The notes below the pieces were generated by a model. The model did no database searches, was not told where the DNA came from, and saw only the letters and a list, made by a program, of their open reading frames with translations. Positions 1 through 64,000 of a stretch of DNA of 64,000 nt are shown piece after piece. Source of the DNA: Halomicrobium zhouii. Lineage in GTDB: Archaea > Halobacteriota > Halobacteria > Halobacteriales > Haloarculaceae. Position 1 is the stretch's first letter. The number at the start of each line of letters is the position of its first letter. A program made the position numbers and the translations under genes. The stretch lies in the NCBI RefSeq assembly GCF_900114435.1, contig NZ_FOZK01000001.1, positions 1,364,001 to 1,428,000 of the forward strand. The letters are read 5' to 3'.

Positions 1-21
1 CCCGTACCAACTATCGAGACC

Positions 22-834
22 ATGGCAATCGACGTCGGCGAAGATGTCGGACGAGGAACGGAGGACGAGGAGACGTTCGTCCCGCTCGTGGGGTGGGATC
101 TCCGCCGCGCTGGCCGCGGCGCGATCGGGATCGTGGCGTTCGTCGTACTGTGGTGGCTGGCGTCGCTCGTCCAGCCTGCCTACGTTCTCCCGGCGCCGCC
201 GGCCGTCGCAACGGCGTTCTACGCCGAGGCCGCCTCGGGTGCGATCACGGACGCCCTCGCGAGCAGCGTCCTCCACTGGGTTCCGGGCGCCGTCGTCGGG
301 ACGGGGCTGGGCATTCTCGCCGGCATCGTCCTCGGATGGAGCCGGCTGGCAGACGACGTCTCCGCCCCGGTCGTGCGAACGCTCCGGCCGGTCCCGCCGC
401 TCGCGCTCATCGGCTTCGCCATCGCCTGGTTCGGGATCAACCACGTCGGCGCCGCCTTCATCATCGCCGTCGGCGCGTTCTGGATCAACTTCTACGCCAC
501 GTACGGCGGCGTCGAGGGCGTCTCGGCGGACCTCCTCGACGTCGCGCGGAGCCTGGACGTCCGGACGGACCGCGAACTCGTGCGGTCGGTCGTTATCCCC
601 GCCGCCTCGCCGGAGATACTCACCGGCGTCAGGACGGGGATCGGTCGGTGCTGGATGCTCGTCGTCGCCTCGGAGATCTTCGGCGTCCCCGGCATCGGGC
701 GGGAGATACTGCGGGCCTCGAACAACCTCCAGGTCGACGTCGTCATCACCTACATCCTCGTGTTGAGCGTCATGTTCCTCCTCGTGGACACGGCGTTCCG
801 CGCGGTCCAGCGGAGGGTTCTGGCGTGGCGGTAG
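22..834 (+). CDS. ABC transporter permease, SsuC/TauC type
   Basis: This 270-residue inner-membrane permease belongs to the nitrate/sulfonate/taurine importer family. After a short acidic N-terminus it has about six hydrophobic segments, from residue 30 to the C-terminus, and the cytoplasmic loop around residues 175-215 fits the ATPase-contact (EAA) loop. The gene for the ATPase overlaps its end. The substrate-binding protein is not in the window and may lie upstream of base 1. The substrate cannot be told from sequence; sulfonate, taurine or a thiamine precursor are all possible. Confidence 0.85.
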
Positions 835-1595
835 ACGGGACCGAACCCGAGCAGGCGCGCGTCGTCGTCGACGGCGTCAGCAAACAGTTCCCCGGGGCGA
901 ACGGTCCCGTGCGGGCGCTGGCGGACGTCTCCTTCACGGTCGACCCCGGGGAGTTCATCTGCGTCGTGGGTCCGTCGGGGTCGGGGAAGACCACGCTCTT
1001 TCGAATCATCGCCGGGCTGGAGGAGGCCACCGAGGGGACCGTCTCGCTACGCGGCGAGCCGATAGAGGGCCCCGACGCGGACCTGGGGATCGTCTTCCAG
1101 GAGTACCACCTGTTCCCGTGGCGGACTGTCGAGGGGAACGTGGGATTCGGTCCCGAGAAGCGGGGCGTGCCGGCGGACGAGCGCGACCGGCGCGTCCGGG
1201 AACTGCTCGACCTGGTCGGCCTGGACGGATTCGCCGACAGGTATCCCAAGGAACTCTCCGGCGGGATGAAACAGCGCGTCGCGCTCGCACGCGCCCTCGC
1301 GCTCGACCCGACGCTCCTCCTGATGGACGAACCGTTCGGGGCACTCGACGCACAGACGAAGGCGATGCTCCAGGACGAACTGCTCGACATCTGGTCGGAG
1401 ACGGGCAAGACGATCCTGTTCGTCACCCACGACGTCGAGGAGGCCGTCAGACTCGCCGACCGGGTCGTCGTCATGGGCATCGAACCGGGCCACGTCCGGG
1501 AAGTCGTCGACGTGGACCTCGACCGGCCCCGGACGCGCTCCGACGAGGCGTTCGGGCAGTACTACGAGCGGATTCTCGACCTCATCGAGTCGTAG
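825..1595 (+). CDS. ABC transporter ATP-binding protein, SsuB/TauB type
   Basis: This 256-residue ATPase energises the preceding permease. It carries Walker A (GPSGSGKTT), a Q-loop (FQEYHLFPW), the signature LSGGMKQR, Walker B (LLLMDEP) and an H-loop (VTHDVEEA), all typical of the SsuB/TauB subfamily. The GTG start at 825 overlaps the last ten bases of the permease gene. That fits translational coupling and puts residue 1 just before the first beta strand. The open frame continues far upstream, but that part is out-of-frame permease sequence and is not coding. Confidence 0.85.
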
Positions 1596-1640
1596 CCACT
1601 CGCGAGTCACGGGCGCCCCGCCTGTTTCTCGTCCTGAAAA

Positions 1641-1650
1641 ACGACTATAC
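1641..1650 (+). promoter_or_regulatory. TATA box for aldo/keto reductase
   Basis: An AT-rich CTATAC motif is centred about 26 bases before the ATG at 1673. This is the spacing expected for a leaderless haloarchaeal transcript. Confidence 0.45.
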
Positions 1651-1672
1651 GGGAGCCAGCCGACGCTCACGT

Positions 1673-2680
1673 ATGGAGTATCAGCGACTCGGCGAGACGG
1701 GACTCGAGGTATCACCGCTCTGCCTGGGCACCTGGCGCTTCGGCCAGGAGAACGACGGCGTGATGGAGACGGACCGCGAGGCGGCCCACGAGTTGCTCGA
1801 CGCCTTCGCCGACCGCGGGGGGAACTTCATCGACACGGCCAACGGCTACGGCGAGGGCCGCAGTGAGAAATGGATCGGCGAGTGGCTCGCGGACCGCGAC
1901 CGCGAGGACTTCGTGGTCGCATCGAAGTGCTACTGGTCGAACGTCTCGCGCTTCCAGGAGAACCTCTCGCGCAAGAACGTTCGCGCCGAAGTCGAGGGGT
2001 CGCTCGACAGGCTCGACACCGACTATCTCGACGTCCTCTACCTCCATCGCTTCGACGACGAGACGCCCATCGAGCGCACGCTCCGCACCGTCGACGACCT
2101 GGTCTCGGAGGGGAAGGTCCACCACGTCGGCCTCTCGACGGCCGACGCGTGGAAGCTCACGAAGGGACTCTGGCAGGCCGACGTGAACAACTACGAGGCC
2201 TTCACCGTCACCCAGCCGCTGTTCCACGCCGCCTACTACGAGGACGTGGCCGAGTACCTCGACGTCTGCGCCGACCAGAACCTGGCCGTCTGCCCCTACT
2301 CGCCGCTGGCCGGCGGGTTCCTGACGGGCAAGTACGAGCGCGCGGGCGACGGGACGTACGAACTCGACGCGCCCGAGGACACCCGGGCCGCCCTCGACGA
2401 CCGGTTCCTGGACTTCTACGTCTCGGAGCGGGGCTGGCACGTCCTCGACGAGGTCCGGGCCATCGCCGACGAAGTCGACGCGACGCCGGCCCAGGTCGCA
2501 CTTCGATGGCTGATGGACCAGCCGGACTTCGACTGCGTTCCGATCGTCGGTGCGCGAACGGTCGAGCAGCTCGACGAGAACGTCGGCGCTCTCGACGTCG
2601 AACTGAGCGACGACCAGTTCGCACGGATCGAAGACGCGCGCTACGACGACTCGGGCGCGCTGTATCAGAGTAGTACGTGA
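1673..2680 (+). CDS. Aldo/keto reductase family oxidoreductase
   Basis: This 335-residue (beta/alpha)8 NADP(H)-dependent oxidoreductase resembles the YajO/potassium-channel-beta branch. It starts MEYQRLGETGLEVSPLCLG, and the catalytic tetrad is visible: Asp in FIDTANGYG, Tyr of that motif, Lys in VVASKCY and His in LYLHRFD. The C-terminal GARTVEQLDENV segment matches the cofactor phosphate-binding region. The start is fixed by family alignment and by the TATA box upstream. It is probably transcribed alone and the substrate is unknown. Confidence 0.9.
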   Translation: MEYQRLGETGLEVSPLCLGTWRFGQENDGVMETDREAAHELLDAFADRGGNFIDTANGYGEGRSEKWIGEWLADRDREDFVVASKCYWSNVSRFQENLSRKNVRAEVEGSLDRLDTDYLDVLYLHRFDDETPIERTLRTVDDLVSEGKVHHVGLSTADAWKLTKGLWQADVNNYEAFTVTQPLFHAAYYEDVAEYLDVCADQNLAVCPYSPLAGGFLTGKYERAGDGTYELDAPEDTRAALDDRFLDFYVSERGWHVLDEVRAIADEVDATPAQVALRWLMDQPDFDCVPIVGARTVEQLDENVGALDVELSDDQFARIEDARYDDSGALYQSST

Positions 2681-2853
2681 GTGATCTGCCGCTGATTTCG
2701 GGCCGTCCGATTCAGTAGCCCACGGTTACGATCGGCGACGGTCGCCGTCAGGAGCCACCTTCGTCCTGGCAGCATTTGCCTACACAATCGTTTACTCGCG
2801 GGAGAATAATTTAAAGTATGTCTGGTAATGTCCCACATTCCGGAAAATATGCA

Positions 2854-2862
2854 AAATATATA
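2854..2862 (+). promoter_or_regulatory. TATA box for pckA
   Basis: The 209-base gap before pckA becomes very AT-rich between 2805 and 2865. An AAATATATA stretch lies about 32 bases before the ATG, and a second AT-rich block (ATAATTTAAAG) lies around 2806-2816. Two promoters, or a promoter plus an upstream element, are possible. Confidence 0.5.
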
Positions 2863-2889
2863 CGGTAGGCCGCCGCAGTAGCTGACACG

Positions 2890-4398
2890 ATGTCAGATCT
2901 CGGGATGACGGTGCAGCCACCGGCCGAAACGCTGCCCAACCCCGCCGAGGCGGACAACGTCATCTACAACCCGTCGTTCGCACAGCTCCGCGAGTTCTCG
3001 CGCGAGCTCGAAACGACCACGGAGTTCGGCTCCCCGTCGTACGTGAGCGAACACCGGTCGCGCAACGCCGACAGGACGAAGAACGCCGTCGACGACGAGT
3101 TCGGCGCCGATGACTACCGCCACGTCGAGACGGCCTACGACGCGGTCCACGAGGAGGAGATGGTCTGTCTCGACCGACAGCTCGGTCGCCATCCCGAGAA
3201 CAGCTACGTCTGCCGCCTGTTCGTGCCGAAGGAGTACGGACGGATCGCACTCGCCTGGGCGAAGCTCTTCGAACCGGTCGCCGACGAGGCGAGCGAGCCG
3301 GACTTCTACACCGTCCAGCTCCCCGACCACGACGAGGTCGCCATCCGCGTCGTTCCCGATGAGGGGATGACCGCGGTCCTCGGCAGCGACTACACCGGCG
3401 AGGCCAAGAAGTCCTTCCTCCGCCTGTTCATGTTCTACGCGAAGGAACAGGGCGGCCTCGGCCTCCACGCCGGCACCAAGCGCGTCGACCTGGAGACCGA
3501 GGACGGCATGGAGACCGTCGGCCAGGTGTTCCTCGGCCTCTCCGGCACCGGGAAGTCGACGCTGACGGCCCACGGCCTCGGCCTCGAGGAGCCCGAGGAG
3601 GCAACGATGCTCCAGGACGACGTCTGCGCGCTCCTGCCTGACGGCTCCGTCGCCGGCAGCGAGGGCCAGGGCCTGTTCATCAAGACCATCGGCCTGGACG
3701 CCGACGAACAGCCCGCCCTCTACGACGCGGCGACCCACGAGTCGGCCGTCCTGGAGAACGTCGACGTCGCGGAGGACGGCACCGTCGACTTCGACGGCGA
3801 CGAGTACACCACCAACACGCGCGCGATCATCCAGCGCGAGCACCTCTCTTCGGCCGACGACGAGATCGACCTCCCCGAGATCGACCAGGTCTTCTTCATC
3901 ACCCGGAACCCCGCGATGCCGCCCATCGCGAAGCTCACTCCGGAAGAGGCCGCCGCCGCGTTCATGCTCGGCGAGTCGGTCCAGACCAGCGCCGGCGACC
4001 CCTCGAAGGCCGGCGAGTCCATCCGCGTGGTCGGCACCAACCCCTTCATCGTCGGCTCGAAGGGCGAGGAGGGTAACCGCTTCCGCGACCTCATCGCGGA
4101 CCTCGGCGTGGAGTGTTTCGTCCTCAACACCGGCAGCGTCGGCGACCGCGACGTCGGCGTCGACGATACCGTCACTCTCCTCCGGGAGGTCTCCCGCGGC
4201 ACCGTGAGCTGGGGCACCGACGACGCCACCGGCCTCGACGTCCCGACGTCGGTCCCCGGCATGGACGTCGGTCGCTTCGACGTCGCCGACGCCCTCGACG
4301 ACCACGAGGCCCACGTCGAGCGCCTCCGGAACGAACGGCTCGTCCACCTCTCGAAGTTCGACGATCTCGCCGACGAGATCGAAGACGCCGTCTACTGA
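2890..4398 (+). CDS. pckA: Phosphoenolpyruvate carboxykinase (ATP)
   Basis: This 502-residue protein catalyses oxaloacetate + ATP to PEP + CO2 + ADP, the first committed step of gluconeogenesis. The kinase P-loop GLSGTGKST is near residues 216-224. It is followed by the metal-binding LQDDVCALL, by a segment like the bacterial ATP-type enzyme (FIKTIGL, ALLENVDV-like, GTVDFDGDEYTTNTR), and by FITRNPAMPPIAKLTPEEAAAAFMLG. Length and motifs place it in the ATP-dependent rather than the GTP-dependent family. An AT-rich promoter precedes it. It fits growth on acetate or amino acids, as do the acs genes elsewhere in the window. Confidence 0.95.
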   Translation: MSDLGMTVQPPAETLPNPAEADNVIYNPSFAQLREFSRELETTTEFGSPSYVSEHRSRNADRTKNAVDDEFGADDYRHVETAYDAVHEEEMVCLDRQLGRHPENSYVCRLFVPKEYGRIALAWAKLFEPVADEASEPDFYTVQLPDHDEVAIRVVPDEGMTAVLGSDYTGEAKKSFLRLFMFYAKEQGGLGLHAGTKRVDLETEDGMETVGQVFLGLSGTGKSTLTAHGLGLEEPEEATMLQDDVCALLPDGSVAGSEGQGLFIKTIGLDADEQPALYDAATHESAVLENVDVAEDGTVDFDGDEYTTNTRAIIQREHLSSADDEIDLPEIDQVFFITRNPAMPPIAKLTPEEAAAAFMLGESVQTSAGDPSKAGESIRVVGTNPFIVGSKGEEGNRFRDLIADLGVECFVLNTGSVGDRDVGVDDTVTLLREVSRGTVSWGTDDATGLDVPTSVPGMDVGRFDVADALDDHEAHVERLRNERLVHLSKFDDLADEIEDAVY

Positions 4399-4449
4399 CG
4401 GACGGCAATCGCCGCTTCCTCGAACGGCGGGACGGTCGCGGAGCGAACC

Positions 4450-4457
4450 ACTTATTG
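4450..4457 (+). promoter_or_regulatory. TATA box for VanZ-like gene
   Basis: CTTATTG is centred 27 bases before the ATG at 4481, which is leaderless spacing. Confidence 0.4.
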
Positions 4458-4480
4458 TCGGATAGTCTCCCTGTCGAGTC

Positions 4481-4915
4481 ATGCGCGAGGTTCGCCTGCC
4501 GCTGCTGCCGGCGTGGCTTCGGTGGTTTGGGGTAGCCGTCGTCGCCGGCGTTATATTCTACCTCTCCGTGGTCACCACGCCGCCCGCGGACCCTATCGTC
4601 GAACCGCCGGAACTCATCCCGCTCGACAAGTGGCGCCACTTCTTCGCCTACGCAGCCTTCGGTGGAAGCCTCGCCTACGCGACGACGGACTGGGGCTGGT
4701 CGACGCGACGGCTGGCGCTGCTCGTTCTCGGGACGACCGTCCTCTACGGCGTCGGCATCGAGGTCTGGCAGTCGTTCGTGCCGGGCCGGTACATGTCGCT
4801 CGGCGACGCCTACGCCAACGGTCTCGGCGCGGTGCTCGTCAGTCCGTGGTACGTCATCCGGTCCCGCGTTTCGTTTGTCCCGGTTGGGGAGTTCGTCCCG
4901 TCGTTCACAGAGTGA
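4481..4915 (+). CDS. VanZ-like family membrane protein
   Basis: This 144-residue protein has four hydrophobic segments. The VanZ signature includes DKWRHFFAYAAFG near residues 48-60 and a later GIEVWQSFVPGRYMSLGDAYANGLGA block, both conserved in VanZ-like proteins. Distant relatives confer low-level teicoplanin resistance in enterococci, but the archaeal role is unknown because there is no peptidoglycan. It is monocistronic. Confidence 0.8.
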   Translation: MREVRLPLLPAWLRWFGVAVVAGVIFYLSVVTTPPADPIVEPPELIPLDKWRHFFAYAAFGGSLAYATTDWGWSTRRLALLVLGTTVLYGVGIEVWQSFVPGRYMSLGDAYANGLGAVLVSPWYVIRSRVSFVPVGEFVPSFTE

Positions 4916-4971
4916 TTCCACAACGTGTTTTCCGCTCTCCGACGAAACCTCTCACAGGGAGTTCGATACTG

Positions 4972-5118
4972 ATGCAGATCAAACCCGACGAGGCCATTGC
5001 ATTTGACGTCGCTGCGGTCGTCAGTCTCGGTGCTATCGAGGATCAGTATAGTGACGATGCGTACGGCGAGGACGACGAGTGGGCCGAGAGGCAGCCTGAT
5101 CTGGGAGAAAACGCGTAG
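4972..5118 (+). CDS. Possible small acidic protein (48 aa)
   Basis: An ATG-initiated frame in the gap between the VanZ gene and the convergent epimerase encodes MQIKPDEAIAFDVAAVV followed by a very acidic tail rich in Asp, Glu and Tyr. The acidity is halophile-like, but third-position GC is clearly lower than in the neighbours and no promoter is obvious. It may be a decayed fragment or not a gene. Confidence 0.25.
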   Translation: MQIKPDEAIAFDVAAVVSLGAIEDQYSDDAYGEDDEWAERQPDLGENA

Positions 5119-5175
5119 TCCGGTGGGCAAAATCTGTTGGGAATTCGGTGAATTACGGTCCTTTGATAGTCCCGG

Positions 5176-6180
5176 CTAAACCCCTTCGAGAAACGAGCCA
5201 GTGGCGTCGCGCCAGGCGGCGATAATCTCGTCGTCGTTCTCGCTGTCCCAGTCGTCGATTTCGTCCCGCTCCTCCAGCCACTCGATAGTGCGCCGAACAC
5301 CCTCCTCGAAGGTAATTGTGTACTCGAAGTCGAGGTCCCGTCGGGCCTTGCTGTTGTCGAACACCGTCGAGAACTGGAAGTGGGCGAGCAGCATGCCGGT
5401 CCGGTCGGGGACCGCCTCGGCCAGAATTTCCGTCGGGATGTGGACGAACTCCGGATCTGGGGCGTCCATCACGTCCGCGACGGTCTCGTAGAACTGCCCC
5501 CAGGTGATGTTCTCCTCGCTGGTGACGTGGTAAGCCTCGCCGTATGCGGTCTCGTTACCGACGGCGTTGACGAAGGCGCGGGCGACGTCGTCGCGGTGGC
5601 ACGGCCCCCACAGCGTCTGCCCGTCGCCGTGGATGACCACTGGCTTGCCCTGCCTGATCCGATCGAGGAAGTAGCTCCCCTGCCCCAGCGTGTGGAGGAC
5701 GGTGCCGCCCTCGCCGTACGTGCACCACGGACGGATGATCGTGGTCTCGAAGTCGCCCCGGTTGTGGGCAGCCATGAAGATGTCCTCGCACTCGGCCTTG
5801 TCCGCACCGTAGTCGCTGACCGGTGGCTCCCGGGGAGCGTCCTCCTGGACGGGATTCGTGTCGAGCGGGCGATGGTAGACGTCGACAGTCGAGCAGAAGA
5901 CGAACTGTTCGACCTCGTCGGCGAAGACGTCGACGGCCTGCTCGGCCTGGTCCGGCGAGAAACACACCATGTCGAGGACGCAGTCGGGGTCGACCTCGTC
6001 GCGCGCGGCGGTCAGGTCCGCCCGCTCGTCCCGGTCGCCGTGGACGAAATCGACGGTCTCCGGTACCCTGGCGTCGCTTTCACCGCGGGTGAAACAGGTC
6101 ACCTCGTGCTCGGAGTCGACGAGCTGGCGCGTGATACCGGTGCTGATGAGGCCGGTGCCGCCGATAATCAGGACGTGCAT
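5176..6180 (-). CDS. NAD-dependent epimerase/dehydratase (extended SDR)
   Basis: This 334-residue extended short-chain dehydrogenase has a Rossmann glycine motif (IIGGTGLIS) at residues 4-12 and an YxxxK active site (YGADK) near residue 125. A substrate-binding half contains RPWCTYGEGG. It probably acts on a nucleotide sugar or a related polyol. It is divergent from a TIM-barrel isomerase, with a perfect 12-base palindrome between the two starts that may control both. The exact substrate is unknown. Confidence 0.85.
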   Translation of the reverse strand: MHVLIIGGTGLISTGITRQLVDSEHEVTCFTRGESDARVPETVDFVHGDRDERADLTAARDEVDPDCVLDMVCFSPDQAEQAVDVFADEVEQFVFCSTVDVYHRPLDTNPVQEDAPREPPVSDYGADKAECEDIFMAAHNRGDFETTIIRPWCTYGEGGTVLHTLGQGSYFLDRIRQGKPVVIHGDGQTLWGPCHRDDVARAFVNAVGNETAYGEAYHVTSEENITWGQFYETVADVMDAPDPEFVHIPTEILAEAVPDRTGMLLAHFQFSTVFDNSKARRDLDFEYTITFEEGVRRTIEWLEERDEIDDWDSENDDEIIAAWRDATGSFLEGV

Positions 6181-6216
6181 ACGTCCTCTGAGTGGGGACG
6201 GGGTAAAGGGTCTGTG

Positions 6217-6228
6217 TCACCGCGGTGA
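6217..6228. promoter_or_regulatory. Palindrome between divergent genes, possible operator
   Basis: A perfect 12-base palindrome, TCACCGCGGTGA, lies between the starts of the leftward epimerase (6180) and the rightward isomerase (6291). It is just upstream of a TTTACCC-like TATA for the leftward gene (6201-6210). A related 17-base palindrome with 7-base arms (TTTCACC, GGTGAAA) lies inside the epimerase gene at 6078-6094. Confidence 0.4.
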
Positions 6229-6290
6229 TCGGTTTTCGACGAACGGTCGGGCCGCGACACCCTTTTGCGTCGACCCGCCGACGTTCCGAC

Positions 6291-7049
6291 ATGGACCGCG
6301 ACTTCGCCGTCGGCGTCCAGAGCGTCGTCTTCCAGGACTACTCGCTCGCGGGACTGGTGGACGAACTCGGCGAGACCGGCATCCGACACCTCGAACTCTG
6401 GGACCGTCACCTCTCGGCCGACGACGACGAGAAGACGATCGCCGACGCCCTGACCGCGATCGACGACGCGGGGATCGACGTCTCCGGCTACGGCGTCGTG
6501 GATATAGACGACGTCGGGCAGGCGCGTCCGCACGTCGCCTTCGCCGACCGCCTGGGGGCCGACTACGTCACGGTCAACTATCCGCCCGACCGTGACGACG
6601 TCACCGAAGCGCTGATCGACCTGGCCGAGGAGTACAAGATAGACGTCGGTATCCACAACTACTCCTCGGTCCACCACGACGACCTCTCGCAGGTGTTCTC
6701 CTCTATCGCGGACGTCCGCGGCGTGCTCGACCGCTACGACCACCCGCGCCTGGGCGTCTGCGTGGACACCGGCCACTTCCTCGTCGAGGACGTCGCGCCC
6801 GACGACGTGATCAGGGACCTCGGTGAGCGGATCAACAGCGTCCACCTGAAGGACACCTCAGCGGCCGAGATCGAGGACCTCCCCGGCGCGGGACGGCTCG
6901 ACCTCCCCCACCTCGTCGGGCTGCTCGACGACCACGCCGACGTCGACGCGCCGCTCGTCATCGAGTACGAACTGCCAGAAGACCGGGTTATGGAGGCGCT
7001 CGAAACTGCAGAGAAGAACGTCCGGAAGGCGATAGCAGGCGACGACTGA
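6291..7049 (+). CDS. Sugar phosphate isomerase/epimerase (xylose isomerase-like TIM barrel)
   Basis: This 252-residue AP-endonuclease-2/xylose-isomerase-like TIM barrel has the metal-site residues expected of the family: an early HLELWDRH segment, GIHNYSSVHHDD, VCVDTGHF (Asp, His) and INSVHLKDTS, ending in VIEYELPED with the last Glu ligand. The ATG at 6291 matches the family N-terminus; the frame extends upstream but that part is not conserved. A second member lies at 17234-17962. The substrate is unknown, and the neighbouring epimerase suggests sugar or polyol metabolism. Confidence 0.85.
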   Translation: MDRDFAVGVQSVVFQDYSLAGLVDELGETGIRHLELWDRHLSADDDEKTIADALTAIDDAGIDVSGYGVVDIDDVGQARPHVAFADRLGADYVTVNYPPDRDDVTEALIDLAEEYKIDVGIHNYSSVHHDDLSQVFSSIADVRGVLDRYDHPRLGVCVDTGHFLVEDVAPDDVIRDLGERINSVHLKDTSAAEIEDLPGAGRLDLPHLVGLLDDHADVDAPLVIEYELPEDRVMEALETAEKNVRKAIAGDD

Positions 7050-7085
7050 CCGACGAACTGGCGGCCGAATCGGCCGTTCGCTAGT

Positions 7086-8432
7086 TCAGTCGTCGCTCAG
7101 TTCCTCGAGGACCCCGGTGGGCATCTCCTCGCGCATCCCTTCCGGGATGTCCTCGACGGCCACGCCCTCGGCGAACGACGGCTGCGTCTGGCTGTCATCG
7201 TCGGGCCCGAAGTTCGGGTCGAACAGCTGGAGCGCGGTGTGGATGGTCGACCAGTCGTCCTGCTCGGCGGCGTCCCGGAGGCTCCGGGTCGGCGCTGAGA
7301 GCAACTGGGAGACGATGGCGTCGGCCATCGACTCGACGACCTGCTGCTGGTCGTCGTCCAGGTCCAGCTTTCCGAGCGCGGTCTCCAGCTCCCGGGCCTT
7401 CACGCGCTCGGCGCTCTCGTACATCGCGGAGATGACGCGGTCGGCGCGCTTGCGCTTGTACTGGGTCAACAGGTTGTCGAACTCGGCGTCGATCATCGAC
7501 TCGACGGCGACGGCGGCCTCCCGGCGCTCCTCGCGGGTCTCCTCCGTCACGGTCTCCAGCGCGTCCAGGTCGAGCACGGTGACTCCCGGGAGGTCGTCGA
7601 CTTCGGGGTGGGCGTCGCGGGGCTGGGCGACGTCAACGACGATGGTCTCCCCGGCGTCCGCGAACGCGTCGGCGTCGACGACGTGGTCGGGGCTGTTCGT
7701 CGCCGTGACGACGACGCGGGCCTCTTCTGCGGCCGCGGCCAGCGCGTCGAGGGCGACTGCGCTGGCCTCCACGTCGACGGTGTCGGCGACGTACTCCGCG
7801 TTGGGCACGGTTCGGTTGGCGACGATGAGGCGGTCGACCTCCTCGGCGAGGGCCTCGGCGGCCAGCCGCCCCATCTCGCCGGCGCCGACGACGACGCCGG
7901 TCGTGCCGTCGAGGGCGACCTCCCTGGCTGCGAGCCGGACCGCCGCGGAGGCCAGCGACAGCGTCCCCTCGTTGATGGCCGTCTCCGAGCGGGCGCGCTC
8001 GCCGACGTGGAGCGCCTTGGTGATGCCGTCCTCCAGAATCGGGCCGAGGCCGTCGACGGCCCGGGCGTCCTCGTAGGCGTCCCGGACCTGGCCGAGGATC
8101 TGGTCCTCGCCGAGGACGACGGATTCGAGCCCCGCGGCGACCCGAAGCAGGTGGCGCAGGCTCTCCTCGTGGCCCATCGACACCGTGACGTCCGCCGGGA
8201 CGCGGTCGGTGAACAGTGAGAGTGCCTCGCCGGCGGTCTCGTCGTCGCCGACGACGTAGGCTTCGATCCGGTTGCAGGTCTGGAGGACGAACGCCTCCTC
8301 GACCCGCGAGTCGGCCAGCAGCGCCTTCACGGCGCCGCGCTGGCTGTCGGTGGACGCCGCTTCGAGGTCGTCCATGCTCGAGCGTTCGTGGGAGATACTC
8401 ACGCCCGAAATGACGCCAGTCCCGCGCTTCAC
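7086..8432 (-). CDS. hemA: Glutamyl-tRNA reductase
   Basis: This 448-residue NADPH enzyme reduces Glu-tRNA(Glu) to glutamate-1-semialdehyde, the first step of tetrapyrrole synthesis by the C5 route. It has an N-terminal catalytic domain with the nucleophile in LQTCNRIEAY (about residue 52), HLLRVAAGLESVVLGEDQILGQV, an NADP-binding domain (GAGEMGRLAAEAL) and a C-terminal dimerisation helix. The gene overlaps the upstream siroheme synthase gene by four bases (ATGA), so the two are translated together. It is the last gene of a leftward tetrapyrrole operon. Confidence 0.95.
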   Translation of the reverse strand: MKRGTGVISGVSISHERSSMDDLEAASTDSQRGAVKALLADSRVEEAFVLQTCNRIEAYVVGDDETAGEALSLFTDRVPADVTVSMGHEESLRHLLRVAAGLESVVLGEDQILGQVRDAYEDARAVDGLGPILEDGITKALHVGERARSETAINEGTLSLASAAVRLAAREVALDGTTGVVVGAGEMGRLAAEALAEEVDRLIVANRTVPNAEYVADTVDVEASAVALDALAAAAEEARVVVTATNSPDHVVDADAFADAGETIVVDVAQPRDAHPEVDDLPGVTVLDLDALETVTEETREERREAAVAVESMIDAEFDNLLTQYKRKRADRVISAMYESAERVKARELETALGKLDLDDDQQQVVESMADAIVSQLLSAPTRSLRDAAEQDDWSTIHTALQLFDPNFGPDDDSQTQPSFAEGVAVEDIPEGMREEMPTGVLEELSDD

Positions 8433-9085
8433 GACGAATCACCGGTGTTGTTCGAGATCACGGCCGAAACTACTTGGCTTGGATTAGATCTGCCACTATC
8501 TAAAGCCTTCCAAACACGGCCAGAATTGACAACGCGCCTGACGGCCGCGCGGCGCTCCTCCGGCCCCATCCCCTCGTCTCTGAGATCCTGGCGGAGTTCG
8601 GCGGTGAGTTCTGCCATCTCGCCAACGCCGGCAAACTCCTCCTCGAAGCGCTCGCGGAGGTACTTCGACACCGCCGGACTGGTGCCGTCGGTCGAGACGG
8701 CCATCGTCACCGGGCCGTCCTCGACCGTCGCCGGGACGACGACGCTATTGGCGTCACGCTCACCGCTCGCATCAGTCTGATTGACGAGGACGCCGCGCTC
8801 GTCCGCGACCTCGGCGATGGCATCGTTCAACGCCGCGTCGTCCGTGGCCGCGACGACCAGCGCGGGGTCCGTCCGGTCGATCCACTCGACAACGGCCTCG
8901 GCGTCGGGCGCCTCACGGACTCTCTCCGCCCCGCCGAAGTCGGCGTCCGCGAATTCGGGGCTGACGACCACGACGTCGGCCTCGTCGGCAAACTTCCGGG
9001 ACTTCCGCGCGCCGACGGACCCCCCGCCGAACACTAGCACGGTCTCGTCCGTAAAGTCGTGGAACAGCGGAATCACGCTGCCCAC
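8429..9085 (-). CDS. Precorrin-2 dehydrogenase/siroheme synthase (Met8-like, CysG N-terminal type)
   Basis: This 218-residue bifunctional enzyme converts precorrin-2 to sirohydrochlorin (NAD+) and probably inserts iron. The NAD motif VFGGGSVGARKSRKF is at residues 18-32, VVAATDD is in the dehydrogenase core, and the ferrochelatase-like loop VNQTDASGERDANSVVVPAT with SPAVSKYLRERFEEEF follows. It lies between the siroheme decarboxylase and hemA genes and so feeds siroheme to the former. A GTG three codons downstream is an alternative start. Confidence 0.92.
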   Translation of the reverse strand: MGSVIPLFHDFTDETVLVFGGGSVGARKSRKFADEADVVVVSPEFADADFGGAERVREAPDAEAVVEWIDRTDPALVVAATDDAALNDAIAEVADERGVLVNQTDASGERDANSVVVPATVEDGPVTMAVSTDGTSPAVSKYLRERFEEEFAGVGEMAELTAELRQDLRDEGMGPEERRAAVRRVVNSGRVWKALDSGRSNPSQVVSAVISNNTGDSS

Positions 9086-9131
9086 CCCACAATGTAGGTA
9101 CGCCCCAGTTCATCGTCCGCACGCCCGTTCA

Positions 9132-10208
9132 TCAGTCACCCTCTGCCGGATCGATCACGTTCGCTTCGGCGCGCTCGTCCATCCGGATGCCGGTCTTTTT
9201 CAGGATCTGGGTCGAGAACAGCGAGTCCCAGTCGTCGTCGCCGACGTCCCAGAACGCTTCCATGCGCTCGCGAACCTGCTCGATCCGTTTCTCACTCTTT
9301 GCCTCGCTCCGGCCGTGGGTCATCGCGAAGAAGTTGTACGGCCAGACGCCGTCGTGGCGCGGGCGCTCGTAGCAGTGGGTGACGAAGTCGAACGACGCGA
9401 TAGCTGGACCAACCTCGTCGACCACGTCGTCGGGGACGTTCCAGACGGTCATGCCGTTCTCCGAGTAGCCAAGCGCGTAGTGGTTGGGCACCACGCCGAC
9501 GCGCCGAACCTTGCCCTCCTGTTCGAACCGTTTGATAGTCTCTACGACCCACGACGGATCCTGGCCGATGACCGACGCCACGTCCGCATAGGGCGTCGCG
9601 GTGATGGGCAGGCCGCCCTGGATCTCCAGCACCAGGTCGAGTTCGTCGGGTGTCAGCCCACGACGCTCCGTCGGCGTCACGTCCGGTCCCAGGTCCGACA
9701 GGTCGAGGCCGTCTGGCAGGTCTTCCAGCGGGCCCTCGACGGGGAACTTCGCCTCGACGCGGAACTCCTGCTGTTTGGGGAGGTTGTAGGTCGCCTGGCC
9801 GGTCTCGTCTTCGATGTCGCCCAGCACCTCTGCCACCCTGTCTTCGTCGGCAACGCTCACGACGAACCAGACGTTGAGATGGGGGTGCTCGCGCTCGTAG
9901 TTGTGCGCGACTTCGGGGTGGTCGTTCACCTGCTCGACGACCTCGTCGAAGCGCTCTTCGGGGGCGTGCATCGCGACGAGCGTCGCCGTGCCGCCGATGG
10001 CCTCGGCGTCGATGAGCGCACCGAAGCGGGAGAGCGTCCCCGCCTCGTCCATCGCGGCGATACGGTCGACGAGTTCCGACTCGGTCACGTCGATGCCCGC
10101 CTCGCGGAGCGCGGCCGCTGCGGGTTCGAACGGCCGCTCGGTGACGGGGAACCCTCCCTGGAAGGCGTTGAGAATACCCCGGTCCACGGGGTCGATATCC
10201 TCGGTCAT
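9132..10208 (-). CDS. Siroheme decarboxylase, fused AhbA-AhbB type
   Basis: This 358-residue protein is built of two Lrp/AsnC-like halves. The N-terminal half (about residues 5-165) contains HNYEREHPHLNVWFVVS. The C-terminal half (about 185-350) contains THCYERPRHDG and VWPYNFFAMTHGRS. Both resemble the AhbA/AhbB subunits that turn siroheme into didecarboxysiroheme in the archaeal alternative haem pathway; elsewhere these are usually separate proteins. The ATG at 10208 is preferred over a longer frame because a TTATG-type TATA sits 29 bases upstream and the longer N-terminus looks non-conserved. It is the first gene of the operon. It could be mistaken for a transcription regulator. Confidence 0.88.
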   Translation of the reverse strand: MTEDIDPVDRGILNAFQGGFPVTERPFEPAAAALREAGIDVTESELVDRIAAMDEAGTLSRFGALIDAEAIGGTATLVAMHAPEERFDEVVEQVNDHPEVAHNYEREHPHLNVWFVVSVADEDRVAEVLGDIEDETGQATYNLPKQQEFRVEAKFPVEGPLEDLPDGLDLSDLGPDVTPTERRGLTPDELDLVLEIQGGLPITATPYADVASVIGQDPSWVVETIKRFEQEGKVRRVGVVPNHYALGYSENGMTVWNVPDDVVDEVGPAIASFDFVTHCYERPRHDGVWPYNFFAMTHGRSEAKSEKRIEQVRERMEAFWDVGDDDWDSLFSTQILKKTGIRMDERAEANVIDPAEGD

Positions 10209-10401
10209 GGCCAATCGTCGGTCCCGGGACGGCATAAGGGCCCCGGCGGCGCGCTCGCCGTGCCGACGGCCCGCACGCCGGGTGACAGCGACTCCGGCGA
10301 CCGGCCTCACAGTTAGGGATAGGCCATCGTTGCTTCCAGTCACGTATCACTCGGTCCTCACTCTCGATGGGTCAAAACAGTTGCCGAACCAACACCTTCT
10401 C

Positions 10402-10680
10402 GTGCTCCCCGACGTCACGCTCGGTGCGAACCTGCTCGTCTACGTCGCCCTGGGCCTCGCCGTCCCGCTATCGTTCGCCGCGGCGTACCGGGTCGTCGAC
10501 CGGCTCTCGCTGGGCAACTACGTCGATCAGTACCAGACCGTCGCGCCCGACGCGAATCGCGCGCTCGAAGCGCCGCCGAACGACGCCACTGTCGACGGAG
10601 AAATCTGTCCACACTGCGGTGAACGCAACGATCCGACGTTCGAGTTCTGCCGGTCCTGTACCGCTCGCGTGGCGGTCTGA
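10402..10680 (+). CDS. Small membrane protein with C-terminal zinc ribbon
   Basis: This 92-residue protein has one hydrophobic segment (about residues 8-28) and a soluble tail ending in a CxxC...CxxC zinc ribbon (CPHCGERNDPTFEFCRSC). Haloarchaea carry many such short anchor-plus-ribbon proteins of unknown role. The GTG start at 10402 is the most likely; a TTG at 10381 is the alternative. It is convergent with the next gene across a large palindrome. Confidence 0.7.
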   Translation: MLPDVTLGANLLVYVALGLAVPLSFAAAYRVVDRLSLGNYVDQYQTVAPDANRALEAPPNDATVDGEICPHCGERNDPTFEFCRSCTARVAV

Positions 10681-10692
10681 CGGCCCGTTCTC

Positions 10693-10774
10693 ATAGTGGT
10701 GGTTGTAACTACTTACCGGCGTTCGACGGCACCGGCCACGTCGAACGCCGGGACGGGCTTACAACCACCACTAT
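10693..10774. terminator. Nested perfect inverted repeat between convergent genes
   Basis: The outer arms are a perfect 16-base inverted repeat (10693-10708 with 10759-10774, left arm ATAGTGGTGGTTGTAA). The inner arms are a perfect 13-base repeat (10716-10728 with 10739-10751) around a 10-base loop. Two unpaired 7-base strands separate the stems. The element starts 12 bases after one stop codon and its right end touches the stop codon of the opposite gene. A bidirectional transcription terminator is the simplest reading; a short mobile-element remnant is possible. Confidence 0.6.
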
Positions 10775-11208
10775 CACCCTTTGACGCTGGTGACGTCGTA
10801 GCCCGCGTCCTGAACGTCCGCGACGATGCCCTCCTGATCGGCGCTGGCCTCGTAGTAGAAGATGAGGCGGAAGGCGCCGTCGCGGAGCAGCTGCTGGCAC
10901 TCCCAGACGAACTCGTCGCCGTCGATGGTCTTGCCCTGGTGCTGGTTCGAGGAGAAGTCCGGGTCGTCGTTGCCCGAGTAGACGTACACGTCCGCCGGGT
11001 CGTGGCCCGCGTGCTCCGAGATGATGTCGCCCACTTCCAGCGAGGCCTCCATCATCTCGATGTCCTCCTGGCCGTCGTATGTCGTGTGGACGATGACGCC
11101 GTTCAACTCGATGTCGCCCGGTTCGAGCAGCGCCTTCGTCCGCTGGTAGAGGTCGTTGTCGATGGCGTCGCGGTCGACCGTCTCCCCGTCCTCCTCAGTC
11201 GTGCCCAT
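10774..11208 (-). CDS. Haloarchaeal conserved protein, DUF5778-like
   Basis: This 144-residue soluble acidic protein has no motif from which a reaction could be assigned. Features are GVIVHTTYDGQEDIEMMEASLEVGD, VYVYSGNDDPDFSSNQHQG and FRLIFYYEASADQ. It resembles a haloarchaeal family I recall as DUF5778; this is from memory. The ATG at 11208 has a TATA-like GGTATGG 28 bases upstream, so the longer frame is not used. Confidence 0.7.
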   Translation of the reverse strand: MGTTEEDGETVDRDAIDNDLYQRTKALLEPGDIELNGVIVHTTYDGQEDIEMMEASLEVGDIISEHAGHDPADVYVYSGNDDPDFSSNQHQGKTIDGDEFVWECQQLLRDGAFRLIFYYEASADQEGIVADVQDAGYDVTSVKG

Positions 11209-11360
11209 GGGCTGAATCGGCCGTCTGTCCCCATACCTCTCACGATTCCTCGCTCGAAGTCCATAGAACATGTTCGAACGAATTCGAGGAGTTACGCACT
11301 GCTAGCGTCGCCACTCACCGATTACCTACCGAAAGAAATCACAACTGGAAGCAACGCCGC

Positions 11361-11555
11361 TTACAGTCGCGTCAGGTTCTCCGCGCGCGGACCCTTGTCC
11401 GCCTGCACGATGTCGAACTCGACCTCCTGACCCTCTTCCAGGTCGGGGCCGCCGACGTCTTCCATGTGGAAGAAGACGTCGTCGTCGGCATCGTCAGTCT
11501 CTATGAAGCCGTACCCTCCGGTATCATTGAAGAAGTCGACTGTGCCAGTCGCCAT
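11361..11555 (-). CDS. cspA: Cold-shock domain protein (second of tandem pair)
   Basis: This 64-residue single OB-fold CspA-type protein has RNP-1-like GGYGFIET and RNP-2-like DVFFHMEDV motifs and probably binds single-stranded RNA or DNA. It begins two bases after the stop codon of its near-identical twin and must share its transcript. The two differ at about ten positions, mostly in the acidic loop and at the C-terminus. Confidence 0.93.
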   Translation of the reverse strand: MATGTVDFFNDTGGYGFIETDDADDDVFFHMEDVGGPDLEEGQEVEFDIVQADKGPRAENLTRL

Positions 11556-11557
11556 GG

Positions 11558-11752
11558 TTACAGTCGCTCCACGTTTTCAGCCCGCGGACCCTTGTCCGCT
11601 TGCACGATGTCGAACTCGACTTCCTGACCTTCTTCTAAGTCAGGGCCGCCGATGTCCTCCATGTGGAAGAAGACGTCCTCGTCGGAGTCTTCGGTATCGA
11701 TGAAACCGTATCCGCCTGTGTCGTTGAAGAAGTCAACCGTACCGGTCGCCAT
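11558..11752 (-). CDS. cspA: Cold-shock domain protein (first of tandem pair)
   Basis: This 64-residue CspA-type nucleic-acid chaperone has GGYGFIDT and DVFFHMEDI motifs. It is the promoter-proximal copy of a tandem duplication. A TATA box (TTTTAATAG on the minus strand, 11778-11787) lies 30 bases before the ATG. Confidence 0.93.
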   Translation of the reverse strand: MATGTVDFFNDTGGYGFIDTEDSDEDVFFHMEDIGGPDLEEGQEVEFDIVQADKGPRAENVERL

Positions 11753-11777
11753 TGCAACCGTCTAAAAGCGATTCAAC

Positions 11778-11787
11778 TATTAAAATC
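11778..11787 (-). promoter_or_regulatory. TATA box for the cspA pair
   Basis: ATTTTAATAG on the minus strand is centred about 30 bases before the ATG at 11752. The gap is shared with the rightward uppS gene, whose likely TATA (ACTTATC) is near 11848-11855. Confidence 0.5.
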
Positions 11788-11880
11788 CTGCGGCCAGGGG
11801 GCCGTCTGCAAGCTCGGACACCGAGGACGGGCGTCCGCGGAGCACAAGCTACTTATCGACTGCCTGAAACCATTGACACA

Positions 11881-12798
11881 ATGCTAACGCGGGTCCGCGC
11901 GCTCGCCCAGGGAGTCTACGAGCGCATGCTGGAGTGGGAACTCTCTTCGACGCCGTCGCACGTCGCCGTCATCCAGGACGGCAACCGCCGGTACGCGCGA
12001 AAGGAAGGAAAGGAGACGACCGAGGGCCACGTCGAGGGCGCCGAGACGACAGAGGCGCTGCTCCACTGGTCGGACGAACTCGACATCGACGAGGTGACGC
12101 TGTACACCTTCTCGACGGAGAACTTCAACCGGCCCGAGGACCAGCTCGAGGCCATCTTCGACCTCGTCGAGGAGAAGCTCCGCGCGTTCGCCGACGCCGA
12201 CCGCGTCCACGAGAACGAGGTCCGCATCCGCGCCATCGGCGAGTTAGAGATGCTCCCCGAACGCGTCCAGGACGCCATCGACTACGCCGAGCGACGCACA
12301 GCGAGCTACGACCGCCTCCACCTCAACGTCGCGCTCGCTTACGGCGGCCGGAGCCAGCTCTTGAACGCGGCCCGGGACGTCGCCAGCGCCGTCGCCGACG
12401 GTGACCTCGCTCCCGAGAACGTCGACGTCGACGCCGTCGAGGAACGCCTCTACGAGGGGCCGACCCGGGACGTCGACCTCATCGTCCGCACCGGCGGCGA
12501 CGAACGGACCTCTAACTTCCTCCCGTGGCACGCCAACGGCAACGAGGCCGCCGTCTACTTCTGTGCGCCGTACTGGCCGGAGTTCCGCCGGATCGACTTC
12601 CTGCGGGCGATCCGGACCTACGAGAACCGCGAGGAATCGTGGCGGAAACACCGCGCCCGCCGTGCCCTCGCGCTCGTGCGTGCCGTCGGGGCTGCCGAGG
12701 CGCCGAAGGCCCGCCAGGTACTCGGGCGGTTCAAGGACGCGCTCCCCAGCGCCGAGCGCGAGGCCATCGAGGACGAGGTCGAACCGGCTGCGGACTGA
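11881..12798 (+). CDS. uppS: cis-Prenyltransferase (undecaprenyl-diphosphate synthase family), catalytic type
   Basis: This 305-residue synthase makes the polyprenyl diphosphate used as glycan-carrier lipid in N-glycosylation. The catalytic motif IQDGNRR is at residues 31-37, with TFSTENFNRP at 77-86, ALAYGGRSQ at 151-159 and RTGGDERTSNF at 203-213. The last block departs from the usual RTSGE-R-SNF-WQ...AELYF: here it reads FLPWHANGNEAAVYFCAPYW, so the C-terminal half is the altered one. It converges on a homologue with the opposite pattern (12939-13547). Confidence 0.9.
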   Translation: MLTRVRALAQGVYERMLEWELSSTPSHVAVIQDGNRRYARKEGKETTEGHVEGAETTEALLHWSDELDIDEVTLYTFSTENFNRPEDQLEAIFDLVEEKLRAFADADRVHENEVRIRAIGELEMLPERVQDAIDYAERRTASYDRLHLNVALAYGGRSQLLNAARDVASAVADGDLAPENVDVDAVEERLYEGPTRDVDLIVRTGGDERTSNFLPWHANGNEAAVYFCAPYWPEFRRIDFLRAIRTYENREESWRKHRARRALALVRAVGAAEAPKARQVLGRFKDALPSAEREAIEDEVEPAAD

Positions 12799-12872
12799 GT
12801 CGCTCCGTCCGACGAGTGCCGGTCTGCGTATCGACCGAATCTCCGAGGGACTCCCTTTGGTCGCCCCTCGAC

Positions 12873-12905
12873 GTTTGGACGCTTCACGGGGCTCAGCGTC
12901 CAAAC
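12873..12905. terminator. Hairpin between convergent cis-prenyltransferase genes
   Basis: A perfect 11-base inverted repeat (GTTTGGACGCT / AGCGTCCAAAC) flanks an 11-base loop in the 140-base gap between the two convergent genes. It probably ends transcription from both sides. Confidence 0.5.
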
Positions 12906-12938
12906 TGCCGTCACATCACAGATGCGACGTAATTCGGC

Positions 12939-13547
12939 CTACCGGCCGAATCTCCGCTGACGGTCCTGGTAATCCCGCAGCGCCCGCAGGTAGTCGCGCT
13001 CGCGGAAGTTCCGCCAGTTCACGTCGGTGAAGTACAGTTCCGAGTAGACTGACTGCCAGATCATGAAATCCGAGAGCCGTTCGGCGCCGGTCTTGATGAC
13101 CAGGTCCGGCGCCGTCGGGAAGACGAGCCGTCGGTCGACGTCGTCCTCGTCGATGTCTTCGGGGTCGAGGTCGCCGGCCCTGGCCTCCTCGGCGAGGCCC
13201 TTGACCGCCGTGGCGAACTCGTGTTTCCCGCCGAGGCCGATGGAAATCTGGACCGGTGCGTCTACTTGCTCGTCGTCGTCGGGGCCGCGGACGGCGACTT
13301 CGCCGGGTGCCCTGACGCGTTCGAGTTCCCGGCGGAGCGTCGGCACCGCGCCTTCGTCGAGGACGCTGACGTAGACGACCACCTGCTCGGTACCGAACTG
13401 GAACGCCAGATCGAGGAACTGTTCCAGCGTGTCGTAGGCGTCCGGTTCCAGCAGGTCACGCTCGGTGATGACCAGCGCGACCGTCTCGGGCAGGTCGGCG
13501 TCGCTGGACTGGAGGCGGGCAGCGAGGTACCGGTCGTAGAGTGGCAC
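12939..13547 (-). CDS. cis-Prenyltransferase homologue lacking the DGNRR motif
   Basis: This 202-residue member of the undecaprenyl-diphosphate synthase family has lost the catalytic block: the aligned stretch reads ALVITERDLLEP near residues 24-34. Its C-terminal half is close to canonical, KTGAERLSDFMIWQ then YSELYFTDVNW (about 152-178), and IGLGGKHE (103-110) aligns with the usual YGGR region. This pattern suggests a non-catalytic partner subunit, like NgBR in the eukaryotic heterodimer. The GTG at 13547 has a TATA (GTTTTAGG) 28 bases upstream; a GTG at 13556 is an alternative. Confidence 0.8.
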   Translation of the reverse strand: MPLYDRYLAARLQSSDADLPETVALVITERDLLEPDAYDTLEQFLDLAFQFGTEQVVVYVSVLDEGAVPTLRRELERVRAPGEVAVRGPDDDEQVDAPVQISIGLGGKHEFATAVKGLAEEARAGDLDPEDIDEDDVDRRLVFPTAPDLVIKTGAERLSDFMIWQSVYSELYFTDVNWRNFRERDYLRALRDYQDRQRRFGR

Positions 13548-13717
13548 GCCTGTCACTTCGGCAGGGGTACTCCTAAAACTCACTACTCGACGGGGTCCCC
13601 GGCGGCGACGCCGCTCCGAACACGAAAGTGGTGATACGTCGACAGGCGGGGCCGCTGGCGGGCGCTGACGTGGGGAAGTCCGGAAAGGGTAAGTGCCTCT
13701 CCGCGGAACGGCGGGAC

Positions 13718-15109
13718 GTGACATCGACTGTCCGGCGGGCCGTGGCCTTCGCACTCGTCGGCAGCCTGGCGCTGCTGGCCCCGGTCGTCGTCGGCACCGG
13801 GTCCGACACGGTCGCCGCTCTCGCCGCGCCGCTCGGGGCGGCACCGTCGCTCGTCGCGACGGCGGCGATGGCGGCACCGTTCGTGCTCGTCGCCGCCTTC
13901 GCGCTGACCGTCGACGACGACCGGGCCCTGTTCGACCTGTTCGCCCGTCCCGGTGACCGACAGGACGGGACGCTGTACGGCCTCGCCGGGTTCTCGCTCG
14001 CGGCCGCCGGTCTCGCACTGCTGGCCGGTCAGTTCGGGCTGCCCACGTGGGTGTTCGTCGGGAGCGTCTTCGTCCTCGGCGTCGGCAACGTCGCCGGCAA
14101 CGCCACCGACGCGTTCACCGGCGAGCGCATCCTCTCGACCGCCGGCTTCGTCGTCGGCGGGTTCGCCGGGGCCGTCGTCGGCCAGGCCGTCGCCGCACGA
14201 CTCGTCGGCATCGACCTGACCGGCGAGTTCGTCGCGGTCGTCGCCTTCCTCGCCGCCAGCGGTGCGCTCCTGGGGGCGCTCCTCCGGTCGGTCCTCTTCG
14301 AGCGCGACGACCCCCTCGTGATGGTCTCTATCGGTCTTTTGCTGTGGCTCCTCTCCGATCTGCCCCTCGAAGACGTGACGACCACCCGCATCGCCGTCGC
14401 GCTCGCCGTGACGGTGGCGCTGGGCTACGTCGCCTACGCGCTCGACACCGCGTCGCTGCCGGGGATGCTCACCGGCGTCTTCCTCGGCCTGCTGACGATG
14501 GTGCTGGGCGACTTCCGGTGGTTCGCCATGCTCATCACCTTCTTCGGCCTCGGGGGACTGGCCTCGAAGTTCCGCTACGAGGAGAAGGAACGCCGCGGCA
14601 TCGCCGAGGAGAACGAGGGCGCCAGGGGCAGCGGCAACGTCCTGGCGAACTCGCTGGTCGCGCTGGTCGCCGTCATCGGCTGGGCGGCCAGCCAGGACGT
14701 CCCCGACCTCGACTCACTCCTGTTCCTCTTTGCCTTCGCCGGGTCGCTGGCCGCGGCGATGAGCGACACACTCTCTTCGGAGATCGGCGGGCTCTACGAC
14801 GACCCCAGGCTCATCACCACGTTCGAGCGCGTCGACCCCGGAACCGACGGTGCCATCACCTGGCAGGGTGAGGTCGCCGGGCTCGTCGGTGCCGGCATCA
14901 TCGCGGGCATCGCCGGTGCGCTGTTCGACCCCGTCGACGCGGTGGGCGCGGTCATCGTCCTCGGCGCCGGCGTCGCGGGGATGACCGTCGACAGCCTCCT
15001 CGGTGCCACTATCGAGGGCCGCCTCGTCGACAACCAGGGCGTGAACCTGCTGGCCACCGTCGCGGCGGCCGTCGTCGGCGTGGCGCTCGCCGTCCTCGTT
15101 CTCGCATGA
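13718..15109 (+). CDS. DUF92 family integral membrane protein
   Basis: This 463-residue protein has about twelve hydrophobic segments. The second half (from about residue 230) matches the DUF92/TMEM19 family, with motifs LPGMLTGVFLG, GDFRWFAMLITFFGLGGLASKFRYEEKERRGIAEENEGARGSGNVLANS, AAMSDTLSSEIG and GMTVDSLLGATIEG. The first half is extra membrane sequence. A plant DUF92 member (VTE6) is a phytyl-phosphate kinase, so an isoprenoid-phosphate kinase role is conceivable next to cis-prenyltransferases. The GTG at 13718 is chosen because the frame further upstream is not hydrophobic. Its stop overlaps the GNAT start (ATGA). Confidence 0.8.
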   Translation: MTSTVRRAVAFALVGSLALLAPVVVGTGSDTVAALAAPLGAAPSLVATAAMAAPFVLVAAFALTVDDDRALFDLFARPGDRQDGTLYGLAGFSLAAAGLALLAGQFGLPTWVFVGSVFVLGVGNVAGNATDAFTGERILSTAGFVVGGFAGAVVGQAVAARLVGIDLTGEFVAVVAFLAASGALLGALLRSVLFERDDPLVMVSIGLLLWLLSDLPLEDVTTTRIAVALAVTVALGYVAYALDTASLPGMLTGVFLGLLTMVLGDFRWFAMLITFFGLGGLASKFRYEEKERRGIAEENEGARGSGNVLANSLVALVAVIGWAASQDVPDLDSLLFLFAFAGSLAAAMSDTLSSEIGGLYDDPRLITTFERVDPGTDGAITWQGEVAGLVGAGIIAGIAGALFDPVDAVGAVIVLGAGVAGMTVDSLLGATIEGRLVDNQGVNLLATVAAAVVGVALAVLVLA

Positions 15110-15522
15110 TCAGGCCCGCCGAACCGGCCGACTACCGAGCGCTCCGTGCGATTCAGGAGGCTGCACTCGACGAGCACTGGCCCGACCTGCTCGAACTCGG
15201 CGTCGACGGCCCGCCGATATGCCTCGTCGCTGAGACGGACCGGCCGGTCGGCTACGCGCTCGTCGTCGACGGCGACGACGTCGCGTACGTCGCCGAACTC
15301 GCCGTCGCACCAGCCGAACAGGGCCAGGGGTACGGCTCCGAGTTGCTGGCCGCGCTGCTTGACAGGCTCAGATCGGCGGGGTTCGAAACTATCCGGCTGA
15401 CTGCGCGGGCCGACGACGACCGGGTGCGTTCTTTCTACGAAACCTTCGGCTTCGACGCGGTCGACGAGGTGCCGGACCACTACGACGACGGCGACGCGGT
15501 CGTGCTGGCCAGGTCCCTCTAG
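15106..15522 (+). CDS. GNAT family N-acetyltransferase
   Basis: This 138-residue protein has the full GNAT fold. The acetyl-CoA loop is EQGQGYGSELL (about residues 67-77), beta4 is VAYVAELAVAP and the C-terminal motif is VRSFYETFGFDAV. The substrate is unknown. Its ATG overlaps the DUF92 stop codon by four bases, so the two genes are translationally coupled. Confidence 0.88.
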   Translation: MIRPAEPADYRALRAIQEAALDEHWPDLLELGVDGPPICLVAETDRPVGYALVVDGDDVAYVAELAVAPAEQGQGYGSELLAALLDRLRSAGFETIRLTARADDDRVRSFYETFGFDAVDEVPDHYDDGDAVVLARSL

Positions 15523-15542
15523 TATCGCCGGGTCCGGCCCCG

Positions 15543-17006
15543 CTAGAAGTCGTCTATCGTCCGCACGCGGACGTTGGTGGGCTGTTTGACGTACTCGCCC
15601 TCGCTTCCACCGACGACGTGCCGGACGCCGCGCTGAGCGGCCACGTCGAGCAGGCGCTGGGTGACGGGCCCGTCGAGCACGACCGTCTCGGGGACGGCGT
15701 CCAGTTCGTCGACGAGGCCGAAGGCGTCCTCGACCGCCCCTTCCTCCAGCACTCGCGCCGTCTCGTCGAGCAACCGAACCCGGCCGGTGTGGTCGGCGAT
15801 GACTGCCTGGACGTGGCCCGCCACCGTGTTGGTCGTCTCGCTCGATGCGGTGTCGGTCGCTGTCGCGGACGACGACTCGGCGGTGGCGGTCGTCTCCCCC
15901 GCCGTCACTTCCACCGTCGACGCCGTTTCGGCCGACGCCGCGCCGTCGCCGGGTGCCCTGGATATCGGAGCGTCGGTGTGCGCAGACTGGCCCGCGGTTC
16001 CGCCGTCCGCCTCGGCCATCTCGCCAGTGGCCTGTTCCGCGGCGGCGTCGCCTGCGCTGGACTCGTCGGTGGTGGATCCGGCGACGTCGGGCCCGTCACC
16101 GGCTGGATCAGGGGTGCCGTCGGGCGTACCGTCGCCGGCCGCACTCTCGTCGTCAGATAACTGCGCGTCGGGTTCTCGCTCGCCGAACGGGCTGGATTCG
16201 GTCGCTTCGACGACGGTCTCGGCGGGCACCTTCTCCCGGAGCGCCGCGGTTATCTGGCCGCGAGAGAGGTCCTCGACGCCGGTGCCGGGCGGGGCGAACG
16301 CGACGTAGTCGACCGAGCCGACCTGCGTGAGTTCCTTCATGATGAGTTCGCCGCCGCGGTCGCCGTCGAGGAAGGCGGTGACCGTCCGGCGCTTCGTCAG
16401 CTCGGCGACCGGTTCGGGGACGTCAGTTCCCTCCACGGCGATGGCGTTCTTGACGCCGTACTGCAGGAGCTGGAGGACGTCGGCGCGGCCCTCGACGACG
16501 ACGACGGCGTCGCTGTCGGCGACGCGCGGGCCGGCGGGGAACCCTTCGTACTCGGTGACGTTCTCGACCCGGACGCGCTGGCGGACCTCGTCGACGATGT
16601 CGACGGAGGTGACCGCGTCCGCTTCGAGGTCGGCGAGCAGGTCCGTCGCCCGGTCGACGACGGTGCGTCGTTTCGCCTGCCGGACGTCTTCGAGGTCGCT
16701 TACCTCGATAGTCGCCCGGCAGGGACCGACCCGTTCGATGGTCTCCAGCGAGGCCGCGAGCAGTGCCGTCTCGACGCGGTCGAGCCCGCTGGCGATGGTA
16801 ATTTCGCCGAAGGACTGACCGCCTTCCGAGTCGACGTCGACGTCGATGCGACCCACCTTGGAGTGGTCCTGTAGCTCGCGGAGGTCCAGGTCCTCCCCGA
16901 GGAGCCCCTCGGTCTGGCCGAAGATGGCACCGACGACGTCGTTTCGCTCGACGACTCCGTTGGCGGTGATGTCGGCGTGGATGAGATATTTGGCTGAATC
17001 GTACAT
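15543..17006 (-). CDS. dnaG: Archaeal DnaG-type primase / exosome subunit
   Basis: This 487-residue protein starts MYDSAKYLIHADITANGVVERNDVVGAIFGQTEGLLG, the archaeal DnaG N-terminus. A Toprim domain (about residues 165-260) has VVVEGRADVLQL (catalytic Glu) and TAFLDGDRGG (DxD). Archaeal DnaG is an RNA-exosome subunit and has been reported to prime in vitro. A low-complexity stretch of about 120 residues, rich in Ala, Thr, Asp, Gly and Ser (about 288-405), separates the Toprim core from a conserved C-terminal helical domain (HVQAVIADHTGRVRLLD onward). The stop faces the GNAT gene. Confidence 0.93.
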   Translation of the reverse strand: MYDSAKYLIHADITANGVVERNDVVGAIFGQTEGLLGEDLDLRELQDHSKVGRIDVDVDSEGGQSFGEITIASGLDRVETALLAASLETIERVGPCRATIEVSDLEDVRQAKRRTVVDRATDLLADLEADAVTSVDIVDEVRQRVRVENVTEYEGFPAGPRVADSDAVVVVEGRADVLQLLQYGVKNAIAVEGTDVPEPVAELTKRRTVTAFLDGDRGGELIMKELTQVGSVDYVAFAPPGTGVEDLSRGQITAALREKVPAETVVEATESSPFGEREPDAQLSDDESAAGDGTPDGTPDPAGDGPDVAGSTTDESSAGDAAAEQATGEMAEADGGTAGQSAHTDAPISRAPGDGAASAETASTVEVTAGETTATAESSSATATDTASSETTNTVAGHVQAVIADHTGRVRLLDETARVLEEGAVEDAFGLVDELDAVPETVVLDGPVTQRLLDVAAQRGVRHVVGGSEGEYVKQPTNVRVRTIDDF

Positions 17007-17233
17007 ACTGTCCTCTGGGTGCGGCGGCGGTCGGCACTCGCGCCACCGCGTGGATTGGTAGTAAATTCGGTGTCGCGACTGAAATAGCTGCCGACCCGGG
17101 CGAAAACGTCGACCAAGCGTCTCAGACGGACTGTCGTAATTCGGTGTCGGTTCGCCGCCACAGATACGCTGTGTCACGGTCACGCCCTCCCCCGAACGAC
17201 GATGCCTGCCGGGAACAGTTACGACCGTCCGTC

Positions 17234-17962
17234 TCAGACGTGCCGCGACAGCACGTCGGCGCCGTGGGGGATCGCCGCGACGGGGTCGCGCGGTTCGTCG
17301 TTCTCGTAGACGAGCCACTCGGCGCCGATCTCGTGGGCCGCTTCGGCGACGGCGGGGATGTCGAGGTCACCCTCGCCGAGCGCCGGTACCTCGTCGCTGT
17401 CGAGGTTCACGTCCTTGAGGTGGACGTGTGAGATCCGGTCACGGTACCGGTGGAGCAGTTCGACGGGGTCCGCGCCGCCCGCGAGCGCCCACCCCGCGTC
17501 GAGTTCGAGCATGAAGTCGGTCTGTTCGGCCAGCAGTTCGTAGGCGACGCCCGCGTCGGTCTCGACGAACTCCTGGTCGTGGTTGTGGTAGTGCATCGTC
17601 AGGCCCGCTTCCGACAGCTCCTCGGCGAGTCCGGAGAGGCGGGCGGCGGTCGCCTCGACCGCCTCGACGCTCTCCCAGTGTTCGGGGTCGAGCCACGGTA
17701 CGACGACGTCGTCGTAGCCGAGCGCGTCCGCGGCCGCGACGACCGCGTCCACGTCGTCCTCGATGGCGTCGATACCGACGTGGGCCGAGGCGGCCTGGAG
17801 GCCAGCGTCGTCGAGTGCGGTCCGGACCGCGGTGTGGTCCGCGTCTTCGACTCTGTAGGCGAACTCCACGCCGTCGTAGCCCGCTTCGCCGACGTCGGTG
17901 AGAATCTCCGGCAGCGGTTTCTCGATATCGCGGACGGTGTACAGCTGAATCGCGGTCTGCAT
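17234..17962 (-). CDS. Sugar phosphate isomerase/epimerase (TIM barrel)
   Basis: This 242-residue xylose-isomerase-like TIM barrel starts MQTAIQLYTVRD, has GYDGVEFAYR (Glu), MHYHNHDQEF, ELDAGWALAGG and ISHVHLKDVN, and ends near WLVYENDEP. It has the inosose-dehydratase-like architecture of the family. A TATA (GCTATTTC) is 28 bases before the ATG, which fits a leaderless transcript. The substrate is unknown; it is distinct from the member at 6291. Confidence 0.85.
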   Translation of the reverse strand: MQTAIQLYTVRDIEKPLPEILTDVGEAGYDGVEFAYRVEDADHTAVRTALDDAGLQAASAHVGIDAIEDDVDAVVAAADALGYDDVVVPWLDPEHWESVEAVEATAARLSGLAEELSEAGLTMHYHNHDQEFVETDAGVAYELLAEQTDFMLELDAGWALAGGADPVELLHRYRDRISHVHLKDVNLDSDEVPALGEGDLDIPAVAEAAHEIGAEWLVYENDEPRDPVAAIPHGADVLSRHV

Positions 17963-18034
17963 GCCACCTGCTTCGGATCGCGCCCTGAAATAGCTACGGC
18001 GACGCGCCTGTTGCCGTCATCGACCCGACACAAC

Positions 18035-18040
18035 TGTTTA
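18035..18040 (+). promoter_or_regulatory. TATA box for tRNA-binding protein gene
   Basis: TGTTTA is centred 28 bases before the ATG at 18065. Confidence 0.4.
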
Positions 18041-18064
18041 CGAGTTGGCGGTAGAGTGCCAGCT

Positions 18065-18412
18065 ATGGGCATCGAAGAGGACGACATCGATCCGGCACAG
18101 TTCCTGGAAGACGTTGAGATGCGCGTCGGCGAAGTCGTCTCCGTCGAGGACTTCCCCGAAGCGCACAAGGACGTGTACAAACTCGAGGTGGACTTCGACG
18201 AGGAGGTCCGCCAGTCTGCCGCCGGGCTGACGGACAACTACGACCACGAGGACCTCCTCGGTAGTCAGGTGCTCGCTGTCGTCAACCTCGGGACAGTGAA
18301 CATCGCCGGGTTCGAGAGCCAGTGTCTGGTCACCGGCGTCGACGACGCGGACGGCGACGTCGTCCACCTGCAACCCGAACGCGACGTCCCCAACGGGACC
18401 CGGCTCTACTGA
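18065..18412 (+). CDS. tRNA-binding domain protein (CsaA/EMAPII-like OB fold)
   Basis: This 115-residue single-domain protein has the tRNA-binding OB fold seen in CsaA and at the MetRS C-terminus. Motifs are VEMRVGEVVSVEDFPEAHKDVYKLEVDFDEE, LLGSQVLAVVNLGTVNIAGFESQCLVTG and the closing PERDVPNGTRLY. The usual role is structure-specific tRNA or chaperone-like binding. It appears monocistronic. Confidence 0.85.
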   Translation: MGIEEDDIDPAQFLEDVEMRVGEVVSVEDFPEAHKDVYKLEVDFDEEVRQSAAGLTDNYDHEDLLGSQVLAVVNLGTVNIAGFESQCLVTGVDDADGDVVHLQPERDVPNGTRLY

Positions 18413-18491
18413 CGGCCGTCGGATTCTCCGATCAGACGATTCGAACAGAATTTCTCTTCGATACGTCTCTTCTGAGAGATTCGTCATTACT

Positions 18492-18839
18492 ATGTGCGAC
18501 CAGTCCAACGATACGCCAATCATGAGTGGCGCGAACGCGGCGCGTGGAGACCAAGAGGGCCGACTCCGGCTGGCAGGATGGGCCGCCGTAGCCTTCGTGC
18601 TCGTCGCGCTCGCCGTGCCGTGGTTCCTCTGGCGGGACGCGACGGTCGTCGCCGGCCTGCCGCTGTGGGTCTGGTGGCACGTCGGCTGGATGGCGCTCGC
18701 GTCGGTCGTCTTCTACGTCTTCACGAAACGCGCGTGGGGAATCGGTATCGTTCGGGCCGACGCCGGACACGGCGGGACGACCGAGGCGGAGGACCCGGTC
18801 GACGGCGAGGACAGCGCGGAGGTGACCAGGCGTGGCTGA
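18492..18839 (+). CDS. DUF3311 family small membrane protein
   Basis: This 115-residue protein has two hydrophobic segments (about residues 26-46 and 55-77) with the DUF3311 pattern VPWFLW...GLPLWVWWHVGWM, and an acidic tail. DUF3311 proteins usually precede sodium:solute symporters, as here, where the next gene starts eight bases before this stop. It is probably an accessory subunit of the symporter. An internal ATG at 18522 could be the start instead. Confidence 0.8.
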   Translation: MCDQSNDTPIMSGANAARGDQEGRLRLAGWAAVAFVLVALAVPWFLWRDATVVAGLPLWVWWHVGWMALASVVFYVFTKRAWGIGIVRADAGHGGTTEAEDPVDGEDSAEVTRRG

Positions 18840-20337
18840 CACCGCACTCCAGCTTGCCATCGTCGGCGGGTACATGGTCCTGGCGGCTGCCATCGGCGTC
18901 GTCGCCTACCGCCTGACCGACCGCACCGCCGAGGACTACTACCTCGCGAGCCGAACCTTGGGAACCGTCGTCCTCCTGTTCACCACGTTCGCGACACTGC
19001 TGTCGGCGTTCACCTTCTTCGGCGGCCCGAACCTGGCGTTCAATGCCGGGCCCGAGTGGATCCTGGTGATGGGGTTGATGGACGGGATAATCTTCGCCGT
19101 CCTCTGGTACGTCCTGGGGTACAAGCAGTGGCTCGTCGGCCAGAAGCACGGCTACGTCACGCTCGGCGAGATGCTCGGGGACCGCTTCGGCTCGCGGTGG
19201 CTGCGGGGCGGCGTCGCCGCGGTCAGCATCTTCTGGCTCTTTCCCTACGTCATGATCCAGCAACAGGGCGCCGGCCAGGCTATCGTCGGGCTGACCGACG
19301 GCGCGGTGCCGTTCTGGGTCGGCGCGGGCGCCATCACGCTGTTCATGATCGTCTACGTCGCCGTCTCGGGGATGCGCGGCGTCGCCTGGACCGACACCCT
19401 CCAGGGACTGGTGATGCTCGGGCTCATCTGGGCCGCCGTCGCGTGGGTCCTCTCCGCGGTCGGCGGCCTGAGTTCGGCGACGGCCAGCATGGGGGAGGCC
19501 AACCCCGAGTTCCTCGCGCTGGGTGGTGGGCTCTACTCGCCGCAGTACGTGATTTCGACGGCGGTGAGTATCGCCTTCGGCGTGACGATGTTCCCCCAGA
19601 TCAACCAGCGATTCTTCGTCGCTCGCTCGGAGAAAGTGCTCAAGCGTACGCTCGCGCTGTGGCCGATACTCGTCGTGCTCCTGTTCGTGCCGGCGTTTAT
19701 GCTCGGCGCCTGGGCCGCCGGTCTCGGGGTCACCGTGCCGGAGAACGGCAACGTGATCCCGGCCATCCTGAACGAGTACACCGCCGGCTGGTTCACGGCC
19801 GCCGTCGTCGCCGCGGCGATGGCGGCGATGATGTCATCCAGCGACTCGATGCTGCTGTCCGGTGCGTCGTACCTGACACGGGACATCTACCGGCCGCTGA
19901 CGGGTGCGAGCGCGACAGGCGAAGCGGGCGCGACCGAGAACGAAGATGGCCGCGAGGCGCTGGTCGCCCGAGTGGGCGTCGTCATCTTCGCGACGCTCTC
20001 GTTCGTCGCCAGCCTCTACTCTCCCGGGACGCTCGTGGAGATCGGCGACACCGCGTTCGGGGGCTTCGCCCAGCTCGCGCTGCCAGTTCTCTTGGCGCTG
20101 TACTGGCCCCGGACGACGCGCTGGGGGATGTACGTCGGTCTCGGCGGGGCGCAGCTGTTCTACCTCGTCAACGTCTTCCTCATCGCCGACCCGGCCCAGT
20201 ACTACCTCGGCTGGTCGGCGTCTATCGTCGGGATGCTCCTCGGCCTGCTGTTGACCGTCGTCTTCTCGCTCGCGACGAACCCCTCGCCCGGTGAGGATTC
20301 GTCACTCTACGCCGTCTCCGGCGTCGAGAGCGACTGA
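18832..20337 (+). CDS. Sodium:solute symporter family transporter
   Basis: This 501-residue SSS-family transporter has about thirteen transmembrane segments. Family features include YYLASRTLGTVVLLFTTFATLLSAFTFFG near the N-terminus, GMRGVAWTDTLQG and AAMAAMMSSSDSMLLSGASYLTRDIYRP. It imports a small organic solute with Na+; the substrate cannot be told from sequence. The GTG start overlaps the DUF3311 gene by eight bases. Confidence 0.9.
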   Translation: MADTALQLAIVGGYMVLAAAIGVVAYRLTDRTAEDYYLASRTLGTVVLLFTTFATLLSAFTFFGGPNLAFNAGPEWILVMGLMDGIIFAVLWYVLGYKQWLVGQKHGYVTLGEMLGDRFGSRWLRGGVAAVSIFWLFPYVMIQQQGAGQAIVGLTDGAVPFWVGAGAITLFMIVYVAVSGMRGVAWTDTLQGLVMLGLIWAAVAWVLSAVGGLSSATASMGEANPEFLALGGGLYSPQYVISTAVSIAFGVTMFPQINQRFFVARSEKVLKRTLALWPILVVLLFVPAFMLGAWAAGLGVTVPENGNVIPAILNEYTAGWFTAAVVAAAMAAMMSSSDSMLLSGASYLTRDIYRPLTGASATGEAGATENEDGREALVARVGVVIFATLSFVASLYSPGTLVEIGDTAFGGFAQLALPVLLALYWPRTTRWGMYVGLGGAQLFYLVNVFLIADPAQYYLGWSASIVGMLLGLLLTVVFSLATNPSPGEDSSLYAVSGVESD

Positions 20338-20420
20338 GCGGGGGACGGCCCCGAACGATTCACGAAACGTCGCTTCCAGCGGGTCATCCAGTCCAAATCT
20401 CGCGCCGTTACGGAACTGAC

Positions 20421-20430
20421 ATTTATTATC
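20421..20430 (+). promoter_or_regulatory. TATA box for zinc-ribbon microprotein
   Basis: ATTTATTATC is centred 27 bases before the ATG at 20452. The good leaderless spacing supports the small gene. Confidence 0.5.
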
Positions 20431-20451
20431 CGTTCCGTCGGTAGATCGTTC

Positions 20452-20619
20452 ATGGGTAATGGTGACAATTCGGGGGGTACTCCCCAGACGCTGGGACGGT
20501 GTAGCGAGTGTGGGAGCGTCTATCCCGTCCAGACTACCGCGTCGGGGGAGTTGCGGCCCATCGGAACCGACGGGGGCTGTGAGTGCGGGAACGACGACTT
20601 CGAGCCCGTCTCGGAGTAA
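20452..20619 (+). CDS. 55-residue zinc-ribbon microprotein
   Basis: The frame from ATG 20452 to TAA 20619 encodes 55 residues: a glycine-rich start (MGNGDNSGGTPQT), then CSECGSVYPV, then GGCECGNDDFEPVSE. The CxxC and CxC pairs form a single zinc ribbon. It is too short for a 60-residue ORF cut-off. A well-placed TATA box and conserved-looking cysteines make it likely real. Haloarchaea have many such ribbons of unknown function. Confidence 0.72.
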   Translation: MGNGDNSGGTPQTLGRCSECGSVYPVQTTASGELRPIGTDGGCECGNDDFEPVSE

Positions 20620-20683
20620 TCGTAAGGTCGGCCGAGTTCGACCGTGGCTGGTACGCCGAAGTGGTCTGTTGGACGGATCGTAG

Positions 20684-20692
20684 CTATTTTTC
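20684..20692 (+). promoter_or_regulatory. TATA box for 82-aa membrane protein
   Basis: CTATTTTTC is centred about 27 bases before the ATG at 20715. Confidence 0.4.
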
Positions 20693-20714
20693 TCCGGTAG
20701 TTCTACCGTAATGT

Positions 20715-20963
20715 ATGGGTCAGATCACCGCGCTCGACGCGTTCCGGTACGCGACCGGTGGAGAACTGCTAAAACTCTACGCCGTGGCCGTCGTCGTCGG
20801 CATCTGTTCGTACCTGAGTGCGATCGGGCTGGTCGTCGCTCCGCTCCCTGTCAAGCTATTCGCGCTGGTGATATTCGCCATGGGAGCGACGCTGTTGTTC
20901 GGTGGCCTCCTCGGGGCGCTGTACAAGGTGTTGACCGACTCCCGCTCCGTCGAGACGGCGTAG
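20715..20963 (+). CDS. Small membrane protein, unknown function
   Basis: This 82-residue protein has two hydrophobic segments (about residues 20-42 and 46-68) and no recognisable motif. The ATG at 20715 has a TATA box at the leaderless distance; another ATG at 20711 is out of frame. It lies just before the CARF-like regulator but each has its own promoter. Confidence 0.6.
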   Translation: MGQITALDAFRYATGGELLKLYAVAVVVGICSYLSAIGLVVAPLPVKLFALVIFAMGATLLFGGLLGALYKVLTDSRSVETA

Positions 20964-20980
20964 GATCGATTCTGGTCCTT

Positions 20981-20986
20981 TTTATA
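20981..20986 (+). promoter_or_regulatory. TATA box deciding the start of the CARF-like regulator
   Basis: TTTATA is centred 27 bases before the second ATG (21010) but only 18 before the first (21001). Leaderless initiation at 21010 is therefore preferred. Confidence 0.5.
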
Positions 20987-21009
20987 CCCACAGGCCCGCT
21001 ATGTCAGGT

Positions 21010-21933
21010 ATGCAGACCCACATCGTGCCGGTCGGCTTCGACTACGACCGGCTCATCGCGCCGCTCGTGCGCGAACACCTCGAAGTGGACCGGGTCATCC
21101 TGCTGGAGGGGGCGGTGGGCAGCGAGGCCAACGTCGAGTACTCGCGCAACCTCGCCGAGAAACTGGAGAAGGACTACCGGAATCTGCTGGGCGCCGAGAC
21201 CGAACGCGTCGTCGTCGCGGACGTCTACGACTACGACGCCGCCTTCGAGCAGGCCTTCGCGCTGATCAACGCCGAACTCGACCGGGCCGACGACGCGGCG
21301 GTGTGGGTCAACATCTCCGCGATGCCCCGCACCGTCTCCTTCGCCTTCGCCACGGCGGCCCACTCCATCATGGTCGAGCGCGAGGAGGACCGCCAGCGGG
21401 TCCACACCTACTACACCGTCCCGGAGAAGTACCTGGAGACCGAACTCGCCGAGGAACTACGCGAGCAGCGCGACCTCCTCGACGACGTCGTCGAGGAGGT
21501 CGACGACGAGGAACTGGCCGAACGCGTCGACGAGCGCCACCGGGCCGCCGAGGACCTGCTCGACGAGTTCGACGAGCGCGGGACGACCATCGGTGCCAAG
21601 GAGGTCGGCGGCAGCCACGTCGTCGAACTCCCCGTCGCGCTCTTTTCCAACGTCAAACCGTTCGAGGAAGTCATCCTCTTCACGCTGGGCGAACACGGCG
21701 AGTTCGAGAGCGTCAGCGAACTGGCCCACGAACTCGCCCGCGAACTCGGCGAGGAGTACACCGACAGCTTCCGCTCGAAGGTCATCTACAACGTCGACCG
21801 CCTGGGCCCCGGCGGCAAGGGCTACATCGAGCAGGAGGAACACGGCAAGTCCTACCGGACGCGCCTCTCCCGCATCGGCGAACTCTGGGTCCGCGCTCAC
21901 TCCGGCGACGAGGACGACGAGCTCTCCGTCTGA
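21010..21933 (+). CDS. CARF-like/winged-helix transcriptional regulator (HFX_2341/DUF6293 family)
   Basis: This 307-residue protein starts MQTHIVPVGFDYDRLIAPLV. The N-terminal Rossmann-like half (about 1-130) ends in VWVNISAMPRTVSFAFATAAHSI, a layout like the CARF domain of Csa3, where a conserved turn after the fourth strand binds cyclic oligonucleotide. A charged helical linker (about 140-200) leads to a winged helix (about 215-300) with ILFTLGEHGEFESVSELAHELARELG and a GGKGYIEQEE wing. It resembles a haloarchaeal family I recall as HFX_2341/DUF6293. No CRISPR or cas gene is in the window. Ligand and targets are unknown. Confidence 0.75.
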   Translation: MQTHIVPVGFDYDRLIAPLVREHLEVDRVILLEGAVGSEANVEYSRNLAEKLEKDYRNLLGAETERVVVADVYDYDAAFEQAFALINAELDRADDAAVWVNISAMPRTVSFAFATAAHSIMVEREEDRQRVHTYYTVPEKYLETELAEELREQRDLLDDVVEEVDDEELAERVDERHRAAEDLLDEFDERGTTIGAKEVGGSHVVELPVALFSNVKPFEEVILFTLGEHGEFESVSELAHELARELGEEYTDSFRSKVIYNVDRLGPGGKGYIEQEEHGKSYRTRLSRIGELWVRAHSGDEDDELSV

Positions 21934-22071
21934 CGAACGGGTTCGTTGTCGCTTCTGCGTGATTTGACTCCTGGCTGTTCAGTTCGAGAGTGACCCACTG
22001 ACGGCAATGGTCCGATCGAAACGTCAGCGACCCAGTAGCTGCGTCGCTCACACGCAACCAGTGAGCACCCG

Positions 22072-22092
22072 TGATACGTACTGGGCGTATCA
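22072..22092. promoter_or_regulatory. Inverted repeat upstream of the secreted peptidase
   Basis: TGATACG and CGTATCA form a perfect 7-base inverted repeat around a 7-base spacer, 68 bases before the peptidase start. It could be an operator or the 3' hairpin of the upstream regulator gene. The rest of the 226-base gap shows nothing clear. Confidence 0.35.
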
Positions 22093-22159
22093 GACATGAA
22101 GACAAACCTGAACGAGAGGAAAGTGGTAAGTAACGGGATCGGTGTCTGTGAGGTAATCG

Positions 22160-23392
22160 ATGTCCCAGTGGGCCGCGGTCCTGGTCTCCGCCCTTCTCTT
22201 TACCAGCACGGCCGGTGCCCTCGGTACGACCAACGTGCTCGACGTCGACGGCGACTCGCGCCCGGTCGCGACGGAGTTGCTCGACGGGACGGACCCGTTG
22301 ACGGCCGACACCGACGGCGACGGGGTCGACGACGACCGCGAACGGGACCTGGGGACGGACCCGACGGTGGCCGACACGGACGACGACGGGCTCTCGGACG
22401 GGCGGGAACGGTCGCTCGGGACCGATCCCAGCACTGCCGACACGGACGGCGACGGTCTGGACGACGGTCGCGAAGTGGCACTGGACTCGGACCCGACGCT
22501 CGTCGACACCGACGACGAAGGCCTCGACGACGCGCGTGAGGTGGCGCTCGGGACCGACCCGGCCGCGGCCGACACTGACGGGGACGGACTCTCGGACGCT
22601 CGGGAAGTCGAATCGACGGCCGTGAACGCGACGGTGGCCGACACGGACGACGACGGGCTGGACGACGGCGAGGAGGTGGACGGTCCGACGGACCCGAGCG
22701 ACCCCGACACGGACGGGGACGGCCTCTCCGACGGCCGGGAGGCCGAGATCGGCACCGACCCGACGATGGTGGACACCGATGGTGACGGCCTCACCGACGC
22801 CGCGGAAGTCAGGGGCGAGACGGAGACCGGCGTTCCGATTCCCGACGCCGACCCGACGCGGATGGACCTCTACGTCCAGGTGTACACCGACACGGCGTCG
22901 GCGGGCCCGTCCTCGTACGACGCCATCGAGGACGACTGGGCCGAGATGCCGGTCCCCAACGCCGACGGTTCGATGGGGATCACGCTCCACGTCGACGACC
23001 GGGGGACGGTCGAGCAGTCGCACACCTTCGACGGCTCCAGCAGCTCCTTCCGCGCGCTCGTCGAGGACGGGAAGGCCCGCGCTGGCGACGCCTACGGGCC
23101 CTACCGCGTCGTCATGTTCGTCGAGTTCGACGCCGGCCGGTACGTCGGCATGGGGCGGGTCGGCGGCCACTTCTCTATCGTCAACGGCGACCGGCCGGAG
23201 CTGAAACAGCGCAAGACGATGAACCACGAACTCCTCCACAACGTCGTCGGTCGCATCGAGGCCGACGGCCGGTGCGCGGACGACCCCGCTCACTACTGCG
23301 AGGGCGGGTGGCTCGAACCGACGACCAACAGCGAACAGTTCCTGCCCGAGGCTATCGGCGAGCAAATCGCCGAGAACGGCTTCGCGGAGTGA
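22160..23392 (+). CDS. Secreted calcium-repeat (TSP3-like) zinc metallopeptidase
   Basis: This 410-residue protein has a Sec-type signal peptide (about residues 1-20). About eight thrombospondin-3/dockerin-like calcium repeats follow (about 27-230), each of the form DTDGDGLDDGREVALGTDP. The C-terminal domain (about 235-410) holds HELLH at 356-360, a gluzincin-type HExxH site, followed by CADDPAHYCEGGWL. The C-terminal domain matches no peptidase family I can name. One repeat is imperfect (VDTDDEGLDDARE). It is probably extracellular and calcium-stabilised. Confidence 0.8.
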   Translation: MSQWAAVLVSALLFTSTAGALGTTNVLDVDGDSRPVATELLDGTDPLTADTDGDGVDDDRERDLGTDPTVADTDDDGLSDGRERSLGTDPSTADTDGDGLDDGREVALDSDPTLVDTDDEGLDDAREVALGTDPAAADTDGDGLSDAREVESTAVNATVADTDDDGLDDGEEVDGPTDPSDPDTDGDGLSDGREAEIGTDPTMVDTDGDGLTDAAEVRGETETGVPIPDADPTRMDLYVQVYTDTASAGPSSYDAIEDDWAEMPVPNADGSMGITLHVDDRGTVEQSHTFDGSSSSFRALVEDGKARAGDAYGPYRVVMFVEFDAGRYVGMGRVGGHFSIVNGDRPELKQRKTMNHELLHNVVGRIEADGRCADDPAHYCEGGWLEPTTNSEQFLPEAIGEQIAENGFAE

Positions 23393-23418
23393 GGGGCAGT
23401 GGCCGGGGCGACCGGGCC

Positions 23419-24171
23419 CTACGCGTCGAGTTCGACCGGCAGGTCCGTTCGGCGCAGGGAGTAGTGCGGCGGGTCGAACGCCGTGACGAGCGCGTGGACC
23501 TCGACGCCGGCCTCGCTGACCCGGGCCAGCAGGTCGGCGAACTCGGGATCGACCTCGCGGAACGGCCGGAGCCGTTCGACGTCGGGTCGCTGGACGACGA
23601 ACGCGAGGTGGGCCTCGGTGTCGTCGGCGAGGGCGGACTCCAGACTCCGGAGGTGGCGCCGGCCCCGCTCGGTCTGGCGGTCCGGGAACTTGACGACCCC
23701 GTCCTCGACGTGGGTCGCCGACTTGACCTCGACGAAGGCTTCCCGGGAGCCGTCGCCGTCCGTCGCGAGGTGGAAGTCGGTGCGGCCGTGGTCCGGGAGC
23801 GCGGGCTCTCGGGAGATCTCGTCGGCCCAGTCGAACTGCGGGAGTTGGCCGCCGTCGAGCGCGCTGGCGAACAGGTCGTTGGCGAGCGCGGCGCGGAGGC
23901 TGACGTGGACCGGCTCACTGGCGTCGGCAGTGGTTGCCTCGGAAACGCGAATCGCGATGGCGTCGTAATCGGTGGCCCGCTCCGGGTCGTCGACGGGTTC
24001 ACAGAGGACCTCGTAACCTGGTACCAGGACGTCCCGGAGCGCGCCGGGGTCGCCGAGAAAGGCCCGTCCGACCTCGTCGCCGAAGTCGACGCGGATCACG
24101 AAGCGGTTGTCCCGCTCGACGAACTCGCCGATAACCGGGTCGCCCTCGCGCGTCAGGAGCCGTTCGTTCAT
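23419..24171 (-). CDS. sfsA: DNA/RNA nuclease SfsA family protein
   Basis: This 250-residue protein has SfsA motifs. The N-terminal OB-like part contains GEFVERDNRFVIRV, and the nuclease-like core contains GRTDFHLATDGDGSREAFVEVKSATHVEDGVVKFPDRQTERGRRHLRSL, with the Asp and Glu-x-Lys of a PD-(D/E)xK fold. The family was first named for sugar fermentation stimulation in E. coli. The role in haloarchaea is unknown. Confidence 0.85.
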   Translation of the reverse strand: MNERLLTREGDPVIGEFVERDNRFVIRVDFGDEVGRAFLGDPGALRDVLVPGYEVLCEPVDDPERATDYDAIAIRVSEATTADASEPVHVSLRAALANDLFASALDGGQLPQFDWADEISREPALPDHGRTDFHLATDGDGSREAFVEVKSATHVEDGVVKFPDRQTERGRRHLRSLESALADDTEAHLAFVVQRPDVERLRPFREVDPEFADLLARVSEAGVEVHALVTAFDPPHYSLRRTDLPVELDA

Positions 24172-24252
24172 CGCGAGTGCGTACTCAATCCGGGGTTCTA
24201 TGGATTCCGTTCCGTCGCCGCGGCTGAACGAGATCGGACCTCTTGGACGGCG

Positions 24253-24684
24253 TTACTCGATAGTCCCGAGGTCCCGGAGCGCGGCGACGCCGATTCCCAC
24301 CGCATACGTCACGACGATGGCGACGCCGGTCCAGCCGAACGCGAAGGCGACGAGCCTGAGGAACTGGCCGACGTACTCGCCGTGTACCCACGGCAAGTTG
24401 ACGACGAGCCAGGCGACCAGTAGCCACGGACCGGCCGCAAACAGCGCCGTCGCGTTGTCGCCGAGGACGCCCTTCGGTGTCGGGTCGCTGTAGGCGGGAG
24501 CGGCGTGCTCGGCGAGCGCGACGCCCCGGATCGCGGCGTAGAGCAGCGCCATCACCGTGCCCGCGTTCGTGGCGAACGACTGACCCACTGGCGGGAAGAG
24601 GAAGCCGACGGCGGCCCAGAACCCGAGTATCGTGACGAGAACCGTGCCGTCGTCGAGGAACCGCCGACTGACGTCCAGGGACAT
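24253..24684 (-). CDS. Four-helix membrane protein, unknown
   Basis: This 143-residue protein has about four hydrophobic segments, starts MSLDVSRRFLDDGTV and has no known motif. A TATA (CTTTATTACGG on the minus strand) is 25 bases before the ATG at 24684, so the longer open frame is not used. The next gene upstream, also a membrane protein, is 62 bases away. Confidence 0.65.
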   Translation of the reverse strand: MSLDVSRRFLDDGTVLVTILGFWAAVGFLFPPVGQSFATNAGTVMALLYAAIRGVALAEHAAPAYSDPTPKGVLGDNATALFAAGPWLLVAWLVVNLPWVHGEYVGQFLRLVAFAFGWTGVAIVVTYAVGIGVAALRDLGTIE

Positions 24685-24746
24685 GCCCGGATGGCCGGCG
24701 AGTGCCGTAATAAAGCCCGTGGAACCGTCAGCGCCCGTGTTCCGCG

Positions 24747-25511
24747 TCAGCGCTCCAGTTCGAGCTTCTCGACCCGCGTCGTCAGCGCGAGGAAGGTGGC
24801 CAGCACGGTCAGGAAGACGGCTGCCGCCGCAGCCAGGTCGTGGGCCTGCGACGCGTGGTCGAAGGCCGTCCCGGTCCACTCCGCGCCGATGGTGGTGTGG
24901 TGCGGGTCGCCGACGAGCGGGACGAAGTAGTCGACGACGTCGTTCCAGAGGTACCACCCGACGGCGACGGCCACCGCGCCGACGGGGAAGTCGCTGTAGC
25001 GGTGGATCAGGAACGCCTCGACGGCCATCGCGACGTGGCTCCAGACGAGGAAGTGGTACATCCACAGCGGCGTGTCGCCGAGCCCGTTGATCACGAGCTG
25101 GACCCACGGCGTCCACAGGCCGAGCTTGATACAGCCGAAGAAGGCCAGCGCGTGGATCCACTCCGCCTGCCAGCCGCGTTTCCAGCCGATGAGCGAGAGC
25201 GCGATGAACAGCGTCGCCACCGGGCTGTCCGGGACGAAGGGCCACATCACCGTCGGCGTCCGCGCGAACTGGCTGACGAAGAGGGGGTCCGAGAGTGGGA
25301 GGGGGTGGAAGCCGTAGTACCAGAACCCGAACAGCGTCCCCAGCAGGTTGACGATAGCGATGGGGTACGCGAGCCGGAGCCCCAGATCCTCCAGCCACCC
25401 GGGAAGGGGCGCGACGTAGCGCGGGAGGTCCTCTCTCGGGGGCAACGGCCCGTCGAAATACCGGGCGACGAGTCCTTCGAGCCGGCGACCCGCGTCCTCG
25501 ATGGCTGCCAT
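24747..25511 (-). CDS. DUF1405 family membrane protein
   Basis: This 254-residue protein has about six or seven transmembrane segments. DUF1405 (YpjA-like) features are NLLGTLFGFWYYGFHPLP, WPFVPDSPVATLFIALSL and FFGCIKLGLWTPWVQL. The function is unknown. A TATA-like TATCGTTTTCC is 29 bases before the ATG. Confidence 0.8.
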   Translation of the reverse strand: MAAIEDAGRRLEGLVARYFDGPLPPREDLPRYVAPLPGWLEDLGLRLAYPIAIVNLLGTLFGFWYYGFHPLPLSDPLFVSQFARTPTVMWPFVPDSPVATLFIALSLIGWKRGWQAEWIHALAFFGCIKLGLWTPWVQLVINGLGDTPLWMYHFLVWSHVAMAVEAFLIHRYSDFPVGAVAVAVGWYLWNDVVDYFVPLVGDPHHTTIGAEWTGTAFDHASQAHDLAAAAAVFLTVLATFLALTTRVEKLELER

Positions 25512-25643
25512 GTGACGGTGCTTGGCTCGCGGCAGGAAAACGATAGCGGTGTTTCGGGATGGAGGGTGAGGGCGTAGATGTTTCTACCGATTGGAGGTAC
25601 TCGGACTGTTCGATAGGAGTTCTAGCTCTACTACAAACACCTC

Positions 25644-25754
25644 GAAAGCCCTCGGTGCGCTCGCGGCCGCTCAGCGGGATACCCTCACGTCCGTTCGGGT
25701 AGTGCCCGCTGAGCGACTGCCTTCCAGCGCGAGCCCCCCTCGCCCTTTCAGTCC
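25644..25754 (+). repeat. Intergenic repeat unit A
   Basis: The unit runs from GAAAGCCCTCGG to CCCTTTCAGTCC. Both ends recur in inverse orientation at 26052-26126 and, with one change, at 61330-61429. Confidence 0.55.
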
Positions 25755-26051
25755 ACCAGGAACTACGTTGCTCGCGCGATGAAACGCGCTCACGATTCGT
25801 CCACCAAACCTCCCCGGATTCGCGCCGTCCGGCGCGAATCACGCTTCCTAACCACCCGGTACGGCCGGGAGCGAGTGGCGCGACGGTGTCGCGCCCTCGC
25901 GACCCACCGAAAGACTCGGCACGCCTCGTCTTTCGAGCCCACACTCGCTTCGCTCGCGTGAAAGGGGAAGGGCAGGGCTGCGGTGCTGCGCTGTCCCTGG
26001 AGTCCTCGTGAGCGAAGCGAACGAGGGCTCGTCAGAGCTTGCTCTGACGGT

Positions 26052-26126
26052 GGACTGAAAGGGCGAGGCGGACTCCGGGAACCCGGGCGCAGCAAGCCCC
26101 GGGACCGGAGGGCGCCGAGGGCTTTC
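26052..26126 (-). repeat. Intergenic repeat unit B
   Basis: This shorter unit is inverted relative to unit A. It begins GGACTGAAAGGG and ends CCGAGGGCTTTC. Twenty bases at its left edge match the right edge of unit A exactly (reverse complement), but the interior differs. Confidence 0.55.
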
Positions 26127-26284
26127 TGATTGTTGGCGGTCCCGATTCCGTCTCTTGAGAGCGCGCCGAGGGCTTTCGACGTGCTTTCGATAGTCTCGTT
26201 CGTTGCTCCCGAGCGTGTCGATCCTTCGTCGCCCCCCGAACTCGCCCTTCCAACCCACATAAACTCCCGTTGCGAGAAGGACAC

Positions 26285-26293
26285 GCGTTAAGT
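26285..26293 (+). promoter_or_regulatory. TATA box for pdxS
   Basis: CGTTAAGTG is centred 28 bases before the ATG at 26317. Confidence 0.45.
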
Positions 26294-26316
26294 GACCCCG
26301 CATCCAACCCTCGACA

Positions 26317-27222
26317 ATGACGGAAACCGATCTCGAAGAGTTAAAGCGCGGGACCGAACTGGTCAAGCGCGGCTTCGCGAAGATGCAGAAGGGTGGCGTC
26401 ATCATGGACGTCGTGAACCGGGAGCAGGCCCGGATCGCAGAGGACACCGGCGCGGTCGCGGTCATGTCGCTGGAGGCCGTCCCGGCCGACATCCGCAAGC
26501 GCGGCGGCGTCGCACGGATGGCCGACCCGGCCGACGTCGAGGAGATCATCGACGAGGTGTCCATCCCGGTGATGGGCAAGTCCCGCATCGGCCACACGAA
26601 GGAGGCCCAGATCCTCGAGGCCGTGGGCGTCGACATGATCGACGAGTCCGAGGTCCTGACTCCCGCGGACGACAAGTACCACATCGACAAGCGCGACTTC
26701 ACGTCGCCGTTCGTCTGCGGCGCCCGGAACCTCGGTGAGGCCCTGCGCCGCATCGACGAGGGCGCGGCGATGATCCGGACCAAGGGCGAGGCCGGCACCG
26801 GCGACGTCAACCAGGCCGTCCACCACCAGCGCACCATCAAGGGCGCCATCCGCGAACTCCAGGGCAAGACGTTCGAGGAGCGCGAGCGGTGGGCCCGCGA
26901 GAACGAGGCGCCCGCGGAACTCGTCCACGAGACCGCAGAGATGGGCCGCCTCCCGGTCGTCAACTTCGCCGCCGGTGGCATCGCGACGCCCGCCGACGCG
27001 GCGCTGATGATGCACCACGGCTGCGACGGCATCTTCGTCGGGTCGGGTATCTTCGGTGCGGAGGACCCCGAGGCGATGGGCACCGCCATCGTCGAAGCGG
27101 TCAACAACTGGGACGACCCCGAGACGCTCGCGGAGATCAGTTCGAATATCGGCAAGGGGATGAAGGGCGACGCGAACGCCGACCTCCCCGAGGAAGAGAA
27201 AATGCAGGGCCGCGGCGTTTAG
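26317..27222 (+). CDS. pdxS: Pyridoxal 5'-phosphate synthase lyase subunit PdxS
   Basis: This 301-residue TIM-barrel enzyme makes PLP from ribose 5-phosphate, glyceraldehyde 3-phosphate and ammonia supplied by PdxT. Diagnostic sequences are [36 protein letters not shown] (active-site Lys), [11 protein letters not shown] (second Lys) and [31 protein letters not shown]. Length is normal. No pdxT is nearby, so the partner is encoded elsewhere. Confidence 0.96.
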
Positions 27223-27304
27223 ACCGGCGCCGACCGGAGGAGGGCCTCGACCAGTCCCGTCTAGTCACCAGCTATTTGTCACCTGGGGCGAGTTCGTTCG
27301 CCCG

Positions 27305-28642
27305 ATGCGTTCGCCCCGCTACGCCCTCCTCGCAGTCGCTGCACTGCTCGCCCTCCCGCTGGTCGCGCCTGCTACGTCCGCGGCGCCGCCGCCAGAGGAC
27401 GTCTGCGGCGTCTGCGGCCACGAGTTCGAACAGACCGCGGCGGACCTCGGTGCGAACGTCACCGTGGTCGAGAGCGAACTCGACGTCCGCGTCGCCGAGG
27501 CGGGTAGCAGCCGCTGGACGGCACGGGTCTGGGTCGACGAGCGGGGTGCCGAGCACTTCGCCGCGAACCGGACGCTGCTGGAGCAGACCGTCGAGCGGAC
27601 CTACGAGTCCGGGTACACGGTCGTCGACAACCCGCGGAACCTCTCGGTGACGCTCGACGAGCGGCTGGTCGTCGTCACGTTCACCGTCGACGACGCTGCG
27701 CAGCGCTACCCCGGTGGCGTGGTCGTATTCGACGCCGTCGCCAGTGATTCTGCCGACGGCAACCCCCGTCTCGTGGCCGACGAGGTGACGGTCAGGGGGC
27801 CTCCGTCGACGGTCGTCACGCACGCGCCATCGGGCGCGTCCAGTGAGGGGAACCGGAGCGTCTGGACCGCTGGCGAGACGGTCCTCGTCCGCGATAGCGT
27901 GGTCGCCTTCGCCCCGGACGGCGGCGTCGCTTCGCAGACGGCGACTGCTGCCGTGATCCGCTGGCACGGACTCGAAGCGGCGGCTCCGGGGCTGTTGGAG
28001 TTCGCGCTCGTCCCGGCAGGCCTGCTCGCGCTCGTGGCAACCGGCCTGCTCCTGGCTGGCCGGCACCTGCAGGCGGCTCTCGGCGACCCGAATCGGGTGA
28101 CTCGGGCCCTCGCGGTCGGTGCGGGCCTCTACGCGGTCGTCGCTGTCGGCGGCGGTGTCGTCGATGCGGATTTCGCTTTCGTCCTCGCGGTAGTGGGGGT
28201 CCTCCTGGTTCCGCAGGTGTTCCTGACCGCAGCAGTGCTGCTCGCGGCCGGAAGAACGAACGGGGTCTCTCCACCTATCGGCGAGCGGTCCGCTGGCGTC
28301 ACGGTCGCGGCCTGGACACTCGTCCTCGTCCTCGGCGCGCCCTTCAGCAACGTACTGGCGCTGCTAGCCAGCCCGCTCGTCTTCCTGCCGTTCGGCGTCC
28401 TCGCGGGCGCGGACCACCCGGGACGGCTCGCGTTCCCTGCAGTCGTCGTACTCGGTACAGCCGCGGCCGCGCTCCCCTTCGTCGACCAGGTCGGTCTCCT
28501 GCTGGTCTCGCCGGAGATGCTCGCGGGACACGCCATCGTGACGGCCGCCCTCGGGGTGCCGCTGTTCACACTCGGGCGGCGGTTCGGTGACGCCGCGTCG
28601 TCCGGGCGCGACGCTTCCGCCGTCGCAACCGCGACCGAGTGA
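27305..28642 (+). CDS. Secreted-domain/multipass membrane protein, unknown
   Basis: This 445-residue protein has a signal peptide (about residues 1-25), a mature start with a CxxC pair (DVCGVCGHEF), an extracellular domain of about 190 residues (27-220) with several N-x-S/T sites, then about seven transmembrane helices (about 225-425) and a short tail. I do not recognise the family. The layout suggests a surface sensor or assembly factor. A TATA (GCTATTTG) is about 30 bases upstream. Confidence 0.65.
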   Translation: MRSPRYALLAVAALLALPLVAPATSAAPPPEDVCGVCGHEFEQTAADLGANVTVVESELDVRVAEAGSSRWTARVWVDERGAEHFAANRTLLEQTVERTYESGYTVVDNPRNLSVTLDERLVVVTFTVDDAAQRYPGGVVVFDAVASDSADGNPRLVADEVTVRGPPSTVVTHAPSGASSEGNRSVWTAGETVLVRDSVVAFAPDGGVASQTATAAVIRWHGLEAAAPGLLEFALVPAGLLALVATGLLLAGRHLQAALGDPNRVTRALAVGAGLYAVVAVGGGVVDADFAFVLAVVGVLLVPQVFLTAAVLLAAGRTNGVSPPIGERSAGVTVAAWTLVLVLGAPFSNVLALLASPLVFLPFGVLAGADHPGRLAFPAVVVLGTAAAALPFVDQVGLLLVSPEMLAGHAIVTAALGVPLFTLGRRFGDAASSGRDASAVATATE

Positions 28643-28725
28643 CTGCGGCGCGCTCGCCGTCGCCCGTTCTTCCCGGCCGTCTGCGGCGCTTCCGACGGCG
28701 GACCGCGATATCGCTCCACGGACGA

Positions 28726-29682
28726 CTATCCCGTAGCCAGCACGTCGTCGATCCGATCTTCGAGCGCGTCGATCTCCTCGTGTAGCTCTGCGGCCTCTTC
28801 GTCTTCCAGTGCCGCGAGCCTGTCTTTCAATCCCTGCAGTCGCGAGCGCTTGGCGTCGCTCTCGACGCCGGTCTTCTGGACGTAGTACTGTTCGTGGACG
28901 TCGTACACCTCCGCTTCGCCGATCTCGCTCGTCGCCAGCACCACGTCGAGTTTGTCCTCGTCGACGCCGAGAACCCACTCCCTTGGAACCCCTGCCTCGT
29001 CGAGCACCTCCAGCACGACGTCCTCGTCCTTCAGCGTCCGGCGCTCGCGTCGCGTCCGCGAGACCGTCCCGTACTGGCCGTGCAACCGGCCGTCGGGGCC
29101 GACGTGGTCCAGCAGGTCGCGGCCGACGTCGCGTCGCAGGTCGTCGGCGCCCCACTGGACGTCCGAGAGGAGGACGTACACGTCGACCAGTTCCTCGGCC
29201 GGTAACTCCTCCAGTGCGGTGACGTCGTGACGTTCGAGGAAGTCGGCGACGAGCAGAGCGTCGTCGTGGACCTCCTCGGGTGGCCGGCGGACGTCCCAGC
29301 GGGACCGGACGAACGGGCTCTCGATGGGAACGTCGTCCGGGTCGGAATCGGTGGCGTCCGCCCGCCGGAGCGTCCCGGCTCCCGCTCCCGCCCCCTCGAC
29401 GGCGTACTGGGGCGCGAGGCTCAGAACGGTGACGTACGGCCCGACGCCGGGCGGGAGCGAATCGAGGTCGAGCCCCTCGTCGTCCACCGAGTCGGCGAGG
29501 ACGTCGAACTGGTCGCGCCGGAGGTCGCGGCTCCCGCCGTCCAGGAACTCGACGGTCACCCGGTCGTCCTCGATGCGTTCGACGACGAACACGCGCTCGT
29601 CGTTGGGCGTGACGAGCACCTCGTCGTGGTCGAGCACCTCGCAACGGTCGCGGACGGACTGCCACGTCGCGTCGGTGGTCAT
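28726..29682 (-). CDS. Conserved haloarchaeal soluble protein, unknown
   Basis: This 318-residue acidic protein is not recognised. The N-terminal 60 residues look like a small beta barrel (EVLVTPNDERVFVVERIEDDRVTVEFLDGG). A middle helical part contains VYVLLSDVQWGADDLRRDVGRDLLDHV and QYGTVSRTRRERRTLKDEDVVLEVLDEAGV. The C-terminal 45 residues form a predicted coiled coil (RLQGLKDRLAALEDEEAAELHEEIDALEDRI). A TTAAG-type TATA is 28 bases before the ATG. It is divergent from mscS. Confidence 0.65.
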   Translation of the reverse strand: MTTDATWQSVRDRCEVLDHDEVLVTPNDERVFVVERIEDDRVTVEFLDGGSRDLRRDQFDVLADSVDDEGLDLDSLPPGVGPYVTVLSLAPQYAVEGAGAGAGTLRRADATDSDPDDVPIESPFVRSRWDVRRPPEEVHDDALLVADFLERHDVTALEELPAEELVDVYVLLSDVQWGADDLRRDVGRDLLDHVGPDGRLHGQYGTVSRTRRERRTLKDEDVVLEVLDEAGVPREWVLGVDEDKLDVVLATSEIGEAEVYDVHEQYYVQKTGVESDAKRSRLQGLKDRLAALEDEEAAELHEEIDALEDRIDDVLATG

Positions 29683-29809
29683 GGCCGTCCGTTGGGGCGC
29701 CGCGGGCTTAACGTGTTGGCCTGCCGTCACGACGGCCCCAGAACCGCCGGACGGCGTATCCTCGCAAACGAAGGTAACGCCCAAGTTCTCCGAGGCGAGA
29801 GTGGGGGGC

Positions 29810-31141
29810 ATGCAAGCGACGGCGACGTCGAACGAGACGTCCGGTGGATCCGCGACGGAGACGCCGAGCCTGACGTCCGGTGAGTCCACGGCGGGGGACG
29901 GGCTCGTCGAGGTCGCCACGGGATTCCAGCGATTCCTGGAGGGGCTCGTCGCGTCCGAGGGGCGCCTCGTCGCCAGCCTCGTGCTCGCGGGCGCGCTCGT
30001 CGTCGGCATCTTCGTTCTCCCCGCCGTCGCGGGTCGCGTTCGCTCGCTGCTCGCCGAGACGGGCCAGACCGACCGGGCCGTACGTGGCGTCGAACGAGCC
30101 AGTCGGTACGTCCCAACCAGTTTCGCCGAACTGCTCCTCCGGACCGCCCAGCTGACGGTGCTGGTCGCCGTCGTCACGGCGTTTCTCGTCGTCTGGGGGG
30201 TGGTCGACCTCTCGACGACGGCCGACGACCTGCGGAATGCTGTCGGACCCAACCTGTACGACGCCGTGAAGACGGTGCTGATCGTCGCCGTCGCCTTCGT
30301 CGCCTCTGACCAGTTGCAGCGGTTCATCGCGAAGGTCGCACGGCAGGTCGACGGGATGACCGAACACCAGGAGGAGATACTCCTCCGCGTCGGCCAGGTG
30401 ACGATTTTCGTCACGCTGGGGGCCACCATCCTCGCTGTGTGGGAGGTCAACGTCGGCGGTCTGCTGGTCGGGGCGGGGTTCCTCGGCATCGTCGTCGGCT
30501 TCGCCGCACGCCAGACGCTCGGCTCCCTCATCGCCGGTTTCGTCCTGATGTTCTCCCGGCCGTTCACCATCGGCGACTGGGTCGAGATCGGCGACAACCA
30601 GGGCGTCGTCACAGACATCACCATCTTCAACACGCGCCTGGAGAACTTCGACGGCGAGTTCGTCGTCATCCCCAACGACCAGGTGAGCGACCGCTCCATC
30701 ACGAACCGGAGCCGGAAGGGACTGCTCCGACTCCGTACCGACGTCGGGGTCGACTACGAGGCGGACGTCGAGACGGCCAGAGCGGTCGCCCTCGACGCGA
30801 TGGAAGACGTCGACGCCGTCGTGACCTCGCCCCAGCCCCAGGTCGTCCCGAAGGCGTTCGGTGATTCGGCCATCCTCCTCGAACTCCGCTACTGGATCGA
30901 CCACCCCTCGCCGCCCCGGAAGTGGCGCGCCGTCTCGGCCGTCGTCACCGCCGTGAAGGCGGCCTTCGACGAAGAGGGGATCACGATTCCGTACCCCCAG
31001 CGGACCGTCTCGGGTCGGGACGCGACGGCCGCCGCCGAGGACGCGAACGGATCGCTCGCGGACGGTGAGGCCGACGGCGACGGTATCGACGCCAGCGTCG
31101 GGAGCGTCGACGACCACCCCGTCAGGGAACCAGACGACTAG
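29810..31141 (+). CDS. mscS: Mechanosensitive ion channel, MscS family
   Basis: This 443-residue channel releases solutes on hypo-osmotic shock. After a 35-residue polar N-terminus there are about five transmembrane segments. The pore helix and beta domain follow, with LVGAGFLGIVVGFAARQTLGSLIAGFVLMFSRPFTIGDWVEIGDNQGVV (about 215-265) and VVIPNDQVSDRSITNRSRKG. An MscS C-terminal alpha/beta domain and an acidic tail end the protein. It overlaps the convergent small gene by four bases. Confidence 0.9.
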   Translation: MQATATSNETSGGSATETPSLTSGESTAGDGLVEVATGFQRFLEGLVASEGRLVASLVLAGALVVGIFVLPAVAGRVRSLLAETGQTDRAVRGVERASRYVPTSFAELLLRTAQLTVLVAVVTAFLVVWGVVDLSTTADDLRNAVGPNLYDAVKTVLIVAVAFVASDQLQRFIAKVARQVDGMTEHQEEILLRVGQVTIFVTLGATILAVWEVNVGGLLVGAGFLGIVVGFAARQTLGSLIAGFVLMFSRPFTIGDWVEIGDNQGVVTDITIFNTRLENFDGEFVVIPNDQVSDRSITNRSRKGLLRLRTDVGVDYEADVETARAVALDAMEDVDAVVTSPQPQVVPKAFGDSAILLELRYWIDHPSPPRKWRAVSAVVTAVKAAFDEEGITIPYPQRTVSGRDATAAAEDANGSLADGEADGDGIDASVGSVDDHPVREPDD

Positions 31142-31455
31142 TCCGCCAGGCCGGAGACGACCAGTCCGGCGCCGACTACCCACGTCCCGGCGAGCACTCC
31201 GAGCACCGCGACGTGGAGGAGCCAGCCGAGGCCGCCACCCATTGCGAGGGGACCGGTGGTCGCCGCGACGGCGGAATCGAGTCCGGCGTCCATCGTCGGC
31301 GCGTCACCGAGGACGAGAAGAAACGTGACGAGTGCGAGCGGTGCCGCCGTCAGGGCGACGACTGTGCCCGCCCGCGTCAGGACCCGACCGGCGGTCGCGA
31401 GGCTCGTCGGCCGCCCCCGAGCCCCCGCGTCGAACTCCGGCCGGATCCGTGGCAT
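31138..31455 (-). CDS. Small membrane protein, unknown
   Basis: This 105-residue protein has two hydrophobic segments (about residues 26-50 and 72-100) after a basic start (MPRIRPEFDAGARGRP). No motif was recognised. Its stop overlaps the stop of mscS by four bases. The 170-base gap upstream contains nothing clear apart from an AT-rich patch near 31476-31500. Confidence 0.5.
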   Translation of the reverse strand: MPRIRPEFDAGARGRPTSLATAGRVLTRAGTVVALTAAPLALVTFLLVLGDAPTMDAGLDSAVAATTGPLAMGGGLGWLLHVAVLGVLAGTWVVGAGLVVSGLAD

Positions 31456-31625
31456 GCGATCACGTAACACTGCTGACGTGATAAATGTCCCTCTATACTG
31501 TGGGTGACGAGGGGGGTCCAGTAGAGGCACGGCCGAAGGGGGAAGACAGACGCCGTTCGGAGTCGGACCCGGCTGGTCGTCGAGCGAGGACTCGTCCCTG
31601 TCCCGTCTGGCACTCTCTCGGACGG

Positions 31626-31994
31626 TCACTCGTATCGGTATCGCTTGGCCACGCCCGAGACGACAGTGTACCCGATGGCGAGGACGAGCACGAACCCGAA
31701 CGTGGCCAGCGAGTCCACACTCACCTGCCCGCCCTCGGCGTATACCGCCGCGGCGTAGGCGACGGATATGACGAGCACGAAACCGGTGAGTGCGACGCCG
31801 GTCTGGGCCGCAGTGAGGAACTCCTTACCGCCCCGCAGAAAGTACACTCCGGCCAAGAACAGGGCAATCAGCGTCCCCTGAACCGGCCCGAACGGCCCCC
31901 CGTCTGCCAGGCCCGCGAGAAAAACCAGTGCGATCAGGGGCACCATCAGTAGCGTGAGCAGTGCCAGCTTGATTTTCTTCGGGGACACGTCCAC
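31626..31994 (-). CDS. Small multi-helix membrane protein, unknown
   Basis: This 122-residue protein has four hydrophobic segments, begins with a GTG codon (VDVSPKKIKLALL) and ends in a basic tail (KRYRYE). A TATA (GCATTTTAGCC on the minus strand) is 26 bases upstream, which supports the GTG start. The family is not recognised. Confidence 0.6.
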   Translation of the reverse strand: MDVSPKKIKLALLTLLMVPLIALVFLAGLADGGPFGPVQGTLIALFLAGVYFLRGGKEFLTAAQTGVALTGFVLVISVAYAAAVYAEGGQVSVDSLATFGFVLVLAIGYTVVSGVAKRYRYE

Positions 31995-32122
31995 GCAGCG
32001 GTTACTTGGTCGGGGCTAAAATGCGCTTATTTCGATTCGTCGATCGAGGGGACAAAACCTGCGGGCGCAGGAGGGGCCGTAGTCACTATAGAATATACTG
32101 AGAGGCAATCCACTACCAAAAA

Positions 32123-32998
32123 CTAGTACACCGTCGCGCCCTGTCCGATGCGCGTCTGGTACACTGTCGCGTCGGCGCCGGTGTCGTCGAAGGCGTCCAG
32201 CATCGCCGTGCCGATGGCGCGCTGGTCGCGCTCGTAACAGGCGGCGATGACCGCGGGACCGGCGCCGCTGATGGTGACGCCCGTCGCGCCGGCGTCGAAG
32301 GCGGCCTCGCGGACGGATTCGTAGCCGTCGATGAGCTTCGCGCGGGCGGGCGTGACGACGGTGTCCTCCATCCCCCGGCCGACGAGTTCGGGGTCGTCGC
32401 GGTGCATCCCGGTGGTCAGCGTCGCGGCGTTGCCGACGTTCTCGACGAGCTGGGAGACGCGGGCGCCGTCGGGGACGACTTCCCGGGCGTCCCGCGTCGA
32501 GACGACGATGTCGGGGAGACAGGCCACCAGCGGGATGTCGGCCGAGACTTTCGTGACGCCGTCGGGCGTGGCGATGGTGAACCCGCCCATGATGGAGGGG
32601 GCGACGTTGTCGTCGTGGGCGTCGCCGGAGACGACGGCCTCTCCCTTGGCGGCGATAGGGACCAGTTCCTCTCGTGAGTGGCCCCGGTCGTACAGCTGGT
32701 TCAGCGCGACGGCGGCCGCGGCCGCGCTGGCGGCCGAGGAGCCCAGGCCTGACGCCGGCCGGATACCCTTGTCTATCTGGATGTGCGCGGGAGCGTCCAG
32801 GGCCTCGGCGACGGCCCCGACGGTGTTCTTCTCGGGGTCCTCCGGGATGAACTGGCTCCCCGCGCCGGTGACGTCGATGATGGTCCGGTCGGCCTTCTCC
32901 ACGCGGACGACGTCTGCCGGGCGCTCGAGGGCGACGCCGAACACGTCGAAGCCGCTCCCGAGATTGGCACTCGTCGCCGGCGCCCGGACGGTCAGCAT
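32123..32998 (-). CDS. thrB: Homoserine kinase
   Basis: This 291-residue GHMP kinase phosphorylates homoserine in threonine biosynthesis. The substrate-binding start is TVRAPATSANLGSGFDVFG, the ATP-binding glycine-rich loop is PASGLGSSAASAAAAAVALN (about residues 80-100), and the third motif is GATGVTISGAGPAVIA. The ATG at 32998 is chosen because the family begins here and a TTTTTG-type TATA lies 27 bases upstream; the frame runs nine codons further. Confidence 0.95.
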   Translation of the reverse strand: MLTVRAPATSANLGSGFDVFGVALERPADVVRVEKADRTIIDVTGAGSQFIPEDPEKNTVGAVAEALDAPAHIQIDKGIRPASGLGSSAASAAAAAVALNQLYDRGHSREELVPIAAKGEAVVSGDAHDDNVAPSIMGGFTIATPDGVTKVSADIPLVACLPDIVVSTRDAREVVPDGARVSQLVENVGNAATLTTGMHRDDPELVGRGMEDTVVTPARAKLIDGYESVREAAFDAGATGVTISGAGPAVIAACYERDQRAIGTAMLDAFDDTGADATVYQTRIGQGATVY

Positions 32999-33182
32999 AC
33001 CTCGCAGTTTTCCCAGTGCCGGCAAAAAGGTAGCGGACCGTGGTGGTCCGCCGCCGGCTCGGAACGTCGCGAGGACAGGCTGGTCCGTTCGCCAACAGTG
33101 GCGTCCTCGTCAGTCTCACACGTGAAAATTCGCCCGGAAGCACTAAGCCAGCGTCTGGTAATCAGGTGGTATACCGACTGCT

Positions 33183-35354
33183 ATGGGTGCCCACACGCTG
33201 ACACTCGTCGCCGCCGGGAGCCTCGCAGGCGCGTTCGTCGGTCTGGTGGTGGCCGCGATCGCCTGGAACAACCGCGAGCGACCCGCAGCGACGCAGTTCG
33301 CCCTGCTCATGGTTGCCGTGGCCGGCTGGTGCGTCTTCGCCGCCGCCCAGATGGTCGCCACGACGACGGCGGAGGCGTACCTGTTCGACCGGATCGTCCG
33401 GGTCTCGTCGACGCACGTCCCACCGCTCGCACTCACGTTCGTCCTGGCCTACGGGGGCCACGACGAGTGGCTCGCGCCGAAGTGGCTCGCGCTCCTCTGG
33501 GCGTACCCGGTGATCTACATCCTCCTCTCGGTGACCGCCCCGCTCCACGGGCTCGCGACCGGTCCGGCCGCCGTGACGTTCCAGACGGTCGCCGGCGTGA
33601 CGGCGCCCGTCGTACCGGTCGGGCCCGCCAAGACCGTCCACCTGGCGTTCGCGTACGTCGTCATGGTGCTGGTCTACCTCGTCCTCTTTCGACTCCTCCG
33701 CCGGACGCGGACGGCCCACCGGGGCCAGGCAGCGGCCGTCGTCGTCGGCTCGGTCGCCCCGTTCTTCGCGAACGTCGCGTTCTACACCGGCTTCCTGTCT
33801 CATCCGGGACTCGATCCCACGCCGATGACGTTCGTTCTCAGCGGCGGTATCATCGGCTGGGGGCTGTTCAGGCACAACTTCCTGTCCGTGACGCCGCTCG
33901 CGAGCGACGTCCTGATCGCCGGGTTGCCCGACCCGGTTCTCGTCCTCGACAGGGACGACAGGGTCGTCGACAGCAATCCTGCGGCGGCCGCGGCGCTCGT
34001 CGGTGACGACGTCGAGGGCGAGTACGTCTCCGACGTCGCTCCCGGACTGATCCGCTCGCTCACCGAGGAGGGCATCTACTCGGTCCCGACCGAGCACGCG
34101 ACCGACGGGGGCGTCACACGTTTTTACGACCCCCAGGTCGAGACCATCGACGACCAGCACGACACCGAGCGGGGTCGGCTCGTCGTCCTCCGGGACGTGA
34201 CCGGCCAGCATCGTCGGCAGGACCGCCTCGAAGCCCTCCAGGCGGCGACCCAGCGGTTCATCGCCGCGTCCACCGACGAAGAAATCGCGTCACTGGCGGT
34301 CGACTTCCTCGAACAGGCCCTCGACCACCACGGCGCCGGGGTCTTTCTCGTCGACGACGCGGAGACCACGCTCCAACCGGCTGCGCTCACAGACACTACC
34401 GCCGGATACTACGACGACAAGGACCTGACGATCGGCCCCGACAGCGTCCCCTTCGACGCCTTCGAGTCCGGGGAGCAGCGGACGCTCACCGTCGACGATG
34501 GGTCCCCGTTTACCGTCTTCACCTTCTTCCCGCTCGGCGACCACGGCGTCGTGGCCATCGGGTCGCGCGAGGAATTCGGCTTCGCCAGCGACGACGAGCA
34601 GTTCGCCGCCATCCTCGCGCGGACGACCCAGGTGGCGCTCTCGCAGGTCGAGCGCGAGGGGGCGCTCAGACAGAGCAGGGCCTCCGTCGAGCGCCGGAGC
34701 GAGCAGATAGAGTTCTTCAACGGCGTCCTCCGCCACACCATGCGGAACGCCCTGCTCGTGATCCAGGGACGGGCCGACCACCTGCGCGCACACGTCGAGC
34801 CGTCTCAGGAGTCCCACATCGACGTCATCGAGCGCTGGTGTGAGGACCTGGCGACGCTCAGCGACGAGATTAGAGCGCTCAACGACACCGTCACCGCGAC
34901 GGAGAGCGAGCGCTTCGAGGCAGTCGACCTGACGGCGCTGCTGCGGTCGCGGACCGAGCGGGTCGCACTGGAGTTCGAGTCCGTCGACGTCACAGTCGAC
35001 GTCGGAGACGACCTGCAGGTGCGGGCCAACGAACTCGCCGGCCGGGTCCTCGACACTGTGATCCGCAACGCCGTCGACCACAACGACGCGACCGAACCGC
35101 GCGTAGAGATTTCGACGCAGCTGGCGGCCGACCGGGTCCAGGTCCGCGTCGCCGACAACGGCTCGGGGATGTCCGACGAGATGAAGGAGTCGGTCTTCGA
35201 GCGGGCCCTCGCGACGAACCAGACTGCGAGCGGCTTCGGTCTCTACTTCGTCTCCGTCGTGATGAATCTCTACGGCGGTACCGTCTGGTTCGAGGACAAC
35301 GACCCTCGCGGGACCGTCGCCGTTCTGGAGTTCCAGTCCACCGCGGCGGAGTGA
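33183..35354 (+). CDS. Membrane sensor histidine kinase with 7TM, PAS and GAF domains
   Basis: This 723-residue sensor has an N-terminal 7TM domain (about 1-235, the HisK_7TM type common in haloarchaea). A PAS domain (about 240-340, LPDPVLVLDRDDRVVDSNPAA) and a GAF domain (about 350-495) follow. The H-box VLRHTMRNALLVIQG has the phospho-acceptor His at about residue 518, and the ATPase domain has NAVDHND and GSGMSDEMKESVFERA. No response regulator is adjacent, so the partner is elsewhere. Part of the signal may be membrane-derived. Confidence 0.92.
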   Translation: MGAHTLTLVAAGSLAGAFVGLVVAAIAWNNRERPAATQFALLMVAVAGWCVFAAAQMVATTTAEAYLFDRIVRVSSTHVPPLALTFVLAYGGHDEWLAPKWLALLWAYPVIYILLSVTAPLHGLATGPAAVTFQTVAGVTAPVVPVGPAKTVHLAFAYVVMVLVYLVLFRLLRRTRTAHRGQAAAVVVGSVAPFFANVAFYTGFLSHPGLDPTPMTFVLSGGIIGWGLFRHNFLSVTPLASDVLIAGLPDPVLVLDRDDRVVDSNPAAAAALVGDDVEGEYVSDVAPGLIRSLTEEGIYSVPTEHATDGGVTRFYDPQVETIDDQHDTERGRLVVLRDVTGQHRRQDRLEALQAATQRFIAASTDEEIASLAVDFLEQALDHHGAGVFLVDDAETTLQPAALTDTTAGYYDDKDLTIGPDSVPFDAFESGEQRTLTVDDGSPFTVFTFFPLGDHGVVAIGSREEFGFASDDEQFAAILARTTQVALSQVEREGALRQSRASVERRSEQIEFFNGVLRHTMRNALLVIQGRADHLRAHVEPSQESHIDVIERWCEDLATLSDEIRALNDTVTATESERFEAVDLTALLRSRTERVALEFESVDVTVDVGDDLQVRANELAGRVLDTVIRNAVDHNDATEPRVEISTQLAADRVQVRVADNGSGMSDEMKESVFERALATNQTASGFGLYFVSVVMNLYGGTVWFEDNDPRGTVAVLEFQSTAAE

Positions 35355-35423
35355 GAGCGACGGTCGCGACCTCGTCTCGTTTCGGGAACAACTGTTTTCT
35401 CACCCCCGGACCAAGCGCCTCGC

Positions 35424-36266
35424 ATGTCCCGTCCCGCCCTCCAGGTCGCGGACCCGACACCGGTCAGGCGCTCGGACCCCGTGTTCGGCATCGCCGCGGG
35501 CCTCTACCTCGCCCTGCTACTCTCGCCAGCCGTCCTCCTCGCGGTGTCGGTCACCGGCTGGACCGAGCCCGGCGTCCTCTACGGAACGTTCCTCGTGACG
35601 GGCGTCGGTGCGCTCGCACTGGCCGGCCTGGTTTTCAGCCGTCATCCCGGGCTGGTTCCCCGGCTCGGATCGTCACCGCTGGCGTGGCTCCCCGCCGTCA
35701 TGGGGGTGGTCGTCGCCGCCGGTGCGCTGGCCACCTTCGAGTACGCCGGTGGTCTCTCGGTCCTCGGCGCCTTCTTCGGCCTGTTCGCGGCACTAGTCGG
35801 GACTCTGCTGGGCGCGCTCGCCCGCTCGCGGTACGCGAACGCCGTCCTCGAGGACGCCGCCGAGCAGCTGGCCTTCGAGGCGGGCTGGCCGCAGGGTCCC
35901 CGAAACCGTGTGTACGCCGTGGCCGGCGTCGTGGCCGGCCTCTCCGCCATCGGGTGGCTCGCCGGCGTCGTCGCGGGGTTCGACTGGCTGGTGACGCTCT
36001 GCCAGATGGGCTTCTCCCTGGGCCTCGTCACGTCGGTCGTCGGCCGGTCACGCACCTATCGGGTGACGTCGGCGGGACTGGCGGTCGACGAACCGCTCCG
36101 GACGCGACTGCTGCCCTGGTCTGCGTTCGAGGGCTGGGACCGAACCGACGACGCCATCGAAGTCCGTCGTCCCTGGCGGGTGGACGTTCGGCTGGCGACC
36201 GACGACCTGGCGGACCCCGACGCCGTCGCGGACGCGCTCGCTCGTCACCTCCCGGCGCGGGCCTGA
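35424..36266 (+). CDS. Membrane protein with C-terminal PH-like domain
   Basis: This 280-residue protein has about six hydrophobic segments (residues 20-210) followed by about 65 residues that look like a bacterial PH-type domain (SRTYRVTSAGLAVDEPLRTRLLPWSAFEGWDRTDDAIEVRRPWR). The function is unknown. It starts 69 bases after the kinase stop. Confidence 0.6.
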   Translation: MSRPALQVADPTPVRRSDPVFGIAAGLYLALLLSPAVLLAVSVTGWTEPGVLYGTFLVTGVGALALAGLVFSRHPGLVPRLGSSPLAWLPAVMGVVVAAGALATFEYAGGLSVLGAFFGLFAALVGTLLGALARSRYANAVLEDAAEQLAFEAGWPQGPRNRVYAVAGVVAGLSAIGWLAGVVAGFDWLVTLCQMGFSLGLVTSVVGRSRTYRVTSAGLAVDEPLRTRLLPWSAFEGWDRTDDAIEVRRPWRVDVRLATDDLADPDAVADALARHLPARA

Positions 36267-36277
36267 GCTTCGCCAGC

Positions 36278-36285
36278 GTTTAATC
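36278..36285 (+). promoter_or_regulatory. TATA box for radB
   Basis: GTTTAATC is centred 27 bases before the GTG at 36308 and supports that start. Confidence 0.5.
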
Positions 36286-36307
36286 ACCCGTTCCCCTACC
36301 CTCTCCC

Positions 36308-37015
36308 GTGAGTACACACGTCCCGACCGGCTGTGAGGCCATCGACGAGCTGTTCGGCGGTGGCTTCGAGCGGGGTGCGGTGACCCAGATCTACGGGCCG
36401 CCCGCCTCGGGGAAGACGAACCTCGCGCTGAGCGCCGCCGTCGAGGTGGCCGCGAGCGGCCGGTCGTCGCTGTACATCGACACCGAGGGGCTCTCCGCCG
36501 ACCGGATGCAGCAGGTCGCCGGCGCCCGCGCCGAGCGGACCGACGACAGCATCGAGGATCTGGCCGGTCGCATCATCATCTCCGACGCGCTGGACTACGA
36601 ACAGCAGGAACAGGCCGTCCAGGACGCCGCGGACCTGGCCGCGGAACTCGACCTGATCGTCCTCGACAGCGCGACGGGGTTCTACCGGCTGGAACGCACC
36701 GCCCAGGAGGAGGGCGAGGCGCTCCGCGACGTGGCCCGCCAGATCACCCACCTGCTCTCGCTGGCCCGCAAACACGACCTGGCGGTCTGTTTCACGAACC
36801 AGGTGTTCTCGGACCCCGACGGCGACCGGAGTCGGGCGCTCGGCGGCCACACGCTCAACCACTGGTCGGGTGCGATCGTCCGGCTCGAACGGTTCCGGGG
36901 CGGGAACCGCAGGGCGACGCTGGAGAAACACCGTGCACAGCCGGCCGGCGAGAGCGCCCGTTTCCGCGTCACCGACGCGGGGCTCGAGGGCGTCGAGGAC
37001 GGGCCTCGCCAGTGA
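36308..37015 (+). CDS. radB: DNA repair and recombination protein RadB
   Basis: This 235-residue RecA-family paralogue of RadA assists homologous recombination. It starts VSTHVPTGCEAIDELFGGGFERGAVTQIYGPPASGKTNLAL, with Walker A GPPASGKT at about residues 31-38. Walker B is LDLIVLDSATGFYRL, and VCFTNQVFSDPDG and GGHTLNHWSGAIVRLERF complete the RecA core. It lacks the N-terminal domain of RadA, as RadB should. The GTG start is backed by the TATA spacing. Confidence 0.95.
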   Translation: MSTHVPTGCEAIDELFGGGFERGAVTQIYGPPASGKTNLALSAAVEVAASGRSSLYIDTEGLSADRMQQVAGARAERTDDSIEDLAGRIIISDALDYEQQEQAVQDAADLAAELDLIVLDSATGFYRLERTAQEEGEALRDVARQITHLLSLARKHDLAVCFTNQVFSDPDGDRSRALGGHTLNHWSGAIVRLERFRGGNRRATLEKHRAQPAGESARFRVTDAGLEGVEDGPRQ

Positions 37016-37103
37016 CCGGGCGCCGCCGCTGACCGGGCCGTTCCCGTCTCCTCGCGAGGGTTTCGCGGGCTCGGATTATCCCCATCGATAATGGCCGAGG
37101 TAG

Positions 37104-37110
37104 GTTTATC
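37104..37110 (+). promoter_or_regulatory. TATA box for transducer gene
   Basis: GTTTATC lies about 33 bases before the GTG at 37140, in a 124-base gap. Confidence 0.4.
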
Positions 37111-37139
37111 CCGGAGTATCATGATCGATGTGCCAATAG

Positions 37140-39107
37140 GTGTCACTACTGATGGCAGACCCACGCTTCACACGCGTACGCAGGTGGCTGGCGCGACGAT
37201 GGGGGACCAGGGAGACCCGATCACTCGAACCGGACGGCGGTGCCGTGGTCGGCGCTGCCGGCGGTGGCACGCGGGAGTCGCTCGCGGCGGCCTACGACCC
37301 GTCGCTCGACGAGCTCGGGTCGCTCTACGGGTCGGCCGACGGGGCGGCCGTCGGCGACGCCCACCTGACCGGTCTCTTCGAACTGGACGAGGCCGACGTC
37401 GCCGCGCTCGTCGAGGACTACCGGGAGGCCGACATCGACGCGTCGACGTTCGTCGCCTCCCAGCGCGTGGCCAACGAGGCCATCGTCGGCGCCGTCTTCG
37501 ACGAACTCCGGGAGCGACTCGACCCCGAAGCGCGGGCCGCGCTCGACGAGAGCGAGGCGATGCTGGTCGAGGGCCTCGGCGCGTCGACGGACGTGTTCGC
37601 GGCCGGCGTCGGGGCCTACGACGCGGCGGACGGCGGTGGTGACGACGGCGCGTCGACGGTCGGTAACGCGGCCCCCGGCGACGGACTCGACTACCACCGG
37701 GTACTCCACCACGTCGGGACGCCGCTGTTCGTCCTCGACCCGGAGGGCGAGATTCTGACCTGGAACTCGCAGCTGGAAGACCTCACCGGCGTCTCCGAGG
37801 CGGCGGCCCAGTCCATGGAGATGGCGAGTATGGCCTTCTATCCCGACGGGCGGCGTGGGCAAACGCTCGCGGACAAGGTGCTCGACGCGCCCGAAGCGAC
37901 CGACGCCGAGTACGACGTGCCGCGGGTCGAGGAGGCAGATTTCACCCTGTATCGGGACACGAGCGTCATGGTCGATCCCGACGGCGAGGAGGTCCACATC
38001 TCCTTCTCGGCGGCGCCCATCTACGACGACGACGGCGCGTTGCTCGGCGTCGTAGAGATGGTCCAGGACCGGACCGACGACGCGCTCCGCCACGAGCAGA
38101 CCGCCGCGCTCGTCACCGAACTCGAGGAGACGATGCACGACATCCAGAACGGGGACCTGTCGGCGCGAGCCTCCTTCGACAACGAAGGCGACCACGTCGA
38201 CGAGTCGCTGCTCGCCGTCGTCACCGAACTCAACGAGATGGCGAGCGCGCTCGAGGGTCTCATCGAGGGCGTCGACCGGAGCGCGAACTCGCTGGCCTCG
38301 GCGACCGACCAGTCGGCAGACGCCGCCCACGACGTCGAGGCGTACGTCACCGCCCAGAACGAGATCCTCTCGGAGGCCGCCAACGACGTCCAGGACGTCA
38401 GCGCCAGCATGGAGGAGATCGCGGCGACGTCGAGCGAGGTCGCCTCCGCGGCGACGCGGGCGCTGGATGCGGTCGACGACGGCGCCACCGCCAGCGAGGA
38501 AGCCCAGGCGGTGACCGACGAGCTGACGGCGACGAGCGACGACCTGGTCGACAGCGTCGGCGAACTGGCCGACCGGATGGACCAGGTCAACGAGATCATC
38601 GACATCATCGCGGACGTCGCCGAGCAGACCAACATGCTCGCGCTCAACGCCAACATCGAGGCCGCCCGCGCCGGCGAGAGCGGCAGCGGCTTCGCCGTCG
38701 TCGCCGAGGAGGTCAAGACGCTCGCCAACGAGACCAGCGAGTACACCGAGGAGATCTCCGGAAACATCGAAGCGATCCAGCAGCAGGCGACCGACACCGT
38801 CGACACGGTCGAGGAGTCCAACGAGCAGATCCTCCGCGCCGAGACGAAGATAACCGACGCCCTGGACGCCCTGGACGACATCTCCGAGGCGGTCGAGGAG
38901 GCCGCCTCCGGCATCAACGAGGTCGCCGACGCGAACGACAGCCAGGCCAGCGCCGTGGAGGGTATCACGACCACCATCGAGGAGGCCCGAAGCCACGCCG
39001 AGGACGCGGAGGCCGCCGCCGCCCAGATCGTCGACGCGACCGGTTCCCAGTCCCAGACCGTCAGGGAACTCGTCGACAGCGTCGAGGAACTGTCGACCGA
39101 CGACTGA
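37140..39107 (+). CDS. Soluble methyl-accepting transducer with PAS domain
   Basis: This 655-residue halobacterial transducer (Htr) protein has no transmembrane segment. A unique N-terminal sensory part (about 45-165, all-helical) is followed by a PAS domain (about 180-315, [24 protein letters not shown]). A HAMP-like linker follows, then a long methyl-accepting coiled coil. Its tip is [53 protein letters not shown] (about 490-545), which binds CheA/CheW. GTG at 37140 is chosen; an ATG at 37152 is possible. It probably senses a cytoplasmic signal. Confidence 0.9.
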
Positions 39108-39109
39108 AT

Positions 39110-39165
39110 CTCCTTCCTTCCGTCCTACCGTCCTTCCCTCCTTCCCTCCTTCTGTTCTTCCTCGA
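39110..39165 (+). other. Polypyrimidine tract after transducer gene
   Basis: Right after the stop codon, about 55 bases are almost only C and T (repeated TCCTTCC units) with few purines. It may act as a C/U-rich archaeal terminator or form unusual DNA structure. The rest of the gap to 39302 shows nothing clear. Confidence 0.45.
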
Positions 39166-39302
39166 CTCGGTAGGCGCTCTCGCGTCGCGCTTCGCGTAGG
39201 TACTCACTCACACACGGACAATTCTCGGCTGCGTCGACTCGCCGTCTGTCCAGAAATCGAATCGCGTGGCCGGACGGCCGGGAGACGAACCCGGTACCGG
39301 CC

Positions 39303-39983
39303 TCACTCGACGTCGTAGACGTCCGCGGCCCACTCCGCGAGCGTCTCGGGCTTCGTCCGCCCCGTCCGCACGTCGAGCATCTCACAGTCCTCGAACAGCA
39401 CGACCGCGGGGGCCGCGTTGACCTCGTACTCCTTGCAGAACCCCGGGCACTGTTCGCCGTCGAGCCCTGCCACCCGGGCGTCGCCCGGGAACGCGGCCAG
39501 GACGTCGTCGAGTTCCTCCTTCATCGCGTCGCAGGGGGCACAGCCGCGCTTCCACACCGTCACGACGGCCCGGTTGTGCGTGGTGAGGAAGTCGCCGTAA
39601 CACTCGTCGTCGAGTTCGACGACGGATTCTGGCACCGGCGACTGGGGACCGACTTCGGTGACGATGCTCGCCATCTCGGCGAGTTCCGCGACCGAGCAGT
39701 CCTCGAGCGTGGCGTAGAGCGTGAGGTACGTCGCGAACTCCTCGCGCGTGACCTCGTGGCGTTCGACGTGTTCGGCGGCGGCCTCGGCCGAGTCGAAGCC
39801 GAACGTGTCGGCGACGGCCTGGTGGAACTCCGCCTCGGTGACGTCGAGGTAGGTGTCGTAGTAGACGTGGCGGTCCTGCTCGAACTCGTCCGTGGTCGCC
39901 AGCTCCCCCGTCACGTCGTCCTCGACGAGGACGCCTTTCGCGACGAGCGCGTCGACGTAGCTGTCTACCTGGGCTTCGTTCAC
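39303..39983 (-). CDS. Thioredoxin-like protein with extra N-terminal helical domain
   Basis: This 226-residue protein has an N-terminal helical region (about 1-115) followed by a thioredoxin fold with the redox motif CAPC (VVTVWKRGCAPCDAMKEEL). The cis-Pro segment is NAAPAVVLFEDCEML and two more cysteines occur in EQCPGFCKEYE. The GTG start at 39983 lies five bases after the livF stop, so it is the last gene of the transporter operon. It may keep a transporter subunit or substrate reduced; the role is unknown. Confidence 0.75.
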   Translation of the reverse strand: MNEAQVDSYVDALVAKGVLVEDDVTGELATTDEFEQDRHVYYDTYLDVTEAEFHQAVADTFGFDSAEAAAEHVERHEVTREEFATYLTLYATLEDCSVAELAEMASIVTEVGPQSPVPESVVELDDECYGDFLTTHNRAVVTVWKRGCAPCDAMKEELDDVLAAFPGDARVAGLDGEQCPGFCKEYEVNAAPAVVLFEDCEMLDVRTGRTKPETLAEWAADVYDVE

Positions 39984-39987
39984 TGTG

Positions 39988-40731
39988 TTAGACCCCCAGG
40001 TACCGCTGGCGCGTCTCGTCGTCCTCGCGCAGTTCGTCGGCGGACCCGCTGAACACGACCGCACCCTGGTCGACGACGTAACACCGGTCGGCGATCTGCA
40101 TCGCTGCCGCGGCGTTCTGCTCGACGAGCAACACCGTCGTCCCGTCGTCGCGGATGCGCTCGATGGCGTTCTCGACGGTCTCGATGATCTGCGGGGCGAG
40201 CCCCTCGTAGGGCTCGTCCAGCATCAGGAGATCTGTGCTCTGTTTCAGCGCGCGGGCGATGGCGAGCATCTGTTGCTCGCCGCCCGAGAGCGTGCCGGCC
40301 TGCTGACTGGCGCGCTCGCCGAGTCGCGGGAAGTCGTCGTACACCTCCTCGGTCGTCATGCCGGTGTGTTCGAAGTCGATGTCCCGGCCCCAGGTGTTCG
40401 AGGGGTTCGAGACGACCTCGGCGAGGTGGAGGTTCTCCTCCACGGTGAGGTTGGCGAAGACCCGGCGCTCCTCGGGGACGTGCGAGATGCCCAGCGCCGA
40501 GATGTCCTCGGTCGGCAGGTCGGTGATGTTCCGTCCCTTGTAGGTGATCGTGCCGTCCCGGACCGTCGGCGGGCGCGCGCCCGCGATGCTCCTGAGCGTC
40601 GTGGTCTTGCCCGCGCCGTTGCGGCCCAGTAGCGCGCAAATCTCGCCTTCCTCGACGTGCATCGACACGTCGCGGAGGATGTGACTCTCGCCGTAGTAGC
40701 TGTCGACGCTGTCGAGTTCGAGCAGGCTCAC
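39988..40731 (-). CDS. livF: Branched-chain-type ABC transporter ATPase, LivF
   Basis: This 247-residue ATPase has Walker A GRNGAGKTT, signature LSGGEQQ, Walker B LLMLDEP and the LivF-type VLLVEQNAAAAMQIADRCYVV. It overlaps livG by four bases. The two ATPases together power the leucine/isoleucine/valine-type importer encoded here. The substrate is uncertain (see the binding protein). Confidence 0.92.
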   Translation of the reverse strand: MSLLELDSVDSYYGESHILRDVSMHVEEGEICALLGRNGAGKTTTLRSIAGARPPTVRDGTITYKGRNITDLPTEDISALGISHVPEERRVFANLTVEENLHLAEVVSNPSNTWGRDIDFEHTGMTTEEVYDDFPRLGERASQQAGTLSGGEQQMLAIARALKQSTDLLMLDEPYEGLAPQIIETVENAIERIRDDGTTVLLVEQNAAAAMQIADRCYVVDQGAVVFSGSADELREDDETRQRYLGV

Positions 40732-41489
40732 AGCTCGACACCTCCGAGGTACGCTTCCTGGACGTCGGGGTCGCCCTGGACCTCCTCGGGCGTCCCTCTG
40801 GCGATGATGTCACCCTGGTGTAACACGGCGATGCGGTCGGAGATGCTGAAGACGATCTCCATGTCGTGTTCGACCAGCAGGATGGTCAGCCCCATCTCCT
40901 CCTGGACGCGCTCGATCAGGTCGACCGTCTCCTGGGTCTCCTCCGGCGACATGCCGGCGGTCGGTTCGTCCATCAGGAGGAGCGACGGTTCACTCGCGAG
41001 GGCGATACCGATCTCCAGGCGACGCTTGTCGCCGTAAGGGAGGTCGGCCGCGGTGACGTCCTTCTGCGGGAGCAACTCGACGGCGTCGAGGACGTCGCGA
41101 GTCCGCTCGGCGACCTCCGGATAGCTGTCCCGGTGCCGGAGGAAGTTGAACCGGAAGGAGCCGTGTTCGGCCCCCAGCGAGGCGATGTTGGCGTTCTCCT
41201 CCACGGAGAGGTCCGGGAAGATAGAGGCCGTCTGGAACGACTTGCCGACGCCGCGCTGGACGACCTCGTGGGGTTCGAGGTCCGTTATCGACTCGCCCTC
41301 GAACAGGATGTCACCGCTGGTCTCCTCGAGCATCCGGGTGATGAGGTTGATCAGCGTCGACTTGCCCGCACCGTTGGGGCCGATCAGCGACAGCAACTCG
41401 CCATCCTGTATCTGGAGGTTCACGTCGTCGGTGGCCGTGAGGCCGCCGAACTCCTTGACGAGGTCGCGCGTCTCGAGGATGGTGCTCAT
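40728..41489 (-). CDS. livG: Branched-chain-type ABC transporter ATPase, LivG
   Basis: This 253-residue ATPase has Walker A GPNGAGKST, LivG-type insert LEPHEVVQRGVGKSFQTASIFPDLSVEEN, Walker B LLLMDEPTAGMSPEET and VEHDMEIVFSISDRI. The signature helix reads LPYGDKRRLEIG in place of LSGGQ, which is usual for LivG. It overlaps livM by four bases. Confidence 0.92.
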   Translation of the reverse strand: MSTILETRDLVKEFGGLTATDDVNLQIQDGELLSLIGPNGAGKSTLINLITRMLEETSGDILFEGESITDLEPHEVVQRGVGKSFQTASIFPDLSVEENANIASLGAEHGSFRFNFLRHRDSYPEVAERTRDVLDAVELLPQKDVTAADLPYGDKRRLEIGIALASEPSLLLMDEPTAGMSPEETQETVDLIERVQEEMGLTILLVEHDMEIVFSISDRIAVLHQGDIIARGTPEEVQGDPDVQEAYLGGVEL

Positions 41490-42676
41490 CGGTCCTCACC
41501 TCCGACGAGGGACGTGATCCAGTCACGGCCGTTTGCGGCTTTCTGGCGTGCGATCGTCGGGGCTTCCGGTAAGAGGAGGCTCTTCTCGCGCACCCAGGAG
41601 ATGCCACCCCAGATGCCGTTGGGCATCGTGACCACGACGACGATGAAGACGACGCCGAGGATGAGGTGCCAGAAGTCGCCGATGCCGGCCATGCCGCTGA
41701 CGATGTTCGCGACGTACATGTACAGCCCGGCGCCGAATATCGCGCCGAACAGGGAGCCGGCGCCGCCGAGGACGGTGATGACGACGATGTCGCCGCTGAC
41801 CGTCCACTGTAGCGTGTTCTCGATGGGCACGTACGAGCGCTGGATCGTGTAGAGGCTCCCCGCCACGCCGGCGAAGGCCCCCGAGATGATAAAGGACATG
41901 AGCTTGTATCGCCAGACGTTGAGACCGACGAACTCCGCGCGCTGTTCGTTCTCCCGGATCGCCCGGAGCACGACGCCGTACGGTGAGTTGAGGATGCGGT
42001 AGCCGACGACGACCGCGAGGACGAGCGCGGTGCCGGCGAAGACGTACATCCAGTTGCTGACGAACGCTACGGGCACGAACGGCACCTGGCTGCCCAGGTC
42101 GATGACGCCGAGCAGGTTCCCGACCTCGACGCCGGTGAACCCGTTCTCGCCGCCGGTGACGGTGGACAGCGGCGAGAGGAAGATGTAGTAGATCATCTGT
42201 CCGAACGCCAGCGTGAGGATGGCGAAGTAGATGCCGCCGCGGCGCAGCGAGATCCACCCGATGACCCAGGCGAGCACCACCGCGACGGTGGTCCCGGCGA
42301 GGATCATCGCGATGGGGCTCCCGAACACTTCGGCGCTGAAGATGCCGGCGGCGTATGCCGCGGTGCCCCAGAACATCGCGTGGCCGAACGAGAGCAGCCC
42401 GGTGTACCCGAGCAGCAGGTCGTAGCCGATGGCGAAGATGGCCCAGATCAGCGTGAGCGTGATGAGGCTGTTGTACCACGTGAGGTCGCTCGGGAGACCG
42501 ATCGCGTCCGGGACCGTCACCAGGACGAACGGCGCCAGGAGGACGCCGAGGATCGTCAGCACGGCGACGGTGGACTCCTGTTCGCGGACCGCTGCCCAGC
42601 GCTCGTACAGCGACGGCGACTGTTCGCCGGGCTCTGCGCTCTCCGGTTCGGTCGGAGTCTGGACCTCGTCGCTCAT
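41486..42676 (-). CDS. livM: Branched-chain-type ABC transporter permease, LivM
   Basis: This 396-residue permease has about ten transmembrane helices after an acidic cytoplasmic N-terminus of about 35 residues. LivM features are YDLLLGYTGLLSFGHAMFWGTAAYAAG, SPYGVVLRAIRENEQRAEFVGLNVWRYKL and GGAGSLFGAIFGAG. Four-base overlaps with livG and livH indicate one operon. Confidence 0.92.
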   Translation of the reverse strand: MSDEVQTPTEPESAEPGEQSPSLYERWAAVREQESTVAVLTILGVLLAPFVLVTVPDAIGLPSDLTWYNSLITLTLIWAIFAIGYDLLLGYTGLLSFGHAMFWGTAAYAAGIFSAEVFGSPIAMILAGTTVAVVLAWVIGWISLRRGGIYFAILTLAFGQMIYYIFLSPLSTVTGGENGFTGVEVGNLLGVIDLGSQVPFVPVAFVSNWMYVFAGTALVLAVVVGYRILNSPYGVVLRAIRENEQRAEFVGLNVWRYKLMSFIISGAFAGVAGSLYTIQRSYVPIENTLQWTVSGDIVVITVLGGAGSLFGAIFGAGLYMYVANIVSGMAGIGDFWHLILGVVFIVVVVTMPNGIWGGISWVREKSLLLPEAPTIARQKAANGRDWITSLVGGEDR

Positions 42677-43662
42677 GCGGCCACCTCCTCCTCACCGAGG
42701 AGGCCCTGTGGCCTGGTGAGCAACACGACGACCGCGAGCACGTAGATGCCGACCTGTGCCCACGGCGTCCAGTTGACGGTGATACCGAGCAGCGAGACGC
42801 TGCCGAGCGAGATGAGCGCCACCTGGACCATCCCGATGAGCGTCCCACCGAGGACGGCGCCCCGGATCGACCCGACGCCGCCGATGACGACGGTCAGGAA
42901 CGCCGGCACGAGGATCGACATCCCGATCTCGGGGTTGATGTTCGAGAGCGGCGCGCCGACGACGCCGGCGACCCCGGCGAGCGCCGCGCCGATGCCGAAC
43001 ATGACGATGTAGGGTCGGGTGATCTTGATGCCCAGCAGGCGCACCATCTCCGGGTCGCGCGTGCCGGCTTTGACGACCAGTCCGAAGTCGGTGTACTCGA
43101 CGATGGCGTACACCGCCAGGACGAGGACGGCCGTGATCACGATGACCCAGAGTCGCCAGAGACCGAGGCTCACGGCGGTGAACGGGATGTCGGTGGGTCC
43201 CGAGAGCGGGATCACACCCAGGGCCTCCGGGGGGATCACCAGTTTGTAACTGCGACCGCCCACGAGGGCGTGGAGCGCCTCCTGGACGACGATGGCGAGC
43301 CCGAAGGTCACCAGGATCTGGTCCGTGTCGGGCCGGTCGTAGAACGGGCGCGCGACGTACCGCTCCATGGCGAGCCCGACGACGAAGACGAAGACGGGAA
43401 CGAACACCAGGGCGGGCAGGAATCCCAGGTCGAGGCCGATCGTCTGGTATCCCCAGTCGGCCAGTTTCCCGTTCGAGACCGAGATCTCCTGGGCGATCAA
43501 CAGCCCGGCGTACGCACCGATGACGTACAGCGCGCCGTGGGCGAAGTTGACGAACCGCAACGTCCCGAGAATGATCGACAGGCCGATGGCCAGCAGGACG
43601 TAGATAGCACCCTGCTGGAGTCCGTTGACCAGCAATACGATGATATCCCCGAGGATGTTCAC
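42673..43662 (-). CDS. livH: Branched-chain-type ABC transporter permease, LivH
   Basis: This 329-residue permease has about eight transmembrane helices and starts at GTG 43662 (VNILGDIIVLLVNGLQQGAIYVLLAIGLSI). The hallmarks LGTLRFVNFAHGALYVIGAY, FGLVVKAGTRDPEMVRLLGI and GVGSIRGAVLGGTLIG are present. The frame continues twelve codons upstream with basic residues not typical for LivH, so the GTG is preferred. A 134-base gap separates it from the binding-protein gene. Confidence 0.9.
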   Translation of the reverse strand: MNILGDIIVLLVNGLQQGAIYVLLAIGLSIILGTLRFVNFAHGALYVIGAYAGLLIAQEISVSNGKLADWGYQTIGLDLGFLPALVFVPVFVFVVGLAMERYVARPFYDRPDTDQILVTFGLAIVVQEALHALVGGRSYKLVIPPEALGVIPLSGPTDIPFTAVSLGLWRLWVIVITAVLVLAVYAIVEYTDFGLVVKAGTRDPEMVRLLGIKITRPYIVMFGIGAALAGVAGVVGAPLSNINPEIGMSILVPAFLTVVIGGVGSIRGAVLGGTLIGMVQVALISLGSVSLLGITVNWTPWAQVGIYVLAVVVLLTRPQGLLGEEEVAA

Positions 43663-43796
43663 GAGTCGATCACCTCGGAGGGAGCGAGACAGCCGCACCG
43701 TCTCCGTCGAATTTGATTGTCAGTAACAGGCATGGTAATGTGAGCCTCCGTCGATGAGGTATGTCAATGTAGGTAGTTCAGCAGACCGCCGACAGT

Positions 43797-45149
43797 TCAC
43801 TCGTCTCCGTACTCTCCGAGTTCGCACTGCGACGCGGGTCCTTCGTCACAGCCGTAGCCGACGTCGTCGCGCGAGGTGATGTCGACGATTTCGAAGAACT
43901 GCCCGTCGCCCTGCTCGGACTCCGGGAGCCCGCGGACGACCGGGATCGCGCGCTGGGCCTGGTGGTCGCAGGCACGCATCGTCTCATCGCCCATCCCGAT
44001 GTTGTCGTACTCGAAGCCTTCGAGCTGCCGGATGACCTCCGGCGGGTAGAACGTTCCGGCGCGTTCGACCGCGGCAGCGTACTGGAGCGTCCCCGAGTAC
44101 GCGAGCTGGGCCGGCCCCGAGGGCACGCGGCCGTCGTACTCCTCGCCGAAGAATTCGGTGAAGGAGTTCGAGGGCTCGTTGTCGATCTGGGAGTCCCAGG
44201 CGATCGTGCCGTAGATGCCGTCGATGGCGGAACTGGCCGCCTCCGCCATGGGCCGGTTGTACAGCGGCATGACGATCTCCATGTCCTCGTCGATACCCGC
44301 GTCGATGGCCTGGTTCAGCGAGTTCGCCCCGTCCAGCCCGTAGTGGTTGAGGAACAGGACGTCGGCGCCCGAACTCTGGGCCTCCGAGAGGTACGAGGAG
44401 AAGTCGCTCGTGTCCAGCGGCGTCGCGACGCTGTTGACTTCCTCCCAGCCGGCCTCGCCGAAGAACTTCCGGATGGACTCCTCGACCGTCTTCCCCCAGG
44501 AGTAGTCCGCGTACAGCTGGTAGAACGACAGGTCGTCACCGTACTCCTCGGTGACGACGGGCGTCAGCGCCTGCCCAGTCATGTACGCGTTGAACATCTC
44601 CCGGAAGCTGTAGCGGACACAGTCCTGTCCGGTCGTGTCGTTGGAGTGTGTCAGACAGCACGTGAACATCACGTTCTCGCGCTGGGCCACGCCCTGCTGG
44701 GCGATGGCGACCGCGCTCGAGGAACCGCCGGCGAACATGATCACGTCGTCGCGCTGGATCATCCGTGAGGCGGACTCGTCCGCGGTCGAAGCGTCCGTGG
44801 CGGTGTCACCCTCCACGTAGTCGATCTCGTAGTCGAGGACGCCTTCGCCCGAGAGGTCGTCCCAGTTGTCGACCCAGCCGCCCCCGTTGTTGAGGTGTTT
44901 GACGGCCAGTTCGTACGCCCGGAGCTCGTCCTCTCCCTCCGAGGAGTACGGCCCCGATAGCGGGACGTTGAAGCCGAACATCGCCGTGTCGCCCTCGATC
45001 GGGTAGTTCCCGAGCGCGGGGTATTCGTCGTCACCGTTGCCACCACCATCGCCGGAACAACCAGCTAGCCCAGCCAGTCCGAGTGCACCAGTCGCGCCGG
45101 CCTGTTTTAGCACAGAGCGTCGTGAGACGCTCTTGTCATCGCTTGACAT
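43797..45149 (-). CDS. ABC transporter substrate-binding lipoprotein, LivK type
   Basis: This 450-residue protein has a twin-arginine signal and lipobox (SRRSVLKQAGATGALGLAGLAGC, cysteine at about residue 31), so it is exported folded and lipid-anchored. The mature domain is a type I periplasmic-binding fold (PLSGPYSSEGEDELRAYELAVKHLNNGGG). The family includes amino-acid, urea and short-chain amide binders, and the ligand cannot be read directly. Position next to two acetyl-CoA synthetase genes suggests a short carboxylate or amide (inference). Confidence 0.9.
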   Translation of the reverse strand: MSSDDKSVSRRSVLKQAGATGALGLAGLAGCSGDGGGNGDDEYPALGNYPIEGDTAMFGFNVPLSGPYSSEGEDELRAYELAVKHLNNGGGWVDNWDDLSGEGVLDYEIDYVEGDTATDASTADESASRMIQRDDVIMFAGGSSSAVAIAQQGVAQRENVMFTCCLTHSNDTTGQDCVRYSFREMFNAYMTGQALTPVVTEEYGDDLSFYQLYADYSWGKTVEESIRKFFGEAGWEEVNSVATPLDTSDFSSYLSEAQSSGADVLFLNHYGLDGANSLNQAIDAGIDEDMEIVMPLYNRPMAEAASSAIDGIYGTIAWDSQIDNEPSNSFTEFFGEEYDGRVPSGPAQLAYSGTLQYAAAVERAGTFYPPEVIRQLEGFEYDNIGMGDETMRACDHQAQRAIPVVRGLPESEQGDGQFFEIVDITSRDDVGYGCDEGPASQCELGEYGDE

Positions 45150-45171
45150 ACACAGTACCACCTGTCGAGTA

Positions 45172-45183
45172 CCCTCATAATAG
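45172..45183 (-). promoter_or_regulatory. TATA box for transporter operon
   Basis: CTATTATGAGGG on the minus strand is centred 30 bases before the binding-protein ATG. The surrounding 25 bases are markedly AT-rich. Confidence 0.55.
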
Positions 45184-45277
45184 TTGGGTATAATTATTCC
45201 AAACACACACGAACGGGTCGCGAAAATACGCCGTACGGTGGCCGGTATCCCGGAATAAATGCCCTCGACGGGGCGGC

Positions 45278-47290
<2,013 letters not shown>

Positions 47291-47483
47291 GGCAGATCGC
47301 CTCCGCGCCCGCGTCAGATACGGCCACCCGGTCGGTCGCCCGATGATCACCCTCCACGTCTGCTGCGGCCCGTGTCGCGTAACCTGTTGGCATAGAACGT
47401 CCGGAACATGTCGAAGGACGCTCTTAAGATGATCGTCTAAATAGCAAAAAGATCGTGACAGTGCCGGTCCGGGCGCGCCGGGA
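47291..47483 (-). promoter_or_regulatory. 193-base leader/promoter region of acs copy 1
   Basis: A strong AT-rich stretch (TTTTTGCTATTTAGACG on the minus strand, about 47435-47452) lies roughly 150 bases upstream of the ATG at 47290. If it is the promoter, the mRNA has a leader of more than 100 bases, rare in a genome of mostly leaderless genes. A weaker TATA-like GTATC lies near 47317. Confidence 0.4.
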
Positions 47484-49646
47484 TCACCGTTCGGCCTCGT
47501 CGAAGAACGCCGTCAGTAGCTTCTGTTGAGCCTTCCGGAGGTGGTTGTGGAGCGTCGGCGAGGAGACGCCGATCGAGTCGGCCAGTTCCTCGGCCGTGCT
47601 ACCCCGGGGCCACTCGAAGTAGGCGGCGTGGTACGCCGCGGTGAGCACAGACTGCTGTTTGTCCGTCAGGTCGTCCTCCAGCGAGCGGCGGAACCCGTCG
47701 GCCGTCTGGACGGAGCGTTCGACCTCCTGTTTCGACAGCAGTTCGGCCGTCCGATAGGACGATTCCAGACCGCTGAGGACGGCCCTGACGTCGGTCTTGG
47801 CCGTGAACTCCGCCTCGATGCGCTGGACGCCGCCTTCGATGACGAACTCGTTGACGTGGCCGCCCAGTTCGATGAGCGTCGTCGCCGGCTCCTCACCACC
47901 GATGCTGAACTCCAGGAGGTACCCCTCCCCGTAATCCCGGATCAGGCGGGCGTTCTCGACGTCCGCGACGTCGGCGGCGTAGGTGAGCGCCTCGTCGGGC
48001 GATGCGCCCGTCATCGTCACGAAGTACAGCAGCGACTGGCCCTCGCCCGGGACGAGCCCCTCGAGTTCGAAGGTGGCGTCGAACCGCCGGGAGGCGTCGA
48101 TGAGGAAGGCGTCCTCGTCGCGGACCCGGAACTCCAGTTCGAGCACGCTGTCGGCCAGCAGGAGCTTCTTGCGCTCGATGTCCGTCACCGCCTGCCCGAC
48201 CTGCCAGCCGAGGCCGGCCAGCACCTCTCGCTCGTCGCTCCCGAAGGTGTCCGACCCCTCGCTACCGAGCACCAGCAACCCGTGGGTCGTCTCGCCGTAC
48301 GTGAGCGGGACGAACGCGACGCTGGCGACAGTGTCCCTGAGCCCGTCGAGCCGGCCGTTCCCGTCATCGGGCACGTCGGTGCGCACCACGACCTGGTCCG
48401 TGGCGATGGCGGTCTGTCCCGGTGGGTCGTCGAGACCCGCCGTCGCGGAGACGAGCGCCCTCGCCGCGTCGTCGTCCACGCCGGCCCAGGTGCGCGGCTC
48501 GACGTGGCGGTCCCCGCTCGCGCCGGTGACGATGGCGAAACGGTAGGCGTCGTTCGCGGCCAGGCGCTCGCAGACGCGGCGTTCGGCCTCGCCCCTGTCC
48601 GCGGCCGAGGGGAGCACCTCGTTGACCGACCGGAGGCTGGCGATGGCGTCCGCCAGGCGGCCGTTCGGGCGCTCCGTAGTTGCCTCCTCGCTGGCGCCAG
48701 CGGCGCTGCCGTCGGGGCGGGCGAACACCGCGACCGTCCCGACTGGAGCGCCGCGGTCGTCCACGACTGTGGTCGCGGACCGGAAGGCGCGAACCTCCCC
48801 GCCGTCGGCCCGGCCGAGACGGACCCAGGAGTCGCCGTCTTCGTCCTCGTGTGCGCGTGCTCGCGCGTCGTCCTCTGAGGCGTACGTGACGGCCGCGTCT
48901 CGCCCGACCAGGTCGTCGAGCGTACGGCCGGTGAGCGCCGCGAAGCCGTCGTTGGCGTACTCTATCCTGCCGTCGGGGTCCGTGACGAGGACGCCCGACC
49001 CGGCCTGGTCGACGGCGCGTTCGACGTCACAGCCCCCCAGGCCGCCGGGGCCGTCCGCGAGGCTGGTTCCCTCCAGCGCGCCGAGGATCGCGCCCGCGTC
49101 GACGGATTCGGTGTCCGGGAGGAGCCCGTCCAGGTGGTCCCAGCCGCCGACAGCCATCACCACGCGCGGGTCGACGCCCTCCCCGTGGAGGAGACGGCGG
49201 CCGTAGTACCGGCGCAGGTCGCGCGAGGAGACGTCACCGAGCCGGGCGTCGCCGGTGGCCTCGGCAGCCCGGTCCGACACCTCGGAGACGATCATCTGGA
49301 CGCGCCGCGGCGTCAGGTCGAAGACGGGCTCGTCGTCGCCGACGCCGTGCTCGTTGACGTACCGGTCCACCGCCGAGCGCACGTCGACGGGGACGTACGC
49401 GGTCCGGTCGCCACCGTCCCCGTCGGACAGCGCGAGGAGGTGGTGCCGGGCGTTCCGCGTGGTCCGCTGGGAGAACGACGCCGGCGTGACGCGACTGATC
49501 TCGGCCGGCCGGAGCCCGGCCTCCCCGCAGAGGCGGACGAACAGGGACTCGCGATACGTCTCTGCACACCGCCGGATGGCGCGGTAGTCCTCCTCCCGCA
49601 ACGTAACGCCGTCGTGGGTGGCGGCGTCGGTTCGGGCGGCTCCCAT
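47484..49646 (-). CDS. Bat-type regulator: degenerate integrase-like, PAS, GAF, HTH_10
   Basis: This 720-residue regulator resembles the bacterio-opsin activator family. Residues about 15-190 look like a tyrosine-recombinase domain (GLRPAEI with the first Arg, RDLRRYYGRRLL where HxLRR is expected, GGWDHLDGLLP) but without the catalytic His and Tyr. A PAS domain (about 206-310), a GAF domain (about 345-500), a Bat linker domain and a C-terminal HTH_10 (LTDKQQSVLTAAYHAAYFEWPRGSTAEELADSIGVSSPTLHNHLRKA) follow. It lies between two acs genes and is a good candidate for their regulator. Confidence 0.85.
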   Translation of the reverse strand: MGAARTDAATHDGVTLREEDYRAIRRCAETYRESLFVRLCGEAGLRPAEISRVTPASFSQRTTRNARHHLLALSDGDGGDRTAYVPVDVRSAVDRYVNEHGVGDDEPVFDLTPRRVQMIVSEVSDRAAEATGDARLGDVSSRDLRRYYGRRLLHGEGVDPRVVMAVGGWDHLDGLLPDTESVDAGAILGALEGTSLADGPGGLGGCDVERAVDQAGSGVLVTDPDGRIEYANDGFAALTGRTLDDLVGRDAAVTYASEDDARARAHEDEDGDSWVRLGRADGGEVRAFRSATTVVDDRGAPVGTVAVFARPDGSAAGASEEATTERPNGRLADAIASLRSVNEVLPSAADRGEAERRVCERLAANDAYRFAIVTGASGDRHVEPRTWAGVDDDAARALVSATAGLDDPPGQTAIATDQVVVRTDVPDDGNGRLDGLRDTVASVAFVPLTYGETTHGLLVLGSEGSDTFGSDEREVLAGLGWQVGQAVTDIERKKLLLADSVLELEFRVRDEDAFLIDASRRFDATFELEGLVPGEGQSLLYFVTMTGASPDEALTYAADVADVENARLIRDYGEGYLLEFSIGGEEPATTLIELGGHVNEFVIEGGVQRIEAEFTAKTDVRAVLSGLESSYRTAELLSKQEVERSVQTADGFRRSLEDDLTDKQQSVLTAAYHAAYFEWPRGSTAEELADSIGVSSPTLHNHLRKAQQKLLTAFFDEAER

Positions 49647-49650
49647 GAGT

Positions 49651-49685
49651 GTGTTTCGCACAAACACGATACAGCGAAATAAGTC
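49651..49685 (-). promoter_or_regulatory. Promoter and possible operator of the Bat-type regulator
   Basis: GACTTATTTCGC on the minus strand (49674-49685) is centred about 34 bases before the ATG. Between it and the start lies a 6-base inverted repeat GTGTTT / AAACAC with a 5-base spacer (49651-49667), placed where a bound protein would block initiation. It could be an autoregulatory site. Confidence 0.4.
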
Positions 49686-49828
49686 ATTCGGAGCGTTCGG
49701 CCGTCGAGCGTGGCTACGAGCGTGATATCTGTGAGATTCGGGATTGAAGACGCTCACCCGTTTCGCTCGAGTGCAATTCCGCGAAACACTCGTGGGCGAC
49801 AGGACGGCCGGTCGAGGCGGACCCGCGC

Positions 49829-51754
49829 TCACTCGCCGTCGAGGGCAGATTCGATCTCGCCGACGATCTCCGGGTTCCGCAGGGCGCTGGTGTCACCGAG
49901 CTCCTGCCCGCTGGCGATGTCCTTCAGGAGCCGCCGGAGGAGCTTCCCCGAGCGGGTCTTCGGGAGTTCGGGCGTGAACACGACGACGCCCGGCGTGGCG
50001 AAGGAGCCGATGGTCCGCTCGACGTTCGCGGTGATCCGCTCGCGCAGCCCATCGACGCCCTTGTGGCCCTCGTCGGTGCTGACGAAGGCGTGGACGGTGC
50101 TCCCCCCGCCCGGGGTCTGGACGTCGACGATGGCCGCCTCGGCAACCCCCTCGACGTCGGCGATGGCGCTCTCGAGTTCCATCGTCCCGAGGCGGTGGCC
50201 CTGGACGGTGACCGTGTCGTCGATGCGGCCCAGGACCGTCACGTAGCCGTCGTCGTCGATGCGCGCCGCGTCTTCGGTGACGTACCGCCAGTCCTCGTCG
50301 TCGGGTTCGCCGTCGGCCGGGAGGTCGAGCGGCATCCCCGGCCAGGGCTTCGTGACGGTGAGGTAGCCGCCGGTCTCCGGCGCGACGGACTCGCCGGTCT
50401 CGTCGACGACCGTGGCGTCGATGCCCGGAAGCGGCGGGCCGGCGCTGCCGGGTTTCATCTCGTCGACGCCGGGTACCGTCGAGACCAGGATCGACCCCGT
50501 CTCGGTCTGCCACCAGGTGTCGACGATGGGACACTCCCCGTTCCCGACGTGCTCGTAGTACCACCACCAGGCGTCGGCGTTGATCGGTTCGCCGACGGTG
50601 CCGAGCAGGCGCAGCGAGGACAGGTCGTGGGCGTCGGGGTGGTCGGCCCCCCACTTGATGAACGCCCGGATGGCCGTCGGTGCGGTGTAGAAGACGTCGA
50701 CGGCGTTGCGCTCGATCAGTTCCCAGACGCGGTCCTTCTCGGGGTGGTCGGGAACGCCCTCGTACAGCATGGTGGTCGTCCCGAGCGCGAGCGGTCCGTA
50801 GACGAGGTAGGTGTGGCCCGTGATCCAGCCGATGTCGGCCGAACACCAGTAGGTGTCGTCGGGCTTCAGGTCGAGGACGGCGTGGCTGGTCCAGGCCGCG
50901 TGTGCCAGGTAACCGCCCGTGGTGTGTCTGATCCCGGATGGCTGGCCCGTCGTCCCGGAGGTGTAGATGACGAACAGTTCGTCGTCGGCCTCGCGCGTGA
51001 CGGGTTCGACCTCCGCGCCGTGGTGGTCGGCGACGAGTTCGTCGTAATCGTGGTAGCCGTCGCCGAGGTGGACCTCCTCGTCGCCGAGGCGGTCGACGAC
51101 GACGATGTCGCTGACCTCCTGGGACGCCATGATGCGGGCGTTGTCGGCCTTGTTCTTCTGGTGGACGGCGTTGCCCCGCCGGTAGTAGCCGTCGCAGGTG
51201 ACCAGCAGTTCGGAGCCGGCCCGGTCCATCCGCTCGGCCAGCGCCTGGGCGGAGAAGCCTGCGAACACGACGTTGTGCGGCGCGCCGATGCGTGCACAGG
51301 CTAGCATCGCGACCGGAAGCTCGGGGATGGCGGGCATGTACAGCGTGACGACGTCGTCCGCTTCGATCCCGAGCGACCGGAGCGCCGCGGCGAACTCGTT
51401 GACCTCGTGGTAGAGGTCGAGGTAGGTGTACGTCCGCGTCTCGCCGCGCTTGCCGACCCACTTGATCGCCGCCTGGTTCTTGCGCTCCGCGAGGTGTCTG
51501 TCGACGCAGTTGTACGCGGCGTTGAGCCGCCCGTCGGGGAACCAGCTGACCCGATCGCCCGTCCGGTCGATGACCTCGTCGGTGGGCGTCTCCCACTCGA
51601 GCAGGTCGGCGGCGCGACGCCAGCACTCGGGCCAGGACGCGTCGAACGCGGCGACGTCCGACTCGTCGACGTTGGCCTGCTCGACGAAGGGCTCGGGCGG
51701 TTCCACCGCGGTCCGGCTGGTGAATCCCGTCTCCACGACCGGGTCGTCGTCCAT
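49829..51754 (-). CDS. acs: Acetate--CoA ligase-like protein, copy 2
   Basis: This 641-residue acyl-adenylate enzyme is closely related to copy 1. It has VDTWWQTETGS, GRIDDTVTVQGHRLGT and the catalytic Lys in LPKTRSGKLLRR. In the ATP-binding loop the usual Lys pair is absent: YTSGTTGQPSGIRHTTGG has Gln and Ser where many Acs enzymes have Lys. This may alter ATP handling or mark another acyl substrate. It has its own promoter (CCTAATAAAAT, 51780-51790, seen from the plus strand). Confidence 0.9.
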   Translation of the reverse strand: MDDDPVVETGFTSRTAVEPPEPFVEQANVDESDVAAFDASWPECWRRAADLLEWETPTDEVIDRTGDRVSWFPDGRLNAAYNCVDRHLAERKNQAAIKWVGKRGETRTYTYLDLYHEVNEFAAALRSLGIEADDVVTLYMPAIPELPVAMLACARIGAPHNVVFAGFSAQALAERMDRAGSELLVTCDGYYRRGNAVHQKNKADNARIMASQEVSDIVVVDRLGDEEVHLGDGYHDYDELVADHHGAEVEPVTREADDELFVIYTSGTTGQPSGIRHTTGGYLAHAAWTSHAVLDLKPDDTYWCSADIGWITGHTYLVYGPLALGTTTMLYEGVPDHPEKDRVWELIERNAVDVFYTAPTAIRAFIKWGADHPDAHDLSSLRLLGTVGEPINADAWWWYYEHVGNGECPIVDTWWQTETGSILVSTVPGVDEMKPGSAGPPLPGIDATVVDETGESVAPETGGYLTVTKPWPGMPLDLPADGEPDDEDWRYVTEDAARIDDDGYVTVLGRIDDTVTVQGHRLGTMELESAIADVEGVAEAAIVDVQTPGGGSTVHAFVSTDEGHKGVDGLRERITANVERTIGSFATPGVVVFTPELPKTRSGKLLRRLLKDIASGQELGDTSALRNPEIVGEIESALDGE

Positions 51755-51779
51755 CTATTACCACGTACTCGCCCCACGC

Positions 51780-51792
51780 CCTAATAAAATGG
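51780..51792 (-). promoter_or_regulatory. TATA box for acs copy 2
   Basis: CCATTTTATTAGG on the minus strand is centred about 32 bases before the ATG at 51754. Confidence 0.5.
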
Positions 51793-51862
51793 GCCCCGAA
51801 TCGGCGTGCGAACGCGACGCCGGCTGGAGGGAGGACGTGACGTCAGATCGCTGCGACGGTCG

Positions 51863-52543
51863 TCAGTAGATGAGGTCCGCGTCGTTCTCGACCATGTAGA
51901 GGGTCCGGGCGGCGATGTTGACGGCGTGGTCGCCGACCCGTTCGAGGTCGCGGATCGTCAGGAGCAATCTGGAGACGTCGCCCATCAGCCGCTCGACCTC
52001 CTCCTCGGTGGCCTCGTCGGTGACCTCCCGCTCGATGAGGTCCCGGACGACGGCCTCGGAGGCCCGCTCGCAGAGCGCGTCGACCTCGTCGTCGGTCTCG
52101 GAGATCTCGTAACAGGTGTCGGCGTCCTGGTTCGCGTACCCGTCCATCGCGGCCTCGACCATCTCGATGGTGACGTCGGCGACGGTCTGGATGTCCACTT
52201 CCGGGAAGACGTCCTCTTCGGCCTCCAGCGAGTAGTCGCCGAGGTTGGTCGCCAGGTCGGCGATGCGTTCGAGGTCGGTGATGATCTTGAACGACGCCGC
52301 GATGAAGCGCAGGTCGCTCGCGACGGGTTGCTGGAGGGCCAGGAGGTCGATGCAGTCCTGTTCGAGTTCGAGGTACATCTGGTTGACCTCGTGGTCGCCC
52401 TCGATGACCTCCTGGGCGAGCTCTTCGTCTTTCTGTTCGAGGGCGTCCAGCCCCAGTCGGAGCCGTTCGAGGACGACTTCCGACATGTAGAGGACGTCCT
52501 CGCGGAGGTCGTCCAGTTTGTCCTGGTACGATTCGCGTGGCAT
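51863..52543 (-). CDS. phoU: Phosphate-specific transport regulator PhoU
   Basis: This 226-residue all-helical protein has two PhoU repeats, each with the metal-binding E/DxxxD pattern: FKIITDLERIADLATNLGDYS (about 85-105) and LTIRDLERVGDHAVNIAARTLYMVE (about 190-215). PhoU links Pst transport to phosphate signalling. It lies downstream of pstB, separated by two small genes and gaps that suggest separate transcription. Confidence 0.93.
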   Translation of the reverse strand: MPRESYQDKLDDLREDVLYMSEVVLERLRLGLDALEQKDEELAQEVIEGDHEVNQMYLELEQDCIDLLALQQPVASDLRFIAASFKIITDLERIADLATNLGDYSLEAEEDVFPEVDIQTVADVTIEMVEAAMDGYANQDADTCYEISETDDEVDALCERASEAVVRDLIEREVTDEATEEEVERLMGDVSRLLLTIRDLERVGDHAVNIAARTLYMVENDADLIY

Positions 52544-52601
52544 ACCTGAAATGCGACTGACGGCCGTATCAGCCTTTCCCTGGCCCCAAGTTTCCCCTCT
52601 A

Positions 52602-53282
52602 TTATTCCTCCACCATGCGGGCGCTCGCCACCGCGTCGACGAGGCCCCGCAGGTCGGCGAACTCGTAGGTCGGGTCGGCGGCCAGCGTCAGGTCCCGGCG
52701 GTGCTCGCGCCGGAGGAACGCCGAATCGATCCCCGCGCGCTCGGCGGCGACGACGTCCTTCTCGCTGTCGCCGACGTACAGCGCGTCGGTCGTGCCGAGT
52801 TCGTCGAGCGCCCGCTCGACGTAGTGGGGATCCGGCTTCTTCCGTTCGGCCCCTTCGACCGTCGGGTCCCGGCCGTAATAGGTCTCGAAGTGCTCGCGGA
52901 GTCCGTGGTGCTCGACGATGAACTCGATGGTCTCGTGCTGGTTGTTGCTGACGATGGCGAGCGCGTGGTCCAGTTCGAACAGCGCCTCGACGTCCTCGTA
53001 GAGGGCCTTCGTCCCCGACCGGATCTCCTCGCGCTGGATCTCGACGGCGGCGGCCTCCCGGCGCGCCCACCACTCTCCCGGGTCGAGTCCGTGGGTCTCC
53101 CGAACGTCGTCGAACGGCAGGTCGTCCTCCTCGACGGCCCGCCGAACGAGGGCCTCCTCGGCGACGACGTCGAAGTGCTCGAAGCTCCGGTGGACCGCGT
53201 CGTACAGCCGCTCGCGGTCGGTCGGCTCGATCAGTACCCCGTCGTTGTCGAATACGATGGCGTCGTAGTCAGTCGAAATCAT
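52602..53282 (-). CDS. HAD-superfamily hydrolase
   Basis: This 226-residue phosphoglycolate-phosphatase-like HAD enzyme has motif I YDAIVFDNDGVLIEP (nucleophile Asp), motif II ALAIVSNNQ, motif III KKPDPHYVERAL (Lys) and motif IV ALYVGDSEKDVVAAERAGI. The cap is a C1 helical type. The start MISTDYDAIVF at 53282 fits the family; fourteen upstream codons do not. The substrate is unknown. It sits between phoU and a SpoIIAA-like gene in the phosphate locus. Confidence 0.88.
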   Translation of the reverse strand: MISTDYDAIVFDNDGVLIEPTDRERLYDAVHRSFEHFDVVAEEALVRRAVEEDDLPFDDVRETHGLDPGEWWARREAAAVEIQREEIRSGTKALYEDVEALFELDHALAIVSNNQHETIEFIVEHHGLREHFETYYGRDPTVEGAERKKPDPHYVERALDELGTTDALYVGDSEKDVVAAERAGIDSAFLRREHRRDLTLAADPTYEFADLRGLVDAVASARMVEE

Positions 53283-53444
53283 GGAATTCGATTCGAATGC
53301 GACTCTCGTTACCGTCGAACCCATCGTTCTCGACGCTCAAACCTTCTCCGGAGTTGCGAACTGGTTTCTCTCCCGTGGTGAAACCGTTTCGAGAACGGTA
53401 TTGCAACCGCGTCCGTGTCGTTCCGGCCGATACGGCAGGGTGGG

Positions 53445-53852
53445 CTACTGCTCCGCCAGCCACTCGACTGCCTTCGATTGCGAACCGAACGTGCGGTACT
53501 CGTAGTCAGGATCGATCGCGTTCAGCTTCTCTTCGATCCGTTCCATATCGCCCTTGGAGATGACTGAATCGGCGTAGACGCCGGCTCCAGCCCGGACTCC
53601 CTGGTCGATCAGGTTCGGGACCCACGTCTTTCCGAGCCACTGCTTGTCCTCGTCGTTGTGTGCGGCGATCTCTTCGGTGTTGACGAGGTAGCGGTCGGCG
53701 TTCTCTTCCTCGACGATTTCGGCCCATCTTCGGGCGACCGCTCGAAGTTCCTCTCCCGACACGTACTTGTTGTACGTGAAGATGGGAATCCCGTGCGTGC
53801 CGTCGATCTCCGCCGTGTAATCGTCCGTTTGCTCGACTGTTTCGGTCGACAT
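53445..53852 (-). CDS. SpoIIAA/STAS-like small protein
   Basis: This 135-residue acidic protein has the strand-helix layout of the SpoIIAA-like family: GIPIFTYNKYVSGEELRAVARRWAEIV, RYLVNTEEI, and a closing YEYRTFGSQSKAVEWLAEQ of the type that ends SpoIIAA-like proteins. The role is unknown. A TATA (CGTATAATGG on the minus strand, 53878-53887) lies about 31 bases before the ATG. Confidence 0.6.
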   Translation of the reverse strand: MSTETVEQTDDYTAEIDGTHGIPIFTYNKYVSGEELRAVARRWAEIVEEENADRYLVNTEEIAAHNDEDKQWLGKTWVPNLIDQGVRAGAGVYADSVISKGDMERIEEKLNAIDPDYEYRTFGSQSKAVEWLAEQ

Positions 53853-54052
53853 ACGTCTGGCTATCTCTAGACCGATCCATTATACGTTCTGGACGAACAA
53901 TCAAATTTGATACCACGGGTGTCTAATTATTTGTGATGGATTCGACGATCCGCTTCGTAACTGGCGGTTCGGGGCACGATAGCGAAAATCAGACAATCCG
54001 GTAGCGGATTTCCAAACGCAGCCGGTCCCTTCGGAACCCTCCTCCTTCGTCG

Positions 54053-54910
54053 TTAGCCGAACTTGCCGGTGATGTAGTCCTCGACGCGGTCGTTTTCGGG
54101 GTTCTCGAAGATCTCGTTCGTGTTCCCGAACTCGACGAGTTCGCCGCCGGTGAGGAAGACGGCCGTCTTGTCCGAGATGCGCGCGGCCTGCTGCATGTTG
54201 TGGGTGACGATGACGACGGTGAACTCCTCGGCCAGTTCCTCGATGAGGTCCTCGATCTGTGAGGTGGCGATGGGGTCCAGTGCGCTCGCGGGTTCGTCCA
54301 TCAGGATGACCTCTGGGTCGACGGCGATGGCGCGGGCGATGCAGAGTCGCTGCTGTTGCCCGCCCGAGAGGTCGAGGGCGGACTCGTCGAGGCGGTCTTT
54401 CACCTCGTCCCACAGCGCCGCCCGCTTCAGGGCCTGTTCGACCTTCTGGTCCAGGTTCTCGGTCTTGTCCTGGATCCGCAGTCCGTAGGCGACGTTGTCG
54501 TAGATGCTCTTGGGGAAGGGGTTGGGGTGCTGGAACACCATGCCGATGCGGCGGCGGAGCGCGACCGGGTCGACGTCGCCATCGTAGACGTTCTTCCCCT
54601 CGAACAGCAACTCGCCGTCGACGCGGGCGATGTCGATGAGGTCGTTCATGCGGTTGATACACCGCAGGAACGTCGACTTGCCACAGCCGGAGGGGCCGAT
54701 CATCGCCGTGACCTGGCGCGCGGGAATCGCCAGATCGATCGACTGGAGCGCCTGCGTGTCGCCATAGAAGACGTCCAGGTCCTTCGATTCGATGACGGTG
54801 CGGGCCTGGCCCCCGTCCGGGGCGTCGTCGGCGGCGTCGCCGGTGGACACGTCGGTCGAAATCAGTTTCTCGCTGTCCGTCTCGGGGTCTTGGGTCACGT
54901 CCTTGGACAT
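54053..54910 (-). CDS. pstB: Phosphate ABC transporter ATP-binding protein PstB
   Basis: This 285-residue ATPase has a 40-residue acidic N-terminal extension, then Walker [10 protein letters not shown], the PstB-specific [46 protein letters not shown], signature [14 protein letters not shown] and Walker [14 protein letters not shown]. The last gene of the pstSCAB operon, it starts two bases after the pstA stop. A 200-base gap follows with no clear feature. Confidence 0.95.
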
Positions 54911-54912
54911 GG

Positions 54913-56583
54913 TTAGGTACTCCGTTCGTAGCGGTTGCGCACGAAAATCGCGACCGAGTTCATGGCGAGCAACACCGCCAGCAGCGTGATGACGCCGGCG
55001 GGGACGACGCCGTGGCGGAAGCCCGGGTCCGGGTAGAACGCCCAGCTGTAGATCTGCATGGGCATCGCCGTCACGCGGCTGAAGATCCCGTCGGGCGCCC
55101 AGGTGACGAAACTCGCGATGCCGATCAGGATCAGCGGCGCCGTCTCGCCGATGGCCCGGCCGAGTGCCAGTATCGTCCCCGTCAGGATCCCTGGCAGGGC
55201 TTCCGGCAGGACGACCGTCTTGATCACCTGCCACCGCGTCGCCCCCATGCCGTAGGACGCCTGCCGCATGTCGTCCGGCACCGACCGGAGCGCCTCCTGG
55301 GCGGAGATGATGACGATGGGGAGGATGAGCAGCGACAGCGTCAGCGCGGCGACGATGACCGTCCCGGCCCCCATCCCTATCAACCGCAGGAACAGGGCCA
55401 GCCCGAGGAGCCCGTAGACGACCGACGGGACGCCGGCGAGGTTCGAGATGTTCACCTGGATGAAGCGGGTCAGCTTCCCCACCGGCCCGCTCGACGCGGC
55501 GTACTCCTCGAGGAAGACCGCCGCGCCGACACCGAAGACGACGGTGAACAGCGCGACGAGCACGATGATGAACACCGACCCGATTATCGCGGGGTAGAGG
55601 CCCGCGTCCGCCGGCGTCGCGGAGGCCGGGCTCGTCAGGAGCTGCCAGTCGAACCAGGGCTCCGGTTGGGCCACCCCGAGGACGTCGACGACGAGCCGGC
55701 CGGCGAACAGGCCGGCGAGGACGACGAGCGGGAAGGCGAGTCCGAGCCGGCGGTCCGAATCCCCGGCGTTGAGGGCGACGTAGGCGCCGAGCGGGGTGAG
55801 GAATCCGACGACGACCAAGAGCCAGGACCCACGCGAGACGGCCGGGAGTCCGTCGACGACGGGGACGGCGGCGAACGCGACCAGGACGAGGGCGGCGGCG
55901 AGCGAGTGGCCCCGGCGGTCGGTCGTCCGCGACGCGACGTACCTGTCCGCCAGGACGACGGCGGGCACCAGAACGGTGAGGAAGTAGACCCCCGGCGTCC
56001 CCAGCAGGGTCGCGGTCTGGAGGAGGAGTTCTTCGGGCATCGTGAGGACGTCGAACGGACTCGCGAGTTGCTGGCCGATCACCAGCAGCAGGTCGTCGAG
56101 GGCCGTCAGGAACGCACCGACGAACAGCCACGCGCCGGCAGTCGTCCCGGCCCAGGCAGCGGTGTCGTCGACGTACCGGGCGTAGCCCAGCAGCGCGAGC
56201 GTCGGGCCGAGGATGAACAGCGAGTGGGCGAACCAGACGTCGGAGCCCACGATGATCGAGAGCACGACGACGAGCGCCAGCGCGACGAGCGTCCCGCCGA
56301 GTATCACCGACAGGACGCCACTTATCGTCGAACGCGCCGCCGGTCGGCCGCTGACGTACCAGAGGAACCCGGCCGTGGGGGCCACCAGCGTGAGCAGGAA
56401 GACGACGTACCAGGCGGGGGCCGCCGCGTCGAGGCCGAAGGCGTCGTAGCTGACGTAGGCGAGCAGGATGGCCAGCGAGACGATGCCGAGCAGCGAGGCG
56501 GCCAGCGTGAGGTACTCGAAGACGACGCCCTTGACCCGGCTGACCTGTCCGAACCCGTCGTCGGTCGCGGTGTCGGTGGCCAT
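54913..56583 (-). CDS. pstA: Phosphate ABC transporter permease PstA, N-terminally extended
   Basis: This 556-residue permease is about twice the usual length. The C-terminal 260 residues are canonical PstA ([88 protein letters not shown]). The N-terminal 290 residues add about seven hydrophobic segments not found in bacterial PstA. The gene starts one base after pstC. The extension resembles what other haloarchaeal PstA proteins may carry, but its job is unknown. Confidence 0.92.
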
Positions 56584-56584
56584 C

Positions 56585-57556
56585 TCAGTACTCCTCCCTG
56601 TAGCGCTGTGCGACGAGGTCGCTGATGAGGTTCATGATCAGGGTGATGGCGAACAGCGTCAGTCCGATGGCGAAGAGGCTGCGGTAGGCGAGCGACTGGG
56701 TGGCGACGTCGCCCACCGCCAGGTTGACGATGGCGACGGTCATCGTCATCCCGGGTTCGAGGAACTGGTCGAACAGCTCCGTCGGGGAGACGAAGGGGAG
56801 ACCGCCGATGGAACTGGTCTCCGGCAGGTTCGCCTTCGCCCCCACGATGATGACGACGGCCATCGTCTCGCCGATGGCCCGCGAGATGGCGAGGATGAAC
56901 GAGGAGACGATGCCCGAGACGGCGGAGGGAACCACGACGGACGTGGACACCTCGAACTTCGTGGCACCGAGGCCGTACCCCGCGTTGCGCAGCGAGTCCG
57001 GCACGGAACTCATCGCGTCCTCGCTGATGGAGGAGACCATGGGGATGATCATGATGCCGACGATGATCGACCCCGAGAGGATGTTGAACGTCGAGATGGA
57101 GGGGAAGATGACGGAGAGGGCGGGGGTCAGGTAGACGAGACCGAGGAAGCCGTAGACGACCGTCGGGATGCCGGCCAGCACTTCCAGCGCGGGTTTGAGT
57201 ATCGACCGCACGCGCGGGCTGGCGTACTCGGAGAGGTAGATAGCGGTCAGGAGGCCGACCGGGAGCGCGAGCGCGGCGGCGCCGATGGTCACCATCACCG
57301 TCCCGAACACGAGCGGGAGCACGCCGAACTCGACCGGCCGGATGGTCGGGCTCCAGCGGGTTCCCGTGAGGAAGTCGAGGAGCGGCACCTCGGCGAAGAA
57401 GCTCACCGCCTCGGTCAGGAGCGCGAGGACGATCGCGATCGTGGTCAGGACCGACAGGAGTGCACAGACGAAAAACAGCGCGTGATAGAGGCGTTCACGG
57501 ACGGTCTGGAATCCCCGGCCGCCCGACAGGTCCGGCGTCTGTGCCTCGTCACTCAT
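56585..57556 (-). CDS. pstC: Phosphate ABC transporter permease PstC
   Basis: This 323-residue permease has about six transmembrane segments after an acidic start (MSDEAQTPDLSGG). Signatures are FFAEVPLLDFLTGTRWSPTIRPVEFGVLPLVFGTVMVT, AGIPTVVYGFLGLVYLTP and SVPDSLRNAGYGLGATKFEVSTSVVVPSAVSGI. The ATG at 57556 is chosen over one seven codons upstream. Confidence 0.94.
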   Translation of the reverse strand: MSDEAQTPDLSGGRGFQTVRERLYHALFFVCALLSVLTTIAIVLALLTEAVSFFAEVPLLDFLTGTRWSPTIRPVEFGVLPLVFGTVMVTIGAAALALPVGLLTAIYLSEYASPRVRSILKPALEVLAGIPTVVYGFLGLVYLTPALSVIFPSISTFNILSGSIIVGIMIIPMVSSISEDAMSSVPDSLRNAGYGLGATKFEVSTSVVVPSAVSGIVSSFILAISRAIGETMAVVIIVGAKANLPETSSIGGLPFVSPTELFDQFLEPGMTMTVAIVNLAVGDVATQSLAYRSLFAIGLTLFAITLIMNLISDLVAQRYREEY

Positions 57557-57646
57557 CTTGCTGGCTCTTTCACGCACTGTTTGAAAAATGGCTCGGGTTC
57601 GTTACGTTCCGGGTACATAGTGTGGGCGAAACCGTGCTGGACCGGG

Positions 57647-58681
57647 CTACTCGCTCGATTCGATGAACTCGTTGAGCTGGTCGAGTTGCGTCTGCATCTC
57701 CTCCTCGCTGTTCGGGACGTAGCCGACGGTCTCTGCGATGAGTTCCTGGTTGGCGCTCTGCTCGACGAAGTATCGTGCGAACTCTGCGACGTGTTCCTCC
57801 TGGAGGGCCGACTTCGAGGGATAGGTGAACAGCGGACGCGCCAGCGGCGCGTACTCCCCGCTCTTGGCGGTCTCCAGCGACGGTTCGACGCAGCCGTCGC
57901 CGCTGTCGATGGACAGCGCCTTGACCTGGTCGGGGTTGCTGTAGTAGTACGAGAAGCCGAAGTAGCCGATGGCGTACTCGCTCCCGGTGACGCCCTGGAC
58001 GATGACGTTGTCCTTCTCCGTCGGCTGGTAGTCGCTCGTGTGCGAGCCCGCTTCCCCCATGATCACCTCGCTGAAGTAATCGAAGGTGCCCGAGGTGTCG
58101 GCGGGACCATAGCGTTCGATGTTCTCGTCGGGCCAGTCGGAGTTGACGTCGCTCCACGTGGTCGCGGCGTCGGGCCCCCAGATCTGTTCGAGTTGGTCCG
58201 GCGTTATGCAGTCGACCCAGTCGTTCTCGTTGTTCACGATGACGGTGAGCGCGTCCGTCGCGACCTTGACCTCGTGCCACTCGACGCCGTTTTCCTCGCA
58301 GAGTTCCGTTTCGGACTCCTTGATCGGCCGCGAAGCGTTGTTGAACTGGGTGTCGCCGGTACAGAAGAAATTGCTGAAGCCGCCGCCCGAACCCGTGGAC
58401 TGGACGCTGATCTGGACGTCGCCGTGTTGCTCCATGAAGTCCTCCGCGACCGCCTCGGCCACCGGATAGACGGTGCTGGACCCGGAGATGGAGATGTTCC
58501 CGGAGAGCTCGTCGCTCCCCGACCCGCCGCCCGTCGAACCGCCGCTACCGCCACCGCCGTTTGCGTTCTCCCCGCCGGAGTCGGCTTGCTCGGTACAGCC
58601 GGCGATGGCCACGGCGCCCGCGGCACCGGCACCGGCGATGAACGAACGGCGCGACAGCGCGTCTGAATCGTCCTGTGTCAT
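57647..58681 (-). CDS. pstS: Phosphate-binding lipoprotein PstS
   Basis: This 344-residue binding protein has a Tat signal with lipobox (SRRSFIAGAGAAGAVAIAGC, cysteine at about residue 29) and a Gly/Ser-rich linker. The mature domain carries SISGSSTVYPVAEAVAEDF and QSTGSGGGFSNFFCTGDTQFNNASRPIKESE, the phosphate-ligating loops. The first gene of pstSCAB, it is followed by a 90-base gap to pstC. Confidence 0.94.
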   Translation of the reverse strand: MTQDDSDALSRRSFIAGAGAAGAVAIAGCTEQADSGGENANGGGGSGGSTGGGSGSDELSGNISISGSSTVYPVAEAVAEDFMEQHGDVQISVQSTGSGGGFSNFFCTGDTQFNNASRPIKESETELCEENGVEWHEVKVATDALTVIVNNENDWVDCITPDQLEQIWGPDAATTWSDVNSDWPDENIERYGPADTSGTFDYFSEVIMGEAGSHTSDYQPTEKDNVIVQGVTGSEYAIGYFGFSYYYSNPDQVKALSIDSGDGCVEPSLETAKSGEYAPLARPLFTYPSKSALQEEHVAEFARYFVEQSANQELIAETVGYVPNSEEEMQTQLDQLNEFIESSE

Positions 58682-59007
58682 CGTCCGATCCGTACTTTCG
58701 GGTAAGTAAATACCCTACTATGACTTCTATGAAGAGATACGAAGACTATATAGATCAACGTTTGTGACTGGTAATCACCGTTCGGTACGAATCCGTCCAT
58801 TCTGGCTGATACCGCCACAACAGGTCGGAAGGAGGGCTGTGGTCGGCTTAGGCGTACGGATCAAATGTTCGAGTAACGTCCCGGGACTTCGTACCACTTC
58901 CGGCCGTTTCTCGCCCGAACGGGGTCGTCGTACCGGGGGATACCGAGAGTGGCTTTGTGTATATAGATTCAGGTGGATTTATGGTCTCCTGTGCGTCACA
59001 CTCCGAC
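58682..59007. promoter_or_regulatory. Divergent promoter region pstS / AbrB-PhoU regulator
   Basis: This 326-base gap has no gene. The leftward pstS TATA (GGTATTTACTT on the minus strand, 58704-58714) is 28 bases before its ATG. Just upstream of it are two CTATGA direct repeats nine bases apart (58718-58723, 58727-58732) and another CTATATAG at 58746-58753. The rightward gene has TATATAG at 58960-58966. The repeats are candidates for a phosphate-response element. Confidence 0.5.
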
Positions 59008-60006
59008 ATGGAGACCCGCAAGGTCCAGGTGACGGGTGGTTCGACGTACACCGTCTCACTCCCGAAGGAGTGGGCGACGGAGAACGACGTCAGTGCCGGG
59101 AGCATCGTGGAGTTCCACGACGAGGCGGACCTCCTCCTGCTCTCGCCGCAGCGGGACGACGACCACGTGGAGGGGACCCTCGACATCTCGGGGCTGGACG
59201 AGGAACACGAACTGACCAGGGCCGTGATGACGATGTACGTCAGCGGCTTCGACGTCATCAGGCTCGAAACCACGCGGATCACGCCGACCCAGCGCCGCGT
59301 CATCCGCGACGCGACCCAGGGGCTCGTCGGCCTGGAGGTCATCGAGGAGACTGCCGACCACGTCGTCCTCCAGGACCTGCTCGACTCCTCCGAGCTGTCG
59401 GTCCACAACGCCATCACGCGCATGCGCCTGGTCGCGCTGACGATGCTCGACGACGCCGTCGAGGCCCTCATCGAGGACGACGACGAACTCGCCAACGACG
59501 TCATCCAGCGCGACGACGACGTCGACCGCCTCTGGTACATGGTCTCGCGCGTGTTCCGGACGGTCCTCCGGAACCCCACCGCCGCCAACGAGATCGGCTT
59601 CCCCCGCGAGACCGTCTTCGACTACCAGTCCAGCGCCCGCCAGCTCGAACGCATCGCCGACCACGCGACCAAGATCGCGAACCTCGCGCTCGAACTCGAC
59701 GAGATCACCGGCGAGACGGCCAGTCTCCTCCGGGAACTCCGCGAAGAAGCAGTGTACGTCCCCGAGACGGCGATGGACGCGCTCCTGGCCGAGGACTCGG
59801 ACGAGGCCGTCGAACTGGCCAACGAGGCCCGCCGGAGTATTCGCGACCTCGACGACACCGCCCGCGAGGTGGACAAGGAGGTCCGCGAGTCCGACCCCCA
59901 GAGCGCGCAGGTGCTCGGCCTCGTCGTCGACTCGCTGTCCCGGACCGCCGACTACGGCGGTAACATCGCCGAGAGCGCGCTGCAGCAGGCCGCACCGAGT
60001 CCCTGA
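59008..60006 (+). CDS. Phosphate uptake regulator: AbrB-like plus PhoU domains
   Basis: This 332-residue protein has an N-terminal AbrB/SpoVT-type DNA-binding domain (about 1-50: METRKVQVTGGSTYTVSLPKEWATENDVSAGSIVEF). Two PhoU repeats follow, each with metal-site helices (QSSARQLERIADHATKIANLAL about 205-226; LGLVVDSLSRTADYGGNIAESAL near the end). It is divergent from pstS and so probably represses or tunes pst. The ATG at 59008 matches the AbrB start; an in-frame ATG at 58981 is closer to leaderless spacing and cannot be excluded. Confidence 0.88.
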   Translation: METRKVQVTGGSTYTVSLPKEWATENDVSAGSIVEFHDEADLLLLSPQRDDDHVEGTLDISGLDEEHELTRAVMTMYVSGFDVIRLETTRITPTQRRVIRDATQGLVGLEVIEETADHVVLQDLLDSSELSVHNAITRMRLVALTMLDDAVEALIEDDDELANDVIQRDDDVDRLWYMVSRVFRTVLRNPTAANEIGFPRETVFDYQSSARQLERIADHATKIANLALELDEITGETASLLRELREEAVYVPETAMDALLAEDSDEAVELANEARRSIRDLDDTAREVDKEVRESDPQSAQVLGLVVDSLSRTADYGGNIAESALQQAAPSP

Positions 60007-60042
60007 GCCGCTGCGGAGCGGGTCCGGTCGCGAGAGGACTCG

Positions 60043-60708
60043 TTATCGATCTGCACCCGCGCCGATTTCGCGTTCGAACCTGTCGAAGAAGTCGTCCATA
60101 AATCGGCGTCGCTCCTCGCCGAGCCGTCGCCCGGGTTCCGTGTACAGCGCTGCTACCCGCTCCGTGGCCCACTTGCGGAGGATCGACACGTCCGGCCGGT
60201 CCGTCGTCTCCACTTCGTGAATCGACGCGTCGTCGATCGCGGCGTACGCTTCCCCCGTTCTCCCCGACCGCTCGCCGACGATACACGCCAACCTGACGAT
60301 TCCGGTCGCCCCGCTGGCGTCCAGCTTGTCCGCGTCGAACAGCAACTCGGCCTCGGGCGTCGCCGGCTCCGGCGAACTGGCGCGGATGCTGTGCGAGCGA
60401 AGGCAGTGCTGGATGGCCTCGATCTGGTCGGTCGCCACTCCCTCGGCTTCGAGCTGGGCTGCCGCTTCGACGGCGGCCCACTCGCCGTGGTCGTCGATCT
60501 CTCCGGTTCGCTCGCGCGGCCGGCCGATATCGTGGAACCAGGCCGCCGCCGAGAGGACGTCTCGGTCGACGGTCCGCTGGCACTCCTCGGCCAGTCGTAA
60601 CCCCAGGTCGCGCACCCGCTTCGCGTGGAACTGGTCGTGTGCCGGGAGGGCGTCTTCGTAGTACGGCAGCGAGAGCGTCCGGGCCAGGGGACCAAGCGCT
60701 TCGGTCAT
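60043..60708 (-). CDS. HD-domain phosphohydrolase
   Basis: This 221-residue metal-dependent hydrolase has the HD pattern HDQFHAKRV (His), AAAWFHDIGRP (His-Asp) and LLFDADKLDASGATGI (Asp). It resembles uncharacterised YedJ-like HD hydrolases. The substrate is unknown. It lies tail-on to the AbrB-PhoU gene. Confidence 0.85.
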   Translation of the reverse strand: MTEALGPLARTLSLPYYEDALPAHDQFHAKRVRDLGLRLAEECQRTVDRDVLSAAAWFHDIGRPRERTGEIDDHGEWAAVEAAAQLEAEGVATDQIEAIQHCLRSHSIRASSPEPATPEAELLFDADKLDASGATGIVRLACIVGERSGRTGEAYAAIDDASIHEVETTDRPDVSILRKWATERVAALYTEPGRRLGEERRRFMDDFFDRFEREIGAGADR

Positions 60709-60851
60709 GAGGGCCCGGAACTGCCAGTCCGGAACTCAAAGTGGTTGTGGAACTGTCGCTCGGCCGACCGGACCGGCGGACCGAATATCGACCACGCCGC
60801 GGCGCAGCTTTCGCTCGCGAATCGTGGAATCGGCGGAGAAAGTGTCTCGCT

Positions 60852-61223
60852 CTATTCGACCGCGACGGCGTTGACCTGTCCGTCCTGGCCCGGTCGCGAG
60901 GTCACACGGGCGCGCCCTTCGCTCGTCTCCAGCACCGCGCCCTTGGTGATGATGTTTCGCCGCGCGTAGTTGGGGTTCGAGGGGTTCTCCGCGACGTTGT
61001 CGATGGTGGCCTCGACCACTTCGCCGCCGTCGGCGACGCTCGCGACGTCGGTGGTGACGGCGCGGAACTTGGTCGTGTTCCCCTGCGTGTCGACGACCTT
61101 CAGCTTCTGTTCGCCGACCTGCGTCTCCGTGGATTCGTTGCCGAGTTCGTACTTCTTCTTCTTTCGGAACGGTCGCAGTCGCCCACCTGTTCGCTTCCGC
61201 GTCGAGCGTCCGTGGTCTTTCAT
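60852..61223 (-). CDS. rps8e: 30S ribosomal protein S8e
   Basis: This 123-residue ribosomal protein has MKDHGRSTRKRTGGRLRPFRKKKKYELGNE at the N-terminus, then the S8e core with TTKFRAVTTDVASVADGG and NPSNPNYARRNIITKGAVLETSEGRARVTSRPGQDGQVNAV. The start at 61223 is fixed by the family; eighteen upstream codons are not conserved. A TATA-like CAAGTATC is about 25 bases upstream. Confidence 0.97.
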   Translation of the reverse strand: MKDHGRSTRKRTGGRLRPFRKKKKYELGNESTETQVGEQKLKVVDTQGNTTKFRAVTTDVASVADGGEVVEATIDNVAENPSNPNYARRNIITKGAVLETSEGRARVTSRPGQDGQVNAVAVE

Positions 61224-61579
61224 ATGCGTGTGAATTGGCCAGGCGATACTTGAACCGTTCGATGCGAGTTCGATCACGGGTGGTCGGTGTGGATGGAGGA
61301 AAGGAGACTACCAATACCGCAAACAGCCAGAAAGCCCCCGGGCGCTGAACGGCTGCGGACCGCCCTGCGCGCGGCCTCCGGCCGTGCTTGGAGGTCCTCG
61401 CTCGTTCAGCGCCCGGCCCCTTTCAGTCCCGCCCTGTTGATCATCCGAGCGGGTGGGACTTTCTGGCTGTTTGCGGTAGTGACTGTGACGTCGTTGACGG
61501 CGCACCGAGTTCCAGTCACACCGACATCTACTGTTGCTAGTCGAAATCCTCATGCCGGGCCCGGAACCACCCACAGTCG
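61224..61579. other. 356-base gap holding a MITE-like repeat
   Basis: The left third carries the rps8e promoter. The middle (61315-61478) is the inverted-repeat element described separately. The right third holds nothing clear apart from an AT-containing patch before the DUF2240 gene. Confidence 0.5.
61315..61478. repeat. 164-base MITE-like element with 20-base terminal inverted repeats
   Basis: The ends (61315-61334 and 61459-61478) are perfect reverse complements over 20 bases, starting TACCGCAAACAGCCAG. Inside, a perfect 13-base inverted repeat (61338-61350 with 61404-61416) begins next to the left end. The unit GAAAGCCCCCGG...CCCTTTCAGTCC (61330-61429) ties it to the repeats near 26 kb. 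No open frame and no clear target-site duplication are seen. Confidence 0.65.
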
Positions 61580-62020
61580 ATGAGTTTGCGCACCGCTGTC
61601 GCCGCGCCGTTCCGGACGCGGGGCAGCGACCGCATGGGGGAAAGCGAGTTCGTGGTGGCGCTGTCGCTGGACCGGGACTGGTTCTCGCCCGACCAGGCCA
61701 AGCGTCTCGTCGACGTCGCGGCGAGCGAGGGGTTGCTGGAACGCGACGGCGACGAACTCGTGGTCGAGTTCGCGGCCGACGAGGTGCAGATTCCGGAGGG
61801 TTTCGTCCCCAAGGAGGACGTCCTGCGGGAGCGCTCGACGTTCGAGCGCGTGCTCGACGCCGTCGTCGAGACGGGCATCGAGAAACAGGAGGCGGTGGCG
61901 GAGATCAACCGCCTCCAGAGCACACTCGGCGTGACGCTGGAGGCCGCGGCGGTCGTCTACGCCCGGCGACGCGGCGTCGACGTGGCGGAGTTCGCCGAGC
62001 GCGCGCGAGGTGACCTCTGA
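61580..62020 (+). CDS. DUF2240 family protein
   Basis: This 146-residue protein fits the archaeal DUF2240 family: an N-terminal winged-helix-like part (LSLDRDWFSPDQAKRLVDVAASEGLLERDGDELVVEF), QIPEGFVPKEDVLRERSTFERVLDAVV and VEINRLQ-like AEINRLQSTLGVTLEAAAVVYARRRGVDV. It may bind nucleic acid; no function is established. The last base of its stop codon is shared with the next start (TGATGG). Confidence 0.8.
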   Translation: MSLRTAVAAPFRTRGSDRMGESEFVVALSLDRDWFSPDQAKRLVDVAASEGLLERDGDELVVEFAADEVQIPEGFVPKEDVLRERSTFERVLDAVVETGIEKQEAVAEINRLQSTLGVTLEAAAVVYARRRGVDVAEFAERARGDL

Positions 62021-62409
62021 TGGTCGAGGACCGGATCACCGACGGCAAACGGATCGCCCAGTTGCTCGCGTCGGAACTGACCGGCCTCTCGACCGGTCCC
62101 GTCGAACGCCTCGGCGTCGACGACGCTGACCCGGACGCCGAACCGTCGCCCGAGGGGAGCTTCGCCTACGATATCGTTCTGGACGACCGGCGCGTCGGGT
62201 CGGTGTTCGTCCACGAGGAGACCGCACGCGTGGACCTCTCGGTCGGTGATGGGGTGGCAGATGAATCCGAACTCGCGGGGACGACCACCGACGGACTCTC
62301 CCTTTCGACGACCGGCGAGGACCACCTCCGCATTCACGTCGAGTACGGGGCGGCCGTCAAACGGGCCGTCGACCTGCTGGTCGACGTGCTGGACGAGCAG
62401 TGCCGATAA
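62020..62409 (+). CDS. Small conserved protein downstream of DUF2240, unknown
   Basis: This 129-residue acidic protein overlaps the DUF2240 gene by one base and is surely co-transcribed. It has an N-terminal helix, a central beta part (SFAYDIVLDDRRVGSVFVHEETARVDLSVG) and a helical C-terminus (AAVKRAVDLLVDVLDEQ). No family was recognised. A distant Pcc1-like resemblance was considered and not accepted. Confidence 0.65.
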   Translation: MVEDRITDGKRIAQLLASELTGLSTGPVERLGVDDADPDAEPSPEGSFAYDIVLDDRRVGSVFVHEETARVDLSVGDGVADESELAGTTTDGLSLSTTGEDHLRIHVEYGAAVKRAVDLLVDVLDEQCR

Positions 62410-62430
62410 AACCTCGACCGGATCCCGATT

Positions 62431-62913
62431 CTACCGCGACGGCGTCGATTCCCCGAGCCGGCGGGACGTCCACGCGAGGAACCCCGTCAGGATGAGCACC
62501 GAACCGGTCAGTGCCAGGAGCGCCGCCGTGAGCCAGACGCCTGTCGCGAAGTCGAACAGCGGACCGAGCGTCGCCACGGTGATGGGTGAGACGAGGACGA
62601 GCAGCGACCCAGTTGCGACGGCGCGTCGCTGGTCCGGCGTGAGCTCGATACCGAGGGTGAACAGGCCGTCGGGTTTCTCCGGCTCCGGCGCTGCCAGACC
62701 GACGCAGAACAGCGGGACCCCGACGAAGACGAGGACGCCGGCGACGACGGACGACCAGAAGGAGTTCCAGGGGGAGATCTGTAGCAGTACACCGACGACG
62801 ACGAGCGAGGATCCGCCGACCAGTCCGGTGGGTCGGAGCCGCGGGTCGGCGAGGAACGTGTTCAGGTCGGGCAGCGTCTCGGAGACGTGTCCGACGTCGA
62901 GCGAACGGGCCAT
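62431..62913 (-). CDS. Four-helix membrane protein, unknown
   Basis: This 160-residue protein has a 35-residue soluble start (MARSLDVGHVSETLPDLNTFLADPRLRP) and four hydrophobic segments in two pairs. It is not recognised. TATA GAGTATATGTTTC on the minus strand (62933-62945) is 27 bases before the ATG, so the longer frame upstream is not used. Confidence 0.65.
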   Translation of the reverse strand: MARSLDVGHVSETLPDLNTFLADPRLRPTGLVGGSSLVVVGVLLQISPWNSFWSSVVAGVLVFVGVPLFCVGLAAPEPEKPDGLFTLGIELTPDQRRAVATGSLLVLVSPITVATLGPLFDFATGVWLTAALLALTGSVLILTGFLAWTSRRLGESTPSR

Positions 62914-63040
62914 ACTATCGCCGTTGATACCAAGAAACATATACTCTCCGGGCCAGTTATTATCGTTCGATCTCGGGGGAGGCGGAACGACTCTCGAAGA
63001 ACTGGCGTCGTTCCGGTGATTGGACGCAGTATGCATATCA

Positions 63041-63068
63041 GGATTGATTCTCGTCGGGATTGATTCTC
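63041..63068. repeat. Direct repeat upstream of pyrF
   Basis: GGATTGATTCTC occurs twice (63041-63052 and 63057-63068), sixteen bases apart start to start, in the 239-base gap between the divergent membrane gene and pyrF. It may be an operator. Confidence 0.35.
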
Positions 63069-63114
63069 CAGTGGGGCGGCCCGGACGGCCGCGTGTCGCC
63101 TCGCCCACGTCGAT

Positions 63115-63123
63115 GAGAAAAGC
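63115..63123 (+). promoter_or_regulatory. TATA-like element for pyrF
   Basis: GAGAAAAGC lies about 34 bases before the ATG at 63153. It almost abuts the GTG at 63126, which argues against that upstream start. Confidence 0.35.
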
Positions 63124-63152
63124 TTGTGTCGGTCGGCGACCCGACCAACGCT

Positions 63153-63971
63153 ATGCACTTCTTCGCGCGGCTGGGCGAGCGGATCGAGGCGGTCGACAGC
63201 GTCGTCTCGGTCGGCCTCGACCCCGACCCGGACCGGCTCCCGCCGAGCGTCGCCGACGCGGACCTCCCGCGCTGGTCGTTCAACCGCCGAATCATCGACG
63301 CCACCCACGAATACGCGGCCTGTTACAAGCCCAACGCGGCGTTCTACGAGGACGCGGACGGCTGGCGCGCCCTTGAGGAGACCATCGCGTACGCGCACGG
63401 GAAGGACGTCCCCGTCCTCCTCGACGCCAAGCGCGGCGACATCGGCAACACTGCACGTCAGTACGCGGAGATTCTCGATATGGCCGACGCCATCACCGCG
63501 AACCCCTACATGGGCCAGGACTCGCTCGCGCCTTTTCTCCAGCGGACCGACAAAGGCGTGTTCGTCCTCTGTCGGACCTCGAACCCCGGCGGGTCGGACC
63601 TGCAGGACCTGGAACTCGACGACGGTGGGACGCTGTACGAGCGCGTGGCGGGGCTCGCCGCCGGCTGGAACGAGTACGGCAACGTCGGCCTCGTCGTCGG
63701 CGCGACGAACCCCGACGAACTCGAAGAGATACGCGAAATCGTGCCCGACATCCCGTTCCTCGTCCCCGGCGTCGGCGCCCAGGGTGGCGACGCGGAAGCC
63801 GCCGTCGAGTTCGGCCTCGCCGACGGCGTCGGCCTGGTCAACTCCTCACGGGGCATCATCTTCGCCGGCGAGAACGGGGCTCGCGGCGGCGAACCGCCGG
63901 AGGAGGAGTACTTCGGCGCTGCGGGTCGCGCGGCGAAGCGACTCAAGCGGCGACTCAACGAGTTCCGGTAG
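63153..63971 (+). CDS. pyrF: Orotidine 5'-phosphate decarboxylase
   Basis: This 272-residue enzyme makes UMP from OMP in pyrimidine synthesis. It belongs to the longer (type 2, mycobacterial/myxococcal-like) branch. Features are VVSVGLDPDPDRLP, CYKPNAAFYE, the catalytic LLDAKRGDIGNTA (about 87-99), ANPYMGQDSLAPF, FVLCRTSNPGGSDLQ, VVGATNPDEL and VPGVGAQGGD with NSSRGIIFA. Start MHFFARLGERIEAVD is typical. The 29 bases after its stop end the window. Confidence 0.95.
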   Translation: MHFFARLGERIEAVDSVVSVGLDPDPDRLPPSVADADLPRWSFNRRIIDATHEYAACYKPNAAFYEDADGWRALEETIAYAHGKDVPVLLDAKRGDIGNTARQYAEILDMADAITANPYMGQDSLAPFLQRTDKGVFVLCRTSNPGGSDLQDLELDDGGTLYERVAGLAAGWNEYGNVGLVVGATNPDELEEIREIVPDIPFLVPGVGAQGGDAEAAVEFGLADGVGLVNSSRGIIFAGENGARGGEPPEEEYFGAAGRAAKRLKRRLNEFR

Positions 63972-64000
63972 TCGAACGCGTTCGCCGGCCCGGTCCGTCC

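Follow-up and report, generated by a model that had tools for sequence, protein, structure and literature searches.

The MITEs of Haloquadratum walsbyi, as presented in the parts of PMC3119063 and of a review (PMC10969869) on which we draw, are short, non-coding, multicopy elements with terminal inverted repeats, an exact target duplication and strain-specific insertions. The same parts of PMC3119063 describe SMR-B of that species (HqIRS41, 80 bp), with inverted terminal repeats unrelated to known transposons and an unknown mode of mobilisation, as well as the PATEs, which are palindromic, transposase-free elements of haloarchaea. The REP/REPIN sequences that go with RAYT are, in the relevant portions of PMC2817692, PMC3733652 and PMC3116915, dispersed and non-autonomous palindromes of conserved structure. 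The palindromic element described here, of about 80 bp, shares all of these traits with the respective systems, and in a largely open-access literature on haloarchaeal MITEs, stop-codon insertion and palindromic repeats we recognised no description of its family.

The palindrome and its insertion site

The element was found in a 64-kb stretch of DNA (hereafter the window), where the original prediction had placed a nested perfect palindrome between two convergent genes. Re-reading the sequence bore this out: outer arms of 16 bases (10693-10708, ATAGTGGTGGTTGTAA; 10759-10774, TTACAACCACCACTAT) and inner arms of 13 bases, both perfect, are separated by a 7/7 internal loop, and the flanking genes converge on them, the (+) gene stopping at 10680 and the (-) DUF5778 gene at 10774-10776 (Table 1). 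The pairing was also rightly judged to be beyond chance, with 33 of 41 symmetric matches at the palindrome centre (vs. 26 for the runner-up among all possible centres in the 64-kb window) and a predicted RNA fold of positions 10670-10800 that is stronger than those of 200 shuffles (-64.8 vs. -45.8 ± 4.0 kcal/mol; z-score -4.8). When up to three mismatches were allowed, just the two palindrome arms matched the 15-base end in the window (0.14 expected), and an Rfam scan returned no family above its gathering cut-off, the hits being microRNA hairpin models alone and far below theirs (e.g. 28.8 vs. 105 bits). The palindrome had been taken to be an 82-base element, a size that we reduce to 80 bp, as A 10693 and T 10774 belong to a flanking TCA/TCA duplication. 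The element codes for no transposase. Elsewhere in the window, a cold-shock-domain gene (PF00313; domain search on the first ORF) lies at 11361-11555, with a very similar second ORF adjoining.

Table 1. Positions of the element, its parts and the neighbouring genes in the window
Feature	Position	Strand	Remark
Target duplication, left copy, TCA	10691..10693		Present once in the empty site of HArc-gm2, TTTCTCAGCCC
Palindromic element, 80 bp	10694..10773		TAGTGGTGGTTGTAA...TTACAACCACCACTA; among the 83 paired copies of G000 and G006
Left terminal inverted repeat (15 bp, perfect), outer stem 5' arm	10694..10708	+	TAGTGGTGGTTGTAA
Internal loop, left side	10709..10715		CTACTTA (family consensus CTTTTTA; TTTTT lost)
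Inner stem 5' arm	10716..10728	+	CCGGCGTTCGACG
Apical loop	10729..10738		
Inner stem 3' arm	10739..10751	+	CGTCGAACGCCGG
Internal loop, right side	10752..10758		GACGGGC (from the right end GCCCGTC; consensus GCCCGTA)
Right terminal inverted repeat (15 bp, perfect), outer stem 3' arm	10759..10773	-	
Target duplication, right copy, TCA	10774..10776	-	TGA stop codon of the DUF5778 gene
Host gene DUF5778, 165 aa	10774..11271	-	PF19090, E 2.6e-62; stop codon is the insertion site
Convergent neighbour, DUF7577/zinc-ribbon similarity	10402..10680 (start codon provisional)	+	Stop codon 10678-10680

We found an exact 3-bp direct repeat, invariably TGA or TCA, around 66 of 83 paired copies at loci of the window's own genome (G000) and of its congener HArc-gm2 (G006), one G006 copy being counted twice among the 83; the other 17 lack an exact repeat. 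Because the repeat keeps its letters on both sides of the palindrome, it is a target duplication and not part of the palindrome. The favoured insertion site is CTSAG. We then compared nine G000 sites against six congeners, and G006 was empty at seven of them (the window, L009, L011, L012, L016, L026 and L033; flanks 84-95% identical) and filled at two (L023 and L040). At the window site, G006 presents a perfect CTCAG target with one TCA, and G004 is likewise without the element. The G006 homologues of L016 and L026 stop at TAA, in place of the TGA of G000; in the same comparison the right flank of L033 aligns poorly near the junction, and L012 has a 1-base gap. On grounds of parsimony, we infer that the empty sites reflect insertion in G000 and not precise excision.

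The 3-bp duplication and the empty sites in HArc-gm2 therefore argue for a non-autonomous, MITE-like insertion, and we put the probability that the palindrome is an intact copy of such a mobile element at roughly 0.88. The original prediction had considered a MITE remnant; the assignment stands, and the remnant does not, given perfect ends, a 3-bp duplication and a homologous site that is empty in HArc-gm2 and in G004. Pairing in close relatives, whose loss had been named as a ground for refutation, is inapplicable as a test here because the whole element is absent at their site. With sites filled in one and empty in the other, two close species offer a natural experiment on the effect of a 3'-UTR hairpin on archaeal transcripts, and on the missing enzyme.

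A dispersed family and its double stem

Searched for in the genome and its relatives, as had been proposed, the arm turned up as dispersed copies in G000 and in HArc-gm2, an organism that, in the part of PMC9726719 that treats it, stands near Halomicrobium zhouii by 16S and near Halosiccatus by phylogenomics. BLAST with 141 bases gave 62 matches in G000, many of which pair up as opposite strands of a single palindrome, and among the 59 genomes searched strong matches were found only in G000 and G006, those in 10 other genomes being partial (≤42 bits). Exact matches to the 15-base end number 26 in G000 and 66 in G006, and 390 other genomes of the order have none; with up to two mismatches, the end motif occurs 67 and 112 times, respectively (vs. 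4 and 3 for a reversed control). A looser end, TSATAGTGNNNGTTGTAA, revealed relatives in 12 of the 146 genomes of the family (control 0), with the end triplet ACT in G005 and mostly ACC in genus g4, and a still looser one gave 97 matches in G009 (control 0), where a second subfamily ends in TACGGTCGGTTGTAA. G009 also holds identical 79-bp copies at separate loci (five and four of one sequence), which indicate recent movement. Similar stretches lie in plasmid records of Haloarcula marina, Haloarcula sp. JP-L23, Haloarcula sp. GH36 and Halapricum desulfuricans; the copies of JP-L23 and H. desulfuricans are flanked by TGA/TGA and TCA/TCA, and that of H. marina is degraded on its left side. Three pattern scans of viral contigs gave 4, 0 and 13 loci, which were single unpaired matches wherever inspected, and none of 10 loci in bacterial contigs was paired in the orientation of the element.

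The commonest length is 78-80 bp across subfamilies, with an outer stem of about 15 bp, the 7/7 internal loop, which in most copies is unpaired at its first position by a C-C or G-G mismatch, and the inner stem; in other genera this layout is kept with different arms and cores. The end triplets GTG, GTC, ACC and ACT change in step on both arms, and 96.9% of cells in the terminal inverted repeats are paired (51 distinct rows). Taken alone, such in-step changes could reflect one protein reading both ends. The outer stem together with the base of the inner stem is 95% paired, with 66 cells changed on both sides, a level that none of 500 shuffles attained. The MAFFT alignment shifted the inner stem, so this count took only its base; the inner stem itself was counted gaplessly and is 85% paired in 66 distinct elements (vs. 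62% after shuffling), with changes on both sides in 10 of its 13 pairs. This stem would not be needed by an end-reading protein, yet it covaries. That covariation keeps the double-stem fold across genera suggests that the fold probably matters for mobility, for example through a hairpin or cruciform form that may act during transposition, and constant length and fold despite changing sequence allow the idea of structure-read transposition in archaea to be tested on this family.

Some copies are longer, up to 365 bp, and many of these measure 80 + 57n (137, 194, 251, 308 and 365 bp), from 57-bp modules of two hairpins each, whose stems vary and whose loops resemble one another (GARCNNNGYGA-like); of 30 modules extracted, 29 have a length of exactly 57 bp. 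The modules are frequent in G004 (32 matches), yet end motifs there do not exceed the control, and they are therefore a separate repeat system. Module arrays occur at L085:541-820, L084, L081, L029, L024, L020 and other loci, many of them outside the palindromic element, as in G004. In the window, three single hairpins, at 12873, 25680 and 26004, have a loop of this kind on stems of 5-11 bp (0.2 expected under a second-order Markov control). A group of 106-107 bp (L042, L087, L088, L104, L106 and L116) has the same ends and duplication around an unrelated core, and therefore one enzyme probably moves several families.

Mobilisation, stop codons and rival explanations

We propose that an enzyme supplied in trans would recognise both ends, TAGTG...GTTGTAA, and put the 80-bp palindrome into TSA, with a preference for CTSAG, so that TSA is duplicated. 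One strand of TSA reads TGA, and a copy that enters a TGA stop codon therefore restores it and leaves the host gene whole. Among the transposase families searched (PF01609, PF13586 and IS630-type), we found no autonomous transposon sharing the ends of the element: none of the PF01609 (IS5-type) transposases in G000 and G006 has them, PF13586 had no match in seven genomes, and an IS630-type relative in G000 is without them. Lone end motifs in G006, G009, G274, G029, G005 and G000 belonged to no full transposon, those inspected being degraded copies or isolated motifs. Some IS5-family groups typically duplicate 3 bp of the form T-N-A, and we treat this as a lead only.

Palindromes that are orphans, present in dozens of copies in G000, G006 and G009, more conserved in structure than in sequence and lacking a parent with the same ends could also be REPIN-like, that is, moved by a single-copy, domesticated host tyrosine (Y1) transposase of the RAYT kind and not by a parent transposon. 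REP and REPIN sequences are defined by a GTAG tag at the base of the hairpin, whereas the ends here read TSA-TAGTG or TSA-TACGG and carry no such tag; and to our knowledge Y1 transposition makes no target duplication, whereas exact TSA duplications of 3 bp are present. We therefore consider this origin unlikely.

Returning to the MITE-like element, in the window the duplicated TCA coincides with the TGA stop codon of the DUF5778 gene, which is therefore intact. We orientated each copy so that its duplication read TGA and examined the upstream coding frame. In a first count this frame ended exactly at the TGA in 64 of 96 copies (0 in frames +1/+2); in a uniform re-detection 75 of 133 copies lay at a stop codon, 2 fell in frames +1/+2, 17 had their best frame on the opposite strand and 39 had no clear frame. 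Both counts are confined to copies with an exact duplication, leaving out 17 of the 83 paired copies and others from the wider set, and the 133-copy count is further confined to copies matching the general end pattern. The share at stop codons was 16/24 in G000, 34/42 in G006 (together 50/66 by both ways of counting) and 1/1 in G018, and lower in G005 (5/15) and genus g4 (19/51). With crude gene calls (ORF and third-position G+C), neutral models that tolerate stop codons and intergenic sites predict a share of 0.15-0.23 for a two-position motif and 0.11-0.34 for wider motifs, and those that count 3' intergenic sites only predict 0.21-0.63; under the strictest of these (3' intergenic only, 6-position motif, 64-kb window), as much as 63% would be expected at stops. 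G000 and G006 thus show a clear excess under all but the strictest model, and this excess arises through a preference in targeting, through purging of insertions elsewhere, or through both. It is a tentative and rather doubtful proposal that, in a family extending across several Haloarculaceae genera, the enzyme reads the double stem in its folded form and has stop codons as its true target (in a GAC-TGA-G context), each insertion recreating the stop. If true, the element would have a built-in harmless landing site, and such a stop-regenerating mobile element would explain scores of harmless insertions in a gene-dense genome.

A host-owned bidirectional terminator or 3'-end processing hairpin, selected downstream of genes, would likewise place many copies directly at stop codons, and it would accord with the strong hairpin and with the TTTTT on one side of the internal loop in the family consensus. 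The terminator had been put forward as one reading of the palindrome, and as a reason for its presence it fares badly: copies at stops show no bias in the orientation of the T-rich side (12 vs. 14 for the other side), the window copy has lost its TTTTT, the homologues of the neighbouring genes manage without the element, and neither the direct 3-bp duplications nor the precise empty sites are in keeping with it. We regard this explanation as slightly less probable still than a REPIN-like origin. An origin of the palindromes by deletion from an IS630-type transposon, like the one inside the G009 copy L262, where ends identical to those of the element and TGA/TGA surround 1193 bp with a DDE_3 transposase, is refuted, as a second G009 copy aligns over the inner 1113 bp only, the three other copies have flanks unlike the element, and in L262 the transposon splits an 80-bp element at its centre, 40/40.

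This 1113-bp IS630-type (DDE_3) element, whose transposase is split over two overlapping frames, occurs in G009 at L262:545-1657, L282:925-2037, L328:707-1819 and L329:738-1850, and all four nearly identical copies lie centrally in an inverted repeat, which in one case is an 80-bp element, cut 40/40. Insertion at such centres fits, if indirectly, with extrusion of palindromes in the cell. The cruciform suggested in the original prediction is thus favoured indirectly, by the covariation of both stems across genera and by an IS630-type element that enters inverted-repeat centres, one of them of such a palindrome. Three 79-bp copies of G009 (L263:369-446, L264 and L280) harbour, all at one and the same position, a second nested element whose ends are TACTGCCGGCTGTAA or TACTGGTGGCTATAA; the duplication in L263 is TAA.

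Comparison with known systems

The nearest published descriptions, as far as the cited portions of PMC3119063 extend, are the Haloquadratum MITEs and the 80-bp SMR-B. Unlike prokaryotic MITEs, the palindromic element has no parent transposon with related ends among the transposase families searched, is an entirely symmetric double stem and not symmetric at its ends alone, is nearly constant in length (78-80 bp), and has a duplication that is often the stop codon of a gene. The SMRs, in those portions of PMC3119063, make no target duplication and land in other mobile elements, whereas this element makes a 3-bp duplication and is found at many stops; the comparison with HqIRS41 is by description. 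The PATEs, in the same source portions, have neither inverted terminal repeats nor a target duplication, whereas the palindromic element has both. From REP/REPIN sequences, as portrayed in the relevant parts of PMC2817692, PMC3733652 and PMC3116915, it differs by its TSA duplication, its lack of a GTAG tag, its size and its double-stem layout.
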